62,819 bases of DNA from a virus. The notes under the pieces were generated by a model. The model searched no databases and was not told the origin of the DNA. It saw only the letters and a list, made by a program, of their open reading frames with translations. Each line of letters starts with the position of its first letter. Within the stretch, counting starts at the first letter, position 1. Of the stretch, positions 1-62,819 are shown piece after piece. The DNA lies in IMG/VR virus record IMGVR_UViG_3300025162_000007, positions 1-62,819 of that record; one strand, 5' to 3'. The position numbers and the translations under genes are program-made.

Positions 1-127
1 TGCAAACTAGCTAATGCTGATAGTAAACTATCAAGACTTGAGTACAAGTGTAATCTTTACAATTTACTGTTGTAAGTTTTACAAAACTGACGTGTATGCA
101 AGAAGCATGCCAAGTGCAACAGAAAAA
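1..127. repeat. Terminal direct repeat, left copy
   Basis: Bases 1-127 recur exactly at 62693-62819. An exact overlap of 127 bases at the two ends of a contig is typical of a circular assembly graph, so the genome is circular or circularly permuted and the unique length is about 62692. The segment is non-coding and contains small hairpins: GATAG/CTATC at 19-32, ACTTG/CAAGT at 36-49 and TTGTAA/TTACAA at 70-84. A real short terminal repeat is possible but less likely at this length. Confidence 0.9.
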
Positions 128-157
128 TTATTTTTACGTCGCTGTGAAAAATAAAGC

Positions 158-186
158 TTGACAATTTTTTTGCGTTGTGGTAAGCT
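158..186 (+). promoter_or_regulatory. Sigma70-type promoter of the left early operon
   Basis: TTGACA at 158-163, a 17-base spacer, then TAAGCT at 181-186. The leader is about 70 bases and ends in AAGAGGTG before the ATG at 259. This is the only good promoter seen upstream of the left plus-strand genes. Confidence 0.7.
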
Positions 187-258
187 TGTCCACGTAGCCA
201 AAAAGACTTTCCAGTCTTGACTATCAGGTTACAAAAAAACTAAACAAGAGGTGTTACT

Positions 259-489
259 ATGCAGTTACAGTTAACTAGTAAGTATGATGTTGGTACTAAG
301 CTACAAGTTAAGTACAATGCTACTATCTTTGATGCTGAAGTTGAAGGAGTTAAGTTTGAGCATATTACTAAAGCTAGAGAAGCTGACTGTAGTAGCTATA
401 TATTCTATAGGCTTAAGCTATATGGTATCAAGAAGCCTTATAGTATAATGCTAGATGAACCTAGTCTAGTAAGTAGTATGGTAAACTAA
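259..489 (+). CDS. Hypothetical small protein with SK-x-x-x-GTK N-terminus
   Basis: First gene of the left early operon, 76 aa, preceded by AAGAGGTG at a good distance from ATG 259. It is not recognised. The start LTSKYDVGTKLQV resembles INSKFNLGTKVFV at the start of the 4153-4443 protein, which suggests a shared small beta-barrel (SH3/KOW-like) fold; that is inference. The next gene starts one base after its stop, so translation is probably coupled. Its end reads GTAAACTAA, close to the ends of the next two genes. Confidence 0.65.
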   Translation: MQLQLTSKYDVGTKLQVKYNATIFDAEVEGVKFEHITKAREADCSSYIFYRLKLYGIKKPYSIMLDEPSLVSSMVN

Positions 490-490
490 T

Positions 491-718
491 ATGAAACCTT
501 CGACAGTCAACTATCAACTTAATATAGATATGGCTGGTATAACTAATAAATCAACTTTAGAAATATTACTTGTACACGCTATAAGACTATGTGCTGATAT
601 GATGATTAGTTATCAAGGGATAATAGTTGATAGTAAGAGTGGTGTAATTAGCAAGACAGTTAAAAATGGAAAAGTAAAAAATGAAGTTACATATAAATAT
701 AATTACAGAGTAAACTAG
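491..718 (+). CDS. Hypothetical protein, 75 aa
   Basis: Unrecognised basic protein beginning right after the stop of the previous gene (TAATATG). No clear ribosome-binding site is visible, so it is probably translated by coupling. It has an isoleucine/leucine-rich middle and a lysine/tyrosine-rich C-terminus ending in RVN, as its neighbours end in MVN and VVN. A minus-strand reading frame also crosses this region but lacks a ribosome-binding site. Confidence 0.5.
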   Translation: MKPSTVNYQLNIDMAGITNKSTLEILLVHAIRLCADMMISYQGIIVDSKSGVISKTVKNGKVKNEVTYKYNYRVN

Positions 719-758
719 TATCCTGATGCTAGTTACTATACTGTGGAGGTAAAACAGT

Positions 759-986
759 ATGTCACACGCTAACTTGTTAAGTATGGAGAAAGGTAAAGTA
801 AAGCAGAAAGAAAGGTACAAACGTGTAGTAGAGCGAGCAATGAAACAGTTTAGTCATACTGAGATGAATGACTTTGTTGAGAGGGGCGGTTGCTTTAAAG
901 TTAAAAGATACTTTCACTTACTTGGGTTTAAGAATATAGAAAGTGTAAGAAATAACTTTCTTACTGGAAAGAAAGTAGTTAACTAG
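759..986 (+). CDS. Hypothetical basic protein, 75 aa
   Basis: Starts at ATG 759 after GTGGAGGT, a strong ribosome-binding site. The protein is lysine/arginine-rich with a helical N-terminal half (KQKERYKRVVERAMKQF) and could bind nucleic acid, but no known family is visible. The next gene begins three bases after its stop without its own clear ribosome-binding site. Confidence 0.6.
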   Translation: MSHANLLSMEKGKVKQKERYKRVVERAMKQFSHTEMNDFVERGGCFKVKRYFHLLGFKNIESVRNNFLTGKKVVN

Positions 987-988
987 TT

Positions 989-1333
989 ATGTCTACACCA
1001 ATTAGAATTAGATGTAAAGGTATTAAACAAATTAGAAAGATACTTACTAAGCTAACTGAACTTGGTTATAGTACTGATTGGTTTATACAAAACCTTGACT
1101 ATGTAAGTACTTGTACTTCCTTAAGTCTTGATGATGATAATGAAGTAATAGGTGAGGTATGTTGGTGTAATACTAAAGTATGTACTCCAAGATGTAGTGC
1201 TTGGGAAAGCTGTAAAAAGTTTTTATGGCTAGAGTTTGATGAGCTACATAAAATACCTAAAGTTGGTGAAGAGATGGAGTTAACTATATTAGATGAGGTG
1301 AAGTATGATACCACTAAAACTAACTCACTTTAA
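989..1333 (+). CDS. Tandem cysteine-cluster family, copy 1
   Basis: 114 aa and first of four adjacent related genes. Shared layout: an N-terminal half beginning IRIRCKGIKQ, a central cysteine cluster (CWCNTKVCTPRCSAWESC) that could hold a metal ion, and a C-terminal ILDEVK motif. Its last codons contain the GAGGTG ribosome-binding site of copy 2, and the two genes overlap by 29 bases. Function unknown. Small, duplicated early proteins are often host-takeover or anti-defence factors, but nothing here proves that. Confidence 0.65.
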   Translation: MSTPIRIRCKGIKQIRKILTKLTELGYSTDWFIQNLDYVSTCTSLSLDDDNEVIGEVCWCNTKVCTPRCSAWESCKKFLWLEFDELHKIPKVGEEMELTILDEVKYDTTKTNSL

Positions 1334-1625
1334 GGTTGATATTACAGAACTTACTCCTGATGAACTTAATAATCTTATACTAAAGATAGAAAAAAATGGT
1401 ATACCTATTAAACCTTACTTCTCTAATACTGTACTACAACGAAATAGTAAACTAATCTGCTGGCATCATACTAAGCAAGCACGTCTTTGTTCTTGTGGTA
1501 CTTTATGTAATGGCTGTTATTCTAAAAAGACATGTTATGCTTATTCAATTCCTTTCCTTACTGTAGAGGACATACTAAAGTATGAGTTAACTTTACTTGA
1601 TGAAATAAGAGGAGAGTTAACATGA
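1305..1625 (+). CDS. Tandem cysteine-cluster family, copy 2
   Basis: 106 aa. The start at ATG 1305 follows GAGGTG inside the end of copy 1. The central cluster is CSCGTLCNGCYSKKTC, with CWHH just before it, and the C-terminus has LLDEIRGEL matching the LDEVK motif of its siblings. It ends in an ATGA overlap with copy 3. The cysteine spacing differs from copy 1 although the overall layout is kept, so the copies have diverged for some time. Confidence 0.65.
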   Translation: MIPLKLTHFKVDITELTPDELNNLILKIEKNGIPIKPYFSNTVLQRNSKLICWHHTKQARLCSCGTLCNGCYSKKTCYAYSIPFLTVEDILKYELTLLDEIRGELT

Positions 1626-1945
1626 AGCATAATACTTTTATTATAAGACTTACTTATTCTGAAGCTAGAGTTACAGTTGAAAAACTAAAAGAACTGGGGT
1701 ATAATGTTGGTAGTTGGTCTAAAGATACTATAGGTTTTATGCAATATGAAACTCCACCATTTACTATTACTGTAAATAGTAATAGATTAGGATGGTGTTC
1801 TAATAGATGTCAAGATAATTGCTTTCACTGTTACGATTATGATAATTGTAAAGTATTCACTTTTAAGGACGTACTTCTAGGTAACCTGCCTAATTTACTT
1901 GATAGTTTTACTATACTAGATGAAGTTAAGGCAGATATGATATGA
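1622..1945 (+). CDS. Tandem cysteine-cluster family, copy 3
   Basis: 107 aa, starting in an ATGA overlap with copy 2 and preceded by AGAGGAGAG. The cluster WCSNRCQDNCFHCYDYDNC is the most regular of the four (C-x3-C-x3-C-x2-C-x5-C) and is followed by FTFKDVLLGNLP and the C-terminal TILDEVK motif. The N-terminus (IIRLTYSEARVTVEKLKELGY) resembles that of copy 1 (GIKQIRKILTKLTELGY), which supports descent from one gene. Function unknown; metal binding is inferred. Confidence 0.65.
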   Translation: MKHNTFIIRLTYSEARVTVEKLKELGYNVGSWSKDTIGFMQYETPPFTITVNSNRLGWCSNRCQDNCFHCYDYDNCKVFTFKDVLLGNLPNLLDSFTILDEVKADMI

Positions 1946-2268
1946 ATATCCAACCACCATATAGTATACTACTAAGTGATGAAGAGGAGAAACTAAAAGT
2001 ATATGCAATACTTAACTCTATGGGAATACACTTTAGTTATCCTGCTAGTCTACAAGATAAGTGTAAACAATTTCATGTCCACCCTGATAATGCTTTAACT
2101 TATTGTACTTATACACATAACCGTGATGACTGTATGAGTATAAGTACGGGTTGTATTGCTGTTTGGTATAAACGAATACTTGCTAAAGTATTCATTGGTG
2201 AAAAAGTACTTAGTATATTAGATGAAATAAAAATGGAGGACAACTATCATGAAAGAAGTTGTAGGTAA
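1942..2268 (+). CDS. Tandem cysteine-cluster family, copy 4 (divergent)
   Basis: 108 aa, starting in an ATGA overlap with copy 3. The N-terminal region (EEEKLKVYAILNSMGIHF) and C-terminal SILDEIK match the family. The centre keeps cysteines and histidines (CKQFHVHPDN, CTYTHNRDDC, STGC) in a looser pattern, so metal binding may have changed. It overlaps the next gene by 20 bases, and that gene's GGAGG site lies inside its 3' end. Confidence 0.6.
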   Translation: MNIQPPYSILLSDEEEKLKVYAILNSMGIHFSYPASLQDKCKQFHVHPDNALTYCTYTHNRDDCMSISTGCIAVWYKRILAKVFIGEKVLSILDEIKMEDNYHERSCR

Positions 2269-2503
2269 AGAGTTAATGTCTTTAGAAGAAGTTAATGAAA
2301 GCATACTTACTGAGTTAGACTATCTTGATGTAGCTGAAGAAGCTATTGAAGTACCTGACATTGAGGTACTATCACCTAGAGTACAGGTGATAAAGGACTT
2401 CACACTTAAAAGTGTTGATGAAAAAAAAGCAGTAGTAAGTACTGAGCAGTACAAGAAGTGGACTAAGTTAATAGGTAGTCACAATAAACCTACGTTACTT
2501 TAA
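2249..2503 (+). CDS. Hypothetical acidic protein, 84 aa
   Basis: Starts at ATG 2249 behind ATGGAGGAC, within the end of cysteine-cluster copy 4. Glutamate/valine-rich first half (SLEEVNESILTELDYLDVAEE) and a basic C-terminal third. No recognised domain. The operon position suggests early expression. Confidence 0.6.
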   Translation: MKEVVGKELMSLEEVNESILTELDYLDVAEEAIEVPDIEVLSPRVQVIKDFTLKSVDEKKAVVSTEQYKKWTKLIGSHNKPTLL

Positions 2504-2543
2504 CTTGAACAAGTTACTAAAAAATAAAAGGAGGACTAAGGGA

Positions 2544-2957
2544 ATGGAAGTAAAAGATTTTTATGGGTTGAGAATTGGGCAGAAGTTAGTTGACAAAAAG
2601 AGTAAAGAGAAAGTTACTATCGTTGGGTTAGGAATGACTGAGGGAAAAGGTGATGCTAAGGGACTATACCTTGATGTACTACCTGATGAAAAGACTAAGT
2701 TAAGTATAGAGTTAGACTGGGAAGATGTATGTAATAAGTATGATAAGGATAAAGTGTTTAAGCGTTACTGGTTGTACGCTTTCAAATCAAAGAGTGCAGA
2801 TAGTTACTACCAAACAAGTAGTAGCTTTGTAGATGAGAATGGATTTAATACTAACGGAAGTAGAAGTTCTTTTAGTGAAGTTAATTGGCGAACAGGATAT
2901 GATTTAATTAAAATAGAGAACTGTTACATAGATGTAGAAGTACCAGAGAAAAAGTAA
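2544..2957 (+). CDS. Hypothetical protein, 137 aa
   Basis: The start at ATG 2544 is chosen because AAAGGAGG lies at 2528-2535; an upstream TTG at 2505 has no site. The protein begins MEVKDFYGLRIGQKLV and looks all-beta with alternating charged strands, followed by a serine/tyrosine-rich stretch and a DVEVPEKK tail. The IGQKLVDKKSKEKVTIVG segment recalls small SH3/KOW-like barrels, but no family is assigned. The next gene starts in a TAATG overlap. Confidence 0.6.
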   Translation: MEVKDFYGLRIGQKLVDKKSKEKVTIVGLGMTEGKGDAKGLYLDVLPDEKTKLSIELDWEDVCNKYDKDKVFKRYWLYAFKSKSADSYYQTSSSFVDENGFNTNGSRSSFSEVNWRTGYDLIKIENCYIDVEVPEKK

Positions 2958-3265
2958 TGGCAAGACGTAACAAAGTTAACCTACTAAACCTAGTACACAA
3001 GTTTGAAACTGAGGGTTTAAGCCATAAAGAGTTGATGACTTTGTTTAGTAATTTGGTTAGACAAGATAAGCTTAAAGAAACTGATGACTACTATAGAGAA
3101 GTAGCCACTAACTTAGTAGGCAAGGGTTACTTAACAGCATCAGGTAGTGTAACTCTAAAGGGGATTAAGTTTTATATAGACAAAGATAATCATAACAAGT
3201 GGCAAGTAAAGCGTAACTTAGAAATGGAAAGTATACTACGTAAGGAAGTGCTATGTCAGTCTTAA
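2957..3265 (+). CDS. Small conserved-type phage protein, 102 aa
   Basis: Begins in TAATGG at the end of the previous gene. The pattern LLNLVHKFETEGLSHKELMTLFSNLV followed by YREVATNLVGKGYL resembles a small helical protein common in tailed phages (helix, ETEGL turn, helix, then an A-x-x-L-x-x-x-G segment) whose function is unknown. The C-terminal 30 residues (IKFYIDKDNHNKWQVKRNL) are basic. It overlaps the next gene by 13 bases. Confidence 0.6.
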   Translation: MARRNKVNLLNLVHKFETEGLSHKELMTLFSNLVRQDKLKETDDYYREVATNLVGKGYLTASGSVTLKGIKFYIDKDNHNKWQVKRNLEMESILRKEVLCQS

Positions 3266-3753
3266 ACTACTCACCTAAGTATAAGTTATATAAGGACAGG
3301 TATTCAATAACAGCCTGTACTTACTTTAATCCAGATACTATGATGGCTGAAGATAAGTTTGAACACTTTGTATTTGCTAAAAAGTTTAACGATATACTTG
3401 TAGTTAATGTTGGTGACTTTATTACTAACAGTTGGGTTTCTAAATCTCATTGTAAACGTAGAATTAATGCTTTACTAAGGCTACTACAAGAGAAGTACCC
3501 AAAAGAATATTATAATATGGTAATGATTAGTATGCCATATAACTTAGGTGGTATGAGCGACAATGAGTTAATAAGAACACTTACTAAAATGCGTAACTAC
3601 TGGGAGGGGCTTAGAAGACATGCTAGAAGTAGATGGGATTTCTATAACAATAGATTAACTGACTGTGAGGCAGCACTTAATAGGTTGGCTGTTCTTAAAG
3701 AGGAGGTGAGTATACTTGAAGAAATAAAATCAGAGCTTAGAGCAGTGTGGTAA
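3253..3753 (+). CDS. Hypothetical protein, 166 aa, with cysteine-family C-terminal motif
   Basis: Starts at ATG 3253 after AAGGAAG. Tyrosine/asparagine-rich first half and a basic helical second half (LRRHARSRWDFYNNRLTDCEAALNR is helical and charged). It ends VSILEEIKSELRAVW, which closely matches the ILDEVK/ILDEIK ends of the four cysteine-cluster proteins although it lacks their cluster. It may be a fifth, diverged relative or share only the terminal motif. Function unknown. Confidence 0.6.
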   Translation: MSVLNYSPKYKLYKDRYSITACTYFNPDTMMAEDKFEHFVFAKKFNDILVVNVGDFITNSWVSKSHCKRRINALLRLLQEKYPKEYYNMVMISMPYNLGGMSDNELIRTLTKMRNYWEGLRRHARSRWDFYNNRLTDCEAALNRLAVLKEEVSILEEIKSELRAVW

Positions 3754-3786
3754 GTTACTAACTAATTATTAGGAGGTGGTTAAGTT

Positions 3787-4047
3787 TTGAGTAAACCTAG
3801 AACGTATGTGCTATTGTATGAAGATGAAACAGGTGAGATAAAGTATGCAGATAGAGTTGATGCTAAGTCTTTTGAAGATGCTGAGTTAGTATTTGCTGAC
3901 AAAGAAGAAGAGTTAGAAGACAGAACTCTACCTTACTTTGTATGTGAAGAAGTAAGAAGTATTACTAAAGATGCATATGTAGAAAGTGATGAAGATATGC
4001 TTAATGGTACTGAAGAAGTTGATGATGAAGAAGATATAATAGCATAG
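3787..4047 (+). CDS. Hypothetical acidic protein, 86 aa, TTG start
   Basis: The reading frame opens at TTG 3787, about ten bases after a strong AGGAGGTGG. Very acidic, especially the last 30 residues (ESDEDMLNGTEEVDDEED), with a beta-strand-like N-terminus (RTYVLLYEDETGEIKYADRV). Such acidic early proteins can act as DNA mimics or inhibitors; that is inference only. Confidence 0.55.
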   Translation: MSKPRTYVLLYEDETGEIKYADRVDAKSFEDAELVFADKEEELEDRTLPYFVCEEVRSITKDAYVESDEDMLNGTEEVDDEEDIIA

Positions 4048-4070
4048 TAAAAGAGGGTGCTTGTTAGATG

Positions 4071-4111
4071 AACTGAACTCATAAGGGTTACGGTATCCGA
4101 CCCCAACAGTT
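4071..4111 (+). other. Possible structured intergenic RNA
   Basis: The gap between 4047 and 4153 is richer in GC than its surroundings. AACTG at 4071-4075 pairs with CAGTT at 4107-4111, enclosing AACT/GGTT and CGG/CCG sub-stems. It may be an mRNA processing or leader structure for the gene at 4153. A CTCATAA heptamer looks like a Met tRNA anticodon loop, but no cloverleaf forms. Confidence 0.3.
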
Positions 4112-4152
4112 AAGTGGATAGCCTACTAAATAAACAAAGGGAGAAAAATGTA

Positions 4153-4443
4153 ATGGAAATTAAAATCAATTCGAAGTTTAACTTGGGAACTAAAGTGTTT
4201 GTTAATGTTAATGATGTAGACAGAGAAGTAGAGTGTGAAACTTGTGGTGGCACTCATACTGTGTCAGGCAGAGATACATTAGAAGGAACTATTGCAACAA
4301 TAGACTTCAGCTTCTTACAGGCAGTAGATGGAAAGCCTTATCAAAGAGTTATCTACTTAGTTAAAACTAAGAAAGGTACACTTGCTAGAAAAGGCGAGAA
4401 CGTTTGGACTAAGAAGTCTGACGCAGTAAATGCACGTAACTAA
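4153..4443 (+). CDS. Hypothetical small beta-barrel-like protein, 96 aa
   Basis: Start at ATG 4153 chosen for the AGGGAGA eight bases upstream; an in-frame start at 4114 lies inside the intergenic structure and lacks a site. It begins MEIKINSKFNLGTKVFV, like the first gene of the operon, then has CETCGGTH (a possible metal knuckle), EGTIATIDF and YLVKTKKGTLARKGENVW strands. An SH3-like or KOW-like barrel is likely from the strand pattern; function unknown. Confidence 0.6.
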   Translation: MEIKINSKFNLGTKVFVNVNDVDREVECETCGGTHTVSGRDTLEGTIATIDFSFLQAVDGKPYQRVIYLVKTKKGTLARKGENVWTKKSDAVNARN

Positions 4444-4483
4444 AGTAAGCAACTAAGTACTACATAATTTTCATAAAGGTACT

Positions 4484-4522
4484 GGGGTAGCAAGGTTTAT
4501 TACCTCTTTTCTTTGCTACTCC
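4484..4522 (+). terminator. Stem-loop upstream of amidoligase gene
   Basis: GGGGTAGCAA at 4484-4493 pairs with TTGCTACTCC at 4513-4522 with one wobble, and the loop holds a second small stem AGGT/ACCT at 4493-4504. No U-run follows, so it may be an attenuator, an RNA stabiliser or a weak terminator that reduces read-through into the amidoligase genes. It sits in the 123-base gap before 4567. Confidence 0.5.
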
Positions 4523-4566
4523 ATACCTCCTATCTAATAATAAACTGGAGGATAATCTAAACTAAT

Positions 4567-6360
4567 ATGTACGGATTAACTTTTCTTGCTGCTAAAATAC
4601 TTGGTAAGTTAGATGCTAACCCAAATATAGAAGCAGATAAGTTAAACAAGATATTGCCTGAACTAGAAGTAAGTACTTGTAAAGAAATACTAGTGGCTTA
4701 TACTAGTACAGATAATAAGAAGAAGCAAGCAGAGCAATTAGAAAACATCTTGTATACTATCTTACCTAGATTAACAGAGCATTTATATTATGCTATGTCT
4801 ACCCAAATAAACTGTAGAAATAAAATAAATAAACAACTTGTTAAATCTTGGTGCTTAGATATAGAAGTATCAACTAAACTAGCAATAGAGTTTGATAAGT
4901 ATTTAACTAACACTAATTGTAGTGATAAAGATAAAGAAACACTACTAAGGTTATTTAGTGGGATACTACAAATTGCACTTAACAAAACGTATACGTGTAG
5001 TGAATGTAGTAGTAAAGTATCAGGTAAACCTTTCTTTGTATTTGATAAAGATACAACAGTATGTATGTGTTCAGAGTGTGCTTCTAAAAAGATAAAGTAT
5101 ACTTGTATACACTGTAACAATTCCTTTACATCTAACAATTCTAATCAGACTAAAGATGGTTTAGTTTGTCCTGACTGTATAAAAATATACTATAAAAAGT
5201 GTGAGTACTGTGGTGTATATGAAAAAAATGGATTAGTTAAATCACGAAAAGTTAATGTTGACTTAGGTAATGATGCAGTTAATAAGTTAATATGTGATAC
5301 CTGTGTTAAACTAAAGTTTACTAGTTGCTATAGTTGTGGCTGTCTAATAGAGAACGGCAGAGAAGTTACAACAGATGGTGGAAGACTTTGCCCTAGATGT
5401 GATGTAAGAAAACGCTTATATGGGAGTAGGACTGGGCTTACTACTAAAGTAGTAAAGCTTGGTAACACTTATACTGAGTGTAAAAGTAAACGTATCTTTG
5501 GTGTTGAGATAGAAACTAATATCTTAACAAGAGATAACAACACTGACTGGAGTAAAGTTAATGATGCTAGCATTGCAGCTAGAGAGTTTGTTAGTCCAAA
5601 ACTTAATGGTGATTTAGGTTTTGCTGATATAAAAAAGTTTCTAAGTGAGATAGATGCAACAGTAGATAAAGTTATAGTAAGAGAGATGGATAAAGTATGT
5701 GGACTTCATGTTCATGTTGATGGTAGTGACTTAACTATTGAAGATATAATAAAGTTATATCGAGCAGCTTGTCCACTACAGAATTTATTCTTTTGTCTTG
5801 TTAAGCCTGAACGTAGTAGTTGTAGACACTGTGTATTATTAAGTGATAGGTATGCTAAACTTAAAGATATACATGGCGTAGAGATGATACTATATGGACA
5901 CGGTGGTGAAGATGCAGCTAGAAGAAAGAAAGAAAAGTATAGTGGTGAACGTTATAACTGGCTTAATGTACACAGTTGGTTTTATCGTGGTAGTATAGAA
6001 ATGAGGCAGCATCATGGTACTCTTGACTATGATGAAATAGTTAATTGGATAAGTCTAATGACTTGCTTTGTTGACTGGGTAAAGACTACTTCTATAGAAG
6101 CAATAGATGAAGCTACTCTAAGTATTACTTCAGCTAACTCATTAAAGAATAGGTTAAGTAAGTTCCTAGAATTAGTAGCAAAGTTTAGTAACAAAGACGT
6201 AGCTAACTTTTATGCTGCACAGATTAAAAAGTTTTATGATATAGTTGTACCAAGTTATAATGTACAGCATATAAAAGTAGAAGTAGAAAAGGAACCAGTA
6301 GAGATAGAAGATATAGATGAAGAAGATGATGGGTATGATAATGATGATGATAATAATTAA
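4567..6360 (+). CDS. Amidoligase (glutamine synthetase-like fold) with N-terminal zinc-binding region
   Basis: 597 aa. About residues 310-490 match the Amidoligase_2 family, which joins a carboxylate to an amine using ATP: GVEIE at 312-316, EFVSP at 340-344, CGLHVHVD at 378-385, RYNWLNV at 462-468 and EMRQHHGTL at 478-486. Residues 144-278 carry at least seven CxxC-type pairs (144/147, 180/183, 201/204, 212/215, 243/246, 254/257, 275/278), suggesting several zinc-ribbon or treble-clef units that could bind protein or nucleic acid. The tail is strongly acidic. GGAGG lies 14 bases before ATG 4567, rather far. The next gene is a glutamine amidotransferase, so the two probably act together. The substrate is unknown: cell-wall peptide, protein or a small amine are all possible. 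Confidence 0.85.
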   Translation: MYGLTFLAAKILGKLDANPNIEADKLNKILPELEVSTCKEILVAYTSTDNKKKQAEQLENILYTILPRLTEHLYYAMSTQINCRNKINKQLVKSWCLDIEVSTKLAIEFDKYLTNTNCSDKDKETLLRLFSGILQIALNKTYTCSECSSKVSGKPFFVFDKDTTVCMCSECASKKIKYTCIHCNNSFTSNNSNQTKDGLVCPDCIKIYYKKCEYCGVYEKNGLVKSRKVNVDLGNDAVNKLICDTCVKLKFTSCYSCGCLIENGREVTTDGGRLCPRCDVRKRLYGSRTGLTTKVVKLGNTYTECKSKRIFGVEIETNILTRDNNTDWSKVNDASIAAREFVSPKLNGDLGFADIKKFLSEIDATVDKVIVREMDKVCGLHVHVDGSDLTIEDIIKLYRAACPLQNLFFCLVKPERSSCRHCVLLSDRYAKLKDIHGVEMILYGHGGEDAARRKKEKYSGERYNWLNVHSWFYRGSIEMRQHHGTLDYDEIVNWISLMTCFVDWVKTTSIEAIDEATLSITSANSLKNRLSKFLELVAKFSNKDVANFYAAQIKKFYDIVVPSYNVQHIKVEVEKEPVEIEDIDEEDDGYDNDDDNN

Positions 6361-6422
6361 ACTAAAGCTTTCACTAAGTACAGTAAAAGAATTAGAAATA
6401 CTAAAGGAGGTATTATAGAATA

Positions 6423-7631
6423 ATGTGTGGGATATTTGGAGCAGTAGGTAAGTATAGTCCTAATGATATAAGGTTACTTGCACTACTGAACATGAGTAGA
6501 GGAACAGATGCCACTGGATTTTACAATGGTAAGAAGTTACTTAAGGAAGCAGTAGATGCTAAAGACTTCTTACGTGACCACAGAGATTACTTTCTAGATA
6601 AGACACAGTATATTATGGGGCATACTAGACTTGGTACTCATGGTAGTAAACTTAAAGATGAAAATGCCCACCCGTTTATTGTAGGTACTATAACTGGAAC
6701 TCATAATGGTATGATTAATAATACCAAAGAGTTAAAAGAAAAGCATGGTGTAGACTATAAAGTAGATAGCCAATATATATTCTACTTACTTAACACTGGG
6801 ATTGATAAGTTAAATGAATTGTGGGGATACTATTGTCTTGCATATGTTGATAGTAAAAAACCTAAAGAGTTTAACTTACTTAAACACGATGGGCAATTAA
6901 GTATAGTTGAGTCTAATGGTGTACTATACTACTCCTCTAATGGTGATGATTTGTTTACGGTATTTGGAAAGCAAGCTAAAGTAAAAGACGTACCTACTGA
7001 TACTAAGTTGACTATAGATATAGATACACTAAAGATATACTCTACTAAGTTAATAGGACTTAACGGTAGATTTAAAGCTGGTACTACTTGTTGTGGTGAA
7101 ACTTATACTACTACTAAGACAGGAACTGGTAGGCATGGTGATAGCATTTATAACTTTAGAGATGATGAAGAGGATAGAGGAGGATACTGTGAAAGTGATT
7201 ATGACTATGAGAAAAGTCCTTATGGTTATTATTTTCATGGAGTGTTTCACCCTTATGCTAACACAGTATGGGATACTAATACTAAACGCTATACTAACTC
7301 AGTAATAGATAAAGAATTAAAAGCTATAGAAGCTGAAGCTAGTGTTGCTGAAAAGAAAGAAGAAGCTAAAGAAGCAGAGAAAGAAATAAAAAGAAACTTA
7401 AGTAGTGACTGTACAATTTGTGGTAGTCCTAGATTTATACAGGACTTAACTTTTATAGCGTGTGATGAAGGCTGGGGCAAGGCTGAGATGTGTGGTGAGT
7501 GCTGGGCTAAGTACATACGTGCAGGGTATAGTATAAGTGGTATGCTATTTAGTAGAGATAATGAAGTACCTATCGTAAAGAAAGTACCGCTTAAAATAGT
7601 AGGTGGTAAGTCTATTTGGGACGGTAAGTAG
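6423..7631 (+). CDS. Class II glutamine amidotransferase with C-terminal cysteine motif
   Basis: 402 aa. Starts MCGIFGA, giving the N-terminal nucleophile Cys2 after Met removal. GHTRLGTHG at 66-74, NAHPF at 81-85 and THNGMINN at 93-100 are the hallmarks of the Ntn-hydrolase glutaminase domain, which releases ammonia from glutamine. The C-terminal half has no PRPP, sugar-isomerase or asparagine synthetase domain. Instead it has a glycine/tyrosine-rich acidic linker, a charged helix, and cysteines near 330, 333, 347, 357 and 360 that may bind zinc. Strong AAAGGAGGT upstream. Immediately downstream of the amidoligase gene, so it probably feeds that enzyme or acts on the same substrate. Confidence 0.88.
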   Translation: MCGIFGAVGKYSPNDIRLLALLNMSRGTDATGFYNGKKLLKEAVDAKDFLRDHRDYFLDKTQYIMGHTRLGTHGSKLKDENAHPFIVGTITGTHNGMINNTKELKEKHGVDYKVDSQYIFYLLNTGIDKLNELWGYYCLAYVDSKKPKEFNLLKHDGQLSIVESNGVLYYSSNGDDLFTVFGKQAKVKDVPTDTKLTIDIDTLKIYSTKLIGLNGRFKAGTTCCGETYTTTKTGTGRHGDSIYNFRDDEEDRGGYCESDYDYEKSPYGYYFHGVFHPYANTVWDTNTKRYTNSVIDKELKAIEAEASVAEKKEEAKEAEKEIKRNLSSDCTICGSPRFIQDLTFIACDEGWGKAEMCGECWAKYIRAGYSISGMLFSRDNEVPIVKKVPLKIVGGKSIWDGK

Positions 7632-7632
7632 T

Positions 7633-7827
7633 ATGAGTAAAGATAAGCCAACTAATATCTTTGAATGCGAACACTATACTATTCCTTTACCAACTGCATT
7701 ACTTGTAGATGAAAAAGATAAATGGGAAGTATGCCTACAATATAGTCAAGTACAAGGACAACCAAGCTATGTTACAGGAGTATACATAAGTAAGCCTAGT
7801 GAGGAACAGTTCTATGGAGGTGCATAA
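7633..7827 (+). CDS. Hypothetical protein, 64 aa
   Basis: ATG 7633 lies one base after the amidotransferase stop, which suggests coupling; upstream in-frame starts lie inside that gene. A short all-beta-looking protein (ECEHYTIPLPTALLV, WEVCLQYSQVQ, YVTGVYISKP). No family recognised. Its place directly behind the amidoligase and amidotransferase makes it a candidate partner or substrate. Confidence 0.5.
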   Translation: MSKDKPTNIFECEHYTIPLPTALLVDEKDKWEVCLQYSQVQGQPSYVTGVYISKPSEEQFYGGA

Positions 7828-8118
7828 TTGACAGTTAACTATAGTGAAGGACTGAAGAACCTAGTTAAGTACAGAACAATAGAGAACGCTGACATGATAG
7901 GTAGTGTAACTGATGATGAGTTTTGCAATGAAGTAGCTTCTAGATGTATTGAAGAAGTTAAGATGTTTGATAAAGACTTCTATACTTTCTGTATAGATAT
8001 AGCTAGAAGCATGAGCAAAGACTTAAAGGAAGCCTATGAGTTTAATGATGTTAAGAGTGCTGAGAAGTTTCTTAATGATAAGTATGGTAAGAAGATTAAA
8101 GTAGTAAAGGAGAATTAA
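7828..8118 (+). CDS. Hypothetical protein, 96 aa, TTG start
   Basis: Begins with TTG immediately after the previous stop, with TGGAGGTG five bases upstream deciding the start. Acidic and helical (FCNEVASRCIEEVKMFDKDFYTFCIDIARS), with three cysteines. Not recognised. Confidence 0.6.
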   Translation: MTVNYSEGLKNLVKYRTIENADMIGSVTDDEFCNEVASRCIEEVKMFDKDFYTFCIDIARSMSKDLKEAYEFNDVKSAEKFLNDKYGKKIKVVKEN

Positions 8119-8120
8119 TT

Positions 8121-8291
8121 GTGATAACTAAAAATAAATCTAATCTAACTAAAAAAAGATTACTTGCTATTAATATACTTGAAACTATAGCTAGTATGTT
8201 AGGTGACGAAACTATCTTTGACTGTAAAGATGATGATGATAAGTGGTACAAGTTTGAAGATGCCGTTACTAAACTAATAGAGGAGGATTAA
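8121..8291 (+). CDS. Small protein, 56 aa, GTG start
   Basis: A GTG at 8121 follows AAAGGAG eight bases upstream and opens a 56-codon frame ending TAA at 8289-8291. The product is basic at the N-terminus (ITKNKSNLTKKRL), then helical (AINILETIASML), then has CKDDDDKWYKFEDAV. It fills an otherwise empty gap and its end carries the AGGAGG site of the next gene. Function unknown. Confidence 0.6.
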   Translation: MITKNKSNLTKKRLLAINILETIASMLGDETIFDCKDDDDKWYKFEDAVTKLIEED

Positions 8292-8294
8292 CTT

Positions 8295-8561
8295 ATGATG
8301 ATACATGGTGTTGTATGCCCCAACTGTAAAGACTTTATATATAGCAGAACAAGACACGACTTTAGGACTTGCACTTGTGGTGATACCTCTATTGATGGTG
8401 GACAGACTGACTATATAAAGCTAAGTGCTAAAAACATGAAGGATATACAACACTTAACTATGGAGATAAAGACTACACTTGGAAAACTTTATGATGACTG
8501 GAACTTAAAATTAGATAAACTAGGACTTATACCTACTAAGACTATCAAAAGGGGAACTTGA
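8295..8561 (+). CDS. Zinc-ribbon-like protein, 88 aa
   Basis: Strong AGGAGG before ATG 8295 (a second ATG follows at 8298). CPNC at about residues 9-12 and CTCGD near 29-33 suggest a zinc-binding head, followed by a lysine-rich helix. It resembles small phage zinc proteins that read VVCPNCKDFIYSRTRHDFR; function unknown. Confidence 0.6.
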   Translation: MMIHGVVCPNCKDFIYSRTRHDFRTCTCGDTSIDGGQTDYIKLSAKNMKDIQHLTMEIKTTLGKLYDDWNLKLDKLGLIPTKTIKRGT

Positions 8562-8563
8562 CA

Positions 8564-8854
8564 ATGGTTACAAAGTGTGATACTATGAGTAGTGCAAGAC
8601 GTTTACTTAGGTGTAACTTGTATGACTTGATGCTAGAGATAGAAGACTTAATAGCGGACAACTTATCTGTCATTAGTAATGATGATAAGATAAAGTTACG
8701 TGCTGCTAATAGTCTACTAGCCAATGTATATGAGAGGCATACTGTAAAGTTAGATGCTAAGTTTAACAAAGAGAATAATATAGAGAGGTTTAAGTATGAT
8801 GAAAGCAAAGGTTTTATTAGACAGGGTATTAGTAAAGAAGGAAGTGGAGAGTAA
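8564..8854 (+). CDS. Hypothetical helical protein, 96 aa
   Basis: ATG 8564 is preferred, about ten bases after AGGGG; a TTG six bases upstream is also possible. A mainly alpha protein with two leucine-rich helices (ARRLLRCNLYDLMLEIEDLI and KLRAANSLLANVYERH). Its 3' end overlaps the GroES-like gene by 59 bases, unusually long for this genome. Confidence 0.55.
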   Translation: MVTKCDTMSSARRLLRCNLYDLMLEIEDLIADNLSVISNDDKIKLRAANSLLANVYERHTVKLDAKFNKENNIERFKYDESKGFIRQGISKEGSGE

Positions 8855-9071
8855 GACTACTAGTGGTGGTATCATTATACCTGATACTATCAGAAGTAAT
8901 AACTTTATTAAGGCTACTGTTATCACTTGTGGTAAAGATATACATGACATAATAGCTGGAGAAGTATTACTTATTACTAAGAATACTGGTATAGATATTT
9001 CAGTAGGAGAAGATACCCTTACCATACTTAGAGAAGGTGAAATACTTTGTAAGTTATATGAGGAGGAATAG
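8796..9071 (+). CDS. groES: GroES-like co-chaperonin
   Basis: 91 aa, close to the 90-100 aa of Cpn10. The start VLLDRVLVKKEVESKTTSGG is followed by IIIPDT, the mobile loop that binds GroEL; the rest follows the Cpn10 barrel (ATVITCGKDIHDIIAGEVLLI, LREGEILCKLY at the end). The family caps GroEL, and phages that carry it (T4 gp31 type) use it to fold the capsid protein. No GroEL is encoded here, so it would pair with the host's. Preceded by GAGAGG and nested in the end of the previous gene. Confidence 0.88.
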   Translation: MMKAKVLLDRVLVKKEVESKTTSGGIIIPDTIRSNNFIKATVITCGKDIHDIIAGEVLLITKNTGIDISVGEDTLTILREGEILCKLYEEE

Positions 9072-9072
9072 T

Positions 9073-9465
9073 ATGCCAACAACACACTTTAGTACGGAAT
9101 ATGCACAGTACTTAGAAGAACATAGATGTATTTATGAACAGATACGACGTAACCGTCAACAGATGCCGGAAGTACGTTACTTACGTAGTGGTATAAATAT
9201 ACAACAACAATATGAAGCTAGTAGTGGCAGGGGTATGCCAATACAACATGCTGCTGTTGAATTACTTAACCCATTTGTAACTATAGAAGGAACAGATTAT
9301 GTAATAGTAAAAGGAGTTAAGGTAAAGAAGGAAGAGATGTCGTTACTTCAAGAGTTAGTATATACTAATGAGTATAGAGAGCCATCTAAATTAGCTACTC
9401 AACAATTTAATATAGAGGAATTAGAAAGAATATATCAAGAAGTAATTAGAGTAAGACGTAGATGA
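9073..9465 (+). CDS. Hypothetical protein, 130 aa
   Basis: Start at ATG 9073, directly behind AGGAGG; a longer in-frame start at 9037 lies inside groES. Basic, glutamine- and arginine-rich (YEQIRRNRQQMPEVRYLRSG), with a central beta segment (FVTIEGTDYVIVKGVKVKKEE) and a helical charged C-terminus. No recognised family. Ends in an ATGA overlap. Confidence 0.6.
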   Translation: MPTTHFSTEYAQYLEEHRCIYEQIRRNRQQMPEVRYLRSGINIQQQYEASSGRGMPIQHAAVELLNPFVTIEGTDYVIVKGVKVKKEEMSLLQELVYTNEYREPSKLATQQFNIEELERIYQEVIRVRRR

Positions 9466-9659
9466 CAGTAAAGAGAAGTGAACTAATACTAACAATAGTT
9501 AAGTATATAAGGAAGAGAATGGAGTGGGATAACACTACTCCATTATCTTCTATTATATATAGCGAAGTCAATAAGCATGGTAGAAACAGTCAGACTAATC
9601 GCTTTAATAACAATTTACTTAAAGAGGTAAAGGCATACTTTAAAGATGAACTCAAGTGA
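9462..9659 (+). CDS. Hypothetical basic protein, 65 aa
   Basis: Starts in ATGA overlapping the previous stop. Basic and mostly helical, with a serine/asparagine-rich centre. It overlaps the helicase start by 14 bases, so the two are probably co-translated. It may be a helicase accessory protein; that rests on position alone. Confidence 0.5.
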   Translation: MTVKRSELILTIVKYIRKRMEWDNTTPLSSIIYSEVNKHGRNSQTNRFNNNLLKEVKAYFKDELK

Positions 9660-11301
9660 ACGCACAATTATAGACTACACTGGTTTGTACTACATAGTAC
9701 AGTTACCAATAGGCACACCTCTAGCTTGGAAGCACAACTGTATACTTAGAGAGTACATAAAGTCATGTACTTCAAAGTACACTTGGGCTGAAAGACTAAA
9801 GTATAACGGGGACAGTAAGTTATGGACTACTGAGTTACCTAACTATAAAGTTATAGTAGACTTACTAGCATATCTTAGAGATAATCACTTGCCTTTCTTT
9901 GCTACTGATAAGTTGATTACTAAGATTACTGAGCTAGAAAACTATGATGCTAGAGGTAAACTTAATACTATAGAGTTAAAAGCAGAGAATATCAAGGGTA
10001 TAAAATTACCCTTAAGAAATTACCAATATACAGCAGTAAAGTTTCTAGAAGATGCTGGTGGTAAAGCTATCATTGCATTAGGTACTGGTGTAGGAAAGAC
10101 ACTTGTGGCACTTAGTTACTGTATAAAGAATAACAAGAAGGCTATTATAATATGCCCCTCTCAAGGTGGCAAGACAAAGCGAAGCTGGGCGTATGAAGTA
10201 TATAAGTGTACAGACAAGCAACCGCTAATTATATGGAGCGGTAGTAAACTAGATTTGGTACAGTACTGTAATGCTGACTTCATCATAGTTAACTATGAGT
10301 TATTAGATAAGTTTCGTGGATTACTACTTAACTTGATAAATCTACATGGTTTTGATACAGTAATAATAGATGAAAGTCACTCAATAAAAAACTTGAAAGC
10401 TAAACGTACTAGTAGTATACATGAGTTAAGTATGAACTGTACTGGAAGAATACTACTAAGTGCTACTGCTATACGTAATAAACCTGATGAGATATACAGT
10501 CAGTTAAATCTAGTTGCACCTGAGAGGTTTAATAATAAACGTAACTTTAAAGAAAAGTATTATGGCAAGCGTATGTTTCAAGGTAACAAGTTCTTCTATA
10601 CTAGACAGAGTAAGATACAACTTACTAACCTTAACCTTGATATACAAGGGTGCTACTTCTATCGTGATAAGATGAAGATAGTATTTGAGTTACCCTCTCT
10701 AATGATAGAAACTATTTACTATGACTTACCTACTAAAATAAGAAGTACACTTGAGGTACAGAATAAGCAACAACAGTTTCAAACACTTGCTCATGCTATG
10801 ATACCTAATACTGTTAAGCTAGTAGAGAAGTTATTGTTAGATGAAGATAATAAAAAGATAATACTATACTCAGGGTTTGTTGCTGTAGTAGAGGAGTTAA
10901 CTAAGCGACTAGGTAAACTTGCTACACTAAATCATGGTAGACTAACAAGTACTGAGCAACAGGATAACTTTAAAAGTTTTGTAGAGGATAGTAAGACTAG
11001 AGTAATAGTTGCAACCTACCAGTCACTGAGTGAGTCTATTAACTTACAGGAACAAAGTAGTATAGTAGTATTTAATGATACCCCATACCTTACTGCTCAG
11101 ATAGAACAAGCATATGGTAGAGTATATAGAATAGGACAGAAGGATACTTGCTACTGTTATCTTCAAGGCTTTAGTGATACTTATACTGATGAAGTATTTA
11201 CTATCATAGAGAATAAAGATATCATACTTAAGAAAGTATTAGAAGGTAAAGACAAGGAAGGTAGCTTTTGTAATCAAGTAATAAAACCAAAGGATTGCTA
11301 A
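9646..11301 (+). CDS. SNF2-type superfamily 2 DNA helicase/translocase
   Basis: 551 aa. Helicase motifs in order: GTGVGKT at 146-152 (Walker A), IIDESHSIKN (DExH motif II), LLSATAIRNKP (motif III), then IVATYQSLSESINLQ and QAYGRVYRIGQKD (motif VI). The RIGQ signature is typical of SNF2/SWI2 ATPases, which move along duplex DNA or remodel protein-DNA complexes. It has about 120 N-terminal residues of unknown fold and a lysine-rich tail. It is the only helicase seen in the genome but lies in the early operon, away from the replication genes, so it may serve recombination, replication or defence against host proteins. Confidence 0.88.
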   Translation: MNSSERTIIDYTGLYYIVQLPIGTPLAWKHNCILREYIKSCTSKYTWAERLKYNGDSKLWTTELPNYKVIVDLLAYLRDNHLPFFATDKLITKITELENYDARGKLNTIELKAENIKGIKLPLRNYQYTAVKFLEDAGGKAIIALGTGVGKTLVALSYCIKNNKKAIIICPSQGGKTKRSWAYEVYKCTDKQPLIIWSGSKLDLVQYCNADFIIVNYELLDKFRGLLLNLINLHGFDTVIIDESHSIKNLKAKRTSSIHELSMNCTGRILLSATAIRNKPDEIYSQLNLVAPERFNNKRNFKEKYYGKRMFQGNKFFYTRQSKIQLTNLNLDIQGCYFYRDKMKIVFELPSLMIETIYYDLPTKIRSTLEVQNKQQQFQTLAHAMIPNTVKLVEKLLLDEDNKKIILYSGFVAVVEELTKRLGKLATLNHGRLTSTEQQDNFKSFVEDSKTRVIVATYQSLSESINLQEQSSIVVFNDTPYLTAQIEQAYGRVYRIGQKDTCYCYLQGFSDTYTDEVFTIIENKDIILKKVLEGKDKEGSFCNQVIKPKDC

Positions 11302-11308
11302 GGCAATC
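11293..11308 (+). terminator. Small hairpin at the end of the helicase gene
   Basis: GATTGC at 11293-11298 and GCAATC at 11303-11308 with a TAAG loop containing the stop codon. The stem is short and the following T-run weak, so at most a weak terminator or mRNA end structure. Confidence 0.3.
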
Positions 11309-11330
11309 ATTTATACTAAAGGAGGATTAA

Positions 11331-12092
11331 ATGGATATACAAAAAGAGTTTGAAAAGTGGTGGGGAGAAAATAAAAAAAGTTATCTCCAATGGGCAGATG
11401 AAGTAAATGCAAAACAAACAGGGAAAAAGGCTTTCCAAGCTGGTGCTGAACTTATGTCTGACGAGCTATCAAAGTCTAACACTAGAATAGTAGAACTAGA
11501 GGCAGTAGTCAGTAGCCAAGCGAATGAGATAGAGAAGTTAAAAGAGAATATAATTAAACTTGGAGCTAGAATAGTAGAGGGTAATTTTAAGACATCAGAC
11601 CTACAACAAAGGCTGGATAAAGCAGTAGAAATACTAAAAGACGGTGAACACAAAGCCCCTACTTGTAGAGTTATTAAAGCACTAGAAGTTTTAGAGGCTA
11701 ATCCATTGAATACAAGTCAGGTAGGAACGACGACTTCTGCGAACTCGGTTAAGAGCTGTGTTTCCTGTATACACGATAATGACAGTGACAGTGAGCAATT
11801 ACTCCCTATATGTGAGGCTTGTGTTAATGATTGGGTAATAGAATATGTTAACTGGAAACCAATTCCAAGTCAGGTAGAGAGTAAGGACCAACTACTAACT
11901 ACTAATGAAAGTAGTAGCAAAGTAGTAGAAAAGAGTTGTGATAATTGTGCAACAGACCCTTGCTCTAAACCACAAGACAGAAGATGTAAAGAGTGTTCTT
12001 ATAGCAGAGAAAGAAATATATCTATGGACGGTGATACTTTTTATAAAGATAATTGGACAGCGTCAATAGAGAGTAAAGAGGTAGAGAAATGA
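11331..12092 (+). CDS. Coiled-coil protein with C-terminal cysteine pairs
   Basis: 253 aa behind AAAGGAGG. An N-terminal segment (FEKWWGENKKSYLQWADEV) leads to a coiled coil (about residues 40-115, with ELSKSNTRIVELEAVVSSQ-type heptads). Then come cysteine pairs CVSC, CEAC, CDNC, CSK and CKEC that could form zinc knuckles. A WTASIES ending recalls phage early proteins of unknown role. It may be a modular DNA- or protein-binding factor; not identified. Confidence 0.6.
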   Translation: MDIQKEFEKWWGENKKSYLQWADEVNAKQTGKKAFQAGAELMSDELSKSNTRIVELEAVVSSQANEIEKLKENIIKLGARIVEGNFKTSDLQQRLDKAVEILKDGEHKAPTCRVIKALEVLEANPLNTSQVGTTTSANSVKSCVSCIHDNDSDSEQLLPICEACVNDWVIEYVNWKPIPSQVESKDQLLTTNESSSKVVEKSCDNCATDPCSKPQDRRCKECSYSRERNISMDGDTFYKDNWTASIESKEVEK

Positions 12093-12376
12093 AAATAATT
12101 AAATGGAAAGCAAAATGGTTTAAAAACTTAAGTTTACTTTATAAAGATAATAACTTAATAACAACGGTAGATAACTTAACTAGTTGTAATCCTAGTAGGG
12201 TATTTATTAATCCTAAAGATGCTACTAAACTACATAATATATTACATAAAGAGTTTAAAAAGGATTACCCTTACTTAAGTAAACATAATATACAAAGTAG
12301 TGTTGCTGCATACTTACTCAATCTTGAACCTGTTAATACTAAAGGAATAACGAAAGGATGGATACTAATAATATGA
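12089..12376 (+). CDS. Hypothetical basic protein, 95 aa
   Basis: Starts in ATGA overlapping the previous stop. Lysine-rich with tryptophans at the start (KIIKWKAKWFKNLSLLY), then an asparagine/leucine-rich helix. It ends in an ATGA overlap with the phosphoesterase gene. Unknown function. Confidence 0.55.
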   Translation: MKIIKWKAKWFKNLSLLYKDNNLITTVDNLTSCNPSRVFINPKDATKLHNILHKEFKKDYPYLSKHNIQSSVAAYLLNLEPVNTKGITKGWILII

Positions 12377-12867
12377 TATGGTTTACAAGTGATACTCACT
12401 TTGGACACAGTAACATAATAGGTTATTGTCAACGTGAGTATAGTGATGTAGTAGAAATGAATGAAGATATAATCCGTAAATGGAATAGTAAAATACAGGA
12501 AGGTGATACTGTATATCACTTAGGTGACTTTGGGTTTGGTAACTCACACTTTATTAAGACTTGTTATGATAGGTTAAAGGGAAAGAAGATATTACTTAAA
12601 GGTAATCACGATAAGAAGAACTTAAAGATACTTCCATTCTTAAGTGATAGTATATTAGTTGTACACTATGATAGATATTTACTAGTACTGTGTCACTATC
12701 CTATGTTAAGTTGGCCTCATATGGCATATGGTAGTATTCACTTACATGGGCATACCCATAGAGAAACTCCTACCGATACTAAACTTAATAGATTTAATGT
12801 ATGTGTTGAGAATAATAGGTTTTATCCAGTAAGTATAGAAGAAATACTGGCACAATATAACAAATAA
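12373..12867 (+). CDS. Calcineurin-like metallophosphoesterase
   Basis: 164 aa from ATG 12373, chosen because it forms an ATGA overlap and gives the family-typical start MIWFTSDTHFGH; an in-frame ATG at 12358 has no well-placed site. All metal-binding motifs are present in order: SDTHFGH, GDFGFG, GNHDK, CHYP and HGHTH. The fold hydrolyses phosphoesters with two metal ions. Small phage and bacterial members of this length are diverse and the substrate is unknown; nucleotides or nucleic-acid ends are possible. Last gene of the left early operon. Confidence 0.85.
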   Translation: MIWFTSDTHFGHSNIIGYCQREYSDVVEMNEDIIRKWNSKIQEGDTVYHLGDFGFGNSHFIKTCYDRLKGKKILLKGNHDKKNLKILPFLSDSILVVHYDRYLLVLCHYPMLSWPHMAYGSIHLHGHTHRETPTDTKLNRFNVCVENNRFYPVSIEEILAQYNK

Positions 12868-12901
12868 CTTGTAACAAATAAGTATACCTTTTTGTTACAA
12901 G
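12868..12901. terminator. Hairpin between convergent operons
   Basis: CTTGTAACAAA at 12868-12878 and TTTGTTACAAG at 12891-12901 form a perfect 11-bp stem with a 12-base loop. It lies exactly between the stop of the phosphoesterase and the stop of the minus-strand clpP-like gene. The U-tracts are poor, so termination may be factor-aided, but position and symmetry support a shared bidirectional terminator. Confidence 0.65.
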
Positions 12902-12902
12902 G

Positions 12903-13394
12903 CTATATTATTTTATCACACAGTCCTAACTCTAATGCTTGGGCAGCAGTTAACCACACTTCAGGTTTACCCTTAATTAATTTACGCCAAAATGTCACAG
13001 ACTTTTTACTATTGTCTGCTAGTATTCTATAGTACTGTTCATCAAACTTACGTACTTGTTTAATCCAATCTTCCATTTCTGACATATCCATTTCATCAGT
13101 CACCTGTAGTTGACTTTCATGTATCATTAGCCATGCGTCTTTTTCCATGTGTCGCTTATCCCCACACACAAACATAGCAACTGCCTCTGAACATACGTGT
13201 CCAAAGGCAACTGTTGTTATTGGAACCTTACATAATCTTACTCTACCAGAGAAAGCAAGTCCTGCACCTATGTCCCCACCATCACTACTAATGTGTAGTC
13301 TTATAGGTTCACCTATCTTTTCTAACTGATTCATAATAGCATCAAACTCGCCAAACTTATTATCTACTTCTGACGCAAAAGTGAACTGCTGCAT
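12903..13394 (-). CDS. clpP: ClpP-like serine protease
   Basis: 163 aa, slightly shorter than bacterial ClpP. HISSDGGDIGAGLAF is the substrate-binding loop, HVCSEAVAMFVCG carries the nucleophile serine, WLMIHES the catalytic histidine and LTAAQALELGLCDKII the conserved end. ClpP-fold enzymes include the housekeeping protease and phage prohead proteases. Here it is the last gene of a leftward non-structural operon, far from the capsid genes, so a role in remodelling host or phage proteins is as likely as head maturation. No unfoldase partner is seen. GAGGT precedes ATG 13394. Confidence 0.8.
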   Translation of the reverse strand: MQQFTFASEVDNKFGEFDAIMNQLEKIGEPIRLHISSDGGDIGAGLAFSGRVRLCKVPITTVAFGHVCSEAVAMFVCGDKRHMEKDAWLMIHESQLQVTDEMDMSEMEDWIKQVRKFDEQYYRILADNSKKSVTFWRKLIKGKPEVWLTAAQALELGLCDKII

Positions 13395-13403
13395 ATGTTA
13401 CCT

Positions 13404-13802
13404 CTATAGAAATAATGCTGTTGCTACAACTTGTCCTTTACTTATTCTTTTAGGTGCTTTATTAAAGTTAATAACTCTTATCTTAAATGTTTCTGCCGTT
13501 GGTGCAATGTGGGTAACTGGTATAAGACTATCCTTAACCATCACTTGTGGGTTAGCTAGTATGATAGCTTCTCCATACGCTTTAGGAGTGCTCTCAGTAT
13601 GTACTTCTATCAGCACACTGTCACCATACACTAAGTATGCCATACTATCACTTATAACATTACAGGTTTTAGGAGCCTTATATATAAAGGACGTATCTTC
13701 TTTTGTGGTTACTATGGGGACTTCTACTACTTTATCCTTTGTTACAATTAGTACTGGTTTTATTTTAGGTTGAAACTTTTTTCTTTCTGCTATTGTTTTC
13801 AT
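13404..13802 (-). CDS. Hypothetical beta-rich protein, 132 aa
   Basis: A basic N-terminus followed by alternating beta-strands, ending FKIRVINFNKAPKRISKGQ and VVATALFL. The last segment faintly recalls the strand-turn-strand end of beta-clip proteins such as dUTPases, but the catalytic motifs of dUTPase are not visible, so no function is assigned. It starts in ATGA overlap with the upstream gene. Confidence 0.5.
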   Translation of the reverse strand: MKTIAERKKFQPKIKPVLIVTKDKVVEVPIVTTKEDTSFIYKAPKTCNVISDSMAYLVYGDSVLIEVHTESTPKAYGEAIILANPQVMVKDSLIPVTHIAPTAETFKIRVINFNKAPKRISKGQVVATALFL

Positions 13803-14026
13803 TCTATGAACCTCCCATTAGTTACTATTACTTCTCCATCTATTGCTTCAACTGTACATTCAAAATCATAGTATTCTCTACCACAGTCTGGACATACAAC
13901 TGGTATGCCATTATCAAAATTACTTAACTCCATACTAATTAGTATAGCATCATCATCTTCAGTAGTATGTTCAACTAACTTTTCCTTTATCTCCTTCACT
14001 TGTTCTTCTACACTTTTAGTTTTCAT
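13799..14026 (-). CDS. Small zinc-knuckle protein, 75 aa
   Basis: A charged helical N-terminus (SVEEQVKEIKEKLVEHTTEDDD) then VVCPDCGREYYDFECTVEA, a C-x2-C plus later cysteine that may bind zinc. ATGA overlaps on both sides place it in one operon with FmdB-like and ClpP-like genes. Function unknown. Confidence 0.55.
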   Translation of the reverse strand: MKTKSVEEQVKEIKEKLVEHTTEDDDAILISMELSNFDNGIPVVCPDCGREYYDFECTVEAIDGEVIVTNGRFIE

Positions 14027-14343
14027 TTCTTTACTCCTTTAATATAATTTAGTAACCATTCTCTAGCTTCTTGCTCTTCCATTTTAACCATGAGTAGTTC
14101 AGTTGTGTATACTTCTAGTGCATCTGTAAACTGTTGAATAGTAATATCTTCCCTTTCATCACGCTTTTCATATGCCCATCTAAAGGGAGTCTGTAGTTCA
14201 AAACTATATCTGTATTTAATATCCTTATCTACTATATCAAACCACATACAACCATTAAGAAGTTTTCTAGTCTGCTTCTTAAGTTTATGTATACTTCTAT
14301 TTGCCTTCCTTACACTATTTACTAACTTACTAATAGTTATCAT
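14023..14343 (-). CDS. Hypothetical protein, 106 aa
   Basis: Basic N-terminal helix (SVRKANRSIHKLKKQTRKLL) and an acidic helical second half (EDITIQQFTDALEVYTTELL). Translationally coupled on both sides. No domain recognised. Confidence 0.55.
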   Translation of the reverse strand: MITISKLVNSVRKANRSIHKLKKQTRKLLNGCMWFDIVDKDIKYRYSFELQTPFRWAYEKRDEREDITIQQFTDALEVYTTELLMVKMEEQEAREWLLNYIKGVKK

Positions 14344-14546
14344 TAATGTTTACTCCCTTCATTCTGTTCCTTAATGTCTTTACCCGTCCACCCTTGCCCC
14401 TTTAATCTAAAGGAAGAAGTAGTAGGTACTCGCTTCATCTGTACTTTACAAGTAGGACAGAGGAATGGGTTATCCAATTCCTCTATACTACGTATAACTT
14501 CTAGCTCTACATTACAAGTAGGACAACTATAAAGGTATACTGGCAT
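14343..14546 (-). CDS. FmdB-type zinc-ribbon protein
   Basis: 67 aa. MPVYLYSCPTCNVELEV, then SIEELDNPFLCPTCKVQMKR is the classic FmdB-family regulatory zinc ribbon (two CPxC knuckles with a SIEEL-type helix between). In bacteria the family is a putative transcription regulator of unknown target; small phage versions occur. It overlaps the downstream gene by one base and follows an 18-residue lysine-rich ORF. Confidence 0.75.
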   Translation of the reverse strand: MPVYLYSCPTCNVELEVIRSIEELDNPFLCPTCKVQMKRVPTTSSFRLKGQGWTGKDIKEQNEGSKH

Positions 14547-14547
14547 A

Positions 14548-14604
14548 CTAGCAACCTTTCTTTGTAGATTTTTTTGCTGGCTTCTTTACTGGTTTTGCTT
14601 TCAT
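14548..14604 (-). CDS. Tiny lysine-rich ORF, 18 aa
   Basis: Starts in ATGA at the end of the 51-residue gene upstream, with AGGGGG nearby, and encodes MKAKPVKKPAKKSTKKGC. Mostly lysine, proline and alanine. It may be a real basic peptide or only bridge translation to the FmdB-like gene one base downstream. Confidence 0.4.
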   Translation of the reverse strand: MKAKPVKKPAKKSTKKGC

Positions 14605-14756
14605 TTAGTTTTCCCCCTGTTTTTTTTAGTTGCTACTTTTACTGGTAGCTTTTTGTAGTTAGTTTTACTAGCCCACTCTGGTGCAGCCTTCTTCATCTTA
14701 CTACCCAATGCTCCTGAAAATGCAGCAGCACTTTGTTTCTTACTTTTAAATGGCAT
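14601..14756 (-). CDS. Small basic protein, 51 aa
   Basis: The first ATG after the promoter at 14779-14807, with GGAGGA at a good distance. It encodes a lysine/alanine-rich protein beginning MPFKSKKQSAAAFSGALG and ending in a run of basic residues. Small, very basic first genes often bind nucleic acid. A strong promoter so close suggests high expression. Confidence 0.6.
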   Translation of the reverse strand: MPFKSKKQSAAAFSGALGSKMKKAAPEWASKTNYKKLPVKVATKKNRGKTK

Positions 14757-14778
14757 TTTACTTTCCTCCATTGTTTAT

Positions 14779-14807
14779 ATAATAACACACTTCAATTACT
14801 TTGTCAA
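14779..14807 (-). promoter_or_regulatory. Strong minus-strand promoter (CCCTTGACA class)
   Basis: Read on the minus strand: CCCTTGACA (-35 at 14802-14807), 17-base spacer ending in TGTGT, TATTAT (-10 at 14779-14784). It overlaps the last codons of the HNH gene and drives the small-gene/clpP operon. Its -35 context and the TGT before -10 match the promoters at 24042-24070 and 57810-57838. Confidence 0.8.
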
Positions 14808-15176
14808 GGGCTTCTTTTTTAGCTTGTGATATCTAGTATGTTCAGCAGTAGTAGCATACAACTTCAAGTTATCTATATTATTATTAAGTTTATCATTATC
14901 TATATGATGTACTACCTCTAACTTAGTTAACTTCCTACCAAGATGCTGCTCCATTACTAATCTATGCTGACGTACTTCTTTACCCTCTATCCACATTACT
15001 AAGTATCCTTCATCATTAGTATGCCAACCCTCACCTGTGCCTAATCTAGGTGGATTAAGCTTCATTCTACACGCATGGCACATCTTACCCCTACGTTTCT
15101 TCACTAATATAGTTATCTTACCACAGCACGGACAGCGAAAGCCCCTGCCAATGGCTTTTCTAGGCTCCTTAATCAT
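14796..15176 (-). CDS. HNH homing-type endonuclease
   Basis: 126 aa. Two zinc knuckles near the N-terminus (CPCCGK, CHAC), then VRQHRLVMEQHLGRKLTKLE followed by VVHHIDNDKLNNNIDNLKL, the HNH_3-type signature of phage free-standing homing endonucleases. It sits between the zinc-ribbon gene and the small-gene operon, overlaps its upstream neighbour by ATGA, and carries the next promoter in its 3' end, consistent with an inserted selfish gene. Confidence 0.8.
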   Translation of the reverse strand: MIKEPRKAIGRGFRCPCCGKITILVKKRRGKMCHACRMKLNPPRLGTGEGWHTNDEGYLVMWIEGKEVRQHRLVMEQHLGRKLTKLEVVHHIDNDKLNNNIDNLKLYATTAEHTRYHKLKKKPLTK

Positions 15177-15427
15177 CTTTTTTTAACCTTATCTATATAT
15201 TCATACTTACTCCGCTTGACATCATCAATGTGTCTACCAAACTTATAGCTTCTGCTCTGTTGGTTTACCTTACTTACTGTTGATGATGATACTCCTACTG
15301 GTTCAAGCACATCACATTCAGTACCACACTCTCTACACTTGTATATCATAGTATCTTCTCTAACTAGAGAGCCAATGAATAGCTTATCACACTTAGGACA
15401 GTAAGTATTACGTTGTATCCACTTCAT
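15173..15427 (-). CDS. Zinc-ribbon protein, 84 aa
   Basis: CPKCDK near residue 9 and CRECGTEC near 31 form a likely zinc ribbon, followed by a basic serine/arginine-rich tail (KVNQQSRSYKFGRHIDDVKR). It follows nrdD and overlaps the HNH gene. It may be a nucleic-acid-binding protein; not recognised further. Confidence 0.6.
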   Translation of the reverse strand: MKWIQRNTYCPKCDKLFIGSLVREDTMIYKCRECGTECDVLEPVGVSSSTVSKVNQQSRSYKFGRHIDDVKRSKYEYIDKVKKR

Positions 15428-15467
15428 TCCTTTACCTCTCTATGCTTAAGTATCTTTTCTATTTAAA

Positions 15468-17315
15468 TCAATCCACTTCATTTTGTTTATACCTTTTTCT
15501 TTGTCCTGCTTCTTTTTGTCTAGCCTTCCCCCATACACTACGAGGACGTAGATAACCAACAATACGTTCCCATATCTCAACTTGTGCATCACAACAAGGA
15601 CTAGTTTTAAATATTCCTACAACATTTTCACCACACTTAGTACATCTTGATATACCATAGTTAATTGCTTGGTAAATAACTCCTTGTTTAGCACTATATT
15701 CTATAAGTCTTTTCATCTGTTTAGCTGATGTAAGTGTTTCATCTAAATTAATATGGAGTATCCCTCCTCCTTGAGTAAGTTTATCTAATTTACCTTGTAC
15801 TTTTATTCTGTCTTTTATATCTGCGTTAACTGAAAGAGGAAGATATTGATTACTTAATATTTCATACTTAGTATTAAACTTAAAGTTGGTTTTGTTCGCT
15901 AAAGTAACTCCTAATGATTCAGCAGGTACTTGTTCTAGATTAAACATAACTTTAGTAAAAGTATGTGTATCAGTATTCCATTTATTTATAGTATTAAGTA
16001 TTTTTGCAGCTAACTCAGTACCTTCTTTAGTTACTATATCTGAACCTAATACTTCTATTGCTTCATTAAGTCCTACAAATCCTATAGTACAGAATTGTCT
16101 ATCAAGTGAAGCCCAACCTTTACTATATAATGGATGTTTTCCTGCTGATACAGCTACCTCTAGCATACGCCTGTGAGCTACTAATATATCTACAGCTAAA
16201 TCATAAGTATGTTTTAATTTATTAAAAAAATCTACATCATCTCTAGCTTCAAGTGCTGCCATTACTAGATTAAGTACTACGACACGAGTGCTGCCAACAG
16301 AAATAGAAGGGTTGCCAAGAGTAGAAGAAAATAATTTGGTGTCACTAATAAGACGACAACAACTACTAAGATTTCCAATATCCCCAGTATAGATGTTGAA
16401 TGTTCCACGTTTATAATTGACTTCAGACAACCAATTAAGAAACTCCTCATCTTGTATCTTATCTTCCTTTTTGTACATAGAAGCAGTTAACACTGGAAAA
16501 GTAAGTAACTGTTCAGTTTCATTCATTTTTATAAAGTGCTCGCTAAACCATTGCTGTAGTTTATTAACGCCTTTTAAGTCTACCTTACTACCATCAGGAT
16601 ATGTAACATGACTAAATAAATCTTTCATAAAGTATTTATCATATATGGTTAAGTTAACAAATGCTGATTGACTGGCACGAAATGGAAAGTTAAAGCTGTA
16701 TACTAACTTCTGAAATAATTGCTCTACTTCTTCAGTAGCTTCTGCATAATAATTAACTCCATAATCATTTCTTAAGTACCAGTCTAAGTATATAAATAAA
16801 TCTCCATAACTTACTGCACCTGCTTGAGAGTTGCTAATGTATGCTGTTGTCTGTATTAGTATATCAATAAATGACTGAGCGTGTTTTGGGGGTTTTACTT
16901 TAAGCCCTACAATAAAAGGCATTCCTTCAAAAACCAGTGGTTGTAAACTATAACTATAACAGTAACTACTAAACCAACGTGTTAAGTCACAAACATATAA
17001 GTTACCTTCTTTAATAGCGGTATAGTGTTGTACTCCAATTTGATTACGAATGTAATCATAAGCTGCTTTCTTAAACATTGCTTTTGGTGCTTCACTATAG
17101 TAACTTATAACGGAAGTATCTACTACATTTGCATTATCGTCTATGGTCTGATGACTTGTTACTGCTGTTCCTATAAACTTATCATAGTATTTTAATCCAT
17201 CTACCTTATCTTCTGTTAAACCATCTGTTGTTTTATAAAACATTTCCCTTCTAAATCTCTGTGCTTCTGTTAAAAATGCTACGTTACGTGTCTTTACTTC
17301 TACCACTTTATCCAT
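15468..17315 (-). CDS. nrdD: Anaerobic (class III) ribonucleotide reductase, large subunit
   Basis: 615 aa, the size of T4 NrdD and without an ATP-cone. It reduces ribonucleoside triphosphates using a glycyl radical made by NrdG. Visible signatures: SSCCRLISD with the candidate active-site cysteine, a GSTRVVVLNL core strand, CTKCGEN...SPCCDAQ (zinc site near the C-terminus) and RIVGYLRP with the radical glycine. The radical is destroyed by oxygen, so it implies infection under anoxic conditions. It overlaps nrdG by 16 bases; AAGGGG precedes the start. Confidence 0.93.
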   Translation of the reverse strand: MDKVVEVKTRNVAFLTEAQRFRREMFYKTTDGLTEDKVDGLKYYDKFIGTAVTSHQTIDDNANVVDTSVISYYSEAPKAMFKKAAYDYIRNQIGVQHYTAIKEGNLYVCDLTRWFSSYCYSYSLQPLVFEGMPFIVGLKVKPPKHAQSFIDILIQTTAYISNSQAGAVSYGDLFIYLDWYLRNDYGVNYYAEATEEVEQLFQKLVYSFNFPFRASQSAFVNLTIYDKYFMKDLFSHVTYPDGSKVDLKGVNKLQQWFSEHFIKMNETEQLLTFPVLTASMYKKEDKIQDEEFLNWLSEVNYKRGTFNIYTGDIGNLSSCCRLISDTKLFSSTLGNPSISVGSTRVVVLNLVMAALEARDDVDFFNKLKHTYDLAVDILVAHRRMLEVAVSAGKHPLYSKGWASLDRQFCTIGFVGLNEAIEVLGSDIVTKEGTELAAKILNTINKWNTDTHTFTKVMFNLEQVPAESLGVTLANKTNFKFNTKYEILSNQYLPLSVNADIKDRIKVQGKLDKLTQGGGILHINLDETLTSAKQMKRLIEYSAKQGVIYQAINYGISRCTKCGENVVGIFKTSPCCDAQVEIWERIVGYLRPRSVWGKARQKEAGQRKRYKQNEVD

Positions 17316-17776
17316 TCCCCTTTCTCCTTTGTGTAATAGTTTTGATTACTTGACGCTAGAAATCCACCTGCGTTTAACTCAGGGATAAACTTACCTGTTT
17401 TAAGCATGTCTATTTTATCTAATATACTACTTGGTACCTCCTCCTTTTCGTATGCTGTGTATAAGCATACACTTAACTTTAACTTTCTTACTTCATCAAT
17501 AAGCTGCTCTAGTTTCTTATTGTCCTGCATCAGTGGCTCTCCCCCCATTAAGCACACTGTATCTATTAGCTCATCATATGTAATTAGAGTGTTGATGATA
17601 TCTGTTAAGCTTGTTTCTTTATCTGGTTTATAAGTATGAAGGTTTGGGTTATGACAGTAACTACATTTCATTATACACCCATTAAAGAATATAGTAGCTG
17701 ATACATGGTTAGGTACATCTATAAAGCTTACTTGTACATTCTCAATACTAAGTGGCTTACCTTTTAATTCATTCAT
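17300..17776 (-). CDS. nrdG: Anaerobic ribonucleotide reductase activase (radical SAM)
   Basis: 158 aa. CIMKCSYCHN (C-x3-C-x2-C) binds the 4Fe-4S cluster that cleaves S-adenosylmethionine and installs the glycyl radical on NrdD. VSFIDVPNHVSATIFFNG before it and MGGEPLM after it are standard for this family. Start at ATG 17776 (TAATG overlap with the resolvase stop) is chosen because GAGGAGAG lies just upstream; a longer in-frame start at 17797 has no site. Confidence 0.93.
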   Translation of the reverse strand: MNELKGKPLSIENVQVSFIDVPNHVSATIFFNGCIMKCSYCHNPNLHTYKPDKETSLTDIINTLITYDELIDTVCLMGGEPLMQDNKKLEQLIDEVRKLKLSVCLYTAYEKEEVPSSILDKIDMLKTGKFIPELNAGGFLASSNQNYYTKEKGEWIKW

Positions 17777-18645
17777 TATACTCTCCTCTTGATACATATA
17801 TTATCTATACTTTTATATAACTTTCTATACTCGCCTAGTCTTTGTCGCATCTTTGCTAATGCTTGCATCATGCATGCATATCTTCTTCTAATCTTTTTAT
17901 CCTTAGCTACTGGATGAGTACTTAAAAATACTTCTATCTCGTGTACTGCTTTACACATATTAGCTACTGCTTCTTTTACTTCTGTGTTTCTTTTTAGAGG
18001 ACTTATTTTGTTTCTGTTTGCCTTGCTTTGAAAATGTGTTAAAAAAAAATCTACTTCATGAGTTAGTATACGTCTACCAAACTCTGCTAATAGAAGTGAA
18101 TCAACACGTCCATCTTTAAGTCCACCTTTAGGGCCTGTAAAATACTTTATCATTGATGGAAATAACTCTACTGCTTTATCTAAGTAAACATGTTTACCTT
18201 TTTCTTTTCTATCCTTTCCACACATTCCATTAACCCAGGATTGTGGAGTTATAAAAAAAGTGTCCACTAACATATCATGTTCCTTAGCCAGTAACTTAAC
18301 TTCATCAGCTAGACATTCTAAATATCCAAACGTTCTACCAAAACTAAACATACTACATACACCTTGCTTTGGCATTGCATGTACTTCTTCTATAAAGATA
18401 TAAGTAGGATACTTATAATTTATAAAGGTATTCTCACATATCCAAAGAGTTAACTCCTCACCATCTATTATTCCAGAGCGTTGACCTAGTGGGATATCTA
18501 ATATGTTTGCTGCTATTACCCTACCTTCTCTTACATTAAGTACTGATACTGCACCATACTTTCCTACGTCTATTCCTACTACATTAAAAGTAGTAATAGG
18601 AACTTTATTAACTTGTGTTTGTTTAGGCATTCCTGCTTTCATCAT
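17776..18645 (-). CDS. RuvC-like Holliday junction resolvase
   Basis: 289 aa. NVVGIDVGKYGAVSVLN is the first acidic strand of the RuvC/RNase H fold, IFIEEVHAMPKQG the second with glutamate, and LKDGRVDSLLLAEFGRR the C-terminal aspartates. The enzyme would resolve branched DNA before packaging. A basic C-terminal extension of about 80 residues with YACMMQALAKMRQRL is longer than in RuvC. It lies between the primase and nrdG, coupled to both. Confidence 0.8.
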   Translation of the reverse strand: MMKAGMPKQTQVNKVPITTFNVVGIDVGKYGAVSVLNVREGRVIAANILDIPLGQRSGIIDGEELTLWICENTFINYKYPTYIFIEEVHAMPKQGVCSMFSFGRTFGYLECLADEVKLLAKEHDMLVDTFFITPQSWVNGMCGKDRKEKGKHVYLDKAVELFPSMIKYFTGPKGGLKDGRVDSLLLAEFGRRILTHEVDFFLTHFQSKANRNKISPLKRNTEVKEAVANMCKAVHEIEVFLSTHPVAKDKKIRRRYACMMQALAKMRQRLGEYRKLYKSIDNICIKRRV

Positions 18646-19406
18646 GATAAGTAATACTCCAATATATATTCTATTCTATCTTCATCTAAAGGTGGTAGAC
18701 ATTTTTCATTAGCACACTTAACAAACTCCTCTATAAATATTCTATTCATTCCATACTCTCTTAAGTGGGTAATAAGTTTAAACATATTAAGTTCTCTTTC
18801 TCCAGCACCATACCCCATAAATGATTGATATACTATTGGGTCATCAAATACTTTATTGTAATCAACTTCACCATTAGTATACGGTGTAAGCTCTCGCTCT
18901 ACTATAGGTAAACTATCTAGAGGTACTCCTTCTACTTGTTGTATTAATACTTTAGCTTTACCAGTATCGTGGTGTATTGTTCCTTCTAATCTAAACACTC
19001 TACCTACTTGATACAAACTCATATCAGCTTTAGAAGCATATTGTTCCATCCACTTCTTATCACTATGTGGTAGATGTACTGACGCTACTGGAACTCTATC
19101 TATATGAAAGTGTATACTTCGTCCACCACTATTATACACTTTAAATCCTACCTTCATATCTACTAATGTGTCAAAGAAATCTCTAGCAGCTTCAAGTTGA
19201 TTATCAAAATCAACTAATAACTTATCAGTATAACATACTGGGTTTGTTTTAGAAAATCCTTTAGTACATCCGTGTTTAGTAAAGTAGTTAAGTAAACTTT
19301 CATCATACTGATATACTGTACAGAAGCCTGTATCTGGAACCTTGTCTATAGTAGTTACTTTAATTGGTGCTTCATAGATATGTTTGCACCCTACATATTT
19401 ATACAC
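18642..19406 (-). CDS. Archaeo-eukaryotic-type primase (PriS-like)
   Basis: 254 aa. LLVDFDNQ carries a DxD-like acidic pair, VYNSGGRSIHFHI is the SGG-x(3)-H motif of AEP primases, and VFRLEGTIHHDTG a third conserved segment. Such enzymes make primers, and some polymerise DNA. A GTG start at 19406 overlaps the polymerase stop, with GGAGC upstream. It would prime the neighbouring DNA polymerase; no DnaG-type primase or DnaB-type helicase is present. Confidence 0.82.
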   Translation of the reverse strand: MYKYVGCKHIYEAPIKVTTIDKVPDTGFCTVYQYDESLLNYFTKHGCTKGFSKTNPVCYTDKLLVDFDNQLEAARDFFDTLVDMKVGFKVYNSGGRSIHFHIDRVPVASVHLPHSDKKWMEQYASKADMSLYQVGRVFRLEGTIHHDTGKAKVLIQQVEGVPLDSLPIVERELTPYTNGEVDYNKVFDDPIVYQSFMGYGAGERELNMFKLITHLREYGMNRIFIEEFVKCANEKCLPPLDEDRIEYILEYYLS

Positions 19407-21316
19407 TATTTAAGCTCCGAGAAGTTACTTACTATCTTATAGTCATAATCAAGTGGTGCTAGTAAATTAAGTTTGTTATTAAATTTTTTAAACACATCAG
19501 CTAAACAAGCAAGATATGCTTCTATATCTTCATCTTTAACTGCAGTAATATTCTCATCATGAAAGTCTATTATAGTTGGTAGATATTTAATCCTCTGTTT
19601 CTTCAGTTCAGCATCAAGCATTAGGTTAAGCTGCATTAAAGTATCATGTGCACTTGACTGAACAAAACGATTAAGTATGTCTTTACTAAATGCCATAGTA
19701 ATAGGACGCTGCCACATGTTCTGTATGTAACCTTGCTTAGCATATAATGTTAGTAATCTATTCTCTAGATTTTTACTAGCTTGTCTTGCTCCCCAATATG
19801 CATTATATATACGCCTAGCTTCATTAAGTGGTATGTTAAGTATCAGTGCTACTTTGTTTGGTTGAGCACCATACCCCATAGCAAGTCTTATTTTCTTTAA
19901 CATATCACGTTCAGTATGAAGTCTCTTCTTACTTCCATCTAAATCGTTTGGGTTATATAGGTATACCTTATCAGGGTATATATATTTAAGTAACTCTAAA
20001 TAGATGTCCTTACCTGTTGTTACTATCTCAGCCAACTCCTTATCCCTTGCAAAGTGTGCTTCAATACGTGGTTCAATGTTAGATAAATCCCACTGTACAA
20101 ACTTGTATCCGTCGGGTGCACAGAAGCAACGCATAAGTCGCTTATCACGACGATTAACAGCGAGGATGTTAGGCTTAAAGCAAGTAAGCCTACCACTGGC
20201 TGTGCCACATATATCCATGTCGGGGTGGTACCTTCCATTAATAGTTGCCTCCATATACTGAGTAATAAATCTACTATCTGTCTGTGTTTTATTTAGTTTA
20301 ACTAATACATCTATAACTGGGTTAACTTTACTATACTTATTTAAAGTATGCTTATCTGTTTTAGTTTTACCAGAGCCAGTAAGTTCAGTAACATTTATAT
20401 CTAACTCTTCAAGTAAGTCTGCCATATGTTGACGTGAGTTTAGATTAAACTTTGTCTTTCTATCAGCATCAGCTAGAAATTTATTCTTACCTTTCTCTGA
20501 TTTAAATGTATTAGCTTTCTTCATAGTATGCTTATTTTCTATAATACTGATTTCTACTTTAGCTAATTTATATATTTTTTTATTGAGATAGTTCGTGTAC
20601 CTTTCCAATAACCTTTTATAACTTTCAGCTTTTTTGCTATTAAATAATATTCCTTCTTGATATTGTTTGTTAAGAAGGGATTGGTAATCAAATAAATTAT
20701 GCATGAAGTCATATGCTTTTAAGTCCTCTATCTTTGGTTTTTGTATTGAGTATATTTCATATGTTGTTTTACAATCCTTTATACAGTACTCAGCTAATAC
20801 TTTAGTTTCAGCTTTATAGTGTTCTCCATCTTTAGCACTGGCTCCTATAGAAGCAAGATATGCTTCAAAGCCCCCTTTGTGTGACTCTTTATTTAAGTAA
20901 GACTCTATAGCCTTGTCTAAGCTATATGCACTAGTTTCTTTATAGCCCTCAGGACTTAGTAGTTGCCAAGCAATACGAGTATCCCAGTAAGGAGTAATAC
21001 TACTCCCACAATAGTTTAACCACCCTATATCAAATGAGCTGTTGTGACATATTACTTTACTGTTATCTAGAAACATTCTTACTTCTAGTAGTAATTCTGG
21101 CTCGCCAATACGTACAATAGTATCATCTACTGGAACATACTCATTAACAGGAACATAGATACCAACATCAGTTTTAGGTAAGTAGATACCTATCCCCATA
21201 ATAGCTGTATTGTCTGATGATGAAAAGTATTTATTACCTTTAGTTTCTATATCAAGGACTACTATGTCCTCGCCACTAGTAAGTGACTTAAAGTTTTCTA
21301 GAGTTGTACAGAGCAT
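19406..21316 (-). CDS. Family A DNA polymerase with 3'-5' exonuclease
   Basis: 636 aa. Exonuclease motifs: VVLDIETKG (I), CHNSSFDIGWL (II), YCIKDCKTTY (III). Polymerase motifs: VQWDLSNIEPRIEAHFA (A), RDMLKKIRLAMGYG (B, the O-helix R-x3-K...YG) and IDFHDENITAV (C). All catalytic acids are present, so it is a proofreading replicative enzyme. No 5'-3' exonuclease domain. Start at ATG 21316 is a TAATG overlap with the upstream stop. Confidence 0.95.
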   Translation of the reverse strand: MLCTTLENFKSLTSGEDIVVLDIETKGNKYFSSSDNTAIMGIGIYLPKTDVGIYVPVNEYVPVDDTIVRIGEPELLLEVRMFLDNSKVICHNSSFDIGWLNYCGSSITPYWDTRIAWQLLSPEGYKETSAYSLDKAIESYLNKESHKGGFEAYLASIGASAKDGEHYKAETKVLAEYCIKDCKTTYEIYSIQKPKIEDLKAYDFMHNLFDYQSLLNKQYQEGILFNSKKAESYKRLLERYTNYLNKKIYKLAKVEISIIENKHTMKKANTFKSEKGKNKFLADADRKTKFNLNSRQHMADLLEELDINVTELTGSGKTKTDKHTLNKYSKVNPVIDVLVKLNKTQTDSRFITQYMEATINGRYHPDMDICGTASGRLTCFKPNILAVNRRDKRLMRCFCAPDGYKFVQWDLSNIEPRIEAHFARDKELAEIVTTGKDIYLELLKYIYPDKVYLYNPNDLDGSKKRLHTERDMLKKIRLAMGYGAQPNKVALILNIPLNEARRIYNAYWGARQASKNLENRLLTLYAKQGYIQNMWQRPITMAFSKDILNRFVQSSAHDTLMQLNLMLDAELKKQRIKYLPTIIDFHDENITAVKDEDIEAYLACLADVFKKFNNKLNLLAPLDYDYKIVSNFSELK

Positions 21317-21813
21317 TACCACATCCCTTTAGGGGTTGTTGTCTTTTGCAGTAACGCTTGCTTCTCCTTAAATCTATTTAATATATCTGTACCATTTGTG
21401 TGTGGTGCTACTGGTACCATTCTAGCTGATACTTGTACAAAGTCATCTTTAAACTGTGTTCTTATACGCATCTTTAATCCTACTATAACTTCAAGTAAAG
21501 CATTAATGTTCATTCCTATTTCTTTTATTTCAAACTTATTAAACCCAAGTATCTGTAGTAGGAACTTAAATCTAGACGCACCTGTTGAAGATAAGTATGG
21601 ATTATAAAAGTCCATTATCTTTTTACCTTTCCAATCACCATCAAGTATAACATAAGTTAAACAGATAGTACGTGCATCTTTCTTACTTCCTATCTGTAGA
21701 TGTTCTATCATTACATTATAAAAACCGTCGGGTAGTTTTAATTTAGGTGCGTACTCTGGTGCATCTGTGTCGTCAAATAGTATTGGTTCTAAAACTGTAA
21801 TTGGTTCAACCAT
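21316..21813 (-). CDS. DUF669-like protein (probable ssDNA-binding)
   Basis: 165 aa, beta-rich (GFYNVMIEHLQIGSKKDARTI, CLTYVILDGDWKGKKIMDFYN) with ASRFKFLLQILGF and a C-terminal basic tail. The layout and location between a Sak4-like ATPase and DNA polymerase match phage DUF669-type proteins, thought to act with recombinases as single-strand binding factors. Assignment is by pattern and context. Confidence 0.6.
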   Translation of the reverse strand: MVEPITVLEPILFDDTDAPEYAPKLKLPDGFYNVMIEHLQIGSKKDARTICLTYVILDGDWKGKKIMDFYNPYLSSTGASRFKFLLQILGFNKFEIKEIGMNINALLEVIVGLKMRIRTQFKDDFVQVSARMVPVAPHTNGTDILNRFKEKQALLQKTTTPKGMW

Positions 21814-22547
21814 TATTCACCTGCCTTTTTATTAGTATAGTTAAATCCCATTAGTTGCAGTAAGTATGATAAATTAACATGCTCTGGTGTCTCAAGTATT
21901 AGTGGAATATTTTCTCCATTAGGTACTCTAAGTTTACAAGCGTACTCGCCATTATTATGTAAAAGTAATTTACGACTACCATCTTCATAACTCTTAAGTG
22001 CAACTGTACCATCTGCCCAGTTACGTATGCTTTCTTCAAACATATTACCGTCTACTTTAGGTACTAGTATTCCTTTAGCTACCTTATCATTACTTTGTTT
22101 CATAAGTGCTGTAAAGAATATATGTTTATCTAATTCTTTAAGCTGTAGAAATATATCTCTAAGTGCTTCTCCATGCTCACGAAACAAATCCCAAATGTTT
22201 GCTTGTCGTCTATCAGGGTAGTTTTTTTCCCAAAACTTTAGTGACATACTTGATAGCCCAGTAAGTGAGTCAAAGAATATGAACTCTTTATCTTTATACT
22301 TAGCTGACTTTAATTCTTTTACTAACTCTGCAAAATCACCTACAGTTTCTATATCTAGAATAGTTATTCCTGGACTATTACTTAGTACTATGTCTCCATC
22401 TTCATACCCTGCTGTGTTGATGTACAGCACCTTGTTTAAGTCTGGCAACGTCTTACATAGACTAGTTTTTCCACTTCCAGCTTCCCCCATTATAACTACA
22501 CGGGCAAACTTTTGTTTTGTGTCTTCACTCTTTCTTGTCTTAATCAT
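21813..22547 (-). CDS. Sak4-like RecA-fold recombination ATPase
   Basis: 244 aa. Walker A GEAGSGKTS, LYINTAGYEDGD, and Walker B EFIFFDSLTG followed by ILVPKVDGNMFEE. This is the AAA_24/Sak4 family of single-domain phage recombinases that anneal or exchange single strands. The partner DUF669-like protein is downstream and a Cas4-like nuclease upstream, the usual recombination set. Confidence 0.8.
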   Translation of the reverse strand: MIKTRKSEDTKQKFARVVIMGEAGSGKTSLCKTLPDLNKVLYINTAGYEDGDIVLSNSPGITILDIETVGDFAELVKELKSAKYKDKEFIFFDSLTGLSSMSLKFWEKNYPDRRQANIWDLFREHGEALRDIFLQLKELDKHIFFTALMKQSNDKVAKGILVPKVDGNMFEESIRNWADGTVALKSYEDGSRKLLLHNNGEYACKLRVPNGENIPLILETPEHVNLSYLLQLMGFNYTNKKAGE

Positions 22548-22557
22548 TTAAACTCCT

Positions 22558-23526
22558 CTATATTTTTCTGCTTTCTGTAAGGAAAGCATTATAGCTAATT
22601 AACTCTTTATCATAACTATCACATAATGCTGAGTACTCACAGTACTTACAAGGTGAATATTTACACTTACCATATAACTCTATATCTTCAGGTCGAGGTG
22701 GAAGGGTGTCTCCTATACTACATTCTATTATCATCTTATAGTAGTCATCAATACCAGCACAAGTAAGAGGAGTTTTAGTTGCTTCACCTGCTGCGTTACT
22801 TATCCATATATACCCGTCTTCTAGTCCTACAACACTATACTCATGTACAGCACAAGGTATTTTTTTATATGTACCTTTAGGAAAATCTCTATACTCTATA
22901 TTAGGAAACCGTTTACTTTTAGGGAAAGCATTTATACCAAACTTAAACTCTCCATAATTAGCATAACTACCATATAGTAAGTATGTATCAATGTTTCCCA
23001 TTGCCATTCTGTACTTATATGCCTGACATATAGCATATAGAAATGGGTACTTACTACTATTCTCAGCTTTATCTTCTGAGATAGTAGCCTTATCTTCTAT
23101 AAGATACTTTTTACCTGTATCTAAAGTAACAACTATATCAGGTCGTCCTGTCCACTTAACTCCATCTATATCACCTTCAAGGCTGGTGTCATGTAGTACC
23201 ATCTTAGGACTAGCTATTGAGTAGTAGCGTGGGGCATCCCATACTTCTATCTTAACTACTTTAGGGTTAGCCTCAAGTAGGTTAAGTATATTAACCTCAT
23301 GTCCAAAGCCAGCTACAAAGTTAAGATATGTATTATAGTCTGTACGCTTCTGGAAGCCCTTATAACGAAGGAGAGCCTTTCTAGGGCAAACCCCATATAC
23401 CTTGCCTGTTTCTTTTACATAGCAGCCTACAGAGCCTCCACGAAGTACTCCTAGACGCTCTTGCTCTTTCTTATCTGTATCATCTTGTAGTACCTCAAAT
23501 CCTTGTTTAAGCAATTCAACTATCAT
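22558..23526 (-). CDS. Cas4/RecB-like PD-(D/E)XK exonuclease with Fe-S cysteines
   Basis: 322 aa. Nuclease residues seem to be in GHEVNIL (His), GRPDIVVTLDTGKKYLIEDK (the D...E-x-K core) and the downstream ICQAYKYRMAMG (Q-x3-Y motif). The C-terminal CKYSPCKYCEYSALCD holds cysteines for a 4Fe-4S cluster as in Cas4 and AddB-type nucleases. It probably produces single strands for the Sak4-like recombinase. ATGA overlaps tie it to the preceding gene. Confidence 0.82.
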   Translation of the reverse strand: MIVELLKQGFEVLQDDTDKKEQERLGVLRGGSVGCYVKETGKVYGVCPRKALLRYKGFQKRTDYNTYLNFVAGFGHEVNILNLLEANPKVVKIEVWDAPRYYSIASPKMVLHDTSLEGDIDGVKWTGRPDIVVTLDTGKKYLIEDKATISEDKAENSSKYPFLYAICQAYKYRMAMGNIDTYLLYGSYANYGEFKFGINAFPKSKRFPNIEYRDFPKGTYKKIPCAVHEYSVVGLEDGYIWISNAAGEATKTPLTCAGIDDYYKMIIECSIGDTLPPRPEDIELYGKCKYSPCKYCEYSALCDSYDKELISYNAFLTESRKI

Positions 23527-24032
23527 TTATTACTCCTATTTATAAAATACTTAATCATACTACGTATTTCTGTCATTACTCGATGAGGATAGTTGTCTGC
23601 ATAATTATGTTGTCTTGCATATTCAGTTAACCTTATTCCATCTACATATCTAGCTTTAAGTATGGCCAGCATATATGGCTTAAGCTTTATCTTTAGTACC
23701 GCCTCAGGGCGTTTGCCCATATTCCACCAGTATAAGTCTTGATATATCTGCTCCTCTATAACAGTATTATCAATTAAGTGTTCCAACTCTTCCTTTTGTA
23801 TACGCCCCTTAAGGTTCGAGTTATCTTCTCTAAGCTTTGTATATGGCTTGTTTGTATTCTCACACAGTGGAAGTACCTCATTCACTGGGTATTCTACTGT
23901 CTGGTCGTACACTAGATGTATATTCTCAAGCCACCATACTACAGCCTTTTCATTTTTGAGAATGTCTTTTTGTAAACTCTCAGCTATTCGCTTCCAGTTC
24001 TTGTATTCACGAGTTTTAAAGTTTCCTTTCAT
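23523..24032 (-). CDS. Sigma-region-4/HTH-like regulator (tentative)
   Basis: 169 aa, first gene of the replication operon. The C-terminal third, ILKARYVDGIRLTEYARQH then PHRVMTEIRSMIKYF, has the helix-turn-helix layout of sigma region 4 or RinA/ArpU-type late regulators. An N-terminal helical part has paired tryptophans (VVWWLENIH). Its ATG lies only nine bases after the promoter's -10, so the mRNA would be nearly leaderless. It may control late genes, as no phage RNA polymerase is seen. Confidence 0.55.
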   Translation of the reverse strand: MKGNFKTREYKNWKRIAESLQKDILKNEKAVVWWLENIHLVYDQTVEYPVNEVLPLCENTNKPYTKLREDNSNLKGRIQKEELEHLIDNTVIEEQIYQDLYWWNMGKRPEAVLKIKLKPYMLAILKARYVDGIRLTEYARQHNYADNYPHRVMTEIRSMIKYFINRSNK

Positions 24033-24041
24033 CTTGTGTCT

Positions 24042-24070
24042 ATATTAACACATCTCAGAAAGTTTGTCAA
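24042..24070 (-). promoter_or_regulatory. Replication-operon promoter (CCTTGACA class)
   Basis: Read on the minus strand: CCCCTTGACA (-35 at 24065-24070), 17-base spacer ending in TGTGT, TAATAT (-10 at 24042-24047). Predicted start near 24035, only about three bases before the ATG at 24032. It lies in the 45-base gap after the late block, so late read-through may also enter the replication operon. Confidence 0.8.
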
Positions 24071-24077
24071 GGGGATG

Positions 24078-24650
24078 TTAGAATCCGCCAGTAAGCCCTA
24101 TTAGAGCAGTTGTTCTTTGTTGAGTGATATTATATAATAATCCTGGTGTTACGCCCAACCCGTTTGTTACCATACCAGTAACAGTTGCACCTACATTATT
24201 ATCACCTTTAGTTTCTCCGACTTTGGGTAAGGTGTACCCATACATAGCTGTTATAAATAACCTCTTAGGGTTTATCTCTGCCTTCTTATATTCATCTATT
24301 TGTTTTTTAAGAGCTTCTTGAATTTTGCTATCCACATCTGTCTGAGTATATAGTTTTGTATCCGAGCTACCAGAACTACCACCTTCTGAGGAACAGTCAA
24401 TATCTTTACTACCATTAACATATACATGTGTCTTACATCTATTTTTATAATATTTTTTATAACTAGCAACTTGCTCCATAGCTGTTTTAGTTGTAGCTTT
24501 AAGTTCTGTAATTGTAGTTTCATTTATCTTCTCCTGTTTCTTATAAGTTTCTATTTTGCTATATCCAAAGAATATAATAAGTAGAGAGCCTATTATTATA
24601 CCTGCTCCTAGCCAAGCATACTTATTATCTTTCAGTGTTGCCAGCTTCAT
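24078..24650 (-). CDS. Spanin-like envelope protein
   Basis: 190 aa from ATG 24650, chosen for AGGAGG just upstream. One N-terminal membrane segment (YAWLGAGIIIGSLLIIFFGY), then a charged coiled coil (KKQEKINETTITELKATTK), a serine/glycine linker with two cysteines, a second helical stretch, and a C-terminal part that looks like amphipathic beta-strands ending TALIGLTGGF. This matches an inner-membrane spanin up to the coil; the beta end with a terminal Phe is unusual. Located after the holin-like gene at the end of the late block. Confidence 0.6.
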   Translation of the reverse strand: MKLATLKDNKYAWLGAGIIIGSLLIIFFGYSKIETYKKQEKINETTITELKATTKTAMEQVASYKKYYKNRCKTHVYVNGSKDIDCSSEGGSSGSSDTKLYTQTDVDSKIQEALKKQIDEYKKAEINPKRLFITAMYGYTLPKVGETKGDNNVGATVTGMVTNGLGVTPGLLYNITQQRTTALIGLTGGF

Positions 24651-24840
24651 TATATCCTCCTTCTCTTCCAAAAGCTTTTCTTCCAGCATGATAAGCTGTT
24701 GGTGTTAGAAACATTCCACACAGTATTCCAAGTCCAGTTAACTCAGCATCTCTAAACATTCCTATAAAAGCTAATATAGCTGCTACTATAAATCCAGCAT
24801 ATGCCAATCTTTTTGTTGTGTTATAATTTGTCTTATTCAT
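24625..24840 (-). CDS. Holin-like protein, two membrane segments
   Basis: 71 aa with membrane helices at about residues 12-29 (LAYAGFIVAAILAFIGMF) and 35-54 (LTGLGILCGMFLTPTAYHAG), a basic N-terminus and hydrophilic C-terminus, as in class II holins. It starts in a TAATG overlap with the giant virion gene and overlaps the spanin-like gene, which is the usual arrangement of lysis genes. The amidase lies far upstream in the same block. Confidence 0.7.
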   Translation of the reverse strand: MNKTNYNTTKRLAYAGFIVAAILAFIGMFRDAELTGLGILCGMFLTPTAYHAGRKAFGREGGYNEAGNTER

Positions 24841-27800
24841 TATTTTTTACCACCACCAAATAGTTTAGCTAGACTTCCTACTGCTGAGTCTTGATATATT
24901 TTTGCTGGTTGTCCTTTAGTAACTAAAGGTATACCAGTTATTACTTGTCTATTTTTTCCTTGTTTACCTATACCAAATGTTCTTTCAACACTTTTAGTCA
25001 TTGCAGGAATTGGAGTAAACATTTCATTTAACTTAGAGAATGATGGACTAGTTGCATAACTTAATACTGGAGATTCATATTTGCCTGATATACTCGCTAG
25101 TGGGTGCCAATCAGATATGTCCATACCTAGTGCTCTTGCTGCTGCTATTGCAAAAGCACCATATGCTATATCCTTAGCTACTGCTTCTGCTGCTGCAGCT
25201 TTATTATTTCCACTAAATAAGTTCTTAGCATATCTAGTTTCTCTAGTCATAATTTCTGTAGGCCATTTTGTAAACATCATAGCCATGCGAGTAAGTCTAT
25301 CTTTACGTTGTAGTCCTGAGCCAGCTAAACTATCATATACAAACTGAGAGTTATTGGTCATCTTTCTAGCAAATTCTTCTGCAAATTGTGATGCTGCTTC
25401 TGGTGTTCCTTTAGCCAATATCTTTAGTAAGTATTGACGTTCTGGTTGCTCCAAATATACTGGGTTCAGTAATCCTTTAAGTAATGTAGTAGAGTTAGGA
25501 GACTCTAGTACTTTCTTAGCTGCAAGTTCTGAGTATGCAAAGGTTAAGTATCTTTGTATTCTATCACTTGCTTCCCAAAAATGCATGCCTACTCTATCAA
25601 GTTTTAATTTACCTTTATATATCTTATCAAATGTTGAACCTTCTTTAAACGGGCCTCTAAATACCATGCCTGTCTCACTAAGTAGATGTGGTGCATGTAG
25701 TAGCATTCCTTGCATTCTTTCTCTAAACTCTGGTTTAGCAAATTGAAGTAGTGCTTCCATTCTTAATTGGGGTTGCCACAACAGAGGTACTTTAATACCT
25801 GGTGTTGATAGAAAAGCATACTGACTCATGTTACGTAGTATAGGAGTAACCTTCCAGCCCATTAAGTTAGAGTATATTTGAGACATACTAGAATCAATTA
25901 CGTTATCTATTGTAGCATCTGGATTAAATTGCCCACCAAACCAAGTACGTAGTTTACCAAGTACTCCTCTTTTAGCAGCTTCATCTTGTGGTATCATTCT
26001 TTGTATAAATCCAGCTAAACGATTCTTACCAGCAAGAGTTACAGGTTCAGTATTAATACCAATGTTGTCACCAAGCCACTTTAAAAAGTATTTACCAGCA
26101 TCAGATTTAATTGTAGGCATATACTCTTTAGTATACTGTTCAACCATGTCTCCAAAGTATCCTTCTGCCTTACCATTAGTTACACTCATTAATCCATCTT
26201 CACTTACTTTAGCAATATGTCGTAAGTCAGCAACTTGTGCTGTCTTATTTAAATGTTCTAAATCCCTTTGGAACTTTTCATCTTGAAGTAATGCTACTTT
26301 CTTACTATCTACTGCACTATTTTTAATTTTCTTTAGTTGTTTTTCTACTCTATTAAAATAAGTTTCACCCTTACTTACCCCAACTTCTTCATAGCTTCCT
26401 TTTAATAGTTTAGTATGTTCTAATATATTTTCTATATCTTTTATAGAAGAATTAATTAACTTACGAGTACTTCCTCTACTTACTTCTATAGTATTACCAC
26501 TTACTAAACTTTGTAATACTGAACTTCCTTTTGCTACTTGTCCTGATTCTATAAGTTTCTGAGCACCAGATAAATTACGTATTACTTCTTGTCTAACTTC
26601 TTCTGGTATACTTCCTTCACCAAAGTTAGGTGGGAGTATTACCTTTTCTCCTCTAGCTAACTCCTTCTCTGCTCTAAATACTTCTCCTATTGCATCTATC
26701 TTACCAACAAGATTTTCAGTTGACTCTATAACTTTCCCTGACATTATAGGCTTTGCATCAACAAATACTTTACGAATTTTTCTCATAAAGTCATGCCCTT
26801 TCTCAAATAAAGTATCTAACATAGAGTTATCTACTGCACTTAAAGGCTCTCCAGTTGCTCTAGCAACATCAGCAAAATGTTTTTTTATAGCTGCAGCTAA
26901 ATCATCTGTTGTTTTTATCTGTATATTTCCAGCTTCATGCCCCTTCATAGTATCAAATAAAGCTGTAGATAATTTTTGTTTCCAACTAACTAGTGCTTCA
27001 TCTTTTAGTATAGGAGACTTTTCTACTATTTTTAAAGCATCAAGCATTGCTCTATTAGCATCACTCATATGCATAAAACCAGCATGTGAACGTATGTATT
27101 TAAACAGTGATTCATTAAAATCTCTAACTGTTTGTTCTGGTAGTAGCCCCCAAGCTCCTCTTGCTAACTGATGTCGTGGGGCTTCTGTAGATTTTTGTAG
27201 TATACCACTAGGATTATTTATATCTAGCCCAACATCCTTAATAGCCCTTTCCATAAATTCTGCTTTAGGAATAATAGGCATGTAACTTTCTTCATATGGC
27301 ATAGGAGTAAAGTTAGTTACCTTAGTTTTAGTTAGCCCGTAGCCTTCAACTGTTGGTGTGTCTAATGATTGAGTCAGTGTTTTATAGAAATCATCTTTAT
27401 TTCCAAGTATGGCTTTTAATACATCTGGATTTTGTTCTGCTTGACTAACCATATTAGTTAAGTTAGTTTTTAGCATAGCCTTAATTTCATCTGGAGCCAT
27501 GGATTTATCTATAGTATCAGTAGTATTAGCAGCTATTTTACCAAGAACTTTATTACCTTCAGATATATATGTATCATCAAGTATTCCTCTAATGTTTTTT
27601 ATTCTACTTGCTGCATCTGTAGGATTTTTAAATCTAGCTACATATCCTTTTACTTCTGCTGCATGTTCTGGAGCAATAGGTATAATTTTACCTTTCTCAT
27701 CTACTTTAGCTTTGCTCATTAATTCATAAAGTTGAGCTGAATCTAGTTCCTTTAATAACGGTGCTGCTTCTTTTGACAACTGTGTTTCAAGTTTAACTGC

Positions 27801-29036
27801 CAATATTTGAGAAGCATATTTCCCTTTAATCATATTAAGAACTTTTTCTTCAGGGTCTTCTATTCCATACTTTGATAGAAGTCTAGCTACTACTCTAGTA
27901 GATGGTGTAAATAATCTTTCTGGCATTGTAAGAAGTTTTGCTTCTGGTTCACCAGTATTAACGGCATTCTTCATTACTTCTTGTGCATTTAATATATCAG
28001 TTTTAAGTTGTTTCTCTATCTCACCAAGTTCAGTATTAGCAAACTCTACTTGCTTCCCCTGATTTTCTGCACTAACATTTATCATATCTCTAAGTGCACT
28101 TACTGTAGTCTTTGCTTCTTTAGTTGCAGCTTTATCTGCACTTCTACCTACTTCATTAAATAAATTAGGTTCACCTAATATACTTTTTAATCCTTCACCA
28201 GCAGTAGCAAAAAGTCCACCACCTAATATGCCTGTTCCAATATCTGTTAAATGTTCAGTACCACTATACTCACCTTTATCTTGTAACTGTGCTAATGGGC
28301 TTCTTACTGCTTCATACTCCCCCATTACTGCTGCTTGTTTTAATATATTTTTTAGTGCATCTTGTTTAACTGTATTCTTAACTACTTCTGCTGCTGCCTG
28401 TGGTGCTGCTTCAGTAGCAACTTCTGCCACTTTAGGAGCAGATTTTCCAGCAATTTCAGCTAACCATTCTGGTGTATACTTTGATGCAGCTTCTGCCATT
28501 GGTGCTGCAATTTCTGGTGCAACTTCAGTAGCAACTTCTGCCACTTTAGGAGCAGATTTTCCAGCAATTTCAGCTAACCATTCTGGTGCAACTTCAGTAG
28601 CAACTTCTGCCACTTTAGGTGTAATGTTTGCTCCCTTAGCAATTACTCCACCTACCCCGCCTGTTAATGCTTCAAGTCCTGCAAAAGCTGGTAAGTCAGT
28701 AACTAAATTAGCTGCTGTAGAAACTCCATGTTGAAGTAACCATTTAAGTTTACTATCATCCCACTTAGCATAGTTAGGTTCCTTTACAGGAGTATTAGGC
28801 TCACCAGTTACTTTAGATTTTAAATAGTCAAACCCTCTTCCAGTTAAGCTAGTTTCTGCACCATACTTAACTAAGTTACCTAGAGTTGGCTCTTCAGTAT
28901 TATCAGTTACATCAGGAGATTTCATTCTCTCTAATGCAGCATTAACAGCATCTTCATTTTCTTGTGCAGGGTTGCTCCCATTAAGTTGAGCTTGATACTG
29001 TTCTATAAGTGCTTTTAAGTTTCTCGTATCTGCCAT
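24840..29036 (-). CDS. Giant virion protein (predicted ejection/internal protein)
   Basis: 1398 aa, the largest product. The N-terminal third is alanine/proline-rich and contains the repeated block GKSAPKVAEVATEVAPE three times with WLAEIA between; the rest is long and mostly helical. The C-terminal part has KDRLTRMAMMFTKWPTEIM and alanine-rich amphipathic helices (AAARALGMDISDWHPLAS). No peptidase or transglycosylase motif was recognised. Its size, position after the smaller ejection-type genes and helical nature fit the large internal proteins that podoviruses release into the cell. Function inferred from context. Confidence 0.6.
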   Translation of the reverse strand: MADTRNLKALIEQYQAQLNGSNPAQENEDAVNAALERMKSPDVTDNTEEPTLGNLVKYGAETSLTGRGFDYLKSKVTGEPNTPVKEPNYAKWDDSKLKWLLQHGVSTAANLVTDLPAFAGLEALTGGVGGVIAKGANITPKVAEVATEVAPEWLAEIAGKSAPKVAEVATEVAPEIAAPMAEAASKYTPEWLAEIAGKSAPKVAEVATEAAPQAAAEVVKNTVKQDALKNILKQAAVMGEYEAVRSPLAQLQDKGEYSGTEHLTDIGTGILGGGLFATAGEGLKSILGEPNLFNEVGRSADKAATKEAKTTVSALRDMINVSAENQGKQVEFANTELGEIEKQLKTDILNAQEVMKNAVNTGEPEAKLLTMPERLFTPSTRVVARLLSKYGIEDPEEKVLNMIKGKYASQILAVKLETQLSKEAAPLLKELDSAQLYELMSKAKVDEKGKIIPIAPEHAAEVKGYVARFKNPTDAASRIKNIRGILDDTYISEGNKVLGKIAANTTDTIDKSMAPDEIKAMLKTNLTNMVSQAEQNPDVLKAILGNKDDFYKTLTQSLDTPTVEGYGLTKTKVTNFTPMPYEESYMPIIPKAEFMERAIKDVGLDINNPSGILQKSTEAPRHQLARGAWGLLPEQTVRDFNESLFKYIRSHAGFMHMSDANRAMLDALKIVEKSPILKDEALVSWKQKLSTALFDTMKGHEAGNIQIKTTDDLAAAIKKHFADVARATGEPLSAVDNSMLDTLFEKGHDFMRKIRKVFVDAKPIMSGKVIESTENLVGKIDAIGEVFRAEKELARGEKVILPPNFGEGSIPEEVRQEVIRNLSGAQKLIESGQVAKGSSVLQSLVSGNTIEVSRGSTRKLINSSIKDIENILEHTKLLKGSYEEVGVSKGETYFNRVEKQLKKIKNSAVDSKKVALLQDEKFQRDLEHLNKTAQVADLRHIAKVSEDGLMSVTNGKAEGYFGDMVEQYTKEYMPTIKSDAGKYFLKWLGDNIGINTEPVTLAGKNRLAGFIQRMIPQDEAAKRGVLGKLRTWFGGQFNPDATIDNVIDSSMSQIYSNLMGWKVTPILRNMSQYAFLSTPGIKVPLLWQPQLRMEALLQFAKPEFRERMQGMLLHAPHLLSETGMVFRGPFKEGSTFDKIYKGKLKLDRVGMHFWEASDRIQRYLTFAYSELAAKKVLESPNSTTLLKGLLNPVYLEQPERQYLLKILAKGTPEAASQFAEEFARKMTNNSQFVYDSLAGSGLQRKDRLTRMAMMFTKWPTEIMTRETRYAKNLFSGNNKAAAAEAVAKDIAYGAFAIAAARALGMDISDWHPLASISGKYESPVLSYATSPSFSKLNEMFTPIPAMTKSVERTFGIGKQGKNRQVITGIPLVTKGQPAKIYQDSAVGSLAKLFGGGKK
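28409..28619 (-). repeat. In-gene repeat in giant virion gene
   Basis: A 66-base unit at 28409-28474 recurs exactly at 28523-28588, with a truncated third copy from 28592 to 28619. The units are in frame and encode alanine/valine-rich repeats (VAEVATE). Recent duplication within the N-terminal region is likely. Confidence 0.85.
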
Positions 29037-29045
29037 TAATATTAC

Positions 29046-30281
29046 CTACTCTGGTTTCTTTCCTGTAATTCCTAGATTATCATAACCTAACATACTGGCG
29101 AGTGCACTTGAATCATTAGTAACACCTATATTACTTCTTCTTATATAATCAACAACTCCATTAGCTCTTAATCTACTTAAGTCTTCATATAAACTTTGAC
29201 TTTCTTTATCTGGTAGTTTATTTGCTTGCCCTAAAGTTGCTATGTCTTTTACTCTTTGTATAGATAGCCCTTTTTCTTTAGCAAAGTTTAAGTCAGCCCA
29301 ATTATTTATTTCATTTATATCGTCTTGTTTAACTCCTTTCTTTATAGCTGCTCCTGCTGCAAGTTTGCCCAACCAATCTTCTCCAGTCTTGTTAGTATTA
29401 TGATAATACCAACCTTTATCTTCAGCTTCTTTAGCTTGAATTCTAAGTTGATTTTCTTTAAACATCTTTTCCCAAGCTGTATCGCCTCTAGTAGTATTCC
29501 ATTTACCTTTCTCAATATCAATGCCCATATTACGTAAAGCATCTTGATAATCTTGGTCTTTCTGTTTACTCATCCAATCATAATACTGCATTGGGTCAAA
29601 ACTATTATTTGTATTCTTATCTAATCCATGAGCTGCTGCATTACCTAATACACCTAGTAATGCTCCTATAGTATATCCAGGAGTGCTTATCTCTCCTCTT
29701 ACTGGTTTTGGTACATCATAAGGATTTATAGAAGTATCTGGTTTAGTTTTAAAATTTAATCCTACTGGGTTACCATTTCCTTTCATGAGATTTGTTACTG
29801 TTGAAGAAGTATTAGGAGCACCATTAACTATATTTGATAGTTTTACTTCTTCTTTATTTGGCGTATTTAAACCCCCTGCTGGAGTATAATTTATTCCACC
29901 AAGTAATGCTGATAAATCACTATCAGATATTCCATTAACTTGTGGAACATCTGCTTGTCTAGGTTGTTGCCCTTGTAAAGCTACTGGATTCTGTGCTTCT
30001 GGATTTTGAGAAGCAAGTCTTTTAAATATATCACCCCCTCTATCTAATTGAGGAGCCTCTAAATTAACTTCTCCACTACCAAATAATCCAGCAGGAAGAT
30101 TAGCCATATTTTGTATGGCACCTGTTCCACCTTTAAGTGACTCATTAAGGTAGTCTGCTAATGGGTCAGTGGCTCCTGCCATTCGTATATCCTTTTGAGC
30201 CTCTCTATTACCATAGTTACTAGCAGCATTATTAATTAAATTACGTAATGCATCACCTATTTGATAACTTCTAGTTGCCAT
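29046..30281 (-). CDS. Virion-associated protein, 411 aa (tentative)
   Basis: Starts MATRSYQIGDALRNLINNAA. Asparagine/glycine/alanine-rich N-terminal half with low-complexity, then a helical charged part (WYYHNTNKTGEDWLGKLAAGAAIKK) and a leucine-rich end. Composition and place between the giant gene and the MAIN-family genes fit an ejection protein. No family recognised. Confidence 0.5.
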   Translation of the reverse strand: MATRSYQIGDALRNLINNAASNYGNREAQKDIRMAGATDPLADYLNESLKGGTGAIQNMANLPAGLFGSGEVNLEAPQLDRGGDIFKRLASQNPEAQNPVALQGQQPRQADVPQVNGISDSDLSALLGGINYTPAGGLNTPNKEEVKLSNIVNGAPNTSSTVTNLMKGNGNPVGLNFKTKPDTSINPYDVPKPVRGEISTPGYTIGALLGVLGNAAAHGLDKNTNNSFDPMQYYDWMSKQKDQDYQDALRNMGIDIEKGKWNTTRGDTAWEKMFKENQLRIQAKEAEDKGWYYHNTNKTGEDWLGKLAAGAAIKKGVKQDDINEINNWADLNFAKEKGLSIQRVKDIATLGQANKLPDKESQSLYEDLSRLRANGVVDYIRRSNIGVTNDSSALASMLGYDNLGITGKKPE

Positions 30282-30295
30282 TATATTATCTCCTT

Positions 30296-30922
30296 TTATA
30301 GAACTGAAGTAGCTGCTGTTTCTGCTGCTACTCCTGCTGGCCCTGTTACTAATCCAGCTCCAAGTTTTCCTAGCCCACCAAGTAAGCTACCCCAAAATCC
30401 CCAACCACTATTAAGTTTATTTTTATAAGTCATTAACTCTTTCTGGTCAGCATATGCTTTATCAGCTAGAGCATTCTGCCATTCTCTGTTCTTCTGTTTC
30501 TGTGCCATATCATATGTAAACTGTTTTATTCTGTCATCTAAATCCTGGTTTCCTCTATTTGCCTGGTATACATCTTGATTTAATCCTAGTGCACCTTTAG
30601 TATAATTTTCTACATTACCCATTTGCTCAGCATTCTGTTTAGTAGCTAAGTCTGTATAGGTACTAGCAACTGGAGCCATTATACCAGATAATGTATTCGT
30701 TGTCAAGCGATTGCCAGCACTACCTATCTGTCCATTTCTAGGCATGCTGTTATAAGCAGTTGCAAGTTTTGCTGCCCCAGCATTGTTTATAGCATCTGTA
30801 GTTGCAGTATCTTGTAATCCATATAAACTTGGATTATTTGATGCTTGATAATACTGCCTAAGTTTATTAGTTGCCATATCATAAACATCTTTTGGGTTAC
30901 CATAACCTAAATTAATTGCCAT
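30296..30922 (-). CDS. MAIN-family virion protein, copy B
   Basis: 208 aa starting MAINLGYGNPKDVYDMATNK, with LRQYY next. The start matches the upstream gene (MAINYSTGNPSNTMAMAMQG), so the two are likely paralogues. Glutamine/asparagine/alanine-rich, with a C-terminal glycine-rich hydrophobic tail (GFWGSLLGGLGKLGAGLVTG) that could insert in membranes. Such composition is typical of podovirus ejection proteins. Confidence 0.6.
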   Translation of the reverse strand: MAINLGYGNPKDVYDMATNKLRQYYQASNNPSLYGLQDTATTDAINNAGAAKLATAYNSMPRNGQIGSAGNRLTTNTLSGIMAPVASTYTDLATKQNAEQMGNVENYTKGALGLNQDVYQANRGNQDLDDRIKQFTYDMAQKQKNREWQNALADKAYADQKELMTYKNKLNSGWGFWGSLLGGLGKLGAGLVTGPAGVAAETAATSVL

Positions 30923-30934
30923 TATCTTTCTCCT

Positions 30935-31657
30935 TTAATATGGTAGAGCATATGTCTTTGGTTTACGTAAGTTATTATTAAACCAAGAATTAAAATCACT
31001 GTTCTCTATATTCATGCTTGAGTCATACTGTGGTGATGAATCCACTGAACTTGATGAGTTATTAAACATGTTTCCTAATGCAGCTCCACCTATTTGTCCA
31101 GCCCCACCTAATGCTATACTACCAAATCTATCCCAACCACTAGGCTGGAAGCTATTATCTAAGTCTAGTAACCCTTTCTGTTCAGCTAACTTACGAGACA
31201 TATCCTGTAGTTGTTGTTGGTATGCTTGATATGCTAGTAAAGGTTGTGTAGCATTCTCTCTTCTACTCTCGTTATACGCACCAGTATCTAAGTTTTCACC
31301 CTGTACTTGATTACCAACCTGACTAGCTAATGCTATAGCTTTCATTTTATTAGTTAAATTATCTTGTTGTACTTGTAGCTTACCTTGCTGACTAGCATCG
31401 TTTGCTTCATTTAAGCCAAACGAGTTATCTCTAAATCCACCTGGTGTTGCAGAAGCTCTTAGTAATCCAGTTCTAGCCCCAGTTCTATTAGATGTATTCT
31501 GAGCACTAGAAGCAGAACCAAGTGTATTATTATATCCTTTTAGTATTTCATTTCTCTGTCTATTAGGGTCATCTAACTTTGCATAGTAATCTTTTAGTCC
31601 CTGCATAGCCATTGCCATAGTGTTACTTGGATTACCTGTGCTATAATTTATTGCCAT
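30935..31657 (-). CDS. MAIN-family virion protein, copy A
   Basis: 240 aa, paralogue of the next gene (MAIN-x(2-3)-GNP start, then a Y-Y motif at residues 23-25). Glutamine/asparagine-rich helices, a central LAEQKGLLDLDNSFQPSGWD, then GSIALGGAGQIGGAALGNMF, the same kind of hydrophobic glycine-rich segment as copy B, and a polar tail. Likely ejection or internal protein. Confidence 0.6.
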   Translation of the reverse strand: MAINYSTGNPSNTMAMAMQGLKDYYAKLDDPNRQRNEILKGYNNTLGSASSAQNTSNRTGARTGLLRASATPGGFRDNSFGLNEANDASQQGKLQVQQDNLTNKMKAIALASQVGNQVQGENLDTGAYNESRRENATQPLLAYQAYQQQLQDMSRKLAEQKGLLDLDNSFQPSGWDRFGSIALGGAGQIGGAALGNMFNNSSSSVDSSPQYDSSMNIENSDFNSWFNNNLRKPKTYALPY

Positions 31658-31666
31658 CTTCTTCTC

Positions 31667-32944
31667 CTATGCTATATAATTACTTCTTATCTTTCCTCTA
31701 TACTGATTAGCAAGTGACGCAAGTGCAGCATCCATTGCAGAGAGAGAACCATAATCACCACTTCCGCCAGCTAAAATATTGTTACTTGCTAATTGTTGAT
31801 TACCAGAAGCTATCATTGCTGCTTTTAATTTATTTCTGTCGTTGCCCCAAAATAATGCACTAGCTCCACCAGTGTCTGTATTTCCAAATATTCTATTTAC
31901 TACATCATTAATATTTGATGCATTTAATCCGCTGTCACCAAAGTCTTTCTGCTGTTGCCAGTTCTGAGCAAATGCAGCTTTAAGTGCATCTAACCCACCC
32001 TCTTGTTTATTTATAACATCATATATACTCTGTCTACCTTTTACTGCTTCTTCACCAGTTATCCCTTGATGGAACATTTCGTCCCCTGCATTTCTAAGTG
32101 TATTATAATCAGGCATAATATCTTGTAGACTAGTATCATAAGCTTTTATCTCATCTCCACCATACCCGTTATCTGCTGTTAGTTTACTTAGTGTATCTTG
32201 TAACCCAGTAAGTTTAGTATTAGCATCACTAACATCTGTTGAAAGATTACCTAATCCAGCATTAGCTGTATTAGCAACTCCTGCAAGTCCTGTGTCTCTC
32301 ATTCTAGCTATTGCCATCTGTAGTCCTTGTTTCTCTTTAGGAGTCATATATTCTATACCTTCTGTTGATTGAGAAGGTACTCTAAGTGCATTATAAGCTG
32401 CTTGTTGTGCCGCTAAGTTTTCTTGTTCAGCACCTAAATCAGCAACTGAAGTACCAAGTGCAGTATTAGAAAAATCTGTAGCAGCAACTTTTGCTTTATC
32501 AAACAAAGTTTTATTAAGCTCGTCTGCATTAAAGTCCCCTGTTGCATATTTATCGAAATCTGCTTCTGAAAGTTTAGGAACATATGTTGGTATTTCTGTG
32601 CTTGTATTTGCTAACTTATTTGACATAGCACGTACTCTGTCATCTATAGTCTGATTACCAGTAGAAATAGTTTGTAGTGCACCATAGTTATTACTTTCGT
32701 TATAGTTCATAGCAGCCTGTCTACCACTTCCTACTGTAGGAGAGTTGTCCTGTGAGTATGTAGATGGAGCATAAGCACGCTGTACTCCTCCTGGAGTTGC
32801 AGTAAACATGCTTCCAGTACCTGCATTACCTGATACTCTATTGTTGTTTCTACGTTGTCTATCTTGCTGAGTAGTATCATCAGAGTTTGGTTGTCCAAAC
32901 TCTTGCTGCCCTGTGTTACTATTGAACATCCATGCATAAGCCAT
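31667..32944 (-). CDS. Virion-associated protein, 425 aa
   Basis: Start at ATG 32944, behind GAGGAAT; an in-frame ATG at 32962 lies inside the previous gene. Asparagine/glutamine/threonine-rich with long helical stretches (LAAQQAAYNALRVPSQSTEG, LSAMDAALASLANQY at the end). It continues the run of ejection-type proteins. No catalytic motif found. Confidence 0.55.
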   Translation of the reverse strand: MAYAWMFNSNTGQQEFGQPNSDDTTQQDRQRRNNNRVSGNAGTGSMFTATPGGVQRAYAPSTYSQDNSPTVGSGRQAAMNYNESNNYGALQTISTGNQTIDDRVRAMSNKLANTSTEIPTYVPKLSEADFDKYATGDFNADELNKTLFDKAKVAATDFSNTALGTSVADLGAEQENLAAQQAAYNALRVPSQSTEGIEYMTPKEKQGLQMAIARMRDTGLAGVANTANAGLGNLSTDVSDANTKLTGLQDTLSKLTADNGYGGDEIKAYDTSLQDIMPDYNTLRNAGDEMFHQGITGEEAVKGRQSIYDVINKQEGGLDALKAAFAQNWQQQKDFGDSGLNASNINDVVNRIFGNTDTGGASALFWGNDRNKLKAAMIASGNQQLASNNILAGGSGDYGSLSAMDAALASLANQYRGKIRSNYIA

Positions 32945-32945
32945 G

Positions 32946-33362
32946 TTATCTATTCCTCTCATCTTTGTATGCCTGTACTATCTTCCTTAAAGAATCCATT
33001 ATAGTATCACCATTATCTCTAGTATAATAATCATTAGCCTTTACAGGAACTCCATTCTCTCCTTTATTATATAAAGAGCCTGAGCTAGTAGGAATATTCC
33101 CCTGAGCTTTATTATGAATATAATCCATAAATGCTGGAGTGTCTGTATAACTTCCACCATTAGAAACTATTCCTGCTGATACTCCTGGAGCATTATCCAT
33201 CATTTGTCCTGGCTGAATATCAGGAAAAGACTTTGTGGTTAACCCATTTGCTACTTGTGTGCCAGCATTTTGTCCAACTTGAGCCATTAGCATTTCTTTT
33301 ATTCTATCTCCAATACCATCATTCTTTGGTGTTAACTCTTTTACTTTATAGTCTTTTGCCAT
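32946..33362 (-). CDS. Hypothetical late protein, 138 aa
   Basis: A basic start (MAKDYKVKELTPKNDG), then methionine/glycine/asparagine-rich, low-complexity and probably extended, ending in a basic helix (DSLRKIVQAYKDERNR). Lies between the acidic 118-aa protein and the ejection genes. Possibly a minor virion component. Confidence 0.5.
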   Translation of the reverse strand: MAKDYKVKELTPKNDGIGDRIKEMLMAQVGQNAGTQVANGLTTKSFPDIQPGQMMDNAPGVSAGIVSNGGSYTDTPAFMDYIHNKAQGNIPTSSGSLYNKGENGVPVKANDYYTRDNGDTIMDSLRKIVQAYKDERNR

Positions 33363-33364
33363 TG

Positions 33365-33721
33365 TTATATACCTTTCTTCTTTAAGTTTTTAACTGCAAC
33401 ATCAGTAGCAACTTTCTCTTTCATCTTTTTCATAGTATCTTCAGAAGTCATAGACATTGGTTCTTCACCAGTTGTTTCTTCATCTGTAGTTTCTTCATTA
33501 GTTTCTTCTTCATCTGGAAGACTACTTAATGCTTCTCTAATCTTTTTAATAGCAGCCTTATGGGCATTCTTCTCAACAGGTTTACTTTCCGTAGTAGTTT
33601 CTTCTACCCCTTCGTCTGTCTTAGGTTCTTCTTTTCCATGTATTAGATGAGCCATGTTATTCTTCTTTAATAGCTTCTCTAATAGTTTGTCTTTTTGTTC
33701 TTGGCTCAAATTTTCAATCAT
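33365..33721 (-). CDS. Acidic Glu/Thr-rich late protein, 118 aa
   Basis: A basic N-terminus (LSQEQKDKLLEKLLKKNN) followed by an acidic stretch with short repeats EETNEETTDEETTGEE, then a lysine-rich end. The repeats look like expanded codon runs in DNA (TTCTTC-rich on the plus strand). Could be a chaperone or assembly factor for the tail or ejection proteins; no evidence beyond context. Confidence 0.5.
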   Translation of the reverse strand: MIENLSQEQKDKLLEKLLKKNNMAHLIHGKEEPKTDEGVEETTTESKPVEKNAHKAAIKKIREALSSLPDEEETNEETTDEETTGEEPMSMTSEDTMKKMKEKVATDVAVKNLKKKGI

Positions 33722-33731
33722 CTTTTTTCTC

Positions 33732-34286
33732 CTATGCTATAAATATATTTACTTTATCACTTGCTAGTGATACTGTATCAAACTGTAATGCTGTAGCTGC
33801 TATAGAGCCATCTACAGTTATCTTTCTTGTTACTAAGTCTATTGCTGTTACTTTTCTTCCTTGATGAGTTGCAACGTTTCCTATATTAATTATATCATTA
33901 AGTATAAATAAATAAGGGTTAGCTACATATATACTATTAGTAGCCGTACCAACTGCAGTTAGGAACGTAGATTTATAGTAAGGTTTAATTACTGCTCTAC
34001 TATTTGTTTTACTTACTACCTCAAATCTTTCTACTCTATTCTCTCCATAAAAACTAAAATATGTTGGTGTCTCTCCTATATTATGAGCTACACTAAACTC
34101 TTCCATATTAGTTATTACAGCCCCTACTCTTAAATATCCTTTAAAATTATCTGTAAAGTTAATAGCTTTTAAGTTATCATTTACCTGCGTCATAGAAGTA
34201 TTAACCTTCTCTATAATATCAGATATGTTTTTCTCTACTGATAGTTTATTATCATAACTTAATTTATTAAATGATTTTACTTTCAT
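33732..34286 (-). CDS. Tail-associated beta protein, 184 aa
   Basis: Starts with a helical coiled segment (EKNISDIIEKVNTSMTQVND) followed by a beta-rich region (FKGYLRVGAVITNMEEFSV, ATALQFDTVSLASDKVNIFI at the end). Immediately downstream of the nozzle gene and overlapping it by one base. May be a trimeric tail needle or tip protein; tentative. Confidence 0.5.
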   Translation of the reverse strand: MKVKSFNKLSYDNKLSVEKNISDIIEKVNTSMTQVNDNLKAINFTDNFKGYLRVGAVITNMEEFSVAHNIGETPTYFSFYGENRVERFEVVSKTNSRAVIKPYYKSTFLTAVGTATNSIYVANPYLFILNDIINIGNVATHQGRKVTAIDLVTRKITVDGSIAATALQFDTVSLASDKVNIFIA

Positions 34287-37200
34287 TATAAGTTATCCGT
34301 CTGTGCTAGTGCTTTAGTATTCAACATCTTATATTCTAGCGACAATCCTTGTATCTCTAAACATTTATCTAGTTCATTAGAGTACATCTTAAATCTAGCA
34401 ACAAAACATTTCTCTGGACTCAGTGGCTGCTTAATCGAATTAAATACTGGAGCACCGCCGTAAACAGCATGCCCCCAACTAAAATGTCCATATAAACCCT
34501 TTGCCCCCTGTATATTAGCCATTAGTTCAAATCCATCATCAAAGTCATATGCATAACTTAGTGCTATATTACTATCAGCATCTGTAGTATATACGTTTAA
34601 TATTAAATTATCAAACATTTTTCTAGCAGTTTTATCATCACCATCATACCACTTAGTTATAATAGTTGACTCTATAGGAATATTGTCATCTCTATAATCT
34701 GAAGCTTCATCTAACTCTCTCATAGTATATGTTATTCCATTACTACTACTCATATACTGTGTATCGCCAAGTATACCTGTATAATAGGATTCATCTAATT
34801 TAACATAAGTAGATATTGGTGTGTTGATTAATTTATACCACGCATTCTTTTCATAGTCAAGTACAAAAGTAACATTATTTTCTGTAGCTACAACACCATT
34901 AATGTTGTATGGTACAGATATCCAGTACTGATTTACTTTAGCTATATTAGTGCAGCATGCTTTATATACTGCTGCAAAGTTCATATTCTTCCATTCTCTT
35001 TTTAACTTATTACCAACCCAGTTAATCTTAAATCCATCTGTCCCCACTAGACCAAATTTACTTAAGAATAATACTTGCTCACTTATACAAGTAATAGACT
35101 TAGGTGCAACACACCCAACATTGTTGTCTATTAGTTCTACTGAGTAAGCATCCGTACCTGCTGCTGCCATTTTATAACAACTACCTTCTTTTAATATTAT
35201 TAGCATATATGGTTGTGGATTTATCCCTACAATCATTTCGCCATTATCAGGATATACGTCATTCCAGAATATACTTTCAGTAGCAACGTTTCCAAACGTA
35301 CCAACAAACGCTTGCCCTTCACCAGCTTTTGAGAACCATATTCTGCTACCAAATGAACTTATATAAAAGTCTTTATAACTATTATTAGCTGTAAAGTATT
35401 CTGCATTTATTCTTATCTTAACTACGTCTGCCGTATGTGGTGGAGTAGATGCACTAAAGTTAAACTTTATCTTAAGTATACCTATATTACGTTGTCTTTC
35501 TCTAAGTACAAACGCTCCAGCTCCGTTAACTCTTTCGTAGTATGCATAACATTTACCATCTATCTTAGAGTTTATAGCTTCACACATTGCTCTAAGTAGA
35601 GTAGTCATATCTGTAACATTAGTTAAATCTATTCTAGTAGCTCCAGCTACTGTAGTTTCATTAGCCAAAGCAAACTCATACACTTCTATAGTACTTCCAC
35701 AGTTGATAGTAAAAGTATCCTTTACTAATATACTGCTATATGGGAAGTCCATAGAGATATACGCTTCTTGATAAGATTTACCTATCGCCATCATACATCT
35801 ATTATCCCATACTGTAAGTTGTTGTGCTATTACAGGAGCTTGTGTTTCTGGTACTATATTCTTATTACAGTATAGTACATCATTAAGTATTAGTTCAGCA
35901 TCAGCTATGTTATCTCTTATACATACGTCTACATAACCTAGAGAGCTATTACCTGCTAATGCAACCTGATTTGCAACAGAAGCATTTACTACAGTAATAG
36001 TTTTAAGTGTATTATCTTTTGCTGTCATCCTAAATATGCCATTATTGGCTACTGTCTTAAGCCCCTTAACTAATATATAATCTCCAAGTACTGCGTCTGC
36101 AATTAATTTACTTATGTCTGGACTACCTAGTAATTCTATTATCTGGTCACTACCAGATTTAGTTATAGACTTTATTTGAAAGTTACCTAATGTATTCATA
36201 GGAACTTCTAAAGCCCTATAAAAATTAGTTCCATCTGTTTCTGTTTTATATACTACTACTTTACATTTGTCTACATTATATAGTAATTCATTATTTTTCT
36301 TGTATGCTATTACTGGAACGGGTATTACTATGTTACCATTAATAGTAGTATCTCCAGCAGCAGCAGATAGCACTCTAGTTGCAGATGAACTATCCCCAGT
36401 TATAGTATCACCAGCAGAAAATAATCCAGATACATTTGTAAGATAGTAGGTAGTTCCTACTATTCTAAATAATGTTCCTGTTACTGTACCCGATGTTACT
36501 GTTTCTCCTATAGTAAAAGTTCCAGCTCCTGCTGTAGTATTTTTAGCTATAACACAAACAGTACCATATCTATACTGAGTAATACCACTCTCTACTAACT
36601 CGTTATTATTATCATATCTAGCATATGTAATTAAATACTTGTGTGCTCCTGGTGTAACACTTCCTGTTACCAAATCTACTTGAGAAAATTCCATAGAAGA
36701 AAAGTCTTCACAAGTAATAGTATCAGGAACTTCATGAAATCCCATTCTACTTATTTCAGTTCCATCATATACTAGTGGTTCATTCTCGCCATCAACCATA
36801 AATAAACTTCCACGTAGCATAGTAGAGCATACATCTGGTTCTGTAATAGTAGCGTCTGCAATTAAACTTACTGGTATGTCATACGCGCTTTCTACTTGCA
36901 TGTCTGTAAAAACTAACGGTACTAACGGTAAGCTAACTATATCAACAGGGGCTCCGCCTTCGGTTTCTGAAATCTGAAAGTCCCCTGTACCACTGTTGTA
37001 CCCTACTATAAAATATTTTATTGACTCAAGTAATGGGTAAGGTAATCCAGTACCTGTGTCTACTAGCCATATTCCCCAGCCATTTGCTAAAGAAGTTGTT
37101 ATTGGTATATTAATTTTATCTGTGCTTACATTTATTGAAGCTGCTAGTACATTACTATTTAATTCTCTATCGCAATATGAGAATTGTCCCCATCTCTCAC

Positions 37201-37906
37201 TTACTGAAACTAATGGAGAAGTACTACTATCAACCCAACTAATACTTTCATCTAAGGTTAAGTAATCTTCACCTGAATTTAAAGTAATAGACAGTATTCT
37301 AAAGTGTCTTTTATACCCCTGTAGAATTATCATGTCATCTGTTCTAAAGTTTATAGCATCTTCTACTACTAATAGATTAGAAGTTCTTCCACCATAACAT
37401 GTATAAGGAAATGTCATCGCTCCAGGAAGCACTATTCCTTGTACAGTAACTGTAGTACCAGATACATTTGTTACTAACCAAACATAACTTGAACCGCCTA
37501 TAGTTACATATACTTCATCATCAACTAAAAAGTGATGCCCTGCGTTTAGTGTTAAATCTGCTGTATGTGTTACTGGGTCATATGAAGATATGTTAGTAAG
37601 CTGTGCTTCTAACTTTAAAGCTGTAACTACTCCACAAGTATTATTACTTCTATAGTATCTACCATCTGTAGACATAACTAATTCAGATTTAGCTTCAGTA
37701 ACATATCTATCAAACTCTTTTATAGCTGATGTTGATACTGGCTTAGCATAACGTTGTCTACCTTTTCTAGTTTTAAGGGTAGACTCACGACTACGTATCA
37801 TATTTTCTAGTAAAAAGAACTCATTATCAGCATAGTTAACTAATGAGTCTTGTGAGTTCATCCCACCAGTAACATCAAAGTAATCTTTTTTCTGTAACTG
37901 TATCAC
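34286..37906 (-). CDS. Tail nozzle / tubular protein B-like (T7 gp12-type)
   Basis: 1206 aa, GTG start in a TAGTG overlap with the adaptor stop. The N-terminus DVTGGMNSQDSLVNYADNE, then LLENMIRSRES...RKGRQRY is the hallmark of podovirus nozzle proteins (GG near the start, N-x-R-x(n)-R-x-G). Long beta-rich body with repeated strands. Larger than T7 gp12 (about 800 aa) owing to inserted beta modules near residues 450-540 (FTIGETVTSGTVTGTLF) and 600-630. It closes the tail tube and probably binds receptor or spikes. Confidence 0.8.
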   Translation of the reverse strand: MIQLQKKDYFDVTGGMNSQDSLVNYADNEFFLLENMIRSRESTLKTRKGRQRYAKPVSTSAIKEFDRYVTEAKSELVMSTDGRYYRSNNTCGVVTALKLEAQLTNISSYDPVTHTADLTLNAGHHFLVDDEVYVTIGGSSYVWLVTNVSGTTVTVQGIVLPGAMTFPYTCYGGRTSNLLVVEDAINFRTDDMIILQGYKRHFRILSITLNSGEDYLTLDESISWVDSSTSPLVSVSERWGQFSYCDRELNSNVLAASINVSTDKINIPITTSLANGWGIWLVDTGTGLPYPLLESIKYFIVGYNSGTGDFQISETEGGAPVDIVSLPLVPLVFTDMQVESAYDIPVSLIADATITEPDVCSTMLRGSLFMVDGENEPLVYDGTEISRMGFHEVPDTITCEDFSSMEFSQVDLVTGSVTPGAHKYLITYARYDNNNELVESGITQYRYGTVCVIAKNTTAGAGTFTIGETVTSGTVTGTLFRIVGTTYYLTNVSGLFSAGDTITGDSSSATRVLSAAAGDTTINGNIVIPVPVIAYKKNNELLYNVDKCKVVVYKTETDGTNFYRALEVPMNTLGNFQIKSITKSGSDQIIELLGSPDISKLIADAVLGDYILVKGLKTVANNGIFRMTAKDNTLKTITVVNASVANQVALAGNSSLGYVDVCIRDNIADAELILNDVLYCNKNIVPETQAPVIAQQLTVWDNRCMMAIGKSYQEAYISMDFPYSSILVKDTFTINCGSTIEVYEFALANETTVAGATRIDLTNVTDMTTLLRAMCEAINSKIDGKCYAYYERVNGAGAFVLRERQRNIGILKIKFNFSASTPPHTADVVKIRINAEYFTANNSYKDFYISSFGSRIWFSKAGEGQAFVGTFGNVATESIFWNDVYPDNGEMIVGINPQPYMLIILKEGSCYKMAAAGTDAYSVELIDNNVGCVAPKSITCISEQVLFLSKFGLVGTDGFKINWVGNKLKREWKNMNFAAVYKACCTNIAKVNQYWISVPYNINGVVATENNVTFVLDYEKNAWYKLINTPISTYVKLDESYYTGILGDTQYMSSSNGITYTMRELDEASDYRDDNIPIESTIITKWYDGDDKTARKMFDNLILNVYTTDADSNIALSYAYDFDDGFELMANIQGAKGLYGHFSWGHAVYGGAPVFNSIKQPLSPEKCFVARFKMYSNELDKCLEIQGLSLEYKMLNTKALAQTDNL

Positions 37907-39078
37907 TAAAAAGTTCCTCTAAGTTGATACTTGTATGTCTCTATTCTATCTGCTGGCAATGATTCTACTGCTTGAGACAGTCGTTGTAAGTTAACCATAG
38001 CTTCCTGATTAGGTTCTTGTACCTTTTCAAAGCAAGCTTTTACAGCAAAACCTATAACATAGTCCTGAATAATATCAGGTAATTTTATAGTAGTTGTATA
38101 CCCAAATCTAGTAGCCATGTCTCCATAGTTAATATCAAATGCTGAACTACTAATTGTTTTTTCTCTGTAGGTAGTGGGTAATGCAGCGTCTGCTGTACCA
38201 TCTGCTATTATACTAGGAATAACTTCTCTAACATATACTCTATAATTAGGTATGTCTATACCTACTATTGTATAATCACCATCATTACCAGTACTACCAG
38301 ATACAGCTAATGTATCCCCAGGTATTATACTAGTAAGGGATGCTGAAGCAAATTCAAAATATCTGTTAGTTACATTTACTGCTGATATAGCTAACCCAGT
38401 TGTACCAGTATATATCTGTATATAATTATTAATTAAGTCTATTAATAACACTCTATAATAACTAGTAACGTTACCTTTCATACCATCTGTTACACTTATA
38501 TAATCATTAGCATATAGCTTTATCTGAGCGTTAGAATCATATATCTCTAGTGTGTCAAAGTATAATTTATTTCCATCTACTATATTTTTTATAGCACCTA
38601 ATGACGCATCTAGTCTAGGAAGTCTTTCTATATAAGTCATTACTAACCCTGATGTAGGATTACCATTACTATCTTTAGCACCAGGAACATTTAAGTTGGG
38701 TGTAGGATACAGAGTAAGTTTATCTCCCTTAACAATATAGAATACTGGAAAGTCTATATCCATATTAATTAGAGGTATCTCATCATTAAGTGACATTTCC
38801 CTTAAACGTTTCCATTCAGGAAAGTCCATAGCTTTAATAAACTTTATTCTATTTGCAGCACAGTTAAATGGTATATCATACTGTGCTTGTCCTGTTACTA
38901 TATCTAGTGGTTCAGTTTCTTTATACAGAAAGTTTTTATCCTTTACATTTATAATAGAAAGAACATCACTTAAACCGTCGTCTAAAAACTCAATTATATT
39001 ATCATCAGTAATCTGCTTATTATTAAGCTCTTGAGATTTATTCCTAACTTTAGTTATCATTTTTTGTACTGTTATCAT
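37906..39078 (-). CDS. Head-tail adaptor (T7 gp11 / P22 gp4-like)
   Basis: 390 aa. A helical start (ITDDNIIEFLDDGLSDVLSI), then DIVTGQAQYDIPFNCAANRI and RLREMSLNDEIPLINMD, then VFYIVKGDKLTLYPTPN are typical of the adaptor that sits between portal and nozzle. A beta module is inserted near residues 250-290 (PGDTLAVSGSTGNDGDY). The C-terminal helix returns (EKVQEPNQEAMVNLQRLSQA). Its gene directly precedes the nozzle gene, as in T7-like phages. Confidence 0.8.
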   Translation of the reverse strand: MITVQKMITKVRNKSQELNNKQITDDNIIEFLDDGLSDVLSIINVKDKNFLYKETEPLDIVTGQAQYDIPFNCAANRIKFIKAMDFPEWKRLREMSLNDEIPLINMDIDFPVFYIVKGDKLTLYPTPNLNVPGAKDSNGNPTSGLVMTYIERLPRLDASLGAIKNIVDGNKLYFDTLEIYDSNAQIKLYANDYISVTDGMKGNVTSYYRVLLIDLINNYIQIYTGTTGLAISAVNVTNRYFEFASASLTSIIPGDTLAVSGSTGNDGDYTIVGIDIPNYRVYVREVIPSIIADGTADAALPTTYREKTISSSAFDINYGDMATRFGYTTTIKLPDIIQDYVIGFAVKACFEKVQEPNQEAMVNLQRLSQAVESLPADRIETYKYQLRGTF

Positions 39079-39090
39079 TTATTTCCTCTA

Positions 39091-40557
39091 CTAAAGTTTT
39101 ATCATAATATTGCATATATAAGTTGGTTGCATATTTTGATGTGCTGTTCCATTTATACTAGCTAGATTATAAGCGGTATCTGGTTGTGTAGCTCCTGATG
39201 TTCCACTAATTGTTCCACTAAATGATGCACCGTCATGAACATGTTGTCCTTCATATTGCCATACAGGATTACCAAAATTAACTTGCAATCCTGGTGTTCC
39301 CCCGTGGTCATCTGTTGTTATTGTCCCACTACCACCAGTAGGCACACCACCAGTTTGTCCAGTTGTTCCACTAAATGAAGTATTAAGCGGATGTGTGTGA
39401 TTATTAGTTATATGCCAATGTTCTGCTATCTGTGCATTTGTTAAAGCGTGTGTTTCTGCTCCAACAACCTGCCCTAAGGTTAGCCCATCTATTCCACAAC
39501 CTGCAACTGTTAAAAGACCTTTATCAGTACCGCCCATATCTCCCTTACCAACTAGTGTTAAATCTCTAACATCAGGAACCATTATCCTACAAAGGTTTGT
39601 CCCACCAAAAGCATCAGCAGCATTAGCATAAGTTGCTCTTGTTGTTGGCACACCCGCACTTGTATATAAAGGTAAAGTTGCGTCTGTATGATAATCAAAA
39701 TAATGAGTAAACAATGCCAATGTATCAGCATTAGCTCGTTCTGTTGCACCACTTCCAACATTTCCAATTGTTCTACCACTGGCCCATATCCAACCAGCGG
39801 AAAGTGTTGCTCTACTTGTATGTTTATAGTCGCCAGTTTCAAACATACTTTGAGTTGCTGGTACTGTACCAAAGTTTAAGTTAGTTGCATTAACTGTTGT
39901 AGCATTAACTGTAGTTGCTCCAACTGTTGTAGCACTTACTGTAGTAGCATTTACTGTTCCAAAGTATCCATTAAGCCATCTATGAGTACCATCCCCCAGT
40001 GAGTGTAGTAAATCAGCAGCGGGATTAATATTAGTATTAACTGCTGTTGAAGATAAATTACTAAGTTCATCATTAGCACCAAAGCTAGTTGGTATGTCTA
40101 TCCAGTGGTCAACGGCTTCTTTCATCTGTATCTGTCCAGAAGGTAGACATCTAAAGCCTACTTCTGTTGTATCGTTAGGTGGTGTACCTTCACTACCAAA
40201 CAATAAATATTTTGTACCTACAAGGTTAGATTCATCTCCCTTAACTCTTACTATTCTACTAATAGGATTAAGTTGAATATCACCAGAGGTAGTTGTTTGC
40301 AAAATTAAATTATGACTATCACAACCAATTAAGTTTATGTCACCTAATGCAACTGAAGTTACTGCACCTGGTGCTAGTAATGCGCTAGTAATTGCTCCAG
40401 GCATAATACCTGATGTAGGTATTTGTACTCCATTTTCATTAGAATGATTGTGAGCGTCGATTCGATTCCAGTTATAAAAAATGTCAACGAACCATACTGG
40501 CTCTCGTTCCCGTATATTTCGTATCAACATATTAGGGCTAAGCATGTATCTTGCCAT
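39091..40557 (-). CDS. Collar-type tail fibre / receptor-binding protein
   Basis: 488 aa. The N-terminus (MLIRNIREREPVWFVDIFYN) may attach to the virion. A threonine/valine-rich repeat near residues 200-225 has a five-residue period (TTVNA, TTVSA, TTVGA). The C-terminus carries a Tail Collar-like end: HWHITNNHTHPLN and AHQNMQPTYICNIMIKL, the latter matching the H-x-NMQP...Y motif of T4 gp12-type fibres; the HxH may bind metal. Predicted to bind the host surface. Confidence 0.75.
   Translation of the reverse strand: MARYMLSPNMLIRNIREREPVWFVDIFYNWNRIDAHNHSNENGVQIPTSGIMPGAITSALLAPGAVTSVALGDINLIGCDSHNLILQTTTSGDIQLNPISRIVRVKGDESNLVGTKYLLFGSEGTPPNDTTEVGFRCLPSGQIQMKEAVDHWIDIPTSFGANDELSNLSSTAVNTNINPAADLLHSLGDGTHRWLNGYFGTVNATTVSATTVGATTVNATTVNATNLNFGTVPATQSMFETGDYKHTSRATLSAGWIWASGRTIGNVGSGATERANADTLALFTHYFDYHTDATLPLYTSAGVPTTRATYANAADAFGGTNLCRIMVPDVRDLTLVGKGDMGGTDKGLLTVAGCGIDGLTLGQVVGAETHALTNAQIAEHWHITNNHTHPLNTSFSGTTGQTGGVPTGGSGTITTDDHGGTPGLQVNFGNPVWQYEGQHVHDGASFSGTISGTSGATQPDTAYNLASINGTAHQNMQPTYICNIMIKL
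39880..39957 (-). repeat. 15-base tandem repeat inside fibre gene
   Basis: About five imperfect copies of a 15-base unit encode a (T-T-V-x-A) repeat in the fibre. Such repeats can change length by slippage and alter fibre reach. Confidence 0.75.
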
Positions 40558-41154
40558 TTATTTATCCTCACTCTCTAAGTAATTTATTATTTGTTTCATA
40601 TGTGTAACCCATTCATCAACTGTTAAATTCATCTTCATCCAATTACACATTTTACAACATGGAACAGAATTACTTAAAGTGTACCCTTCATTATTATTTG
40701 CTCTATCTACACCATTATATCTTACTAGTGTATCTGTTAACTTATCTTTTAAAAAATTGCTCTCACTTGCAGGTTTTCCACAATATGTGCAATCTCTTCT
40801 TGTTATCTCTTTAAATTGTTCAAAAGTTAATTCAAAATTTAAATTTCTATTTTCTGCTTTCTTTCTAACTGCTGCATATACATTATATATTGTTATATCT
40901 TCTGCGTCTCTGGTTTCTCTATTATCTAGTGCTCGTTGTTTATTTGTTTCTTTTCTAACACACCCACATGAAGTGGTGAGTCCTCTAGTTAAAGAGGCTC
41001 CCACCACCCATGTTTCGTTTTCGCAATCACAAATACATTTCCATGCGTGTTGTGATTTATAAATACCTTTGTATTCATCAGTAACTAATAGTTTACCAAA
41101 TCTTTTATTAGATAAATCTTTAAAATTAAAATGTTCTTTACCAGTTACTTTCAT
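40558..41154 (-). CDS. HNH homing endonuclease with N-terminal zinc-binding domain
   Basis: 198 aa. An N-terminal module seen in homing enzymes (DLSNKRFGKLLVTDEYKG, then WKCICDCENETWVVGASLTRG and SCGCVRKE), followed by CTYCGKPASESN, RYNGVDRANNNEGYTLSNSV and PCCKMCNWMKM, an HNH core with zinc pairs. It lies between the capsid and the collar fibre, a typical site for a free-standing homing gene, and has its own start close to the fibre gene. Confidence 0.78.
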   Translation of the reverse strand: MKVTGKEHFNFKDLSNKRFGKLLVTDEYKGIYKSQHAWKCICDCENETWVVGASLTRGLTTSCGCVRKETNKQRALDNRETRDAEDITIYNVYAAVRKKAENRNLNFELTFEQFKEITRRDCTYCGKPASESNFLKDKLTDTLVRYNGVDRANNNEGYTLSNSVPCCKMCNWMKMNLTVDEWVTHMKQIINYLESEDK

Positions 41155-41164
41155 ACTAAATTAT

Positions 41165-42508
41165 TTATTCTACCTCGGTGTTGGAGAAGTTAGTGAGCTT
41201 CCCATTCTTGCTAGGATTTTTTACAATCAAAGCCATAATTCCGAATAATTCGCCTGTTACTTTATTTTCGTAACCACCAGAACTAGATGGTTTCAACCTT
41301 GTTATCTCACCGTTTACTTCAACGAACTCTGGTTCCTGGCCTCTAAACTCGAAAGTTGTAGGGTCAATCATGTAGATTCTATTCGTTGGGCAATAACGTG
41401 AATTAACTATAGGGATGCTTCCACCAGTTGGACTAGCATATCTAACAGTCTCTATACCTAGAGTAATATCTAGAGTAGGTTCTGTTATTACGTGTCTTAG
41501 CGACTGACCAAGTTCAGCAAGTCTGATATAAGAATCGAAGCTAGAAAGTATCATCTTAGGCTTTCCACCCTGCAAACCTATCTTCTTTGCGATAGTATGA
41601 AGGTTGTTTATCCCTAATGTTTCTCCTAGTAAATTCTTTACTTGTCCCTTAAACAAAGGTGTAGTAGCTCTTGATATACCAAACAATGTCTGTGTAGTTG
41701 TGTCATCAATAAGACCATCAAATCCTACCATTTCCTCAGATGCTGTGTCGATAACAGTAGAGGAACCTGTCCAGGTAATTGAATAACGCATAATTATATC
41801 ATTAACTACCATGTTAGTTGCTATGATATTTTCTGCTGTGTTTGTACAGTAAGCAATAAAAGTACCAGCGTCCAAATCTACACTTTTAATTGTAGCTTTA
41901 GTTCCACCAGCGCTTCCAATTACTCTAGCTGTTCCAGTTGCTGGGTCAACCCACTTAATTTCGTCACCAGGTTCGAACCAGTATACACTACCTTTTGATG
42001 TAGCTGCTGTTGACAACGTAACAGTTGCTTCATCAGGAGTAGGAGCTACGTCTATAGTTGCACTAGCATATGTACCTAGAGCACCATCACCATAACCAAA
42101 TACTGTTCTTGATAGCTGCTGAGCTATTACTTTGTTCTTACTTTCTAGTTCATCTGTCCACAAGTCTATAAATCTAGACTTATCAGTTTTAGCAAGTTCC
42201 ATTTCTGTTCTGTCCATTTCCAAATGGGCTGTAACATACTTAGGTTCGATTGTTATGTTCTCGTATCTTGCTTTACTACGTGATGCAAATGACCCGTTGT
42301 AAGCTATAAAAGCTGCTGCTGGATGCCCTAGAACGTCCTTAGCTGCCATTATAATTTTCTTTCCTTCTATGTCTGCCTTGTTGAATTTTGCTGTTATTAG
42401 TTTAAAAAAGCTTTCTTCATCATGAAGAAGCTGGGTAACTGTACCCTCTTGAAGCACTTTCAGAATTTCTTTATAATCTGAATAGAGCGCTACGTTTTGT
42501 ATAGCCAT
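41165..42508 (-). CDS. Major capsid protein
   Basis: 447 aa, following scaffold and portal in the normal order. The start AIQNVALYSDYKEILKVLQ and a spine-like helix region, then EPKYVTAHLEMDRTEMEL, fit HK97-fold coat proteins. An inserted domain near residues 170-250 is beta-rich (TVTLSTAATSKGSVYWFEPG). No delta-domain protease signal is visible, so cleavage is unclear. Assignment rests on size, order and pattern. Confidence 0.78.
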   Translation of the reverse strand: MAIQNVALYSDYKEILKVLQEGTVTQLLHDEESFFKLITAKFNKADIEGKKIIMAAKDVLGHPAAAFIAYNGSFASRSKARYENITIEPKYVTAHLEMDRTEMELAKTDKSRFIDLWTDELESKNKVIAQQLSRTVFGYGDGALGTYASATIDVAPTPDEATVTLSTAATSKGSVYWFEPGDEIKWVDPATGTARVIGSAGGTKATIKSVDLDAGTFIAYCTNTAENIIATNMVVNDIIMRYSITWTGSSTVIDTASEEMVGFDGLIDDTTTQTLFGISRATTPLFKGQVKNLLGETLGINNLHTIAKKIGLQGGKPKMILSSFDSYIRLAELGQSLRHVITEPTLDITLGIETVRYASPTGGSIPIVNSRYCPTNRIYMIDPTTFEFRGQEPEFVEVNGEITRLKPSSSGGYENKVTGELFGIMALIVKNPSKNGKLTNFSNTEVE

Positions 42509-42532
42509 GTTTATTTATCTCCGTTTTGTTTG

Positions 42533-43450
42533 TTATTCATTCATTAATTTTTTTAACATATCTTTTCGTTCATTTAAAGTTTTACCTTTAAACATTTCTC
42601 TAGATTGTGAGTTATCTACACCACTAGAATTTACTCCACCAAAGTTACTCATAGAGTTTTTCTTTTTCTCTTCAGCATATTTAGTGAACTTTTCTTCCAT
42701 GCGTTGTTTCTCCATACCATCTAGTGTTTTAAATATGGATTCAAAATCTTTAGCCGAGCGCCCCTCTCTTTCAACTATATCAAGTACTCTGTTAGGGTCT
42801 ACATCTGGAAACTTTTCTGCAACACTTCTAAACTGATTTTCAATAACTCGTGCATCATTTTCAATTTTTACTGATTGCATGTACTGACCTACTTGTGATA
42901 ACTGACGCTCTAGCTGAGCAATCTTTTCAGTTTGCTTAGCTACCATAGGATTATCAAATCCCTGTGCCTTCATCTTAGCTTCTACATAAGTATGTACATC
43001 AACCCCTAAAGCTTCTGCTGTACGAGTGTCTTCTTCAGAGTACTGTGGTGCTCCACCAGGCTGTCCTTTTGGGATAAGTCCAGTTAGAAATTCTTCTCCA
43101 AAAATGTCCTTAGCACGATTATAGTCTTTCTTACCTATAATCTCCTTGAGTTCATTAACTGCTTGAATGTGTGTCTCAGCTTCTTTTCTCATCCTAGAGG
43201 CTTCCTCAAATCTCTTTTCGGCAGCCGTTCCTTTTTGTGCTCTAGCAATAAGGTCTTCTTTTGTCACTTGCATTGGTTTACCGTCTACTGTTATAGTAAA
43301 CTGTTCTGCTGCAGGTGCTGCTCCTACTGCGGATGCTCCAGATGCTGGTTGTCCAGAAGCAGGTGCTGATACCGCTCCTATACTTCCAGTTCCTTCTCCA
43401 CCGCTTACTGGTGCTGAACCTGTTACTGGTGCGCTTGTTCCGTCTATCAT
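42533..43450 (-). CDS. Capsid scaffold protein
   Basis: 305 aa. Low-complexity glycine/alanine/serine N-terminus (GSAPVSGGEGTGSIGAVSAP), then ITVDGKPMQVTKEDLIARAQ and a long charged helical region (EEASRMRKEAETHIQAVNEL, EKIAQLERQLSQVGQYM), ending in a basic helix (MFKGKTLNERKDMLKKLMNE). Place between portal and capsid and helical character fit a T7 gp9-like scaffold. Confidence 0.75.
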   Translation of the reverse strand: MIDGTSAPVTGSAPVSGGEGTGSIGAVSAPASGQPASGASAVGAAPAAEQFTITVDGKPMQVTKEDLIARAQKGTAAEKRFEEASRMRKEAETHIQAVNELKEIIGKKDYNRAKDIFGEEFLTGLIPKGQPGGAPQYSEEDTRTAEALGVDVHTYVEAKMKAQGFDNPMVAKQTEKIAQLERQLSQVGQYMQSVKIENDARVIENQFRSVAEKFPDVDPNRVLDIVEREGRSAKDFESIFKTLDGMEKQRMEEKFTKYAEEKKKNSMSNFGGVNSSGVDNSQSREMFKGKTLNERKDMLKKLMNE

Positions 43451-43492
43451 TTTAATCTCCTACCATCCTGTTAAGGATAGGCTTTACTTTGT

Positions 43493-45463
43493 CTATACAG
43501 TCGGTGCAGCTTGCGCTGGGCCAGGTACCCCTTGCGGTGCTTGCATCCCGTTCTGTCCTGTCATATCAGGAGTAGCCATAGGCGCTCCTTCTTGTGGTGC
43601 TGACTGAGGAAGTTGTCCACTTTTGAACTGTTCTTCAGTAGCACCTTTCTTTATAAACGCATCAGCCATTAAGTGTTGAGCTGCATGCGCTTTTAATATT
43701 TCTTTTATTCCTGGTTGTAAATTAGCATACTCGTTAGTCTGGAAGAAGCCAAATAATTCTACATAATGTGCTAGGTGGTCATCTGCATTATAATCTATGT
43801 CAACTGGTTTTGTTGTTTGTAGCATTATATACTTTTCTTTTCTTTGTACTTTAGCAGCAGACTCACTTATATTAAAGGTACCCATTACATCCCCTAAACG
43901 AAGTAATTCAAAGAATTTATTACCATCCATCTTAATACCCCATTGCTGAGCCATAGTACCAATCTCTTGTACCATTTGTCTACGAGCTGCTGGGTCTAGT
44001 GGTAATGTTGAACCAAAATCTGTTTTTACTACATATCCGTTATTTAAATCCGCACCCATAAATGCTTTTGTTTCCATCTCGTCTTCTTCATTAAGTATAC
44101 TTATAGTTCGTTTTTCATTCCAATACTGTTTTATATCACTAAGTAGTAATTCATATATTCCTTTAACTGCTTCTTTATATCTTTCGTGAAGTTGTATATG
44201 TACTTTAGTATCTGACTCTACCATTAAGTTAGCAGCAAAACCACTAACAGCTTTAGCCATTACTCCTCTACTAAAATCTCTAACTCCTGCTATATGCTGC
44301 ATCATCTGTACCATATAATCATACGTTTGGAATACAAATGTTGGCATCTGTGGAGGTGTCATTGCTATAGGAGGACGACCTTCAGTACCTGTATAAGTAA
44401 TAGGTATAGTAGGTAAATCATTTAAAGCATTATCAGTAAGATTAGCATTTCTATCTACTAACATAAATATCTTAGTATATAACTTAACATTTTCTAATAC
44501 TCTACTAAACAACTCATTTATCTGTCGTTGAGGAGAGTTTAACATTTCCATTATACTTACTGGAAATAATTTATTAGGTGTAATTATATCTGGTAGTAAT
44601 ACTATAGGTAATTGTTTATGTTCATGAGGGTTGTCTTCTAATACTAATACTGTATAGTCATTTAAAAATAATATATGTCTACCACGATTAGCATTAAGTG
44701 GGCGAGACTTTTCTATATATTCCCATACTATTACTTTATCTGCAAAACGTCTAGCACTATTCTTGTCAGAATTAGTAGGATAATTATTATACACATCATC
44801 TGCTGTTTGCATAATATCTGCAAACTCAGGCCACATAGCTTGAGCTTCTTCTTTATCATAATATAACTTTTCCATATACCCATATACATCCATCAAGTTA
44901 TTTGATGTACTATATAAGTAATAACAATATGGCTCAATTACTCTTAACTGAGAATCTCCAGTAAATAATAACTCTTCTTTAGTTTTATCATATTGAACTA
45001 TCTCGCCTAAGTTAGCATTCCAATCTACTCGTATACATCCCATTCCATATAAAAATGTTCTCAAGATAAAATTATCTACTGCTTCTTTTACACCATATTT
45101 TTCTTTTGCGTATCTTATTAAACTATCTGCAGCAGTAGCTGTATCACGAGATTCCTGTGAGTTATTAGCAGGACTTGCTGTTACTACTGGTTCATTACTA
45201 ATTAATGTTGAGTGTAGTAAACGAACAAAACTAAAACTATGATTCATCTCAGCTTCAACTAACCACTCTCTAAATTGATTAGTTAATTCTAAACGCTTGT
45301 TATTAAGTATTTCATTTACATACTTACGATAAAAATTACTTCTATAAGCATCTTCACTTCTACGCCAATAAGTACGATGATATCCAATATGAGTATTGAA
45401 CTCCTGTACAAGTTTCTCTAACTTAGGTTTTATGTTATCCTTATTAAATACTATTGGACGCAT
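43493..45463 (-). CDS. Portal (head-tail connector) protein
   Basis: 656 aa, following the terminase by one base. Begins RPIVFNKDNIKPKLEKL, with a long helical wing (REWLVEAEMNHSFSFVRLLH) and NEPVVTASPANNSQESRDT typical of large podovirus portals. The tail is a low-complexity glutamine/proline/alanine region (GQNGMQAPQGVPGPAQAAPT). It forms the dodecameric ring through which DNA passes. Confidence 0.85.
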   Translation of the reverse strand: MRPIVFNKDNIKPKLEKLVQEFNTHIGYHRTYWRRSEDAYRSNFYRKYVNEILNNKRLELTNQFREWLVEAEMNHSFSFVRLLHSTLISNEPVVTASPANNSQESRDTATAADSLIRYAKEKYGVKEAVDNFILRTFLYGMGCIRVDWNANLGEIVQYDKTKEELLFTGDSQLRVIEPYCYYLYSTSNNLMDVYGYMEKLYYDKEEAQAMWPEFADIMQTADDVYNNYPTNSDKNSARRFADKVIVWEYIEKSRPLNANRGRHILFLNDYTVLVLEDNPHEHKQLPIVLLPDIITPNKLFPVSIMEMLNSPQRQINELFSRVLENVKLYTKIFMLVDRNANLTDNALNDLPTIPITYTGTEGRPPIAMTPPQMPTFVFQTYDYMVQMMQHIAGVRDFSRGVMAKAVSGFAANLMVESDTKVHIQLHERYKEAVKGIYELLLSDIKQYWNEKRTISILNEEDEMETKAFMGADLNNGYVVKTDFGSTLPLDPAARRQMVQEIGTMAQQWGIKMDGNKFFELLRLGDVMGTFNISESAAKVQRKEKYIMLQTTKPVDIDYNADDHLAHYVELFGFFQTNEYANLQPGIKEILKAHAAQHLMADAFIKKGATEEQFKSGQLPQSAPQEGAPMATPDMTGQNGMQAPQGVPGPAQAAPTV

Positions 45464-46854
45464 TAAATACTCTCCGTAAATAATCTATTTGGTCTTGGTT
45501 TCAAAAATTGAGAAGTAACTGCTTCCCATAGTTCACCTAGTTTAGTTGTTTCTACTTCTTTACTAGACAATCTATTTCTCATAATATTTCCATATTTAAT
45601 TGTATCAAGTACGTGATAGTCACCACGAACAGGGTCAAACTTCTGACTATCTTCTTTGTTGACATAACCAAATAATTGATTCTGGCAATCTTCACATGAC
45701 TTAAATACTTTTAAAGTTCCTTTTGCAAATGAATTATCTAATTCTACTACCATGTCTTCGTTCTTAACTTTCTTTACTCCATGATATTCTAGCCCCTTAC
45801 TTTGAGCAGTTTTTGTAAACCATGTCTCATGTACATCACTAAATCTATCACATATATTATATTCACTAGCAAATTCTTCTGCGTAATCTACTAGTCTTGT
45901 TGGTTCAATATTATCTATCATTGCTTCTTTTACTACATACCATACTGTTTCTTTGTCTTCATTAACTATATCTGATTCTGCCATTATACTTAAGCCAGCT
46001 AATCCTGATGATGCTGGGTCAACTATAAGTATCTTTCTCCACTTTTCAGGAACATGAAAATCTTCTACTATACACTCTTCATTAAATGATGGTACTAATG
46101 CACCTTCATAACTTGCCCATTCTCCTAAGTAACGTACTCTAAACTCTCTCTCAGGGAATATTTTCTTTGCTCTTTCTATCTCTTCTTTAGTAAACATAGG
46201 ACAATCATATGCTGTTGCTCTAATTATATTAACGAGTGCATCTGGATTATTAATAAAATCTTTTATTTTCTTAACAAGTTTTAATGGAGTAAATGTCATA
46301 TATACTTGACCATCTTTTCCATTAATTCCATGTGCTCCTTTAACACGCATTAGTAATTCTGTAAACGTTTTAAAGTCTGGTGGCATTTCGTCTATAATAA
46401 CTAAGTCAACTGTATCAGACTGTACTCTGCTACTACCTTTTGCCATTGCTTTAAACATTATTCTGTTTTTTGTTAGCTTGTGCTCTATACCTACTAGTAA
46501 TGATTGCTCTTTAATTTCTCTATACTCTTTTGCTGGTAACATATTCTTTATTTTCTTTTCATATATTGCTTGTGCTGCCATACTCATTGTTTCACTTACT
46601 ATCCAAATTGTTAATCCAGTTGTTTTAGTTAATGTCTTATAAGGATGTACTCCTCTAAACCAAAAGATTGCTTCTCTAACTGCACAGTGAGATTTACCTA
46701 CACGGTTAGGCAACTGAACAAAAACTAATTGCTCAGTTGCCCTGTGTGCTTTTTCCTGATAGCTAAACGGAGAGTATTCTAAACATTTAAGTTCAGAGTA
46801 TCTCTGAAACAGTCTTGAAATCTTTTCATTTCTATCTTTTTCGTTTAGTATCAT
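45463..46854 (-). CDS. terL: Terminase large subunit (packaging ATPase-nuclease)
   Basis: 463 aa. Walker A VQLPNRVGKSH at about 46-56, Walker B DLVIIDEMPPDF, coupling motif TFTPLKLV, and an RNase H-like nuclease with KILIVDPASSGLAG as the first metal-binding aspartate. The C-terminus has KFDPVRGDYHVLDTIKYGNI. All parts of a working motor are present. Short but within the range of podovirus large subunits. It sits just upstream of the portal gene. Confidence 0.93.
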   Translation of the reverse strand: MILNEKDRNEKISRLFQRYSELKCLEYSPFSYQEKAHRATEQLVFVQLPNRVGKSHCAVREAIFWFRGVHPYKTLTKTTGLTIWIVSETMSMAAQAIYEKKIKNMLPAKEYREIKEQSLLVGIEHKLTKNRIMFKAMAKGSSRVQSDTVDLVIIDEMPPDFKTFTELLMRVKGAHGINGKDGQVYMTFTPLKLVKKIKDFINNPDALVNIIRATAYDCPMFTKEEIERAKKIFPEREFRVRYLGEWASYEGALVPSFNEECIVEDFHVPEKWRKILIVDPASSGLAGLSIMAESDIVNEDKETVWYVVKEAMIDNIEPTRLVDYAEEFASEYNICDRFSDVHETWFTKTAQSKGLEYHGVKKVKNEDMVVELDNSFAKGTLKVFKSCEDCQNQLFGYVNKEDSQKFDPVRGDYHVLDTIKYGNIMRNRLSSKEVETTKLGELWEAVTSQFLKPRPNRLFTESI

Positions 46855-46861
46855 TACTTCT

Positions 46862-47344
46862 TTATAGTCCTACTGTAAACATTGGGCCAACAGAAACCAT
46901 CCAAGCTTTTGAACCCGTAAGTAACTGAGTGGCTGTTAAATCAACACCAACTTTGGCACCTTCTACTGGATAAAATAAACCTAGCCCACCCATTACTGCC
47001 ATATCATTTGCATTGACAGAAGCAATACGTGAGTAGTTATAGCCAAACCCAACTTTCAAATAAGAGTAAGGTAGAAATACTTTACCCTGTGGGCCTACAT
47101 ATAGGTTATATGAAAATTCATCAGCAGGTTTTGCCATTGAAAATTCTGCACCCATACCTATATCAAACCCTCTAACAACGCCTTTATCTGACGTGTATAG
47201 AGTGTAGTTCAATGTAGGGGCTACATTCAGTCCGTTGTCTCCGCTTTCAAAATGTGTTAATCCGCCTTTAACATCCATACTTGATGCCATAAGACAAGTT
47301 GACACAAGAAAAGCCATTACCAAAAATACTTTTTTCATCATCAT
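46862..47344 (-). CDS. Secreted outer-membrane beta-barrel-like protein
   Basis: 160 aa from ATG 47344, with AGGAGG upstream; an in-frame ATG at 47371 lies over the ribosome-binding site. Signal peptide MMMKKVFLVMAFLVSTCLMA then a series of amphipathic strands (THFESGDNGLNVAPTLNYTL, VRGFDIGMGAEFSMA, FLPYSYLKVGFGYNYSRI, AWMVSVGPMFTVGL) ending in a hydrophobic residue, as in eight-stranded OM barrels. A host-type envelope gene inside the head operon is unusual. It may alter receptors (superinfection exclusion) or help lysis. Function unknown. Confidence 0.7.
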   Translation of the reverse strand: MMMKKVFLVMAFLVSTCLMASSMDVKGGLTHFESGDNGLNVAPTLNYTLYTSDKGVVRGFDIGMGAEFSMAKPADEFSYNLYVGPQGKVFLPYSYLKVGFGYNYSRIASVNANDMAVMGGLGLFYPVEGAKVGVDLTATQLLTGSKAWMVSVGPMFTVGL

Positions 47345-47372
47345 TAAGTTCCTCCTGTTTTTAAAAGACATA

Positions 47373-48440
47373 TTATCTATTACTTTCTACTCTAAAATAA
47401 GTTGCACCAGCTTCTGAATCTGAATCATCTGCTAGTTTTTGTAGTTGCATACATGGTTGTATCCCACTAATTAAATTACTAAAATCTATTCGTGGACAAT
47501 CACACATTTTACCATCTACATAAAACTTAACATCAGATGAATCTGATATATCAATTTTAAACGTATATAACACCCCTTCTAATATTGTAATATTAGTTGG
47601 TGTATTTGAATTTGTTACTGTTCCATCTTCTGATACTATGTATAAATGTATGTTGGTACCATCATCATAAATCTTAAACCCTAAATAAAATGTTGCTGTT
47701 TCAAAATCTATGTTGTTAGCTGAACAGAATCCTATATACATCATTGCATCAATAGTTGTTCCTAGTGGTGTTGGTGTTATAGTAGGAGTTAATGCTGCGT
47801 TCATAACATCAAGCAATAGAGTTGAATCTATACCAAGTGTTGCTGGACCATATACTCCTGTAAATGTAACAGTAAATCCTGCTACCCACGTTAAAGCTAC
47901 TGGTGCTACTGTAATTGTTGCTGGAAGTCCTAATAGTAATAGTTGTGCTTTAATACCAGCAGCAACTGTAGCTAAGTTAGCATTGTATGCCACAGGAGCT
48001 GGACTATCAACACCATTATAACTAACAACAAAAGAACCATGAGTTGCTTCAAGGTCAAATGTTAGTACGTCTATTTCTACTGTTGGTGTTGCACTACCTC
48101 TTTTATATCCAGCTTTAGTTTCTAGAAAAGGTTTTTCTAAAGTTAAATACATAAGTTCATCTTTAGTATCTAAAGTAGATTGTCCTTGTCCACTACCGTC
48201 TAAACCAAAAGTACAAAATCCATCATGAAGTGCAGGTGCTACGCCTGTAACAGCGGTAGCATGACCATATAAACCGTCATATGCTATAGTACTTCCTGCA
48301 AATCCTGCATCAAGTATTCGTCTAGTTGCTGTTGCTCTATTCTGGTGCCCCTCTTTTATAAGTTTACCTACCAATCCTAGAGAAGGATATAGATTATTAA
48401 GATAACCTACTAAATCTTTATTAAGTTTTCCTCTTGACAT
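47373..48440 (-). CDS. Lectin-like virion protein with inserted Ig-like module
   Basis: 355 aa and paralogue of the next upstream gene: both start MxRGKxxKDLVxYLNNLYP and share RATATRRILDAG and a C-terminal YFRVES. The common region resembles a concanavalin-like jelly roll (LYTFKIDISDSSDVKFYVDG). The long copy has about 110 extra residues near 120-230 with FVVSYNGVDSPAPVAYNAN, a beta module widespread in phage structural proteins. Likely head decoration or tail appendage. One copy precedes terL, an odd place for a fibre gene. Confidence 0.65.
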   Translation of the reverse strand: MSRGKLNKDLVGYLNNLYPSLGLVGKLIKEGHQNRATATRRILDAGFAGSTIAYDGLYGHATAVTGVAPALHDGFCTFGLDGSGQGQSTLDTKDELMYLTLEKPFLETKAGYKRGSATPTVEIDVLTFDLEATHGSFVVSYNGVDSPAPVAYNANLATVAAGIKAQLLLLGLPATITVAPVALTWVAGFTVTFTGVYGPATLGIDSTLLLDVMNAALTPTITPTPLGTTIDAMMYIGFCSANNIDFETATFYLGFKIYDDGTNIHLYIVSEDGTVTNSNTPTNITILEGVLYTFKIDISDSSDVKFYVDGKMCDCPRIDFSNLISGIQPCMQLQKLADDSDSEAGATYFRVESNR

Positions 48441-48454
48441 TTTATTATCTCCTA

Positions 48455-49192
48455 TTAATTTCTATCACTTTCAACACGGAAATAAGTTGAGGTACTTGAC
48501 GCAGTAGACGCTACAGCCCCCTTCTCTTGCTGGAATATTGGTTGATATCCTCCAGTATAATTACTTATGTCTATACTAATATTAGGTATCAAATCATTAT
48601 TAACATAAAACTTAACGTCTGATAAATTAGATGCATCAATTTTAAATGTATAATAAGTATCATTAACTATAGTATAGTTAGTTGCTATGTTAGTATTAGT
48701 TATTACACCGTCTTTTGTACATATTAATAGAGATAGTGCAGCCCCAGTATCGTTAATTTTAAATACACAGTGTTTAGCTGTTGCTTGTAAATCTACTCCT
48801 TTAGCTGCACAGAAGCCAAAGAATGTTTTAGTAGCTTGAGCGCCACCACGAGTAAATTTAACTCTGCCCTCTATAAAAGGTTTATCTGTTGTTGTAAATG
48901 CCAGATTATCATTAGCAGATATCTGAGAATATCCTGCTCCTGCTCCATTCAAACCAATTAGGAACGTTCCATCTGATACTACTGGTGTATTACCACTTCC
49001 TGCACCTGAAGTTGCTCCTGTCAATCCATCATAAGCTAAGTCAGTACCTGCTGCACCTGCATCTAAGATACGTCTTGTAGCTGTAGCTCTTCCTTGATGT
49101 GCTTCTTTTAAAATCTTTCCTACTAAACCTAAATCAGGATAAAGGTTGTTAAGATAACTTACTAAATCCTTTCCAATTTTTCCTCTTGCCAT
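48455..49192 (-). CDS. Lectin-like virion protein, short paralogue
   Basis: 245 aa. Shares with the downstream gene the N-terminal motif (DLVSYLNNLYPDLGLVGKIL, then RATATRRILDAG) and the jelly-roll end (YYTFKIDASNLSDVKFYVNN, STYFRVESDRN). It lacks the inserted module, so it may keep the ancestral layout. Function as decoration or appendage inferred. Confidence 0.65.
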   Translation of the reverse strand: MARGKIGKDLVSYLNNLYPDLGLVGKILKEAHQGRATATRRILDAGAAGTDLAYDGLTGATSGAGSGNTPVVSDGTFLIGLNGAGAGYSQISANDNLAFTTTDKPFIEGRVKFTRGGAQATKTFFGFCAAKGVDLQATAKHCVFKINDTGAALSLLICTKDGVITNTNIATNYTIVNDTYYTFKIDASNLSDVKFYVNNDLIPNISIDISNYTGGYQPIFQQEKGAVASTASSTSTYFRVESDRN

Positions 49193-49245
49193 GTGTTTTC
49201 ACACTCCTATTTTTTATTACTAAGGTTATAGTGTCTTAGCCCACT

Positions 49246-49467
49246 CTATAAATTTCCCTTAATCATAAATCTTACTGCTGCCCCTAATGTTACTACATAT
49301 ATCCCTGTTAACCAAGATAACCACGAACGATGGTCATTAGTCATTTTACCTAGCGTAGGAATGCACTCTACTTTTTTTTCTATATTAGCTAGTCTTGCGT
49401 CTATACTTGCATACTGTGCTGCTACTCCACTATGAGCTGGACAAACACCAAAATTATCATTATTCAT
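49246..49467 (-). CDS. Small membrane protein, XhlA-like
   Basis: 73 aa with an amphipathic coil (AQYASIDARLANIEKKV) and one C-terminal membrane helix (WLSWLTGIYVVTLGAAVRF), the layout of haemolysin XhlA/holin-accessory proteins. It could be a second lysis factor, or an injection-linked protein given its place among fibre genes. Starts behind AGGAGTAG. Confidence 0.55.
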   Translation of the reverse strand: MNNDNFGVCPAHSGVAAQYASIDARLANIEKKVECIPTLGKMTNDHRSWLSWLTGIYVVTLGAAVRFMIKGNL

Positions 49468-49476
49468 TAGCTACTC

Positions 49477-49719
49477 CTACTTTAATTGTTTTAGTTCTTC
49501 TACTGTTAAAACTTTATCAGATTTTATTTCCTTTCCGTCCATCACATAAGTATAGTGTTTTTTCCACTCACCGTCGCTATCATTAAAATCAATTCTTATT
49601 TCTGTTAACATTATGTTTTCCTTTTGATAGTGCTCCAATAATGCAGCACGTTCTTTTGCAAGCATTAACATTATTGGATTAGACTGTTTTAATACGTCGC
49701 TTATTTCAACTCGTTCCAT
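49477..49719 (-). CDS. Hypothetical late protein, 80 aa
   Basis: A helical first half (LMLAKERAALLEHYQKENIML) and a charged beta hairpin-like second half (DGEWKKHYTYVMDGKEIKSD), ending VLTVEELKQLK. Lies between the membrane protein and a spike-like gene. No family recognised. Confidence 0.5.
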   Translation of the reverse strand: MERVEISDVLKQSNPIMLMLAKERAALLEHYQKENIMLTEIRIDFNDSDGEWKKHYTYVMDGKEIKSDKVLTVEELKQLK

Positions 49720-49728
49720 AATTTACTC

Positions 49729-50580
49729 CTATACAATACTTGTTATAATACCATTTGTTACTGTAACTGTTTTGCCGTCCACCGTTGTAAAAGTATCTGA
49801 TATTCCAATACCTAAATATGTTTGATTTAATACTTGGTCTAATCCTTGTTTGGCATTGATTACTGTTGGTGCATTGGCATTTGTATAATCAATTTTACTT
49901 GCTAAACTTATCTGATTTATAGTTGGTGTGGCTATATGGGTTTGTAGATTATATGTAGAGCTACTATCATAATAAGCCGACCAAGAACCAGCACCCGTTA
50001 AAAGATTAGAATGGACTTGGCTTTGGTCAACCATAGCTAAATATAAGTTTCCAGTATTTGCTACCCCTAACATTTCGTTTGCTGTCTTTTGTAACGCTGA
50101 AAACTTATTAAGGAATATCTGATAACCACTTTTAAGTATAACTGTTGGCGTAGTTGGAGTTCCACTATTACCAAAATCTATATAAGCATTTTCAAGATTA
50201 CAAACACCAGCGGTGCTGCTATCTATAAATTGTCCGGTACCACCAATATACAAAGTACAGTCTTTTAATCCAAATGGAAGGTTGTCTGCTGTTGCTCCAG
50301 TCTGTCTTGTTATCTGTTTTTTAGCAGTTGAGCCAGCTTTCCTACCACCTATAAAATAAGCGTTTTGCCAATTAGTATGAACGCCAGCGTCAATATATCC
50401 TTCGTCGCCGTCTATAATAATTTGCATCATTCTAGTTGCGTACTTTGTTTCAAAAGCTGTTCTAGTTTTAAACTGTGTCCAGTTCTCAACAGAAGTATAC
50501 CATATTTGAGTATCGCCAAGTGCTTCTTGTATTTTAATAGGAAGCACCATACCTTCGTCTGTATAAGTATACTTTATCAT
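49729..50580 (-). CDS. Tail spike-like protein, 283 aa
   Basis: Beta-rich with regularly spaced hydrophobic and asparagine/glycine residues (VHTNWQNAYFIGGRKAGS, CTLYIGGTGQFIDSSTAG, VCNLENAYIDFGNSG), suggesting a short right-handed beta-helix. The C-terminus has VINAKQGLDQVLNQTYLGIG, a possible trimer end. Directly behind the 1195-aa fibre in the same block, so a host-recognition role is likely. Confidence 0.55.
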   Translation of the reverse strand: MIKYTYTDEGMVLPIKIQEALGDTQIWYTSVENWTQFKTRTAFETKYATRMMQIIIDGDEGYIDAGVHTNWQNAYFIGGRKAGSTAKKQITRQTGATADNLPFGLKDCTLYIGGTGQFIDSSTAGVCNLENAYIDFGNSGTPTTPTVILKSGYQIFLNKFSALQKTANEMLGVANTGNLYLAMVDQSQVHSNLLTGAGSWSAYYDSSSTYNLQTHIATPTINQISLASKIDYTNANAPTVINAKQGLDQVLNQTYLGIGISDTFTTVDGKTVTVTNGIITSIV

Positions 50581-53500
50581 CTTTGTTCCTGTTCTACGTC
50601 CCCAAGTCTTAATACTACTGCACCTGGTAACGTATTGCCAACATCTGCACCCTTAACTTGGAAATATGGTTCTAACAAAGAACCGTGAGGTACATTAAGT
50701 GTTAGCCTTCCTTTACTTACTCCGTCAATAAAGCACTCACAGAACACGCCATTAGTTGTTATTAAACCACCAGTTGCAGTACCGTTTCCAGTACAAAGTA
50801 TTGTTACTTCATTTGGAGCAGTAACAGTTACTTTATAGTCGCCGTCCCAAGTACCAGTACCACCAGTCCAACCAGTTAAAGTTATGTAATCGCCATCTTT
50901 CAAATACTGTGTTGCTGCAAAAACGATAGTTGCTGTTGTTCCGTCGCCAGTTATAGAAGTTACGTTAGGTAAAGTCATAAATGGATAACAATAAAAACCA
51001 AACCGTTTCATTGTACCTACACTGACAGCCTCGTTAGTAGGTAGCGTTTCAACGTTTGCACTTTCGCTTGCCATAAACTTATAGTAACTGTCGCCAATTT
51101 CATTGATGAACTTTATGTAATCGCCTGTTGCAAAGTTCTTTAATCCAAACTCAAAATCAGTTTTATTTGTTACGCCACCGTAGATAGATAATTTCATATC
51201 CATACTTGGACGACCTGCACCAACGTAATCAAATCCGTGTCCACCAAAAGTATAAAGTACCGTATCACCTAAAGTTGCAAGTGTTGTAAGTTTAATTCCA
51301 TATAATGGTTCGTAACTTACTGCTGCAACTTGGTTTCCAGCGTCAGCAACCCAAGACGGATTAAATACATTTATAAAATTATCGTGTATCCTTAAACGTC
51401 CACCAGATTTTAATTGGCTTTCGTCAACGTACCAATTCGTTCCGTCGTCCCTAAATATTACCGTACCTTCTTGTTTGAAAACGTACTCTGTTGTATTGAC
51501 AATATATTCCCCACTTGGGAATATAAACTTATTAAGTATGTTATTTGTCCTTACTGAACAACGAGTTCCAGCGTTCTTACAAGTGATATGGTATTCGTGT
51601 ATTGGCATACCTGTTACAGCAGGGAGAGTAAACTCCTCTGGGTGTAACGGACTTGATATACCCATAAAATAATAATTCATCTGAATAGGATATGGTGCAG
51701 GAACTGCGGTTGCAAACGCTTCCCACACTGCCGCTCCAGTTGCAGGGTCTTTGCATTTCCATAACACGCCACTTGCATCATTGTTATATAACGCACCTTT
51801 GAAAAAAGCTAACCCAACAAGGACGTTGGTTCCACTATCATCATCAGTAACCAGAGGGTCTGTCGTACCATGATATATCTTAGGTGCTGCAATTTTAGCA
51901 GGGGATATACCAATTAGTGTACTACCATATTGAGTATCATTTTCTATGTTTAAGAAAATCCATTTTTTACTATTAGCATCTGTAAAAACATATCCAGCTT
52001 GTAGAATTGTAAGTGTTGCTGTTAATTGACAACTAGCATCAAAATAAATAGCTCCATCACCAATTATTCCAGTGTAAGGATATTTTCCACGAAGTAATAC
52101 TTTTCTCTTAGTTCCACTTGGAGCAAGCGAAAGCCCCATTATTTGAAATCTTTTTTCACCCTTTGTAGGGTCTGGAGTTTCCCAAGTATTTATACTTGAA
52201 AGTGCAACACCTTCAAAACTACCAACACCAGCTCCTATTGTCTGACCGCTCATTACGTTATCTTCTTTTGCAAGTTCTCGTATCTCATTATTACTATCAT
52301 AACTTGATGCTATTCCATATACATCATTACAATATACTCCAGTATCGTAGATATTAGCTCCAGCGTGTTTATATACATTACCGATATTTGGACAAGCTGC
52401 TATATAAACATTTGAACTATAATCAGCAAATACAGAATAAGTTGTGTCTGTTACTAATCCTGTTGTGTCTGCTGCATAATGAACAGCGGCAGAAGTTGAA
52501 GTTACAAACTCAATGTAATGTCCCCAAGTAGGGTCAAATCCCATTTTAGTAATTACAAAACTGTTTGTGAAATAACTTGGTGCTCCAGCGGGAGCTTGTA
52601 TTGCTATACATTTACCAACATCAACATAACCAATTACAGCATCAACATATAATCTGCCAGTTGTCGTTGCTACTATACCACCTGGTACTGTACTCTGTTC
52701 ATAACCTGTACTTCTATAAACATATCTATCAACTATCCCGTTTACGTCTGCCGTATAAGCACCACCTGTATCATAAGCTGTTGCTATAAAATACTGTCCG
52801 TGACCATCAGCTCCGCCACCAGAGAGTGTTAGAACTCCAGCATAAACCGTTGTCCACGGTGCTCCAGTTCCAGTTACCCGAACGTGTTTAACACCATTTG
52901 AATAAAGGGCGGCAAAGTTAGGTCCATATATCTGTACTACACCACCGTTAATCTGCCAATATCCATTTGTTGCAAGTGTAAAGTAAGGTATCATTCCCCC
53001 CATTAAAAGAGCAGAGGTGAATAATCGTGATGCCTGTGATTGTCCTGTTGGAATTGTTGCATTAAATCCAATACAGTTCCTTAACATATAGTTTCCAGCT
53101 TTGAACATTAAAGCCATTTCAGGGTCTTGTGAACTCCAAGATGTATCATATAAAGTTGCCGAACCTGTCGCACTACTATCAATAGATATTTGAGGTGTTC
53201 CGCTTAATTGTCCAACAAGTTGTCCACCCTGTATTGATACGTCCTTAAAATGCCCACCAGCAATAATTCCACCGAGTATAAACTCTATTGTTGGTGTATC
53301 TGTTGGACTTGTTCCACCATTAGTACCAGTGAAATCGCCATCGTAGAATGTTACGCTATCGGTAATCATTACCGCACCATTTGGTAGATTTGCTCCACTT
53401 ACTTTGAAGTTCTTAATAAATATAGATGAAGTTCTTAAATCAGTAATTTCGCCGTTGACTACCATATATTCATAAACGTCACCTGTAAACCCACCAGAGC

Positions 53501-54164
53501 AAGTTACATGAACTGTGATTATACCAGAAGTATTAAGGTCTATATAAACATAAGGGTCAAGTACGCAACTTGCGTCGCCTGTACCACCAACTCCAGTTCC
53601 TATTTCTTGTGAGCATTTAATAACCCACCTGTTTGTTGACGTTGGTGTTTGAGTTGCAATATACGCCCTAGCATTTGCATAATTTTTATACTGAATACCA
53701 ATTTGTTCTTGAACACTAGAGTTAATCCAAATCTCGTTTTTAAGATTAGGATAATGTACTGCACGTCCTAACCAAATTGCCAAAGGTACACTATCAGTAC
53801 AAGTAAACGTATAGTTTGTATATACCGTTCCTTCTGTTATATAAATAGTATCACCCATTATGCTTTCGCCAGTTGGTGATGCACTTGGGTTATATACAAT
53901 TCTAGTCCACGCAGTTACGTTTCCTGCTACAACCGTGGCTCTATAAACACCACGATTTGCAGTTACTGTTAGACTTGGGAATAAAACATATTCATTATTT
54001 GTTAAAGTACCGCCGTCTATTACAACAGGTGCTCCAGTCGCTGGAAGAACAAGATTAGATATACCAACGTAGTTTACTGGATAACCTAAAGTCCCACCAC
54101 CACTATTTTGTCCTGTAAAATCAAAACTATCTGCAAGAGGATTATAAGCTACTTTCATTCCCAT
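50577..54164 (-). CDS. Large tail spike/fibre protein
   Basis: 1195 aa, mostly beta. The N-terminus (AYNPLADSFDFTGQNSGGGT) recalls virion-attachment regions; the centre has repeated short strands and glycine turns as in beta-helix spikes (MITDSVTFYDGDFTGTNGG). Residues near 1085-1115 hold a KDGDYITLTGWTGGTGTWDGD module also seen in other virion proteins. The C-terminus has a jelly-roll-like PYFQVKGADVGNTLPGAV. Probably the main host-binding spike; enzymatic activity is not visible. Confidence 0.7.
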   Translation of the reverse strand: MGMKVAYNPLADSFDFTGQNSGGGTLGYPVNYVGISNLVLPATGAPVVIDGGTLTNNEYVLFPSLTVTANRGVYRATVVAGNVTAWTRIVYNPSASPTGESIMGDTIYITEGTVYTNYTFTCTDSVPLAIWLGRAVHYPNLKNEIWINSSVQEQIGIQYKNYANARAYIATQTPTSTNRWVIKCSQEIGTGVGGTGDASCVLDPYVYIDLNTSGIITVHVTCSGGFTGDVYEYMVVNGEITDLRTSSIFIKNFKVSGANLPNGAVMITDSVTFYDGDFTGTNGGTSPTDTPTIEFILGGIIAGGHFKDVSIQGGQLVGQLSGTPQISIDSSATGSATLYDTSWSSQDPEMALMFKAGNYMLRNCIGFNATIPTGQSQASRLFTSALLMGGMIPYFTLATNGYWQINGGVVQIYGPNFAALYSNGVKHVRVTGTGAPWTTVYAGVLTLSGGGADGHGQYFIATAYDTGGAYTADVNGIVDRYVYRSTGYEQSTVPGGIVATTTGRLYVDAVIGYVDVGKCIAIQAPAGAPSYFTNSFVITKMGFDPTWGHYIEFVTSTSAAVHYAADTTGLVTDTTYSVFADYSSNVYIAACPNIGNVYKHAGANIYDTGVYCNDVYGIASSYDSNNEIRELAKEDNVMSGQTIGAGVGSFEGVALSSINTWETPDPTKGEKRFQIMGLSLAPSGTKRKVLLRGKYPYTGIIGDGAIYFDASCQLTATLTILQAGYVFTDANSKKWIFLNIENDTQYGSTLIGISPAKIAAPKIYHGTTDPLVTDDDSGTNVLVGLAFFKGALYNNDASGVLWKCKDPATGAAVWEAFATAVPAPYPIQMNYYFMGISSPLHPEEFTLPAVTGMPIHEYHITCKNAGTRCSVRTNNILNKFIFPSGEYIVNTTEYVFKQEGTVIFRDDGTNWYVDESQLKSGGRLRIHDNFINVFNPSWVADAGNQVAAVSYEPLYGIKLTTLATLGDTVLYTFGGHGFDYVGAGRPSMDMKLSIYGGVTNKTDFEFGLKNFATGDYIKFINEIGDSYYKFMASESANVETLPTNEAVSVGTMKRFGFYCYPFMTLPNVTSITGDGTTATIVFAATQYLKDGDYITLTGWTGGTGTWDGDYKVTVTAPNEVTILCTGNGTATGGLITTNGVFCECFIDGVSKGRLTLNVPHGSLLEPYFQVKGADVGNTLPGAVVLRLGDVEQEQR

Positions 54165-54166
54165 GT

Positions 54167-54709
54167 TTATACCCTCTCTACTGTAAGCATATTTCCTGAT
54201 ATATCATAAGTTAAATTTATCTCACATATTTTTGTTCCGTTAAGCCCGCCCTTGTAAAATACTGCTTGAGTTAAGTTACCACTAATATCATATGAACATT
54301 CTACTGCATCCTTTGGTTCAGGTACAAGTCCACTCATGCTAATTGAATTAGTATCTATTAAATTTTTTCTAAGTATGTAAGTACAAAAAGCTGTTACTGC
54401 TGTTGCTGCATCTGCTATTCCTATAGAATTATAAACTATTAGATATTTACTTCCAGGAGTATCACTTACTTCATATATTTCAAAGTCCCCATCATTTTCT
54501 GTATTATTGTTTCCTGACATAGTAACTATATTTTTTGGGTGTAAGTTACTAAAATTTTCTGCATCATTAAAATAATACTTTGTAAATAAACCTACAGCAG
54601 CATCTATTTTAATTATTGCTGCTTTAAGTATTACTCTTAAACCACTACTTGTAATCTCTTCACTTGCTCTCGTTGGAGCTTTTCTTTTACCCTGAATCCC
54701 CATTAGCAT
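54167..54709 (-). CDS. Virion-associated beta protein, 180 aa
   Basis: Starts MLMGIQGKRKAPTRASEEI. Residues 55-80 (NIVTMSGNNNTENDGDFEIY) carry the beta module shared with adaptor, nozzle and spike proteins. The end CEINLTYDISGNMLTVERV is strand-like. It may be a spike-attachment or tail-tip component. Next to a homing endonuclease gene whose stop overlaps it by 7 bases. Confidence 0.5.
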   Translation of the reverse strand: MLMGIQGKRKAPTRASEEITSSGLRVILKAAIIKIDAAVGLFTKYYFNDAENFSNLHPKNIVTMSGNNNTENDGDFEIYEVSDTPGSKYLIVYNSIGIADAATAVTAFCTYILRKNLIDTNSISMSGLVPEPKDAVECSYDISGNLTQAVFYKGGLNGTKICEINLTYDISGNMLTVERV

Positions 54710-55320
54710 AATTCTATCCCCCTTTTAAAACTATTGGTAAAACCAATAGAGTTCTTAGTTATTTTTTCAGTCTCACTAATTTTTCTTTTTGTTTCTTCAG
54801 AACGAGGTTTTCCTCTTCTAGTTGCTGCTGCATTTTCTATCCACTCTTTTGATTGTTTTCTTCCTTTTAATGCATCACTTATTTTCTTTTTTACTTCTTC
54901 TGAGTGTTTCATCCCTCTATGTATATTCCCTATCTTCTCACAATGCTCTTTACTTAATTTTATTCCTTTTCTATTTGGTGGGATTACTCCCCTTCTTATT
55001 TTATCTTCACTCATCTTCTTTCTAGTTTCTGCTGTATGAATAACCCCAGATGCTCCTTCTCCTCCAGTACTAAAATTAGCTTCACAATATCCTAAGTCTT
55101 TATATAGTTTTATAAATTCTATCTCTTTTTTAAAAGCTTCTTCTTCAGTAAGTCCTTCTACTATTATTTCTACTTCATATCCTTTACTTGATATATTAGT
55201 CCAATACTTTGTTCTATTACTCTTTTCATTAGCTCTTTTAGTATGCCCCTTACCAACATAGAAAGGAGTGTTTTTATCTAATCTAATATGTCTATATATG
55301 CAATAAGTACTATCTATCAT
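54703..55320 (-). CDS. GIY-YIG homing endonuclease with NUMOD3 repeats
   Basis: 205 aa. The N-terminal IYRHIRLDKNTPFYVGKG matches the GIY-YIG nuclease start, with conserved residues further on (EEAFKKEIEFIKLYKDLGY). The C-terminal half has NUMOD3 DNA-binding repeats (HSEEVKKKISDALKGRKQSK, SEETKRKISETEK). It lies between two late genes and overlaps the 180-aa gene, typical of a selfish insertion. Confidence 0.85.
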   Translation of the reverse strand: MIDSTYCIYRHIRLDKNTPFYVGKGHTKRANEKSNRTKYWTNISSKGYEVEIIVEGLTEEEAFKKEIEFIKLYKDLGYCEANFSTGGEGASGVIHTAETRKKMSEDKIRRGVIPPNRKGIKLSKEHCEKIGNIHRGMKHSEEVKKKISDALKGRKQSKEWIENAAATRRGKPRSEETKRKISETEKITKNSIGFTNSFKRGIELC

Positions 55321-55353
55321 TTGATTTCCTTAACATTTTTAATTTCCCCCTTT

Positions 55354-55554
55354 CTAACTTTTGTTGATTCTTGTTCTCAGCAATTTCATTGCAGGGATAG
55401 AACCTAACTTATTTACTTCGTTACTATATTTTTTCATACCACTATAATCTTTTATAAAACTTTGTGCTGATGGTATTGTAGAAAACTCTCCTAGCTTTTT
55501 ACCTAAATCACTTAGCACATGAAATTTTCCAGTTAGTGATTTAAATATTTTCAT
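55354..55554 (-). CDS. Hypothetical protein, 66 aa
   Basis: Basic (KIFKSLTGKFHVLSDLGKKL), coupled to the amidase gene by an ATGA overlap. No family recognised. It could be the remainder of a gene divided by the nearby homing endonuclease or a small lysis accessory. Confidence 0.45.
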   Translation of the reverse strand: MKIFKSLTGKFHVLSDLGKKLGEFSTIPSAQSFIKDYSGMKKYSNEVNKLGSIPAMKLLRTRINKS

Positions 55555-56183
55555 ATACTAACACACTCTCCAAGTGTAAATCCAAAGTATTGTAGTATAC
55601 TTTTTAAATAAGCATCAGCAAGACTACTAAGTTTACTAATGGCAAGTTTAACATCATCATCGTTGTCCATATAAAAAGCCTCAGTAATTACTGCTGGCAT
55701 ATTAAGCTGATTTAAAAAACATCCACCTCTGTCATCTTTATGTAACTCTATAAGTCCTCTATCATGAAGCCCCATAACAATTACTATATTATTTTGTAGC
55801 AAGTATGCAAGAGACTTTGACTGAGGAGAATGTTCCTTGTAGAGTGTTTCTGTACCACTAATTTTTTCGTTAAAAGCATTAGCATGTAAACTTATTAGTA
55901 TATCTGATTTACTAGAATTAATAAGTTTAGGTTGTTTAAAGTAACTATCTTTAGCAGTACCACGATTAGTTACTTCTAATTTAAATAATTCAGTTAAATT
56001 TATTTCATCTTTCTTAGTTACATACTTACCATTGTTATACTGTCTAAGTATTTCTGTTGCGAGTTTATTGCAGTATTCCCATTCGAACATATCATATCCG
56101 TGACAAAATGCTCCCATAGAAATTTGTGAATGACCTACATCAATTAATGCAAATTTTCTTGTATCAAATATATTACTAAACAT
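55551..56183 (-). CDS. N-acetylmuramoyl-L-alanine amidase (endolysin)
   Basis: 210 aa, Amidase_3 fold. Zinc ligands and catalytic residues: ALIDVGHS (His), DMFEWEYCNKLATEIL (Glu), ISLHANAFNEKISGTETLY (His), VITEAFYMDN (catalytic Glu). It cleaves the amide bond between MurNAc and the peptide stem. No signal peptide, so it needs a holin. It lies near the start of the late block, well away from the holin-like gene at its end. Confidence 0.88.
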   Translation of the reverse strand: MFSNIFDTRKFALIDVGHSQISMGAFCHGYDMFEWEYCNKLATEILRQYNNGKYVTKKDEINLTELFKLEVTNRGTAKDSYFKQPKLINSSKSDILISLHANAFNEKISGTETLYKEHSPQSKSLAYLLQNNIVIVMGLHDRGLIELHKDDRGGCFLNQLNMPAVITEAFYMDNDDDVKLAISKLSSLADAYLKSILQYFGFTLGECVSI

Positions 56184-56835
56184 TTAAAACATCCTTTTCT
56201 CTTTGCCTTCTTTTTATTTGAGAATCAATTAATCTTTTTCTTGTTTCTTCAGATATTTTTCTACCAATACTAGCTAGTCCTATTTTTTTCTTTGTTTCTT
56301 CTGACATATTTTGTTTAGCTATACTCATTTTTAATCTGGCTTCATCTGATTGTTTCTTTCCCTTATGCTTATCAGACATTAATTTTCTAAACTCTTCTGT
56401 TCTTTTTTTACCAGTATTTTTTATTCTTCTTTTTTCTATTTCTTCTTTAGATTGTTTTTGTCCAGTTCTTTGTCCTGGTTTTCCAAGCAACCCATTTGGT
56501 CTACCTTTTTTTGACTCTGATATTTTTTTACAAAACCACTCTGGTCTTTTACCAAAATGTACTGGAGGCTTATTACCTCCTTCTAAAATATTGTATCCTA
56601 TATTTTTTCTATCTGTACTATTAAAACAATCTATCCAATATACTTCTCTTTCATTCATATTCTCTATTGATGTACAGTATTCTATTATATCTTTTCTAAA
56701 GTTTTCCTTACCATATTTTTTAACTGCTTTTTTTATTAACTTTCCACTTCCAAAGTAATTAGGATTATTTCTAATATCTTGTCCTATGTATATTTTGTCA
56801 TTAATTAGATTTGTAATTTTATATATTATCATCAT
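56176..56835 (-). CDS. GIY-YIG homing endonuclease with NUMOD3 repeats
   Basis: 219 aa from the ATG at 56835 (a second ATG follows; a TTG at 56844 is also in frame). IIYKITNLINDKIYIGQD is a clear GIY-YIG start, followed by NEREVYWIDCFNS. The C-terminus repeats KISESKKGRPNGL, KLMSDKHKGKKQSDEARLKM and KIGLASIGRKISEETRKRL (NUMOD3). It overlaps the end of the upstream gene by 17 bases and its own end overlaps the amidase start. Confidence 0.85.
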   Translation of the reverse strand: MMIIYKITNLINDKIYIGQDIRNNPNYFGSGKLIKKAVKKYGKENFRKDIIEYCTSIENMNEREVYWIDCFNSTDRKNIGYNILEGGNKPPVHFGKRPEWFCKKISESKKGRPNGLLGKPGQRTGQKQSKEEIEKRRIKNTGKKRTEEFRKLMSDKHKGKKQSDEARLKMSIAKQNMSEETKKKIGLASIGRKISEETRKRLIDSQIKRRQREKDVLNV

Positions 56836-57448
56836 CCTCACCAAGTAATTCTGTGATAGTTGGTATGTTATCTACGTTTGATTTTTCATCTGGTTTCTTT
56901 TGAAAGCCATAGGATGCTAAAATTTCTGTTACTTCTTCTGGTGTTTGAATACCATCAATAAGTTTACCAAAGCTATCCTCATCTATTTTATCAGGGCTTA
57001 CTAAACTTGAGAACTTAGACAAAGCACCAAGTGCTTGTGCCTGGTCACGAACCGAAGCACCCTGGACAGAATTAAGTAGCCTTCTAGCTGCTACTGTTAC
57101 TAGCATATCTATTTCTTCTGTTACACTTCTTTCCTCGTGTAAGAAGATGAAAAACTGTGGAGTAGTGTCAATCAGCTTAGTTATTTCTTGCTCTGGAATA
57201 TCCAGAAGCTTTGCGTATTCATCTACGCTATAAGCCTTAACACTCTTTCCACCGTTTGTATAAAATGCACGCTTTAATACAAGCATGCCATATGTTGGAA
57301 CGAAGATAGAGCCATCATTTAAATTGCTATATCTTTGACCAAACAACTTTTCATGTAGTTCACTTGCTTTACGTATATTAAAATCACGTATTGATTCGCC
57401 AGCAGCAAGTTCAGATAATTTAGGTATTACTTTAATCTTTGATTCCAA
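56819..57448 (-). CDS. Putative terminase small subunit
   Basis: 209 aa with a TTG start at 57448 behind AGGAGAT. First gene of the late block. A helical centre (VDEYAKLLDIPEQEITKLID reads as a helix-turn-helix) and an acidic tail (ITELLGEDDDN). Small terminases usually have an N-terminal HTH and come first in packaging operons, but terL is far away here, so this is tentative. A late regulator is an alternative. Confidence 0.4.
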   Translation of the reverse strand: MESKIKVIPKLSELAAGESIRDFNIRKASELHEKLFGQRYSNLNDGSIFVPTYGMLVLKRAFYTNGGKSVKAYSVDEYAKLLDIPEQEITKLIDTTPQFFIFLHEERSVTEEIDMLVTVAARRLLNSVQGASVRDQAQALGALSKFSSLVSPDKIDEDSFGKLIDGIQTPEEVTEILASYGFQKKPDEKSNVDNIPTITELLGEDDDNI

Positions 57449-57809
57449 TTAATAATCTCCTACACATATACTTGTTTCTAACATTTTGGCCTCTACTAAT
57501 ACTATATATAATACTAAGTATATAATATTACTATACTATTATATAATATACTATATATTATACTGTATATACATTACGCTTGTTTAGATACATATACATC
57601 TATTAGTATCAACTCTATCTATTAGCTGAAGATAAGTACTGTATTCTTAAGTACTCATATAGATATATATGGAGTACCATCTATATCTATATTCGTACTT
57701 ATATTTAATACAAGATATATATATATATATATCTAATATATTATATATATAATACTAATATATACTATATATATTTATATAGAGTATTTTGAGATATGAA
57801 AAGATGCCC
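57449..57809. other. AT-rich divergent regulatory region
   Basis: No gene. Sequence is nearly all A/T with TATATA runs between 57711 and 57780. An inverted repeat pairs 57657-57672 with 57677-57692 (15 of 16, loop AGTA). It separates the leftward late block from the rightward early operon. It may hold the late promoter(s) and is a candidate origin; no clear -35 was found for the late block. Confidence 0.55.
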
Positions 57810-57838
57810 TTGACAAGGTTTTAGAAGTATGTTATACT
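57810..57838 (+). promoter_or_regulatory. Right early-operon promoter (CCCTTGACA class)
   Basis: CCCTTGACA (-35 at 57810-57815), 17-base spacer ending TATGT, TATACT (-10 at 57833-57838). A leader of about 30 bases with AGGAGGG precedes the SSB-like gene. Near-consensus. Confidence 0.88.
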
Positions 57839-57874
57839 GTGGCTAGAATCAAAACCATAGGAGGGATTGAAACA

Positions 57875-58246
57875 ATGAATGAAGTAAAATTAGGTGGAAA
57901 GCTTTGGAGAGCGTACGTTGGAGAAACTAAGGGCAGAAAGTGGGCGTTCTTCACAGTAGCGGTAGAAAGTGGAGTAGACAGAGAAGGACAGCCAACAAGT
58001 GAGTTTATTGGTTGTAGAGCAAGTGGAGATATGACAGACATGCTAAAGGATTTGCCTCAAGGTAAAGGAACTGACACTAAGCTGAAAGTTTTAGGCGCTA
58101 TTAAATCTAGCCCTAAAAAAGATAAGTCTAAACAGTATGTGCTAGATACAACTGGTAACAAGATTTACGAAACTTACGTTGATGTAAAAGAAGTGTCCCT
58201 TGATACACCTGCAGCTAAGGTTGCTGGTACAAAAGCTGCATTCTAA
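57875..58246 (+). CDS. SSB-like single-stranded DNA-binding protein
   Basis: 123 aa from ATG 57875 (AGGAGGG upstream). NEVKLGGKLWRAYVGETKGR, then KWAFFTVAVESGVDREGQPT and SEFIGCRASGDMTDMLKDLP reads like an OB-fold protein of the SSB type (conserved strand with W, F, then aliphatic V-A-V). The end lacks the classic acidic SSB tail. As first gene after the strongest promoter it would be made early and in quantity, as expected for a replication protein. Confidence 0.65.
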   Translation: MNEVKLGGKLWRAYVGETKGRKWAFFTVAVESGVDREGQPTSEFIGCRASGDMTDMLKDLPQGKGTDTKLKVLGAIKSSPKKDKSKQYVLDTTGNKIYETYVDVKEVSLDTPAAKVAGTKAAF

Positions 58247-58259
58247 ATAGGAGTAAATA

Positions 58260-58529
58260 ATGTCACTGACTTTTAAATGTGCGTGTGGAAAGACTCATAC
58301 TAGGTTTGCTAAGACTCAAGTTGTATCTATCAATGGCAACAAATGGGACTTAGACTGTTACTTAGAAAAGATGAATATTGAGTATAAAAATATCCAAGCT
58401 GAAACTATGATAACTCAGTTAGTGCTAGCAGAAATTAAAACTAAACATCCTGAAGTTAATGTTGAAGATATAGCAAAGGATGTTGCAAGGAGACTTAATG
58501 AAAGCTTTAACAACGAAGGTGGATTGTAG
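58260..58529 (+). CDS. Small zinc-knuckle protein, 89 aa
   Basis: Behind AATAGGAG. TFKCACGKTHTRF at the start (C-x-C and His) then WDLDCYLEKMNIEYKN, and an acidic helical end. Not recognised. It overlaps the next gene by 32 bases. Confidence 0.55.
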   Translation: MSLTFKCACGKTHTRFAKTQVVSINGNKWDLDCYLEKMNIEYKNIQAETMITQLVLAEIKTKHPEVNVEDIAKDVARRLNESFNNEGGL

Positions 58530-58929
58530 AGATTGGATACTGTTGCTGTTATTTATAGGACTTATAATACAAATAGGAGTAATTAGACACAATGGAATTA
58601 CTGTTACAATTACTAAAAAGATACCCGCTGCAATTCGTGTTACTTATTACTTGCCTCATGCTCTGTCTAAGTACACTCCAAGAGGAGGTAAGACATCATC
58701 AGGACTTAAGGTTGAAGAAGGGCATGTAGCTGTTAGTAGAGACTTGTATGAGAAAGGTTATACGTTTGGTAAAAAAATAATAGTTGATAAACTAGGTACT
58801 TATGTTATACAAGACTTAACTCACAAGAGGATTAGAAACACAGTTGATATATACAGCAGTAAGGTAACAAACATAGGAGCAGAGACAAGGGATACTTGGT
58901 TACTAGAAGAGTTTAAAATAAAATTTTAA
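58498..58929 (+). CDS. Membrane-anchored 3D-domain (lytic transglycosylase-like) protein
   Basis: 143 aa from ATG 58498 (AAGGAGA six bases upstream; a start at 58480 has no site). One N-terminal membrane segment (WILLLLFIGLIIQIGVI), then VTYYLPHALSKYTPRGGKT, GHVAVSRDLYEKGYTFGKKI, and TYVIQDLTHKRIRNTVDIYS, the pattern of the 3D/RlpA double-psi barrel (conserved aspartates at the end). Related proteins trim or bind peptidoglycan. Its place in an early operon suggests a role in entry, envelope modification or a lysis inhibitor rather than normal endolysin use. Confidence 0.65.
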   Translation: MKALTTKVDCRDWILLLLFIGLIIQIGVIRHNGITVTITKKIPAAIRVTYYLPHALSKYTPRGGKTSSGLKVEEGHVAVSRDLYEKGYTFGKKIIVDKLGTYVIQDLTHKRIRNTVDIYSSKVTNIGAETRDTWLLEEFKIKF

Positions 58930-58942
58930 GGAGGAATTATTT

Positions 58943-59212
58943 ATGGGATATTTAGGAGAAGCTACGGCATGTTGTCCATCAGCAAAGCCTTGCTTAGAGA
59001 GTACACTAGACAGTACTGCTGGATTAATAGTTGATACAATTAATTGTCTACAAAGAATAATAGACAAACTTGCAGGAGCATCAGTAGAAAAACCAATAGG
59101 TAATGCACCAGTAGCACAGCCAACGATAATGCGTAATGCAGGAATGAATAGAGATGGAGTAGAAATGTTACTAAATAACGCTAGGCAGATAGAAGAAATA
59201 TTATTTGGCTAA
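58943..59212 (+). CDS. Hypothetical protein, 89 aa
   Basis: Strong AAGGAGG before ATG 58943. A cysteine-rich start (ATACCPSAKPCLES) and a helical, leucine-rich middle (VDTINCLQRIIDKLAG), ending QIEEILFG. No family recognised. Confidence 0.55.
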   Translation: MGYLGEATACCPSAKPCLESTLDSTAGLIVDTINCLQRIIDKLAGASVEKPIGNAPVAQPTIMRNAGMNRDGVEMLLNNARQIEEILFG

Positions 59213-59234
59213 ATAAAAACAAAGGAGATTACTT

Positions 59235-59678
59235 ATGAAAATTAAAATGACATTAGGAGACGCAATGCAAATGATGAGAGGGCTAGATAGTCCTCAGACA
59301 TCACAGGTACAGGACACAGACTTAACTTATGCTATGGAGCACACTAGACGAATGCTTATGAGAGACATCAGGAACTATCAGTATAAACCTAGTAAAGAGT
59401 TTATGCAGTTTAGTATGGAGAATCAGAGAATAGAGCAGAAGTATCAGCAACATCAAGGGAATACTCCGCTAGATGTAGCTAATAAAAAAACTGAAGTACT
59501 AGAGTTAGAAAAGAAGTATGCTAGTGTTATAGCTGAAACTGAAAAGCTAGAGAATGAGTTTCAAGAGAAGCTAGAGAATGAGTACGACTTTGAAGTACAC
59601 TCTATTACAAAAGCAAGCCTACCTAAAAATCTAAATGGCCCAGTGATGAAAGCGCTATTTCTAATGATAGAGGTATAA
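59235..59678 (+). CDS. Hypothetical coiled-coil protein, 147 aa
   Basis: Behind AAAGGAGA. Mostly helical with a charged coiled-coil (about residues 75-115: KKTEVLELEKKYASVIAETE) and a C-terminal SLPKNLNGPVMKALFLMIEV. It resembles small phage coiled-coil proteins of unknown use. Directly upstream of the speD homologue. Confidence 0.55.
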   Translation: MKIKMTLGDAMQMMRGLDSPQTSQVQDTDLTYAMEHTRRMLMRDIRNYQYKPSKEFMQFSMENQRIEQKYQQHQGNTPLDVANKKTEVLELEKKYASVIAETEKLENEFQEKLENEYDFEVHSITKASLPKNLNGPVMKALFLMIEV

Positions 59679-59723
59679 ATGACTACTAAGGCATTCATGG
59701 AGTACCATAAATGACTACTAAGG
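59675..59723 (+). repeat. 17-base duplication around the speD start
   Basis: ATAAATGACTACTAAGG occurs at 59675-59691 and again at 59707-59723. Both copies contain an ATG with the same first four codons; the first opens an 11-codon ORF that ends just before the second. The downstream ATG (59711) belongs to speD. Slippage duplication, or a tiny upstream leader peptide. Confidence 0.75.
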
Positions 59724-60061
59724 GAGAGTTAACAATTTGTGATATATGGTTGCACTCAGGGCCTATTAAAACCTTTGATAAGTTTATAGAAGGTGCAGTT
59801 AATAAAGCTATAGCAACCTCAAACTGTAAAGTAATGAACAAGTTAAAATATAACTTCAATCCATACGGAGTTACTGCGGTGTATATCCTAAGCGCCTCCC
59901 ACTTAGGATATCACACCTACCCTGAACACAGTTATGTCAGTATAGACTGTTATACTTGTGAAGGTGAAGGGAGTAGTAAGAGAGTAGTTACTAATATTAT
60001 CAATGAGTTAAAGAAGCACATAAAGAAAACTAAGTTACGAACAATTAGGAGGGGAGTATGA
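59711..60061 (+). CDS. speD: S-adenosylmethionine decarboxylase homologue (SpeD family)
   Basis: 116 aa. YNFNPYGVTAVYILSASHLG, then YHTYPEHSYVSIDCYTCEG aligns with the core of bacterial SpeD. Ser63 is the residue that becomes pyruvoyl, and His68 and Cys83 are the processing and catalytic residues, at the same numbers as in the Thermotoga enzyme. The residue before Ser63 is Ala rather than the usual Glu, so self-cleavage or substrate could differ. SpeD makes decarboxylated SAM for spermidine; some phage and CPR homologues have become arginine or ornithine decarboxylases. No SpeE follows. Confidence 0.85.
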   Translation: MTTKGELTICDIWLHSGPIKTFDKFIEGAVNKAIATSNCKVMNKLKYNFNPYGVTAVYILSASHLGYHTYPEHSYVSIDCYTCEGEGSSKRVVTNIINELKKHIKKTKLRTIRRGV

Positions 60062-60195
60062 CACTAACACTAAAAAATATAACTATACAGCAGATATGGA
60101 AGATAGTTGCTGCACTAAACTTAAGTGAAGAAAACAGTGAGATGATGATAAATGCTATTGAAGCTGAAGAAGAACAGTTGGAATTACCACTATGA
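60058..60195 (+). CDS. Small protein, 45 aa
   Basis: Starts in ATGA at the end of speD with AGGAGGGG just upstream. Begins MTLTLKNITIQQIWKIVAAL and ends acidic (NAIEAEEEQLELPL). Length of 45 codons, ATGA overlaps on both sides. Not recognised. Confidence 0.6.
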   Translation: MTLTLKNITIQQIWKIVAALNLSEENSEMMINAIEAEEEQLELPL

Positions 60196-60236
60196 AAATA
60201 TTTGAGTACAAACATTTCTATAGGAGGTACCTATGA
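60192..60236 (+). CDS. Tiny ORF, 14 aa, carrying the next ribosome-binding site
   Basis: ATGA overlap at both ends; encodes MKIFEYKHFYRRYL. The codons for RRYL (AGGAGGTACCTA) form a perfect Shine-Dalgarno for ATG 60233. It may only carry translation from one gene to the next. Confidence 0.4.
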   Translation: MKIFEYKHFYRRYL

Positions 60237-60480
60237 ACATTCAACTAGTAAGTAGCACAGGGGTACCTTTACCTAAAACACTTGATAACATCTACTTTCA
60301 TCAGTTTTTAAGTTAGATGGGGACACTGTAAGCATAGAAAGTGTCTATACAGTACTAAACTGGTTAGCTTGGAGTGCTAAACATGGTAAGGATACTAGAC
60401 ACATAGTAACAACTAAGTGTGTAGGAGTAGTAGAAGGTAAGATACAATGGACAATTTACAACGAGAATGCGGAGGTATGA
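60233..60480 (+). pseudogene. Small gene split by a -1 frameshift at a T5 run
   Basis: Behind a perfect AGGAGG, the ATG at 60233 opens 27 codons and stops at TAG 60314-60316. The -1 frame is open from 60289 to TGA 60478-60480 without any ATG, GTG or TTG near its start. It encodes KLDGDTVSIESVYTVLNWLA, then WSAKHGKDTRHIVTTKCVGV and ends YNENAEV. Joining the two at the T5 run (60305-60309) would give an 82-aa protein; one extra T would restore the frame. Either a programmed -1 frameshift, a real mutation or a base-call error. Confidence 0.6.
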
Positions 60481-60481
60481 T

Positions 60482-60577
60482 ATGTGGAAAGCGATTATAA
60501 TGATTCTACAAGTATGTATATTATGTTACTGTGAGCACATCAGTAATAAAATAAGTAAATTAGGGGTGAGTAAATAA
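60482..60577 (+). CDS. Small membrane peptide, 31 aa
   Basis: ATG 60482, with GGAGG at 60471-60475. MWKAIIMILQVCILCYCEHI, then SNKISKLGVSK: one hydrophobic stretch with three cysteines and a basic tail. Its stop forms an ATAA overlap with the next reading frame. Function unknown. Confidence 0.5.
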   Translation: MWKAIIMILQVCILCYCEHISNKISKLGVSK

Positions 60578-61047
60578 AGCAATCATTTCTAACGGACTTA
60601 AAAGCTGGTGAAGAATACCAAGACTTCGTTAGAAAAGTACTAGAAAATAAGTATTCTATACACTTAGACTACTATCAAACAAGGCATGAACAGTTAAACA
60701 TAGGGGAAAGTAAACAAGGGATAGAGGTAAAGTATGACCGTATCACTTCTAGAACAGGCAATCTATTTATTGAAGTGGAATCAGGTGGTAAACCCAGTGG
60801 TATCTACCGTAGTGATAATACATGGCTATGGATTATGGGTAACGAAGACATCATGTATGCCTTCAGTAAGCGAAATCTACAGCGACTTCATCAATCAGGT
60901 AGGTATACAGTGATAGATAACAAATATAAATCAGCTAAAGGCTTCCTAATAAATCAGGAAACTATACTAAAGCACAATGATTTCATCATAAACTTAACTA
61001 AACAGGAGGAAATAAATGGAAAATCTAACGAAATATCCAGTAAATGA
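60574..61047 (+). CDS. PD-(D/E)XK-like protein with apparent ATA start
   Basis: The frame is open from 60574 and reads like a protein from the first codon: (M)KQSFLTDLKAGEEYQDFVRK, then HLDYYQTRHEQLNIGESKQG, IEVKYDRITSRTGNLFIEVE. GIEVKYD...FIEVE resembles PD-(D/E)XK endonuclease cores. The first standard start is GTG 60775, which would remove this core. AGGGGTGAG lies five bases before ATA 60574, and ATAA would be a start/stop overlap in place of the ATGA used elsewhere. So either ATA initiates or the start was mutated. Role unknown; a nuclease is tentative. Confidence 0.6.
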   Translation: MKQSFLTDLKAGEEYQDFVRKVLENKYSIHLDYYQTRHEQLNIGESKQGIEVKYDRITSRTGNLFIEVESGGKPSGIYRSDNTWLWIMGNEDIMYAFSKRNLQRLHQSGRYTVIDNKYKSAKGFLINQETILKHNDFIINLTKQEEINGKSNEISSK

Positions 61048-61192
61048 CCTGTATCAGATGTACAGAAAGTTAACAAGTAAGGCTACATGGAGTAAAAAGG
61101 ACTTCCAGTTGCTATGTAGAATAGATAAACACATAGGCAGCAGAGAAGTGTTACCTACAACTAAGCGTAAGAGTACTAAATCATGCCTCTAG
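61016..61192 (+). CDS. Small basic protein, 58 aa
   Basis: ATG 61016 follows AGGAGGAAATAA, in the end of the PD-(D/E)XK-like gene. MENLTKYPVNDLYQMYRKLT, then SKATWSKKDFQLLCRIDKHI and a lysine/arginine-rich tail ending SCL. Possibly nucleic-acid-binding. Overlaps the next tiny ORF. Confidence 0.6.
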   Translation: MENLTKYPVNDLYQMYRKLTSKATWSKKDFQLLCRIDKHIGSREVLPTTKRKSTKSCL

Positions 61193-61260
61193 TATACCTA
61201 GTAATACTATGTATGGGTTTCATAATAGCTGCTGATGATGATGACATATTCCCAATATAG
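61183..61260 (+). CDS. Tiny hydrophobic ORF, 25 aa
   Basis: ATG 61183 in the last codons of the previous gene: MPLVYLVILCMGFIIAADDD, then DIFPI. A short membrane helix with an acidic end. The ribosome-binding site is weak (AAGAG), so expression is uncertain. It is the last candidate gene of this operon. Confidence 0.35.
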   Translation: MPLVYLVILCMGFIIAADDDDIFPI

Positions 61261-61652
61261 TGTTTAAACGCACAGAAAGGGGGTAAATTGAGCAGTAAAT
61301 AGCTCAAGGTATACCTAACTATGGGTAAACACTAACGTGTGTTATACGTCAATTGTGTGATAAGTTATGTACTAAGTGGTGCAATCCAATAATACCGCAT
61401 ACTTAGCTGATGCTCCATATGTGCTGCTAATAATATCAAGTACTTAGCTTAACTAGGGTATGTTGGTGGCTAAAAGTAAGTGTGTGCATTGCCATTTCCC
61501 TATAGGTGGTATATCAGGTAGGGGGGGCAGTTTAACACTAGCCTATTACCCTATTATGTTACTACACTATTATATAACTACGTCGCTATAGTACTATGCT
61601 ACTATAGTTATATAGACGCTGTACTAACATACTACTATACTATTTTAGATAA
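61261..61652. other. Intergenic region with inverted repeats
   Basis: About 390 bases without a convincing gene. It holds a run of seven G at 61521-61527 and an inverted repeat CTATAGTA/TACTATAG at 61586-61593 and 61600-61607, extended by CGTC/GACG at 61581-61584 and 61615-61618. A 43-codon frame at 61460-61591 with a CVHCHF knuckle lacks a good ribosome-binding site and is not called. Confidence 0.5.
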
Positions 61653-61685
61653 TAAAAAACCCCTGTTAACTTAATAACAGGGGTT
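61653..61685 (-). terminator. Rho-independent terminator of the 61.7-62.1 kb minus-strand genes
   Basis: Stem AACCCCTGTTA at 61658-61668 pairs perfectly with TAACAGGGGTT at 61675-61685 around a six-base loop. On the minus strand it is followed by TTTTTT, a textbook intrinsic terminator. It could also slow plus-strand transcripts, though it lacks a U-run there. Confidence 0.9.
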
Positions 61686-61708
61686 AGTTAGCTTAGTCCT
61701 TTAGTCCT

Positions 61709-61810
61709 TTACTTTACTAGCTTTGCTTTTATGCATTGTGCCTTGACTTTACTAGTACAATACTTTTTTCCTTTACACTTACTACAGTATCTAATTATGT
61801 ACTTACTCAT
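61709..61810 (-). CDS. Small cysteine-rich protein, 33 aa
   Basis: ATG 61810 lies two bases after the upstream gene's stop, with AAGG nearby. MSKYIIRYCSKCKGKKYCTS, then KVKAQCIKAKLVK: cysteines in C-x2-C-x5-C-x7-C order with many lysines, suggesting a zinc knuckle that may bind nucleic acid. It lies between its neighbour and the terminator at 61653, supporting a two-gene operon. Confidence 0.6.
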   Translation of the reverse strand: MSKYIIRYCSKCKGKKYCTSKVKAQCIKAKLVK

Positions 61811-61812
61811 AA

Positions 61813-62148
61813 CTAAAACCTTTTAGCTGTTAGTCTTGCTGTATACTTATCAGTTTTAGCCTTGATGTACTCAGGACTAGCGACGTACTCAGCTCTAATG
61901 TTTTTAGCGTCTACAGCTAATTTTTTTACTGTAGCTAGTATGTAGTCACTATGCTGTAGTAATACTGTAGCTTGTGAAGGACTTAAATTAAGCGGGTATT
62001 TGTCGCCGTGTACCCCTATAGTGATGTACCCTGTTTTTCTAAGCTCGATTATTGGCTTTACCGTTGCTGATGGTGCTGTTACTGTACCTAGTGCCTTGCT
62101 AATCATTTCTTGTACGTCTTTTTCTGTAAACAATTTTGTTTTACTCAT
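61813..62148 (-). CDS. Hypothetical protein, 111 aa
   Basis: Isolated leftward gene behind AAGAGGT. MSKTKLFTEKDVQEMISKAL, a proline/alanine/threonine linker, a beta part (TGYITIGVHGDKYPLNLSPS), then a basic helical C-terminus (KIRAEY-type, ending KYTARLTAKRF). A DNA-binding regulator is possible but not shown. Expressed opposite to all nearby genes from the hairpin-rich non-coding region. Confidence 0.6.
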   Translation of the reverse strand: MSKTKLFTEKDVQEMISKALGTVTAPSATVKPIIELRKTGYITIGVHGDKYPLNLSPSQATVLLQHSDYILATVKKLAVDAKNIRAEYVASPEYIKAKTDKYTARLTAKRF

Positions 62149-62692
62149 AACTTTTTTACCTCTTTACTTGCTATCTTGCGAGCTGCGAATTACCGCTTTA
62201 CGCTACATACAAGATATTCAATTTTCAAAGAACCAAGCTTATCTACACTATACCAAAGTACAATTTATAAACAGTATAGAGGCTGTGTACTTAGTCAACG
62301 TCGACGCTTTTTTGTATATAGTTATTTTTAACTATTTTCACTAAAAATAAAAGCTTGTAGTATCAAAGATTTGTAATTTTTATATATATAATTATTCCAT
62401 TGATATCTGTAGTCAGGAACTCGCCCTAACTTTTACACTATATAAAAACTTTAATTGTTAGCTGTAATTGTAAGCTACATATATGCATATAAAAGCTGCT
62501 TACTTTGTATTGCCCGACGTAACCACGACGTAAACTATAAACTTCTGCTAGTATACTAGTATAAACTTTTATACTACATACTACTACACACTATAGTATA
62601 TAAGTATAGTACATAGTATACAGTAGTGTCAAACTAAAGCTGTAACTACACTTGCGAAAGTAAGTATAATGATTTACTAATCATTTTACTTG
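62149..62692. promoter_or_regulatory. Hairpin-rich non-coding region, candidate origin
   Basis: No convincing gene from 62149 through the circular junction to 258, about 800 bases in all. An inverted repeat AAGTAxAATGATT / AATCATTxTACTT lies at 62662-62691 with a TACT loop and is followed across the junction by three short hairpins at 19-84. CGACGTAA occurs twice near 62516 and 62528, and TTACGTCG appears at 134. It must hold the leftward promoter for 62148 and the rightward one at 158. Such features suit a replication origin or control region. Confidence 0.45.
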
Positions 62693-62819
62693 TGCAAACT
62701 AGCTAATGCTGATAGTAAACTATCAAGACTTGAGTACAAGTGTAATCTTTACAATTTACTGTTGTAAGTTTTACAAAACTGACGTGTATGCAAGAAGCAT
62801 GCCAAGTGCAACAGAAAAA
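62693..62819. repeat. Terminal direct repeat, right copy
   Basis: Exact copy of bases 1-127. See the left copy. It marks the point where a circular or circularly permuted genome was opened. Confidence 0.9.

Follow-up and report, generated by a model that had tools for sequence, protein, structure and literature searches.

A predicted Amidoligase_2 ligase and a class II glutaminase with matching zinc-module add-ons in the early region of a virus genome

Genome and gene order

The window, i.e. the whole stretch of DNA analysed here, is a virus genome of 62,819 bases with a G+C content of 34%. Its first 127 bases recur exactly at its end as a direct terminal repeat (1-127 and 62693-62819), so the genome appears complete, and the assembly probably represents a full-length or circular molecule. 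When viral contigs were scanned with the amidoligase, the glutaminase and the terminase one protein at a time, this same virus was the only one retrieved; record IMGVR_UViG_3300009502_000082 is the same virus, with 1 mismatch across 14.4 kb. The genome encodes a P22-type portal, a family A DNA polymerase and an anaerobic ribonucleotide reductase, while its terminase is a distant relative of the terminases of LUZ24-like and P22-like phages. The reductase NrdD and its radical-SAM activase lie at 15468-17797, which suggests a host that is probably oxygen-free in lifestyle. A phage-encoded ClpP-like protease (12903-13394, 1.2e-18) and an S-adenosylmethionine decarboxylase, a polyamine gene (59711-60061, 4.3e-20), were also found. 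Four successive ORFs of about 107 aa at 989-2268, with a Cys-rich mid-region and similar ends ('LxILDExK'), resemble a tandem family that phmmer left unjoined at 1e-4.

The early region carries, on the + strand and with a helicase downstream, the gene of an Amidoligase_2-family ligase of 597 aa (4567-6360), followed by that of a class II (Ntn) glutamine amidotransferase of 402 aa (6423-7631). Gene spacing is tight between 6423 and 8291, where most genes have a clear ribosome-binding site. A DUF7695 zinc protein (8295-8561, 1.3e-12) belongs to the same operon, and a GroES-like co-chaperonin is encoded at 8796-9071 (Cpn10, 1.3e-11).

The operon neighbour of the glutaminase is a 64-aa ORF (7633-7827, + strand) that starts 1 nt past the glutaminase stop. 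An earlier reading made from the sequence alone had placed this gene directly after the glutaminase, which is correct, and had treated it as a possible conserved unit with the pair, which did not hold: a search of 50,697 phage records (E up to 10) was negative, no relative occurred in about 160 related loci, and Pfam gave no match. Without relatives anywhere searched, the ORF was dismissed as a RiPP precursor, as a tag and as a partner conserved with the pair. Its length of 64 aa and a GGA at the end of its product had raised the idea of a Pup-like role, which was likewise rejected, as the product neither resembles Pup nor is conserved. Eleven relatives encode an ORF family of about 104 aa, located between the glutaminase and a second amidoligase or overlapping the glutaminase end, to which the 64-aa ORF of the window is unrelated.

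The two enzymes and their cysteine-rich modules

The amidoligase matches PF12224 with 69.7 bits (E=4.5e-19, HMM cut-off 22) and phrog_2443 with E=1.4e-22. Its catalytic core (aa 309-507, 5491-6087) contains GxExE (GVEIE), DxS, CGxHxH (CGLHVH), R416, R462, N467, E478-x-R480 and W494, all of which are invariant or nearly so in 42 relatives. The core model, with pLDDT mostly >85 and weaker around aa 430-460, matches YbdK, plant glutamate-cysteine ligase, GmaS (gamma-glutamylmethylamide synthetase), Dop and glutamine synthetase, and on the sequence level no real relative and no PafA match was found among PDB chains. Based on these results the protein is a predicted GS-fold Amidoligase_2 ligase with an intact active site, and the family assignment and motifs of the sequence-only reading are borne out. 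In front of the core, aa 1-137 (4567-4977) form a helical region that is poorly predicted by AlphaFold2 (mostly pLDDT <60).

Between this region and the core lies an array of zinc modules (aa 144-278, 4996-5400). The N-terminal 311 aa contain 23 Cys and eight CxxC pairs, where about seven had been noticed before, so that the array stood and its count was corrected. In 20,000 shuffles of the N-terminus the mean was 1.6 pairs and eight were never reached. The eight pairs form four CxxC...CxxC units with a spacing of 24-12-21-11-31-11-21, and an alternation of about 11 and about 21 residues is seen in most zinc-array amidoligases. The array is modelled with a pLDDT of about 70-90 (aa 175-285). 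Against the LIM HMM (PF00412), the window array gives no match and 3 of 42 relatives do (best 5.5e-6, partial model coverage only); judged from sequence, the array may weakly be called LIM-like rather than resembling known DNA-binding fingers. The best viral fold match of the amidoligase, BFVD A0A6J7X2B6, is named 'LIM domain containing protein', and this architecture is therefore already present in databases. No paper linking amidoligase and LIM was found in the literature covered, which lies outside the key 2009 paper of Iyer et al.

The glutaminase matches PF13522 (5.8e-12) and phrog_4736 (4.5e-28). Across 34 relatives there is no variation at M1-C2, R26, H67, R69, H83-P84, H94-N95-G96 or D115, and the protein has a complete predicted class II catalytic set. 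The glutaminase domain (aa 1-210, nucleophile Cys2, 6423-7052) is predicted with high confidence (pLDDT mostly >90), and Foldseek matches it to E. coli GlmS (2j6h, 2.1e-14; 1xff, 4.0e-14) and to the glutaminase domain of PurF. The full Ntn glutaminase with Cys2 that had been read from the letters is thus confirmed, and so is its lack of a synthase domain: neither the Pfam search nor the model shows one as in GlmS, PurF or AsnB. Beyond the glutaminase domain the chain has only a disordered linker, a predicted long helix (aa 292-325, 7296-7397) and, joined by this helix, a C-terminal Cys4 zinc-ribbon-like module (CTIC...CGEC, aa 330-360, 7410-7502; pLDDT about 55-71). This module accounts for the cysteine cluster noticed earlier, with CxxC pairs at residues 330 and 357, and Cys tails recur in relatives.

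The pair in other genomes

The same pair was found in Arthrobacter phages (Kharcho, Laroye), LUZ24-like phages, a fecal phage and a Manatee Spring phage, and it has been published for LUZ24-like, tf, RIO-1-like and OM43 phages, with a predicted cell-wall role. The pair itself is therefore not new, and the linkage of both genes, which the sequence-only reading had proposed, recurs as adjacency in relatives. None of the observations that reading had named as speaking against it was made, these being no Amidoligase_2 match, loss of ATP-binding or glutaminase residues and no conserved linkage. Phage amidoligase/class II glutaminase cassettes were reportedly also the subject of a prediction by Iyer et al. 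in 2009.

The 150 loci obtained from two profile scans of viral contigs were clustered at 60% identity, and an amidoligase was counted as zinc-array type when three or more CxxC pairs precede its core. A glutaminase adjoins the amidoligase in 21 of 23 zinc-array groups versus 26 of the 78 remaining groups (Fisher 6e-7); a CxxC tail is present on this neighbour in 17 of these 21 cases versus 2 of the 26 (Fisher 4e-7), p-values that are overstated since the correlation comes from few independent lineages and shared ancestry is ignored. These lineages are the window, L163, L122 and one large clade, and the correlation fails in L008, L013 and L099. By a quick tree, 3 changes explain the distribution of the arrays, compared to 18.4 with shuffled labels, so that they sit in few lineages; on this tree the window groups with L013 (support 84), apart from the large array clade. 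The matched zinc add-ons on both enzymes are an unexpected, recurrent variant of the known phage pair.

Contig CAIJHQ010000059.1 (L163), from an Omnitrophica MAG, has a zinc-array amidoligase and a Cys-tailed glutaminase as in the window. RadC and a type IV coupling protein seem to be encoded next to the pair, which makes this locus probably a mobile element, by its looks a conjugative one. Six loci (L052, L060, L062, L064, L095 and L096) have two distinct zinc-array amidoligases flanking one glutaminase; a conserved 92-119-aa ORF lies between the flanking amidoligases and is also kept in several loci with one visible amidoligase. The glutaminase-linked amidoligases of the L014-L089 group (e.g. 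L015:3491-4816) have a CxxC-free N-terminus made of an acidic, aromatic repeat, which may be a variant of the array that lacks zinc.

The cassettes of LUZ24-like, RIO-1-like, OM43 and Arthrobacter phages resemble the window in having PF12224 and PF13522 genes adjacent or nearly so in the early or replication region, and the LUZ24-like glutaminase has a similar Cys4 tail. Unlike in the window, however, their amidoligases have no zinc array. They usually also include a cyclotransferase, and the LUZ24-like cassettes a COOH-NH2 ligase and an ATP-grasp protein, none of which was found in the window: there is no cyclotransferase in the complete genome by PF06094 or PF13772 (up to E=10) or by motif, there is no HMM match for the COOH-NH2 ligase (PF14395), and a single-sequence search, as opposed to a family HMM, with the LUZ24-like ATP-grasp protein found nothing related. 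The zinc-array amidoligases of uncultivated phages (e.g. L027, L062, L097, MW202637) share the array spacing and ligase core and mostly have a Cys-tailed glutaminase partner. Their identity to the window is low, many of the loci have two amidoligases and the ORF of roughly 104 aa, and a divergent cyclotransferase lies about 6-8 kb off, unlike in the window.

Of 63 further phage or viral records with an amidoligase, 46 (14/21 and 32/42) have the gamma-glutamyl cyclotransferase PF06094, versus 0 of 13 phages without PF12224. Among array-bearing records, 11 of 17 have it, oriented divergently in ten; in nine of these ten it is located 6.0-8.0 kb upstream of the glutaminase, and in the tenth (G002) the distance is measurable only across the contig end. 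This frequency points to gamma-glutamyl or glutamate chemistry, an argument that is borrowed from the relatives, as the window has no PF06094 gene. The pair would be a minimal two-gene form of the early-region amidoligase/class II glutaminase/gamma-glutamyl cyclotransferase accessory function.

Proposed function of the pair

With slightly better than even confidence, the pair is predicted to be a two-part, glutamine-dependent amidating ligase. We infer that the Ntn enzyme would split glutamine via its Cys2 nucleophile, freeing ammonia that would be handed to the GS-fold amidoligase; with ATP, the latter would convert a carboxylate via an acyl phosphate to an amide. The carboxylate would probably be of the glutamate type and be carried by a peptide or protein. 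That ammonia from the glutaminase could supply the amidoligase had been suggested before, and this is supported by the HMMs, the conservation, the fold matches and the recurrent adjacency. However, the 402-aa glutaminase could also work by itself or together with an enzyme of the host.

The Cys4 tail and the zinc array would act mainly as protein-protein modules that dock both enzymes for ammonia handover, possibly aiding substrate recruitment as well. This docking reading, in which the zinc modules may hold amidoligase and glutaminase together, fits because zinc parts co-occur on both proteins. The earlier proposal that they target a protein or nucleic acid stays as one option; the arrays track the zinc tail of the partner, and docking fits at least equally well. 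In MurT, the interface to GatD is formed in part by a zinc-ribbon-like insertion rich in Cys, and a quadruple Cys mutant affects GatD association (PMC6085368). MurT/GatD thus has a zinc-ribbon-like part at its interface and, as predicted for the window, performs a two-protein glutamine-dependent amidation, but with a Mur-ligase fold and a class I glutaminase, and it is not homologous to the window pair.

As the substrate of the two-part ligase, a peptidoglycan precursor and a host or phage protein are about equally possible. For the cell wall, it is conceivable, if doubtful, that the pair amidates the D-iGlu or diaminopimelate carboxyl of peptidoglycan precursors, resulting in a superinfection block or altered lysis. 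A cell-wall role was predicted for homologous cassettes of phiEco32, LUZ24-like and RIO-1-like phages (PMC5498523; PMC10580990), a prediction from context only, and MurT/GatD, a close functional analogue, amidates lipid II (PMC6085368). Against this, the cyclotransferase and COOH-NH2 ligase of those cassettes are absent here by HMM, their ATP-grasp relative was not found, and a membrane-targeting part was not noticed.

Protein modification is put forward tentatively as well: the array would select a host or phage protein, of which a Glu or C-terminal carboxyl would be amidated or joined to an amine. The pupylation enzymes PafA and Dop, which link peptides to proteins, share the glutamine-synthetase-type fold with the window ligase and serve, with tubulin-type ligases, as conceptual analogues. 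The early-region location, the weak LIM similarity of the arrays and the many relatives in which two amidoligase paralogues surround one glutaminase, with the small conserved ORF between, are consistent with this reading. However, the window holds no conserved substrate candidate, its 64-aa ORF being without relatives, and the arrays may merely dock the glutaminase. It is rather unlikely that the pair represents a separate class of zinc-scaffolded amidating machines of phages and mobile elements, in which a complex built from the LIM-like array and the matching glutaminase tail would amidate a specific host or phage protein and not the cell wall.

A role as nitrogen-metabolism helper, by which the pair would increase the infected cell's glutamate, glutamine or glutathione-type metabolites, seems improbable. 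The suggestion was made for a Planctomycetes phage that encodes a glutathione synthase and a cyclotransferase besides glutaminase and amidoligase, although the growth effect described there was not tied to these genes (PMC10945688). It would also leave the zinc arrays unexplained.

In gat-QueC systems a class II glutaminase serves phage DNA modification. A comparable modification of nucleotides or DNA bases with glutamine nitrogen, as in the glutaminase-QueC phage fusions, is very improbable here even though some relatives adjoin recombination genes and a DNA methylase, since carboxylates are the targets of GS-fold amidoligases and QueC was found neither in the window nor in 21 other viral or phage records, for which reason the QueC-type was rejected for these phages.

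Sequence databases contain phage amidoligases in large number, but in the literature covered neither a substrate nor any biochemistry of a phage Amidoligase_2 protein was found. The cyclotransferase, frequent in amidoligase records and missing in the controls, narrows the likely chemistry. For the two-part ligase, the matched zinc modules predict a stable amidoligase-glutaminase complex, which would offer a handle for purification and substrate search.

Follow-up and report, generated by a model that had tools for sequence, protein, structure and literature searches.

The speD-like gene and the phage genome

A speD-like gene lies near the end of the window, by which is meant the whole stretch of DNA analysed, a viral record 62,819 bases long. 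The features of the locus are as follows:

59235..59678, + strand: 147-aa ORF directly upstream of speD, in the place of the ParB-methyltransferase gene of relatives; no family above cut-off
59675..59691, + strand: 17-nt perfect direct repeat, copy 1; holds the ATG (59679) of an 11-codon mini-ORF
59707..59723, + strand: 17-nt perfect direct repeat, copy 2; holds the speD start codon (59711)
59711..60061, + strand: speD-like gene of the AdoMet_dc family (ORF listing, profile searches, alignment, AlphaFold2 model)
59729..59731, + strand: Leu7 codon (alignment of homologues)
59894..59899, + strand: predicted self-cleavage site Ala62-Ser63 (gcc tcc), where Ser63 would give the pyruvoyl group
59906..59911, + strand: Gly66-Tyr67 codons; homologues have mostly Ser/Thr/Ala and Ile/Val/Cys/Leu
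59912..59914, + strand: His68 codon, processing/catalytic residue by the Thermotoga alignment
59957..59959, + strand: Cys83 codon, processing/catalytic residue by the Thermotoga alignment
59960..59962, + strand: Glu84 codon (alignment of homologues)
60058..60195, + strand: 45-aa ORF, its start overlapping the stop codon of speD; matched no family

The reading frame has an ATG start and no internal stops, and its product of 116 aa is confirmed as a homologue of the class-1b AdoMet decarboxylases (AdoMetDC). The Pfam family AdoMet_dc (PF02675) matched at 72.5 bits (E 4.3e-20, cut-off 25), and PHROG 3125 matched with an E-value of 3.9e-18. The NCBIfam equivalog TIGR03330 scored 75.0 bits and missed its cut-off of 75.65 by 0.65 bits; the protein was therefore not filed as a certain AdoMetDC. 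A DnaA-like Pfam match was treated as noise. In the phmmer alignment, residues 24-83 correspond without gaps to residues 24-83 of the Thermotoga maritima enzyme (1tlu), and Ser63, His68 and Cys83 carry the same numbers in both proteins, as the original prediction of a phage SpeD homologue had stated. The roles of these three residues in the class-1b enzymes are described in passages of PMC10407285.

The AlphaFold2 model (63 sequences) reached a mean pLDDT of 93.2, and the predicted structure has the AdoMetDC fold. The best PDB matches were the Thermotoga and Aquifex AdoMetDC (1vr7, 1tlu, 1tmi and 2iii), and VIA and Foldseek searches with the model found no fold closer than the AdoMetDCs. The T. 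maritima enzyme (1tlu, 1vr7, 1tmi) shares the fold (VIA Z 14.8-14.9), the three residues named above, Phe49 and Pro51 with the window protein; whereas it has its own Glu62, Trp70 and Gly84, and the identity is about 27%.

Bases 1-127 of the window are identical to bases 62693-62819, and because of these identical ends the genome is probably complete or nearly so, as a circular assembly or with a terminal repeat. It encodes a phage terminase, a family-A DNA polymerase, NrdD with its radical-SAM partner, and a SNF2-type helicase; a tRNA search of the window found none. Relatives of its terminase and NrdD are remote and come from mixed hosts. The terminase search also found one contig that is almost identical (L344, 10687 of 10690 bases in the compared part) and that, judged by its length and start, ends before speD. 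The two copies of the 17-nt repeat lie around the start of speD at a distance of 32 nt, and the closing TGA of the mini-ORF overlaps the speD ATG; this may be a short tandem duplication, or the mini-ORF may encode a small leader peptide. Profile matches below the cut-off near the gene were treated as noise. Elsewhere in the window, an Amidoligase_2 protein adjoins a class-II glutamine amidotransferase (4567-7631, +). Beside the terminase gene, the protein at 46862-47371 (-) matched no family and, read by eye, resembles a small barrel protein of the outer membrane that has a signal peptide.

Relatives of the window SpeD and their paired genes

The closest phage protein is the class-1b SpeD of Pseudomonas phage ZRG1 (OQ504961, WID42108), with 42% identity across the full length of the window protein and a similar HTYPE...DCYTC region. 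It differs in having a Glu-Ser site, and in lying downstream of, and overlapping, a gene with ParB_N and N6_N4_Mtase domains. A search of IMG/VR by the window protein itself found no close relatives. In ZRG1, L016 and L034, the gene just 5' of speD carries both domains, with ParB_N slightly under the cut-off in two of them. The profile made from these three proteins had 12 matches in the loci collected up to that point (two of them, L021 and L230, being one contig), and each of the 12 is the immediate upstream neighbour of speD, in the same orientation.

An IMG/VR scan by the methyltransferase (MTase)-like protein gave 530 relatives, from which the best 80 were kept. Among these best 80 of 530, speD lies directly downstream of the ParB-MTase gene in 71 viral loci, and 46 of the 55 distinct MTase-speD pairs overlap, mostly by 8 to 20 bases (with the ATG nearest the MTase stop). 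The remaining 9 of the 80 loci have no adjacent speD (L419, L450, L457, L458, L460, L477, L478, L490 and L491). Spermidine synthase was found in none of the 16 hand-picked records searched for it, which are mostly fragments and include one (L460) without an adjacent speD. The gene pair is placed as follows:

71 of the 80 loci L014, L034, L417-L494; ZRG1, L002:2545-4390; P2559S, L498:1513-3154: ParB_N + N6_N4_Mtase fusion gene and speD

No report of the pairing was found in the literature searched, which left out bioRxiv and most subscription-journal papers. The SpeD of Croceibacter phage P2559S restored spermidine to E. coli without speD and is an AdoMetDC (PMC9992855, in part). Since this proven AdoMetDC also has the MTase neighbour, decarboxylated AdoMet is the probable product of the paired SpeDs. 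In phage Pam4 (ON014756.1, 45927-46460), a protein related to the SpeD-linked MTase carries the annotation of a pyridoxal-phosphate dependent enzyme.

The window SpeD stands alone. No ParB_N + N6_N4_Mtase gene lies upstream of it, and the two domain families and the MTase profile had no match in the window. Phylogenetic trees were reconstructed after short fragments and near-copies were dropped. In the tree of 152 homologues, the window SpeD clustered with ZRG1 and the viral contigs L014, L015, L016, L021 and L178 with moderate support (86), on a branch of 2.21 against a median of 0.83. In the tree of 85 rows, it fell inside the MTase-linked group (SH-aLRT 81 and 89), and the MTase-linked label required 2 changes on this tree against 28 by shuffling. 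The 8 rows nearest to it in the free tree are all MTase-linked SpeDs. P2559S SpeD lies with the MTase-linked SpeDs near the window's group in the 85-row tree, whereas the two proteins are apart in the tree of 152 homologues; it also differs in its shorter N-terminus, its Glu-Ser site and the MTase neighbour that it has kept. Uniting the window SpeD with all linked SpeDs cost 4.3 log units relative to the free tree (p-AU 0.44), and a clade of the linked SpeDs that excludes it cost 0.65 (p-AU 0.54). These trees weakly place the window SpeD near, and perhaps in, the MTase-linked lineage, with moderate support at best.

Active-site residues and the substrate question

The cleavage site reads Ala-Ser, as had been predicted, and Ala62 faces the Thermotoga Glu in the phmmer alignment; the usual, though not universal, Glu-Ser site is thus absent. 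A single sequencing error behind Ala62 was rejected, because a change from GAA or GAG to GCC needs two base changes. Among 312 unique homologues, the window included, the residue before Ser63 (position -1) is Glu in 273, Thr in 35, Ala in 2, Asp in 1 and Gln in 1; these counts give no frequency estimate, as they pool scans that fixed -1 or permitted Glu/Ala alone with the pelagiphage family. The two Ala sequences are the window protein and the archaeal L110. When -1 was left free in a genome scan, the matched gene was non-Glu in 2 of 80 loci (L110 with Ala, L147 with Thr). Family searches gave a second set of 74 ORFs from 72 loci; with the window protein added, this set had Glu in 65, Lys in 5, Thr in 3 and Ala in 2, and its L351 is the same gene as L110. 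The five Lys sequences are long proteins of the E. coli-like class, and the E. coli AdoMetDC self-cleaves between Lys and Ser.

The Asp at -1 belongs to phiN3 SpeD, a proven AdoMetDC that returned spermidine to a strain deleted for speD (PMC9992855, in part). Thr at -1 occurs chiefly in the pelagiphage HTVC201P family and in ODC-like proteins, and HTVC201P SpeD is a proven arginine decarboxylase (ADC) according to the same part of that source. Glu at -1 is not required for activity, because both of these enzymes are active. Ala at -1 is nonetheless rare. An IMG/VR DNA scan for Ala-Ser-His...HisThr.ProGlu found 3 stretches, in which the translated motif occurs in one 62-aa ORF only and none holds a full SpeD with the Ala-Ser motif; whereas the Glu-Ser version of the scan found at least 120 stretches. 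The window gene supplies a natural example of Ala preceding the Ser that would form the pyruvoyl group, a test of how much freedom this position has. Two other loci have unusual sites. The Peribacillus ORF from 3989 (L147) joins a Thr-Ser SpeD and a spermidine-synthase-like domain in a single frame of 444 aa, the partner being read by eye. The Bathyarchaeota ORF from 3923 (L114) encodes a SpeD homologue with Thr where the pyruvoyl-forming Ser is expected.

Ala62 had also been read as a pointer to arginine or ornithine decarboxylase (ODC) activity, which would yield agmatine or putrescine. Both activities arose from SpeD, and phage homologues with one or the other are known, as reported in parts of PMC10407285 and PMC9992855. 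The window SpeD resembles the ODCs (SpeDC) and the HTVC201P ADC (SpeDA) in family, in Ser63/His68/Cys83, and in a residue -1 that is non-Glu, as it is in many ADC/ODC-type proteins. However, those relatives mostly have Thr at -1, and proven AdoMetDCs such as phiN3 can lack Glu, so Ala-Ser was rejected as a mark of ADC or ODC. The ODC signature consists of four residues, Gln, Thr, Phe and Tyr, and one Pro common to all AdoMetDCs is lost from the ADCs (PMC10407285, in part). The four ODC marks were placed at 58, 62, 69 and 77 by our own alignment of ODC-type sequences, not from the published figure. By this alignment, the window SpeD has 0 of 4 (Tyr58, Ala62, Thr69 and Ser77), and it keeps both Pro51 and Pro71, the candidates for the AdoMetDC Pro. 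The HTVC201P ADC has Gln58, Thr62, Asp71 and Asn51; more generally, the SpeDC and SpeDA proteins carry Thr at -1, Gln58, and Ser or Phe at 69, and have no Pro51/Pro71, marks that the window SpeD does not have.

Joining the window SpeD to the ADC/ODC-type clade cost 27 log units relative to the free tree, although the joined tree is not formally rejected (p-AU 0.070). An earlier and weaker run gave p-AU 0.685, and its free search was poorer than the constrained trees. No agmatine or putrescine gene was noticed in the window, where spermidine synthase (PF01564) was the sole polyamine gene searched by name.

That search found no spermidine synthase in the window record, which had likewise been taken as a sign of a changed substrate. 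However, the phage AdoMetDCs of S-PM2, phiYS40, phiN3 and P2559S were tested as lone speD genes that worked with the E. coli spermidine synthase, and only one phage is named with both speD and spermidine synthase genes in the part of PMC9992855 considered here. Phages normally have no spermidine synthase gene of their own; this absence says little on the substrate, and it was rejected as a mark of ADC or ODC. Thus the identity of the gene, the residue numbers, the Ala-Ser site and the missing synthase all stand from the original prediction; whereas its step to ADC or ODC is not supported, and such an activity is judged quite improbable.

Other positions of the window SpeD are also changed relative to 314 AdoMetDC-type homologues. 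For example, His7 (296 of 314) is replaced by Leu, Leu20 (284 of 314) by Lys, and Glu62 (311 of 314) by Ala. Closer to the site, S66G and I67Y replace residues that are Ser in 267 and Ile in 264 of the 314 (Gly in none, Tyr in one), and G84E replaces a Gly present in 285 (Glu in none). Position 7 is replaced (Leu/Met/Gln/Lys) in 7 of the 30 alignable MTase-linked SpeDs too; Glu62 is present in 54 of 54 unique MTase-linked SpeDs. The window SpeD keeps Phe49, Pro51, Gly53, Thr55, Pro71, Glu72 and Asp79. Because several near-invariant positions are changed, altered specificity or lost activity is possible.

If the normal activity were lost, the protein might cleave itself poorly or bind AdoMet or another ligand without turnover, the gene drifting after loss of the MTase or serving a structural role. 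The joint change of several near-invariant positions around the site, the long branch and the missing partner gene would fit such a loss, as would the GC content by codon position of speD, which is flat (0.34, 0.38, 0.35), unlike that of five other window ORFs. However, the frame is open and of normal size, Ser63, His68, Cys83 and Thr55 are kept, the predicted fold is confident, and the start signals are good by eye. Loss of activity is therefore considered rather unlikely.

Possible roles of the phage SpeD

The reading that we tentatively favour, at close to an even chance, is that the window protein is an AdoMetDC-type enzyme of a phage lineage, still self-cutting and with AdoMet as its substrate. 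It probably folds as the Thermotoga AdoMetDC, and it would cleave itself between Ala62 and Ser63, with Ser63, His68, Cys83 and Thr55 all present. AdoMet would stay the substrate, yielding decarboxylated AdoMet during infection, which would feed a host spermidine synthase whose presence is assumed. The window phage may have kept or acquired the decarboxylase alone; the nearest relatives are mostly the second gene of an MTase pair. Several points count against this reading: the changes E62A, S66G, I67Y and G84E, the long branch, the TIGR03330 miss, the moderate tree support, the constraint tests, which reject neither rival, and the assumed host enzyme.

The MTase-like partners of the relatives suggest another use of decarboxylated AdoMet. 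All 7 aligned MTase-like proteins have FSCPPY where such methyltransferases commonly have [DNS]PP[YFW]. The AdoMet-binding loop is FAGD or FSGD in 64 of 64 SpeD-linked ORFs in which the motif was found (best 80 of 530 relatives), motif I being unmatched by the pattern used in 7 of the 71 linked ORFs. The 11 ORFs that are not beside speD have FAGG (3), FGGE (2), FGGS (1), FAGD (4) or no motif (1); the comparison is biased, as one of the two patterns in the MTase scan demanded FAGD. Among annotated phages, SpeD-less relatives carry FAGGSVRG (B054, phiFL3A and Mae-JY30) or FAGGPARA (HCTV-2), with no match in Funu2; P2559S and ZRG1, both with speD, have FAGD in their MTase-like proteins. The Gly-to-Asp loop change thus appears to go with speD, and it may be a single event, because the linked proteins may form one clade and their retrieval was also biased.

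A comparable arrangement is the CmoA-CmoX-CmoY system of phage S-B43, in which the DNA carboxymethyltransferase CmoX works with carboxy-AdoMet supplied by CmoA (PMC12783734, in part). As in the MTase-linked relatives, a small enzyme making an AdoMet variant stands beside a DNA-modifying enzyme, and ParB domains recur. However, CmoA does not act as a decarboxylase, the SpeD-linked proteins have [ST]CPPY where SPPC stands in CmoX, and the window has neither enzyme. By this analogy, the SpeD-linked MTase-like protein may be an enzyme that aminopropylates DNA. Plainer alternatives are that the SpeD and MTase genes travel together for some other reason, or that the paired SpeD serves to reduce AdoMet or to produce an inhibitor of methyltransferases.

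For the window SpeD, the family, fold, residues, missing partner gene and weak placement with the MTase-linked SpeDs were computed, whereas self-cleavage, the AdoMet substrate and the supply of a host enzyme are inferred. It is conceivable, if doubtful, that the gene derives from a widespread phage module in which SpeD feeds decarboxylated AdoMet to a ParB-MTase-like protein that adds aminopropyl rather than methyl groups to DNA; the SpeD-linked proteins have in common a changed AdoMet-binding loop, FAGD[TS], which is missing from most SpeD-less homologues. The window phage would then have kept the decarboxylase alone, and its active-site ring would since have changed (E62A, S66G, I67Y and G84E).

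Decarboxylated AdoMet might also serve aminopropyl transfer inside the window phage itself, to DNA or another target, by an unrecognised partner. The tie of this SpeD lineage to DNA-methyltransferase-like genes, the complete-looking genome without a spermidine synthase, and the CmoA/CmoX example of phages making AdoMet variants for DNA modification would be consistent with it; however, N6_N4_Mtase, ParB_N and the MTase profile are all unmatched in the window, and such transfer is considered improbable. The coupling of a whole lineage to DNA-methyltransferase-like genes calls the usual spermidine reading of phage speD into question, and hints that the family may serve DNA modification as much as polyamine making. 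If decarboxylated AdoMet is what the MTase-like enzymes use, phages would carry a positively charged modification of their DNA that is new to science.

Two further speD loci differ in their neighbours. In Pseudomonas lini (L149:3851-6909), the genes that come after speD encode a radical-SAM-like protein and an MFS-like transporter (labels by eye), with no adjoining spermidine synthase. In phage MaAM05 (L296:486-2306), two tandem speD-like genes are followed by speE; the second protein groups with the ODC-like proteins in the tree of 152 homologues, yet has Glu-Ser. MaAM05 may hold a putrescine-to-spermidine pathway.
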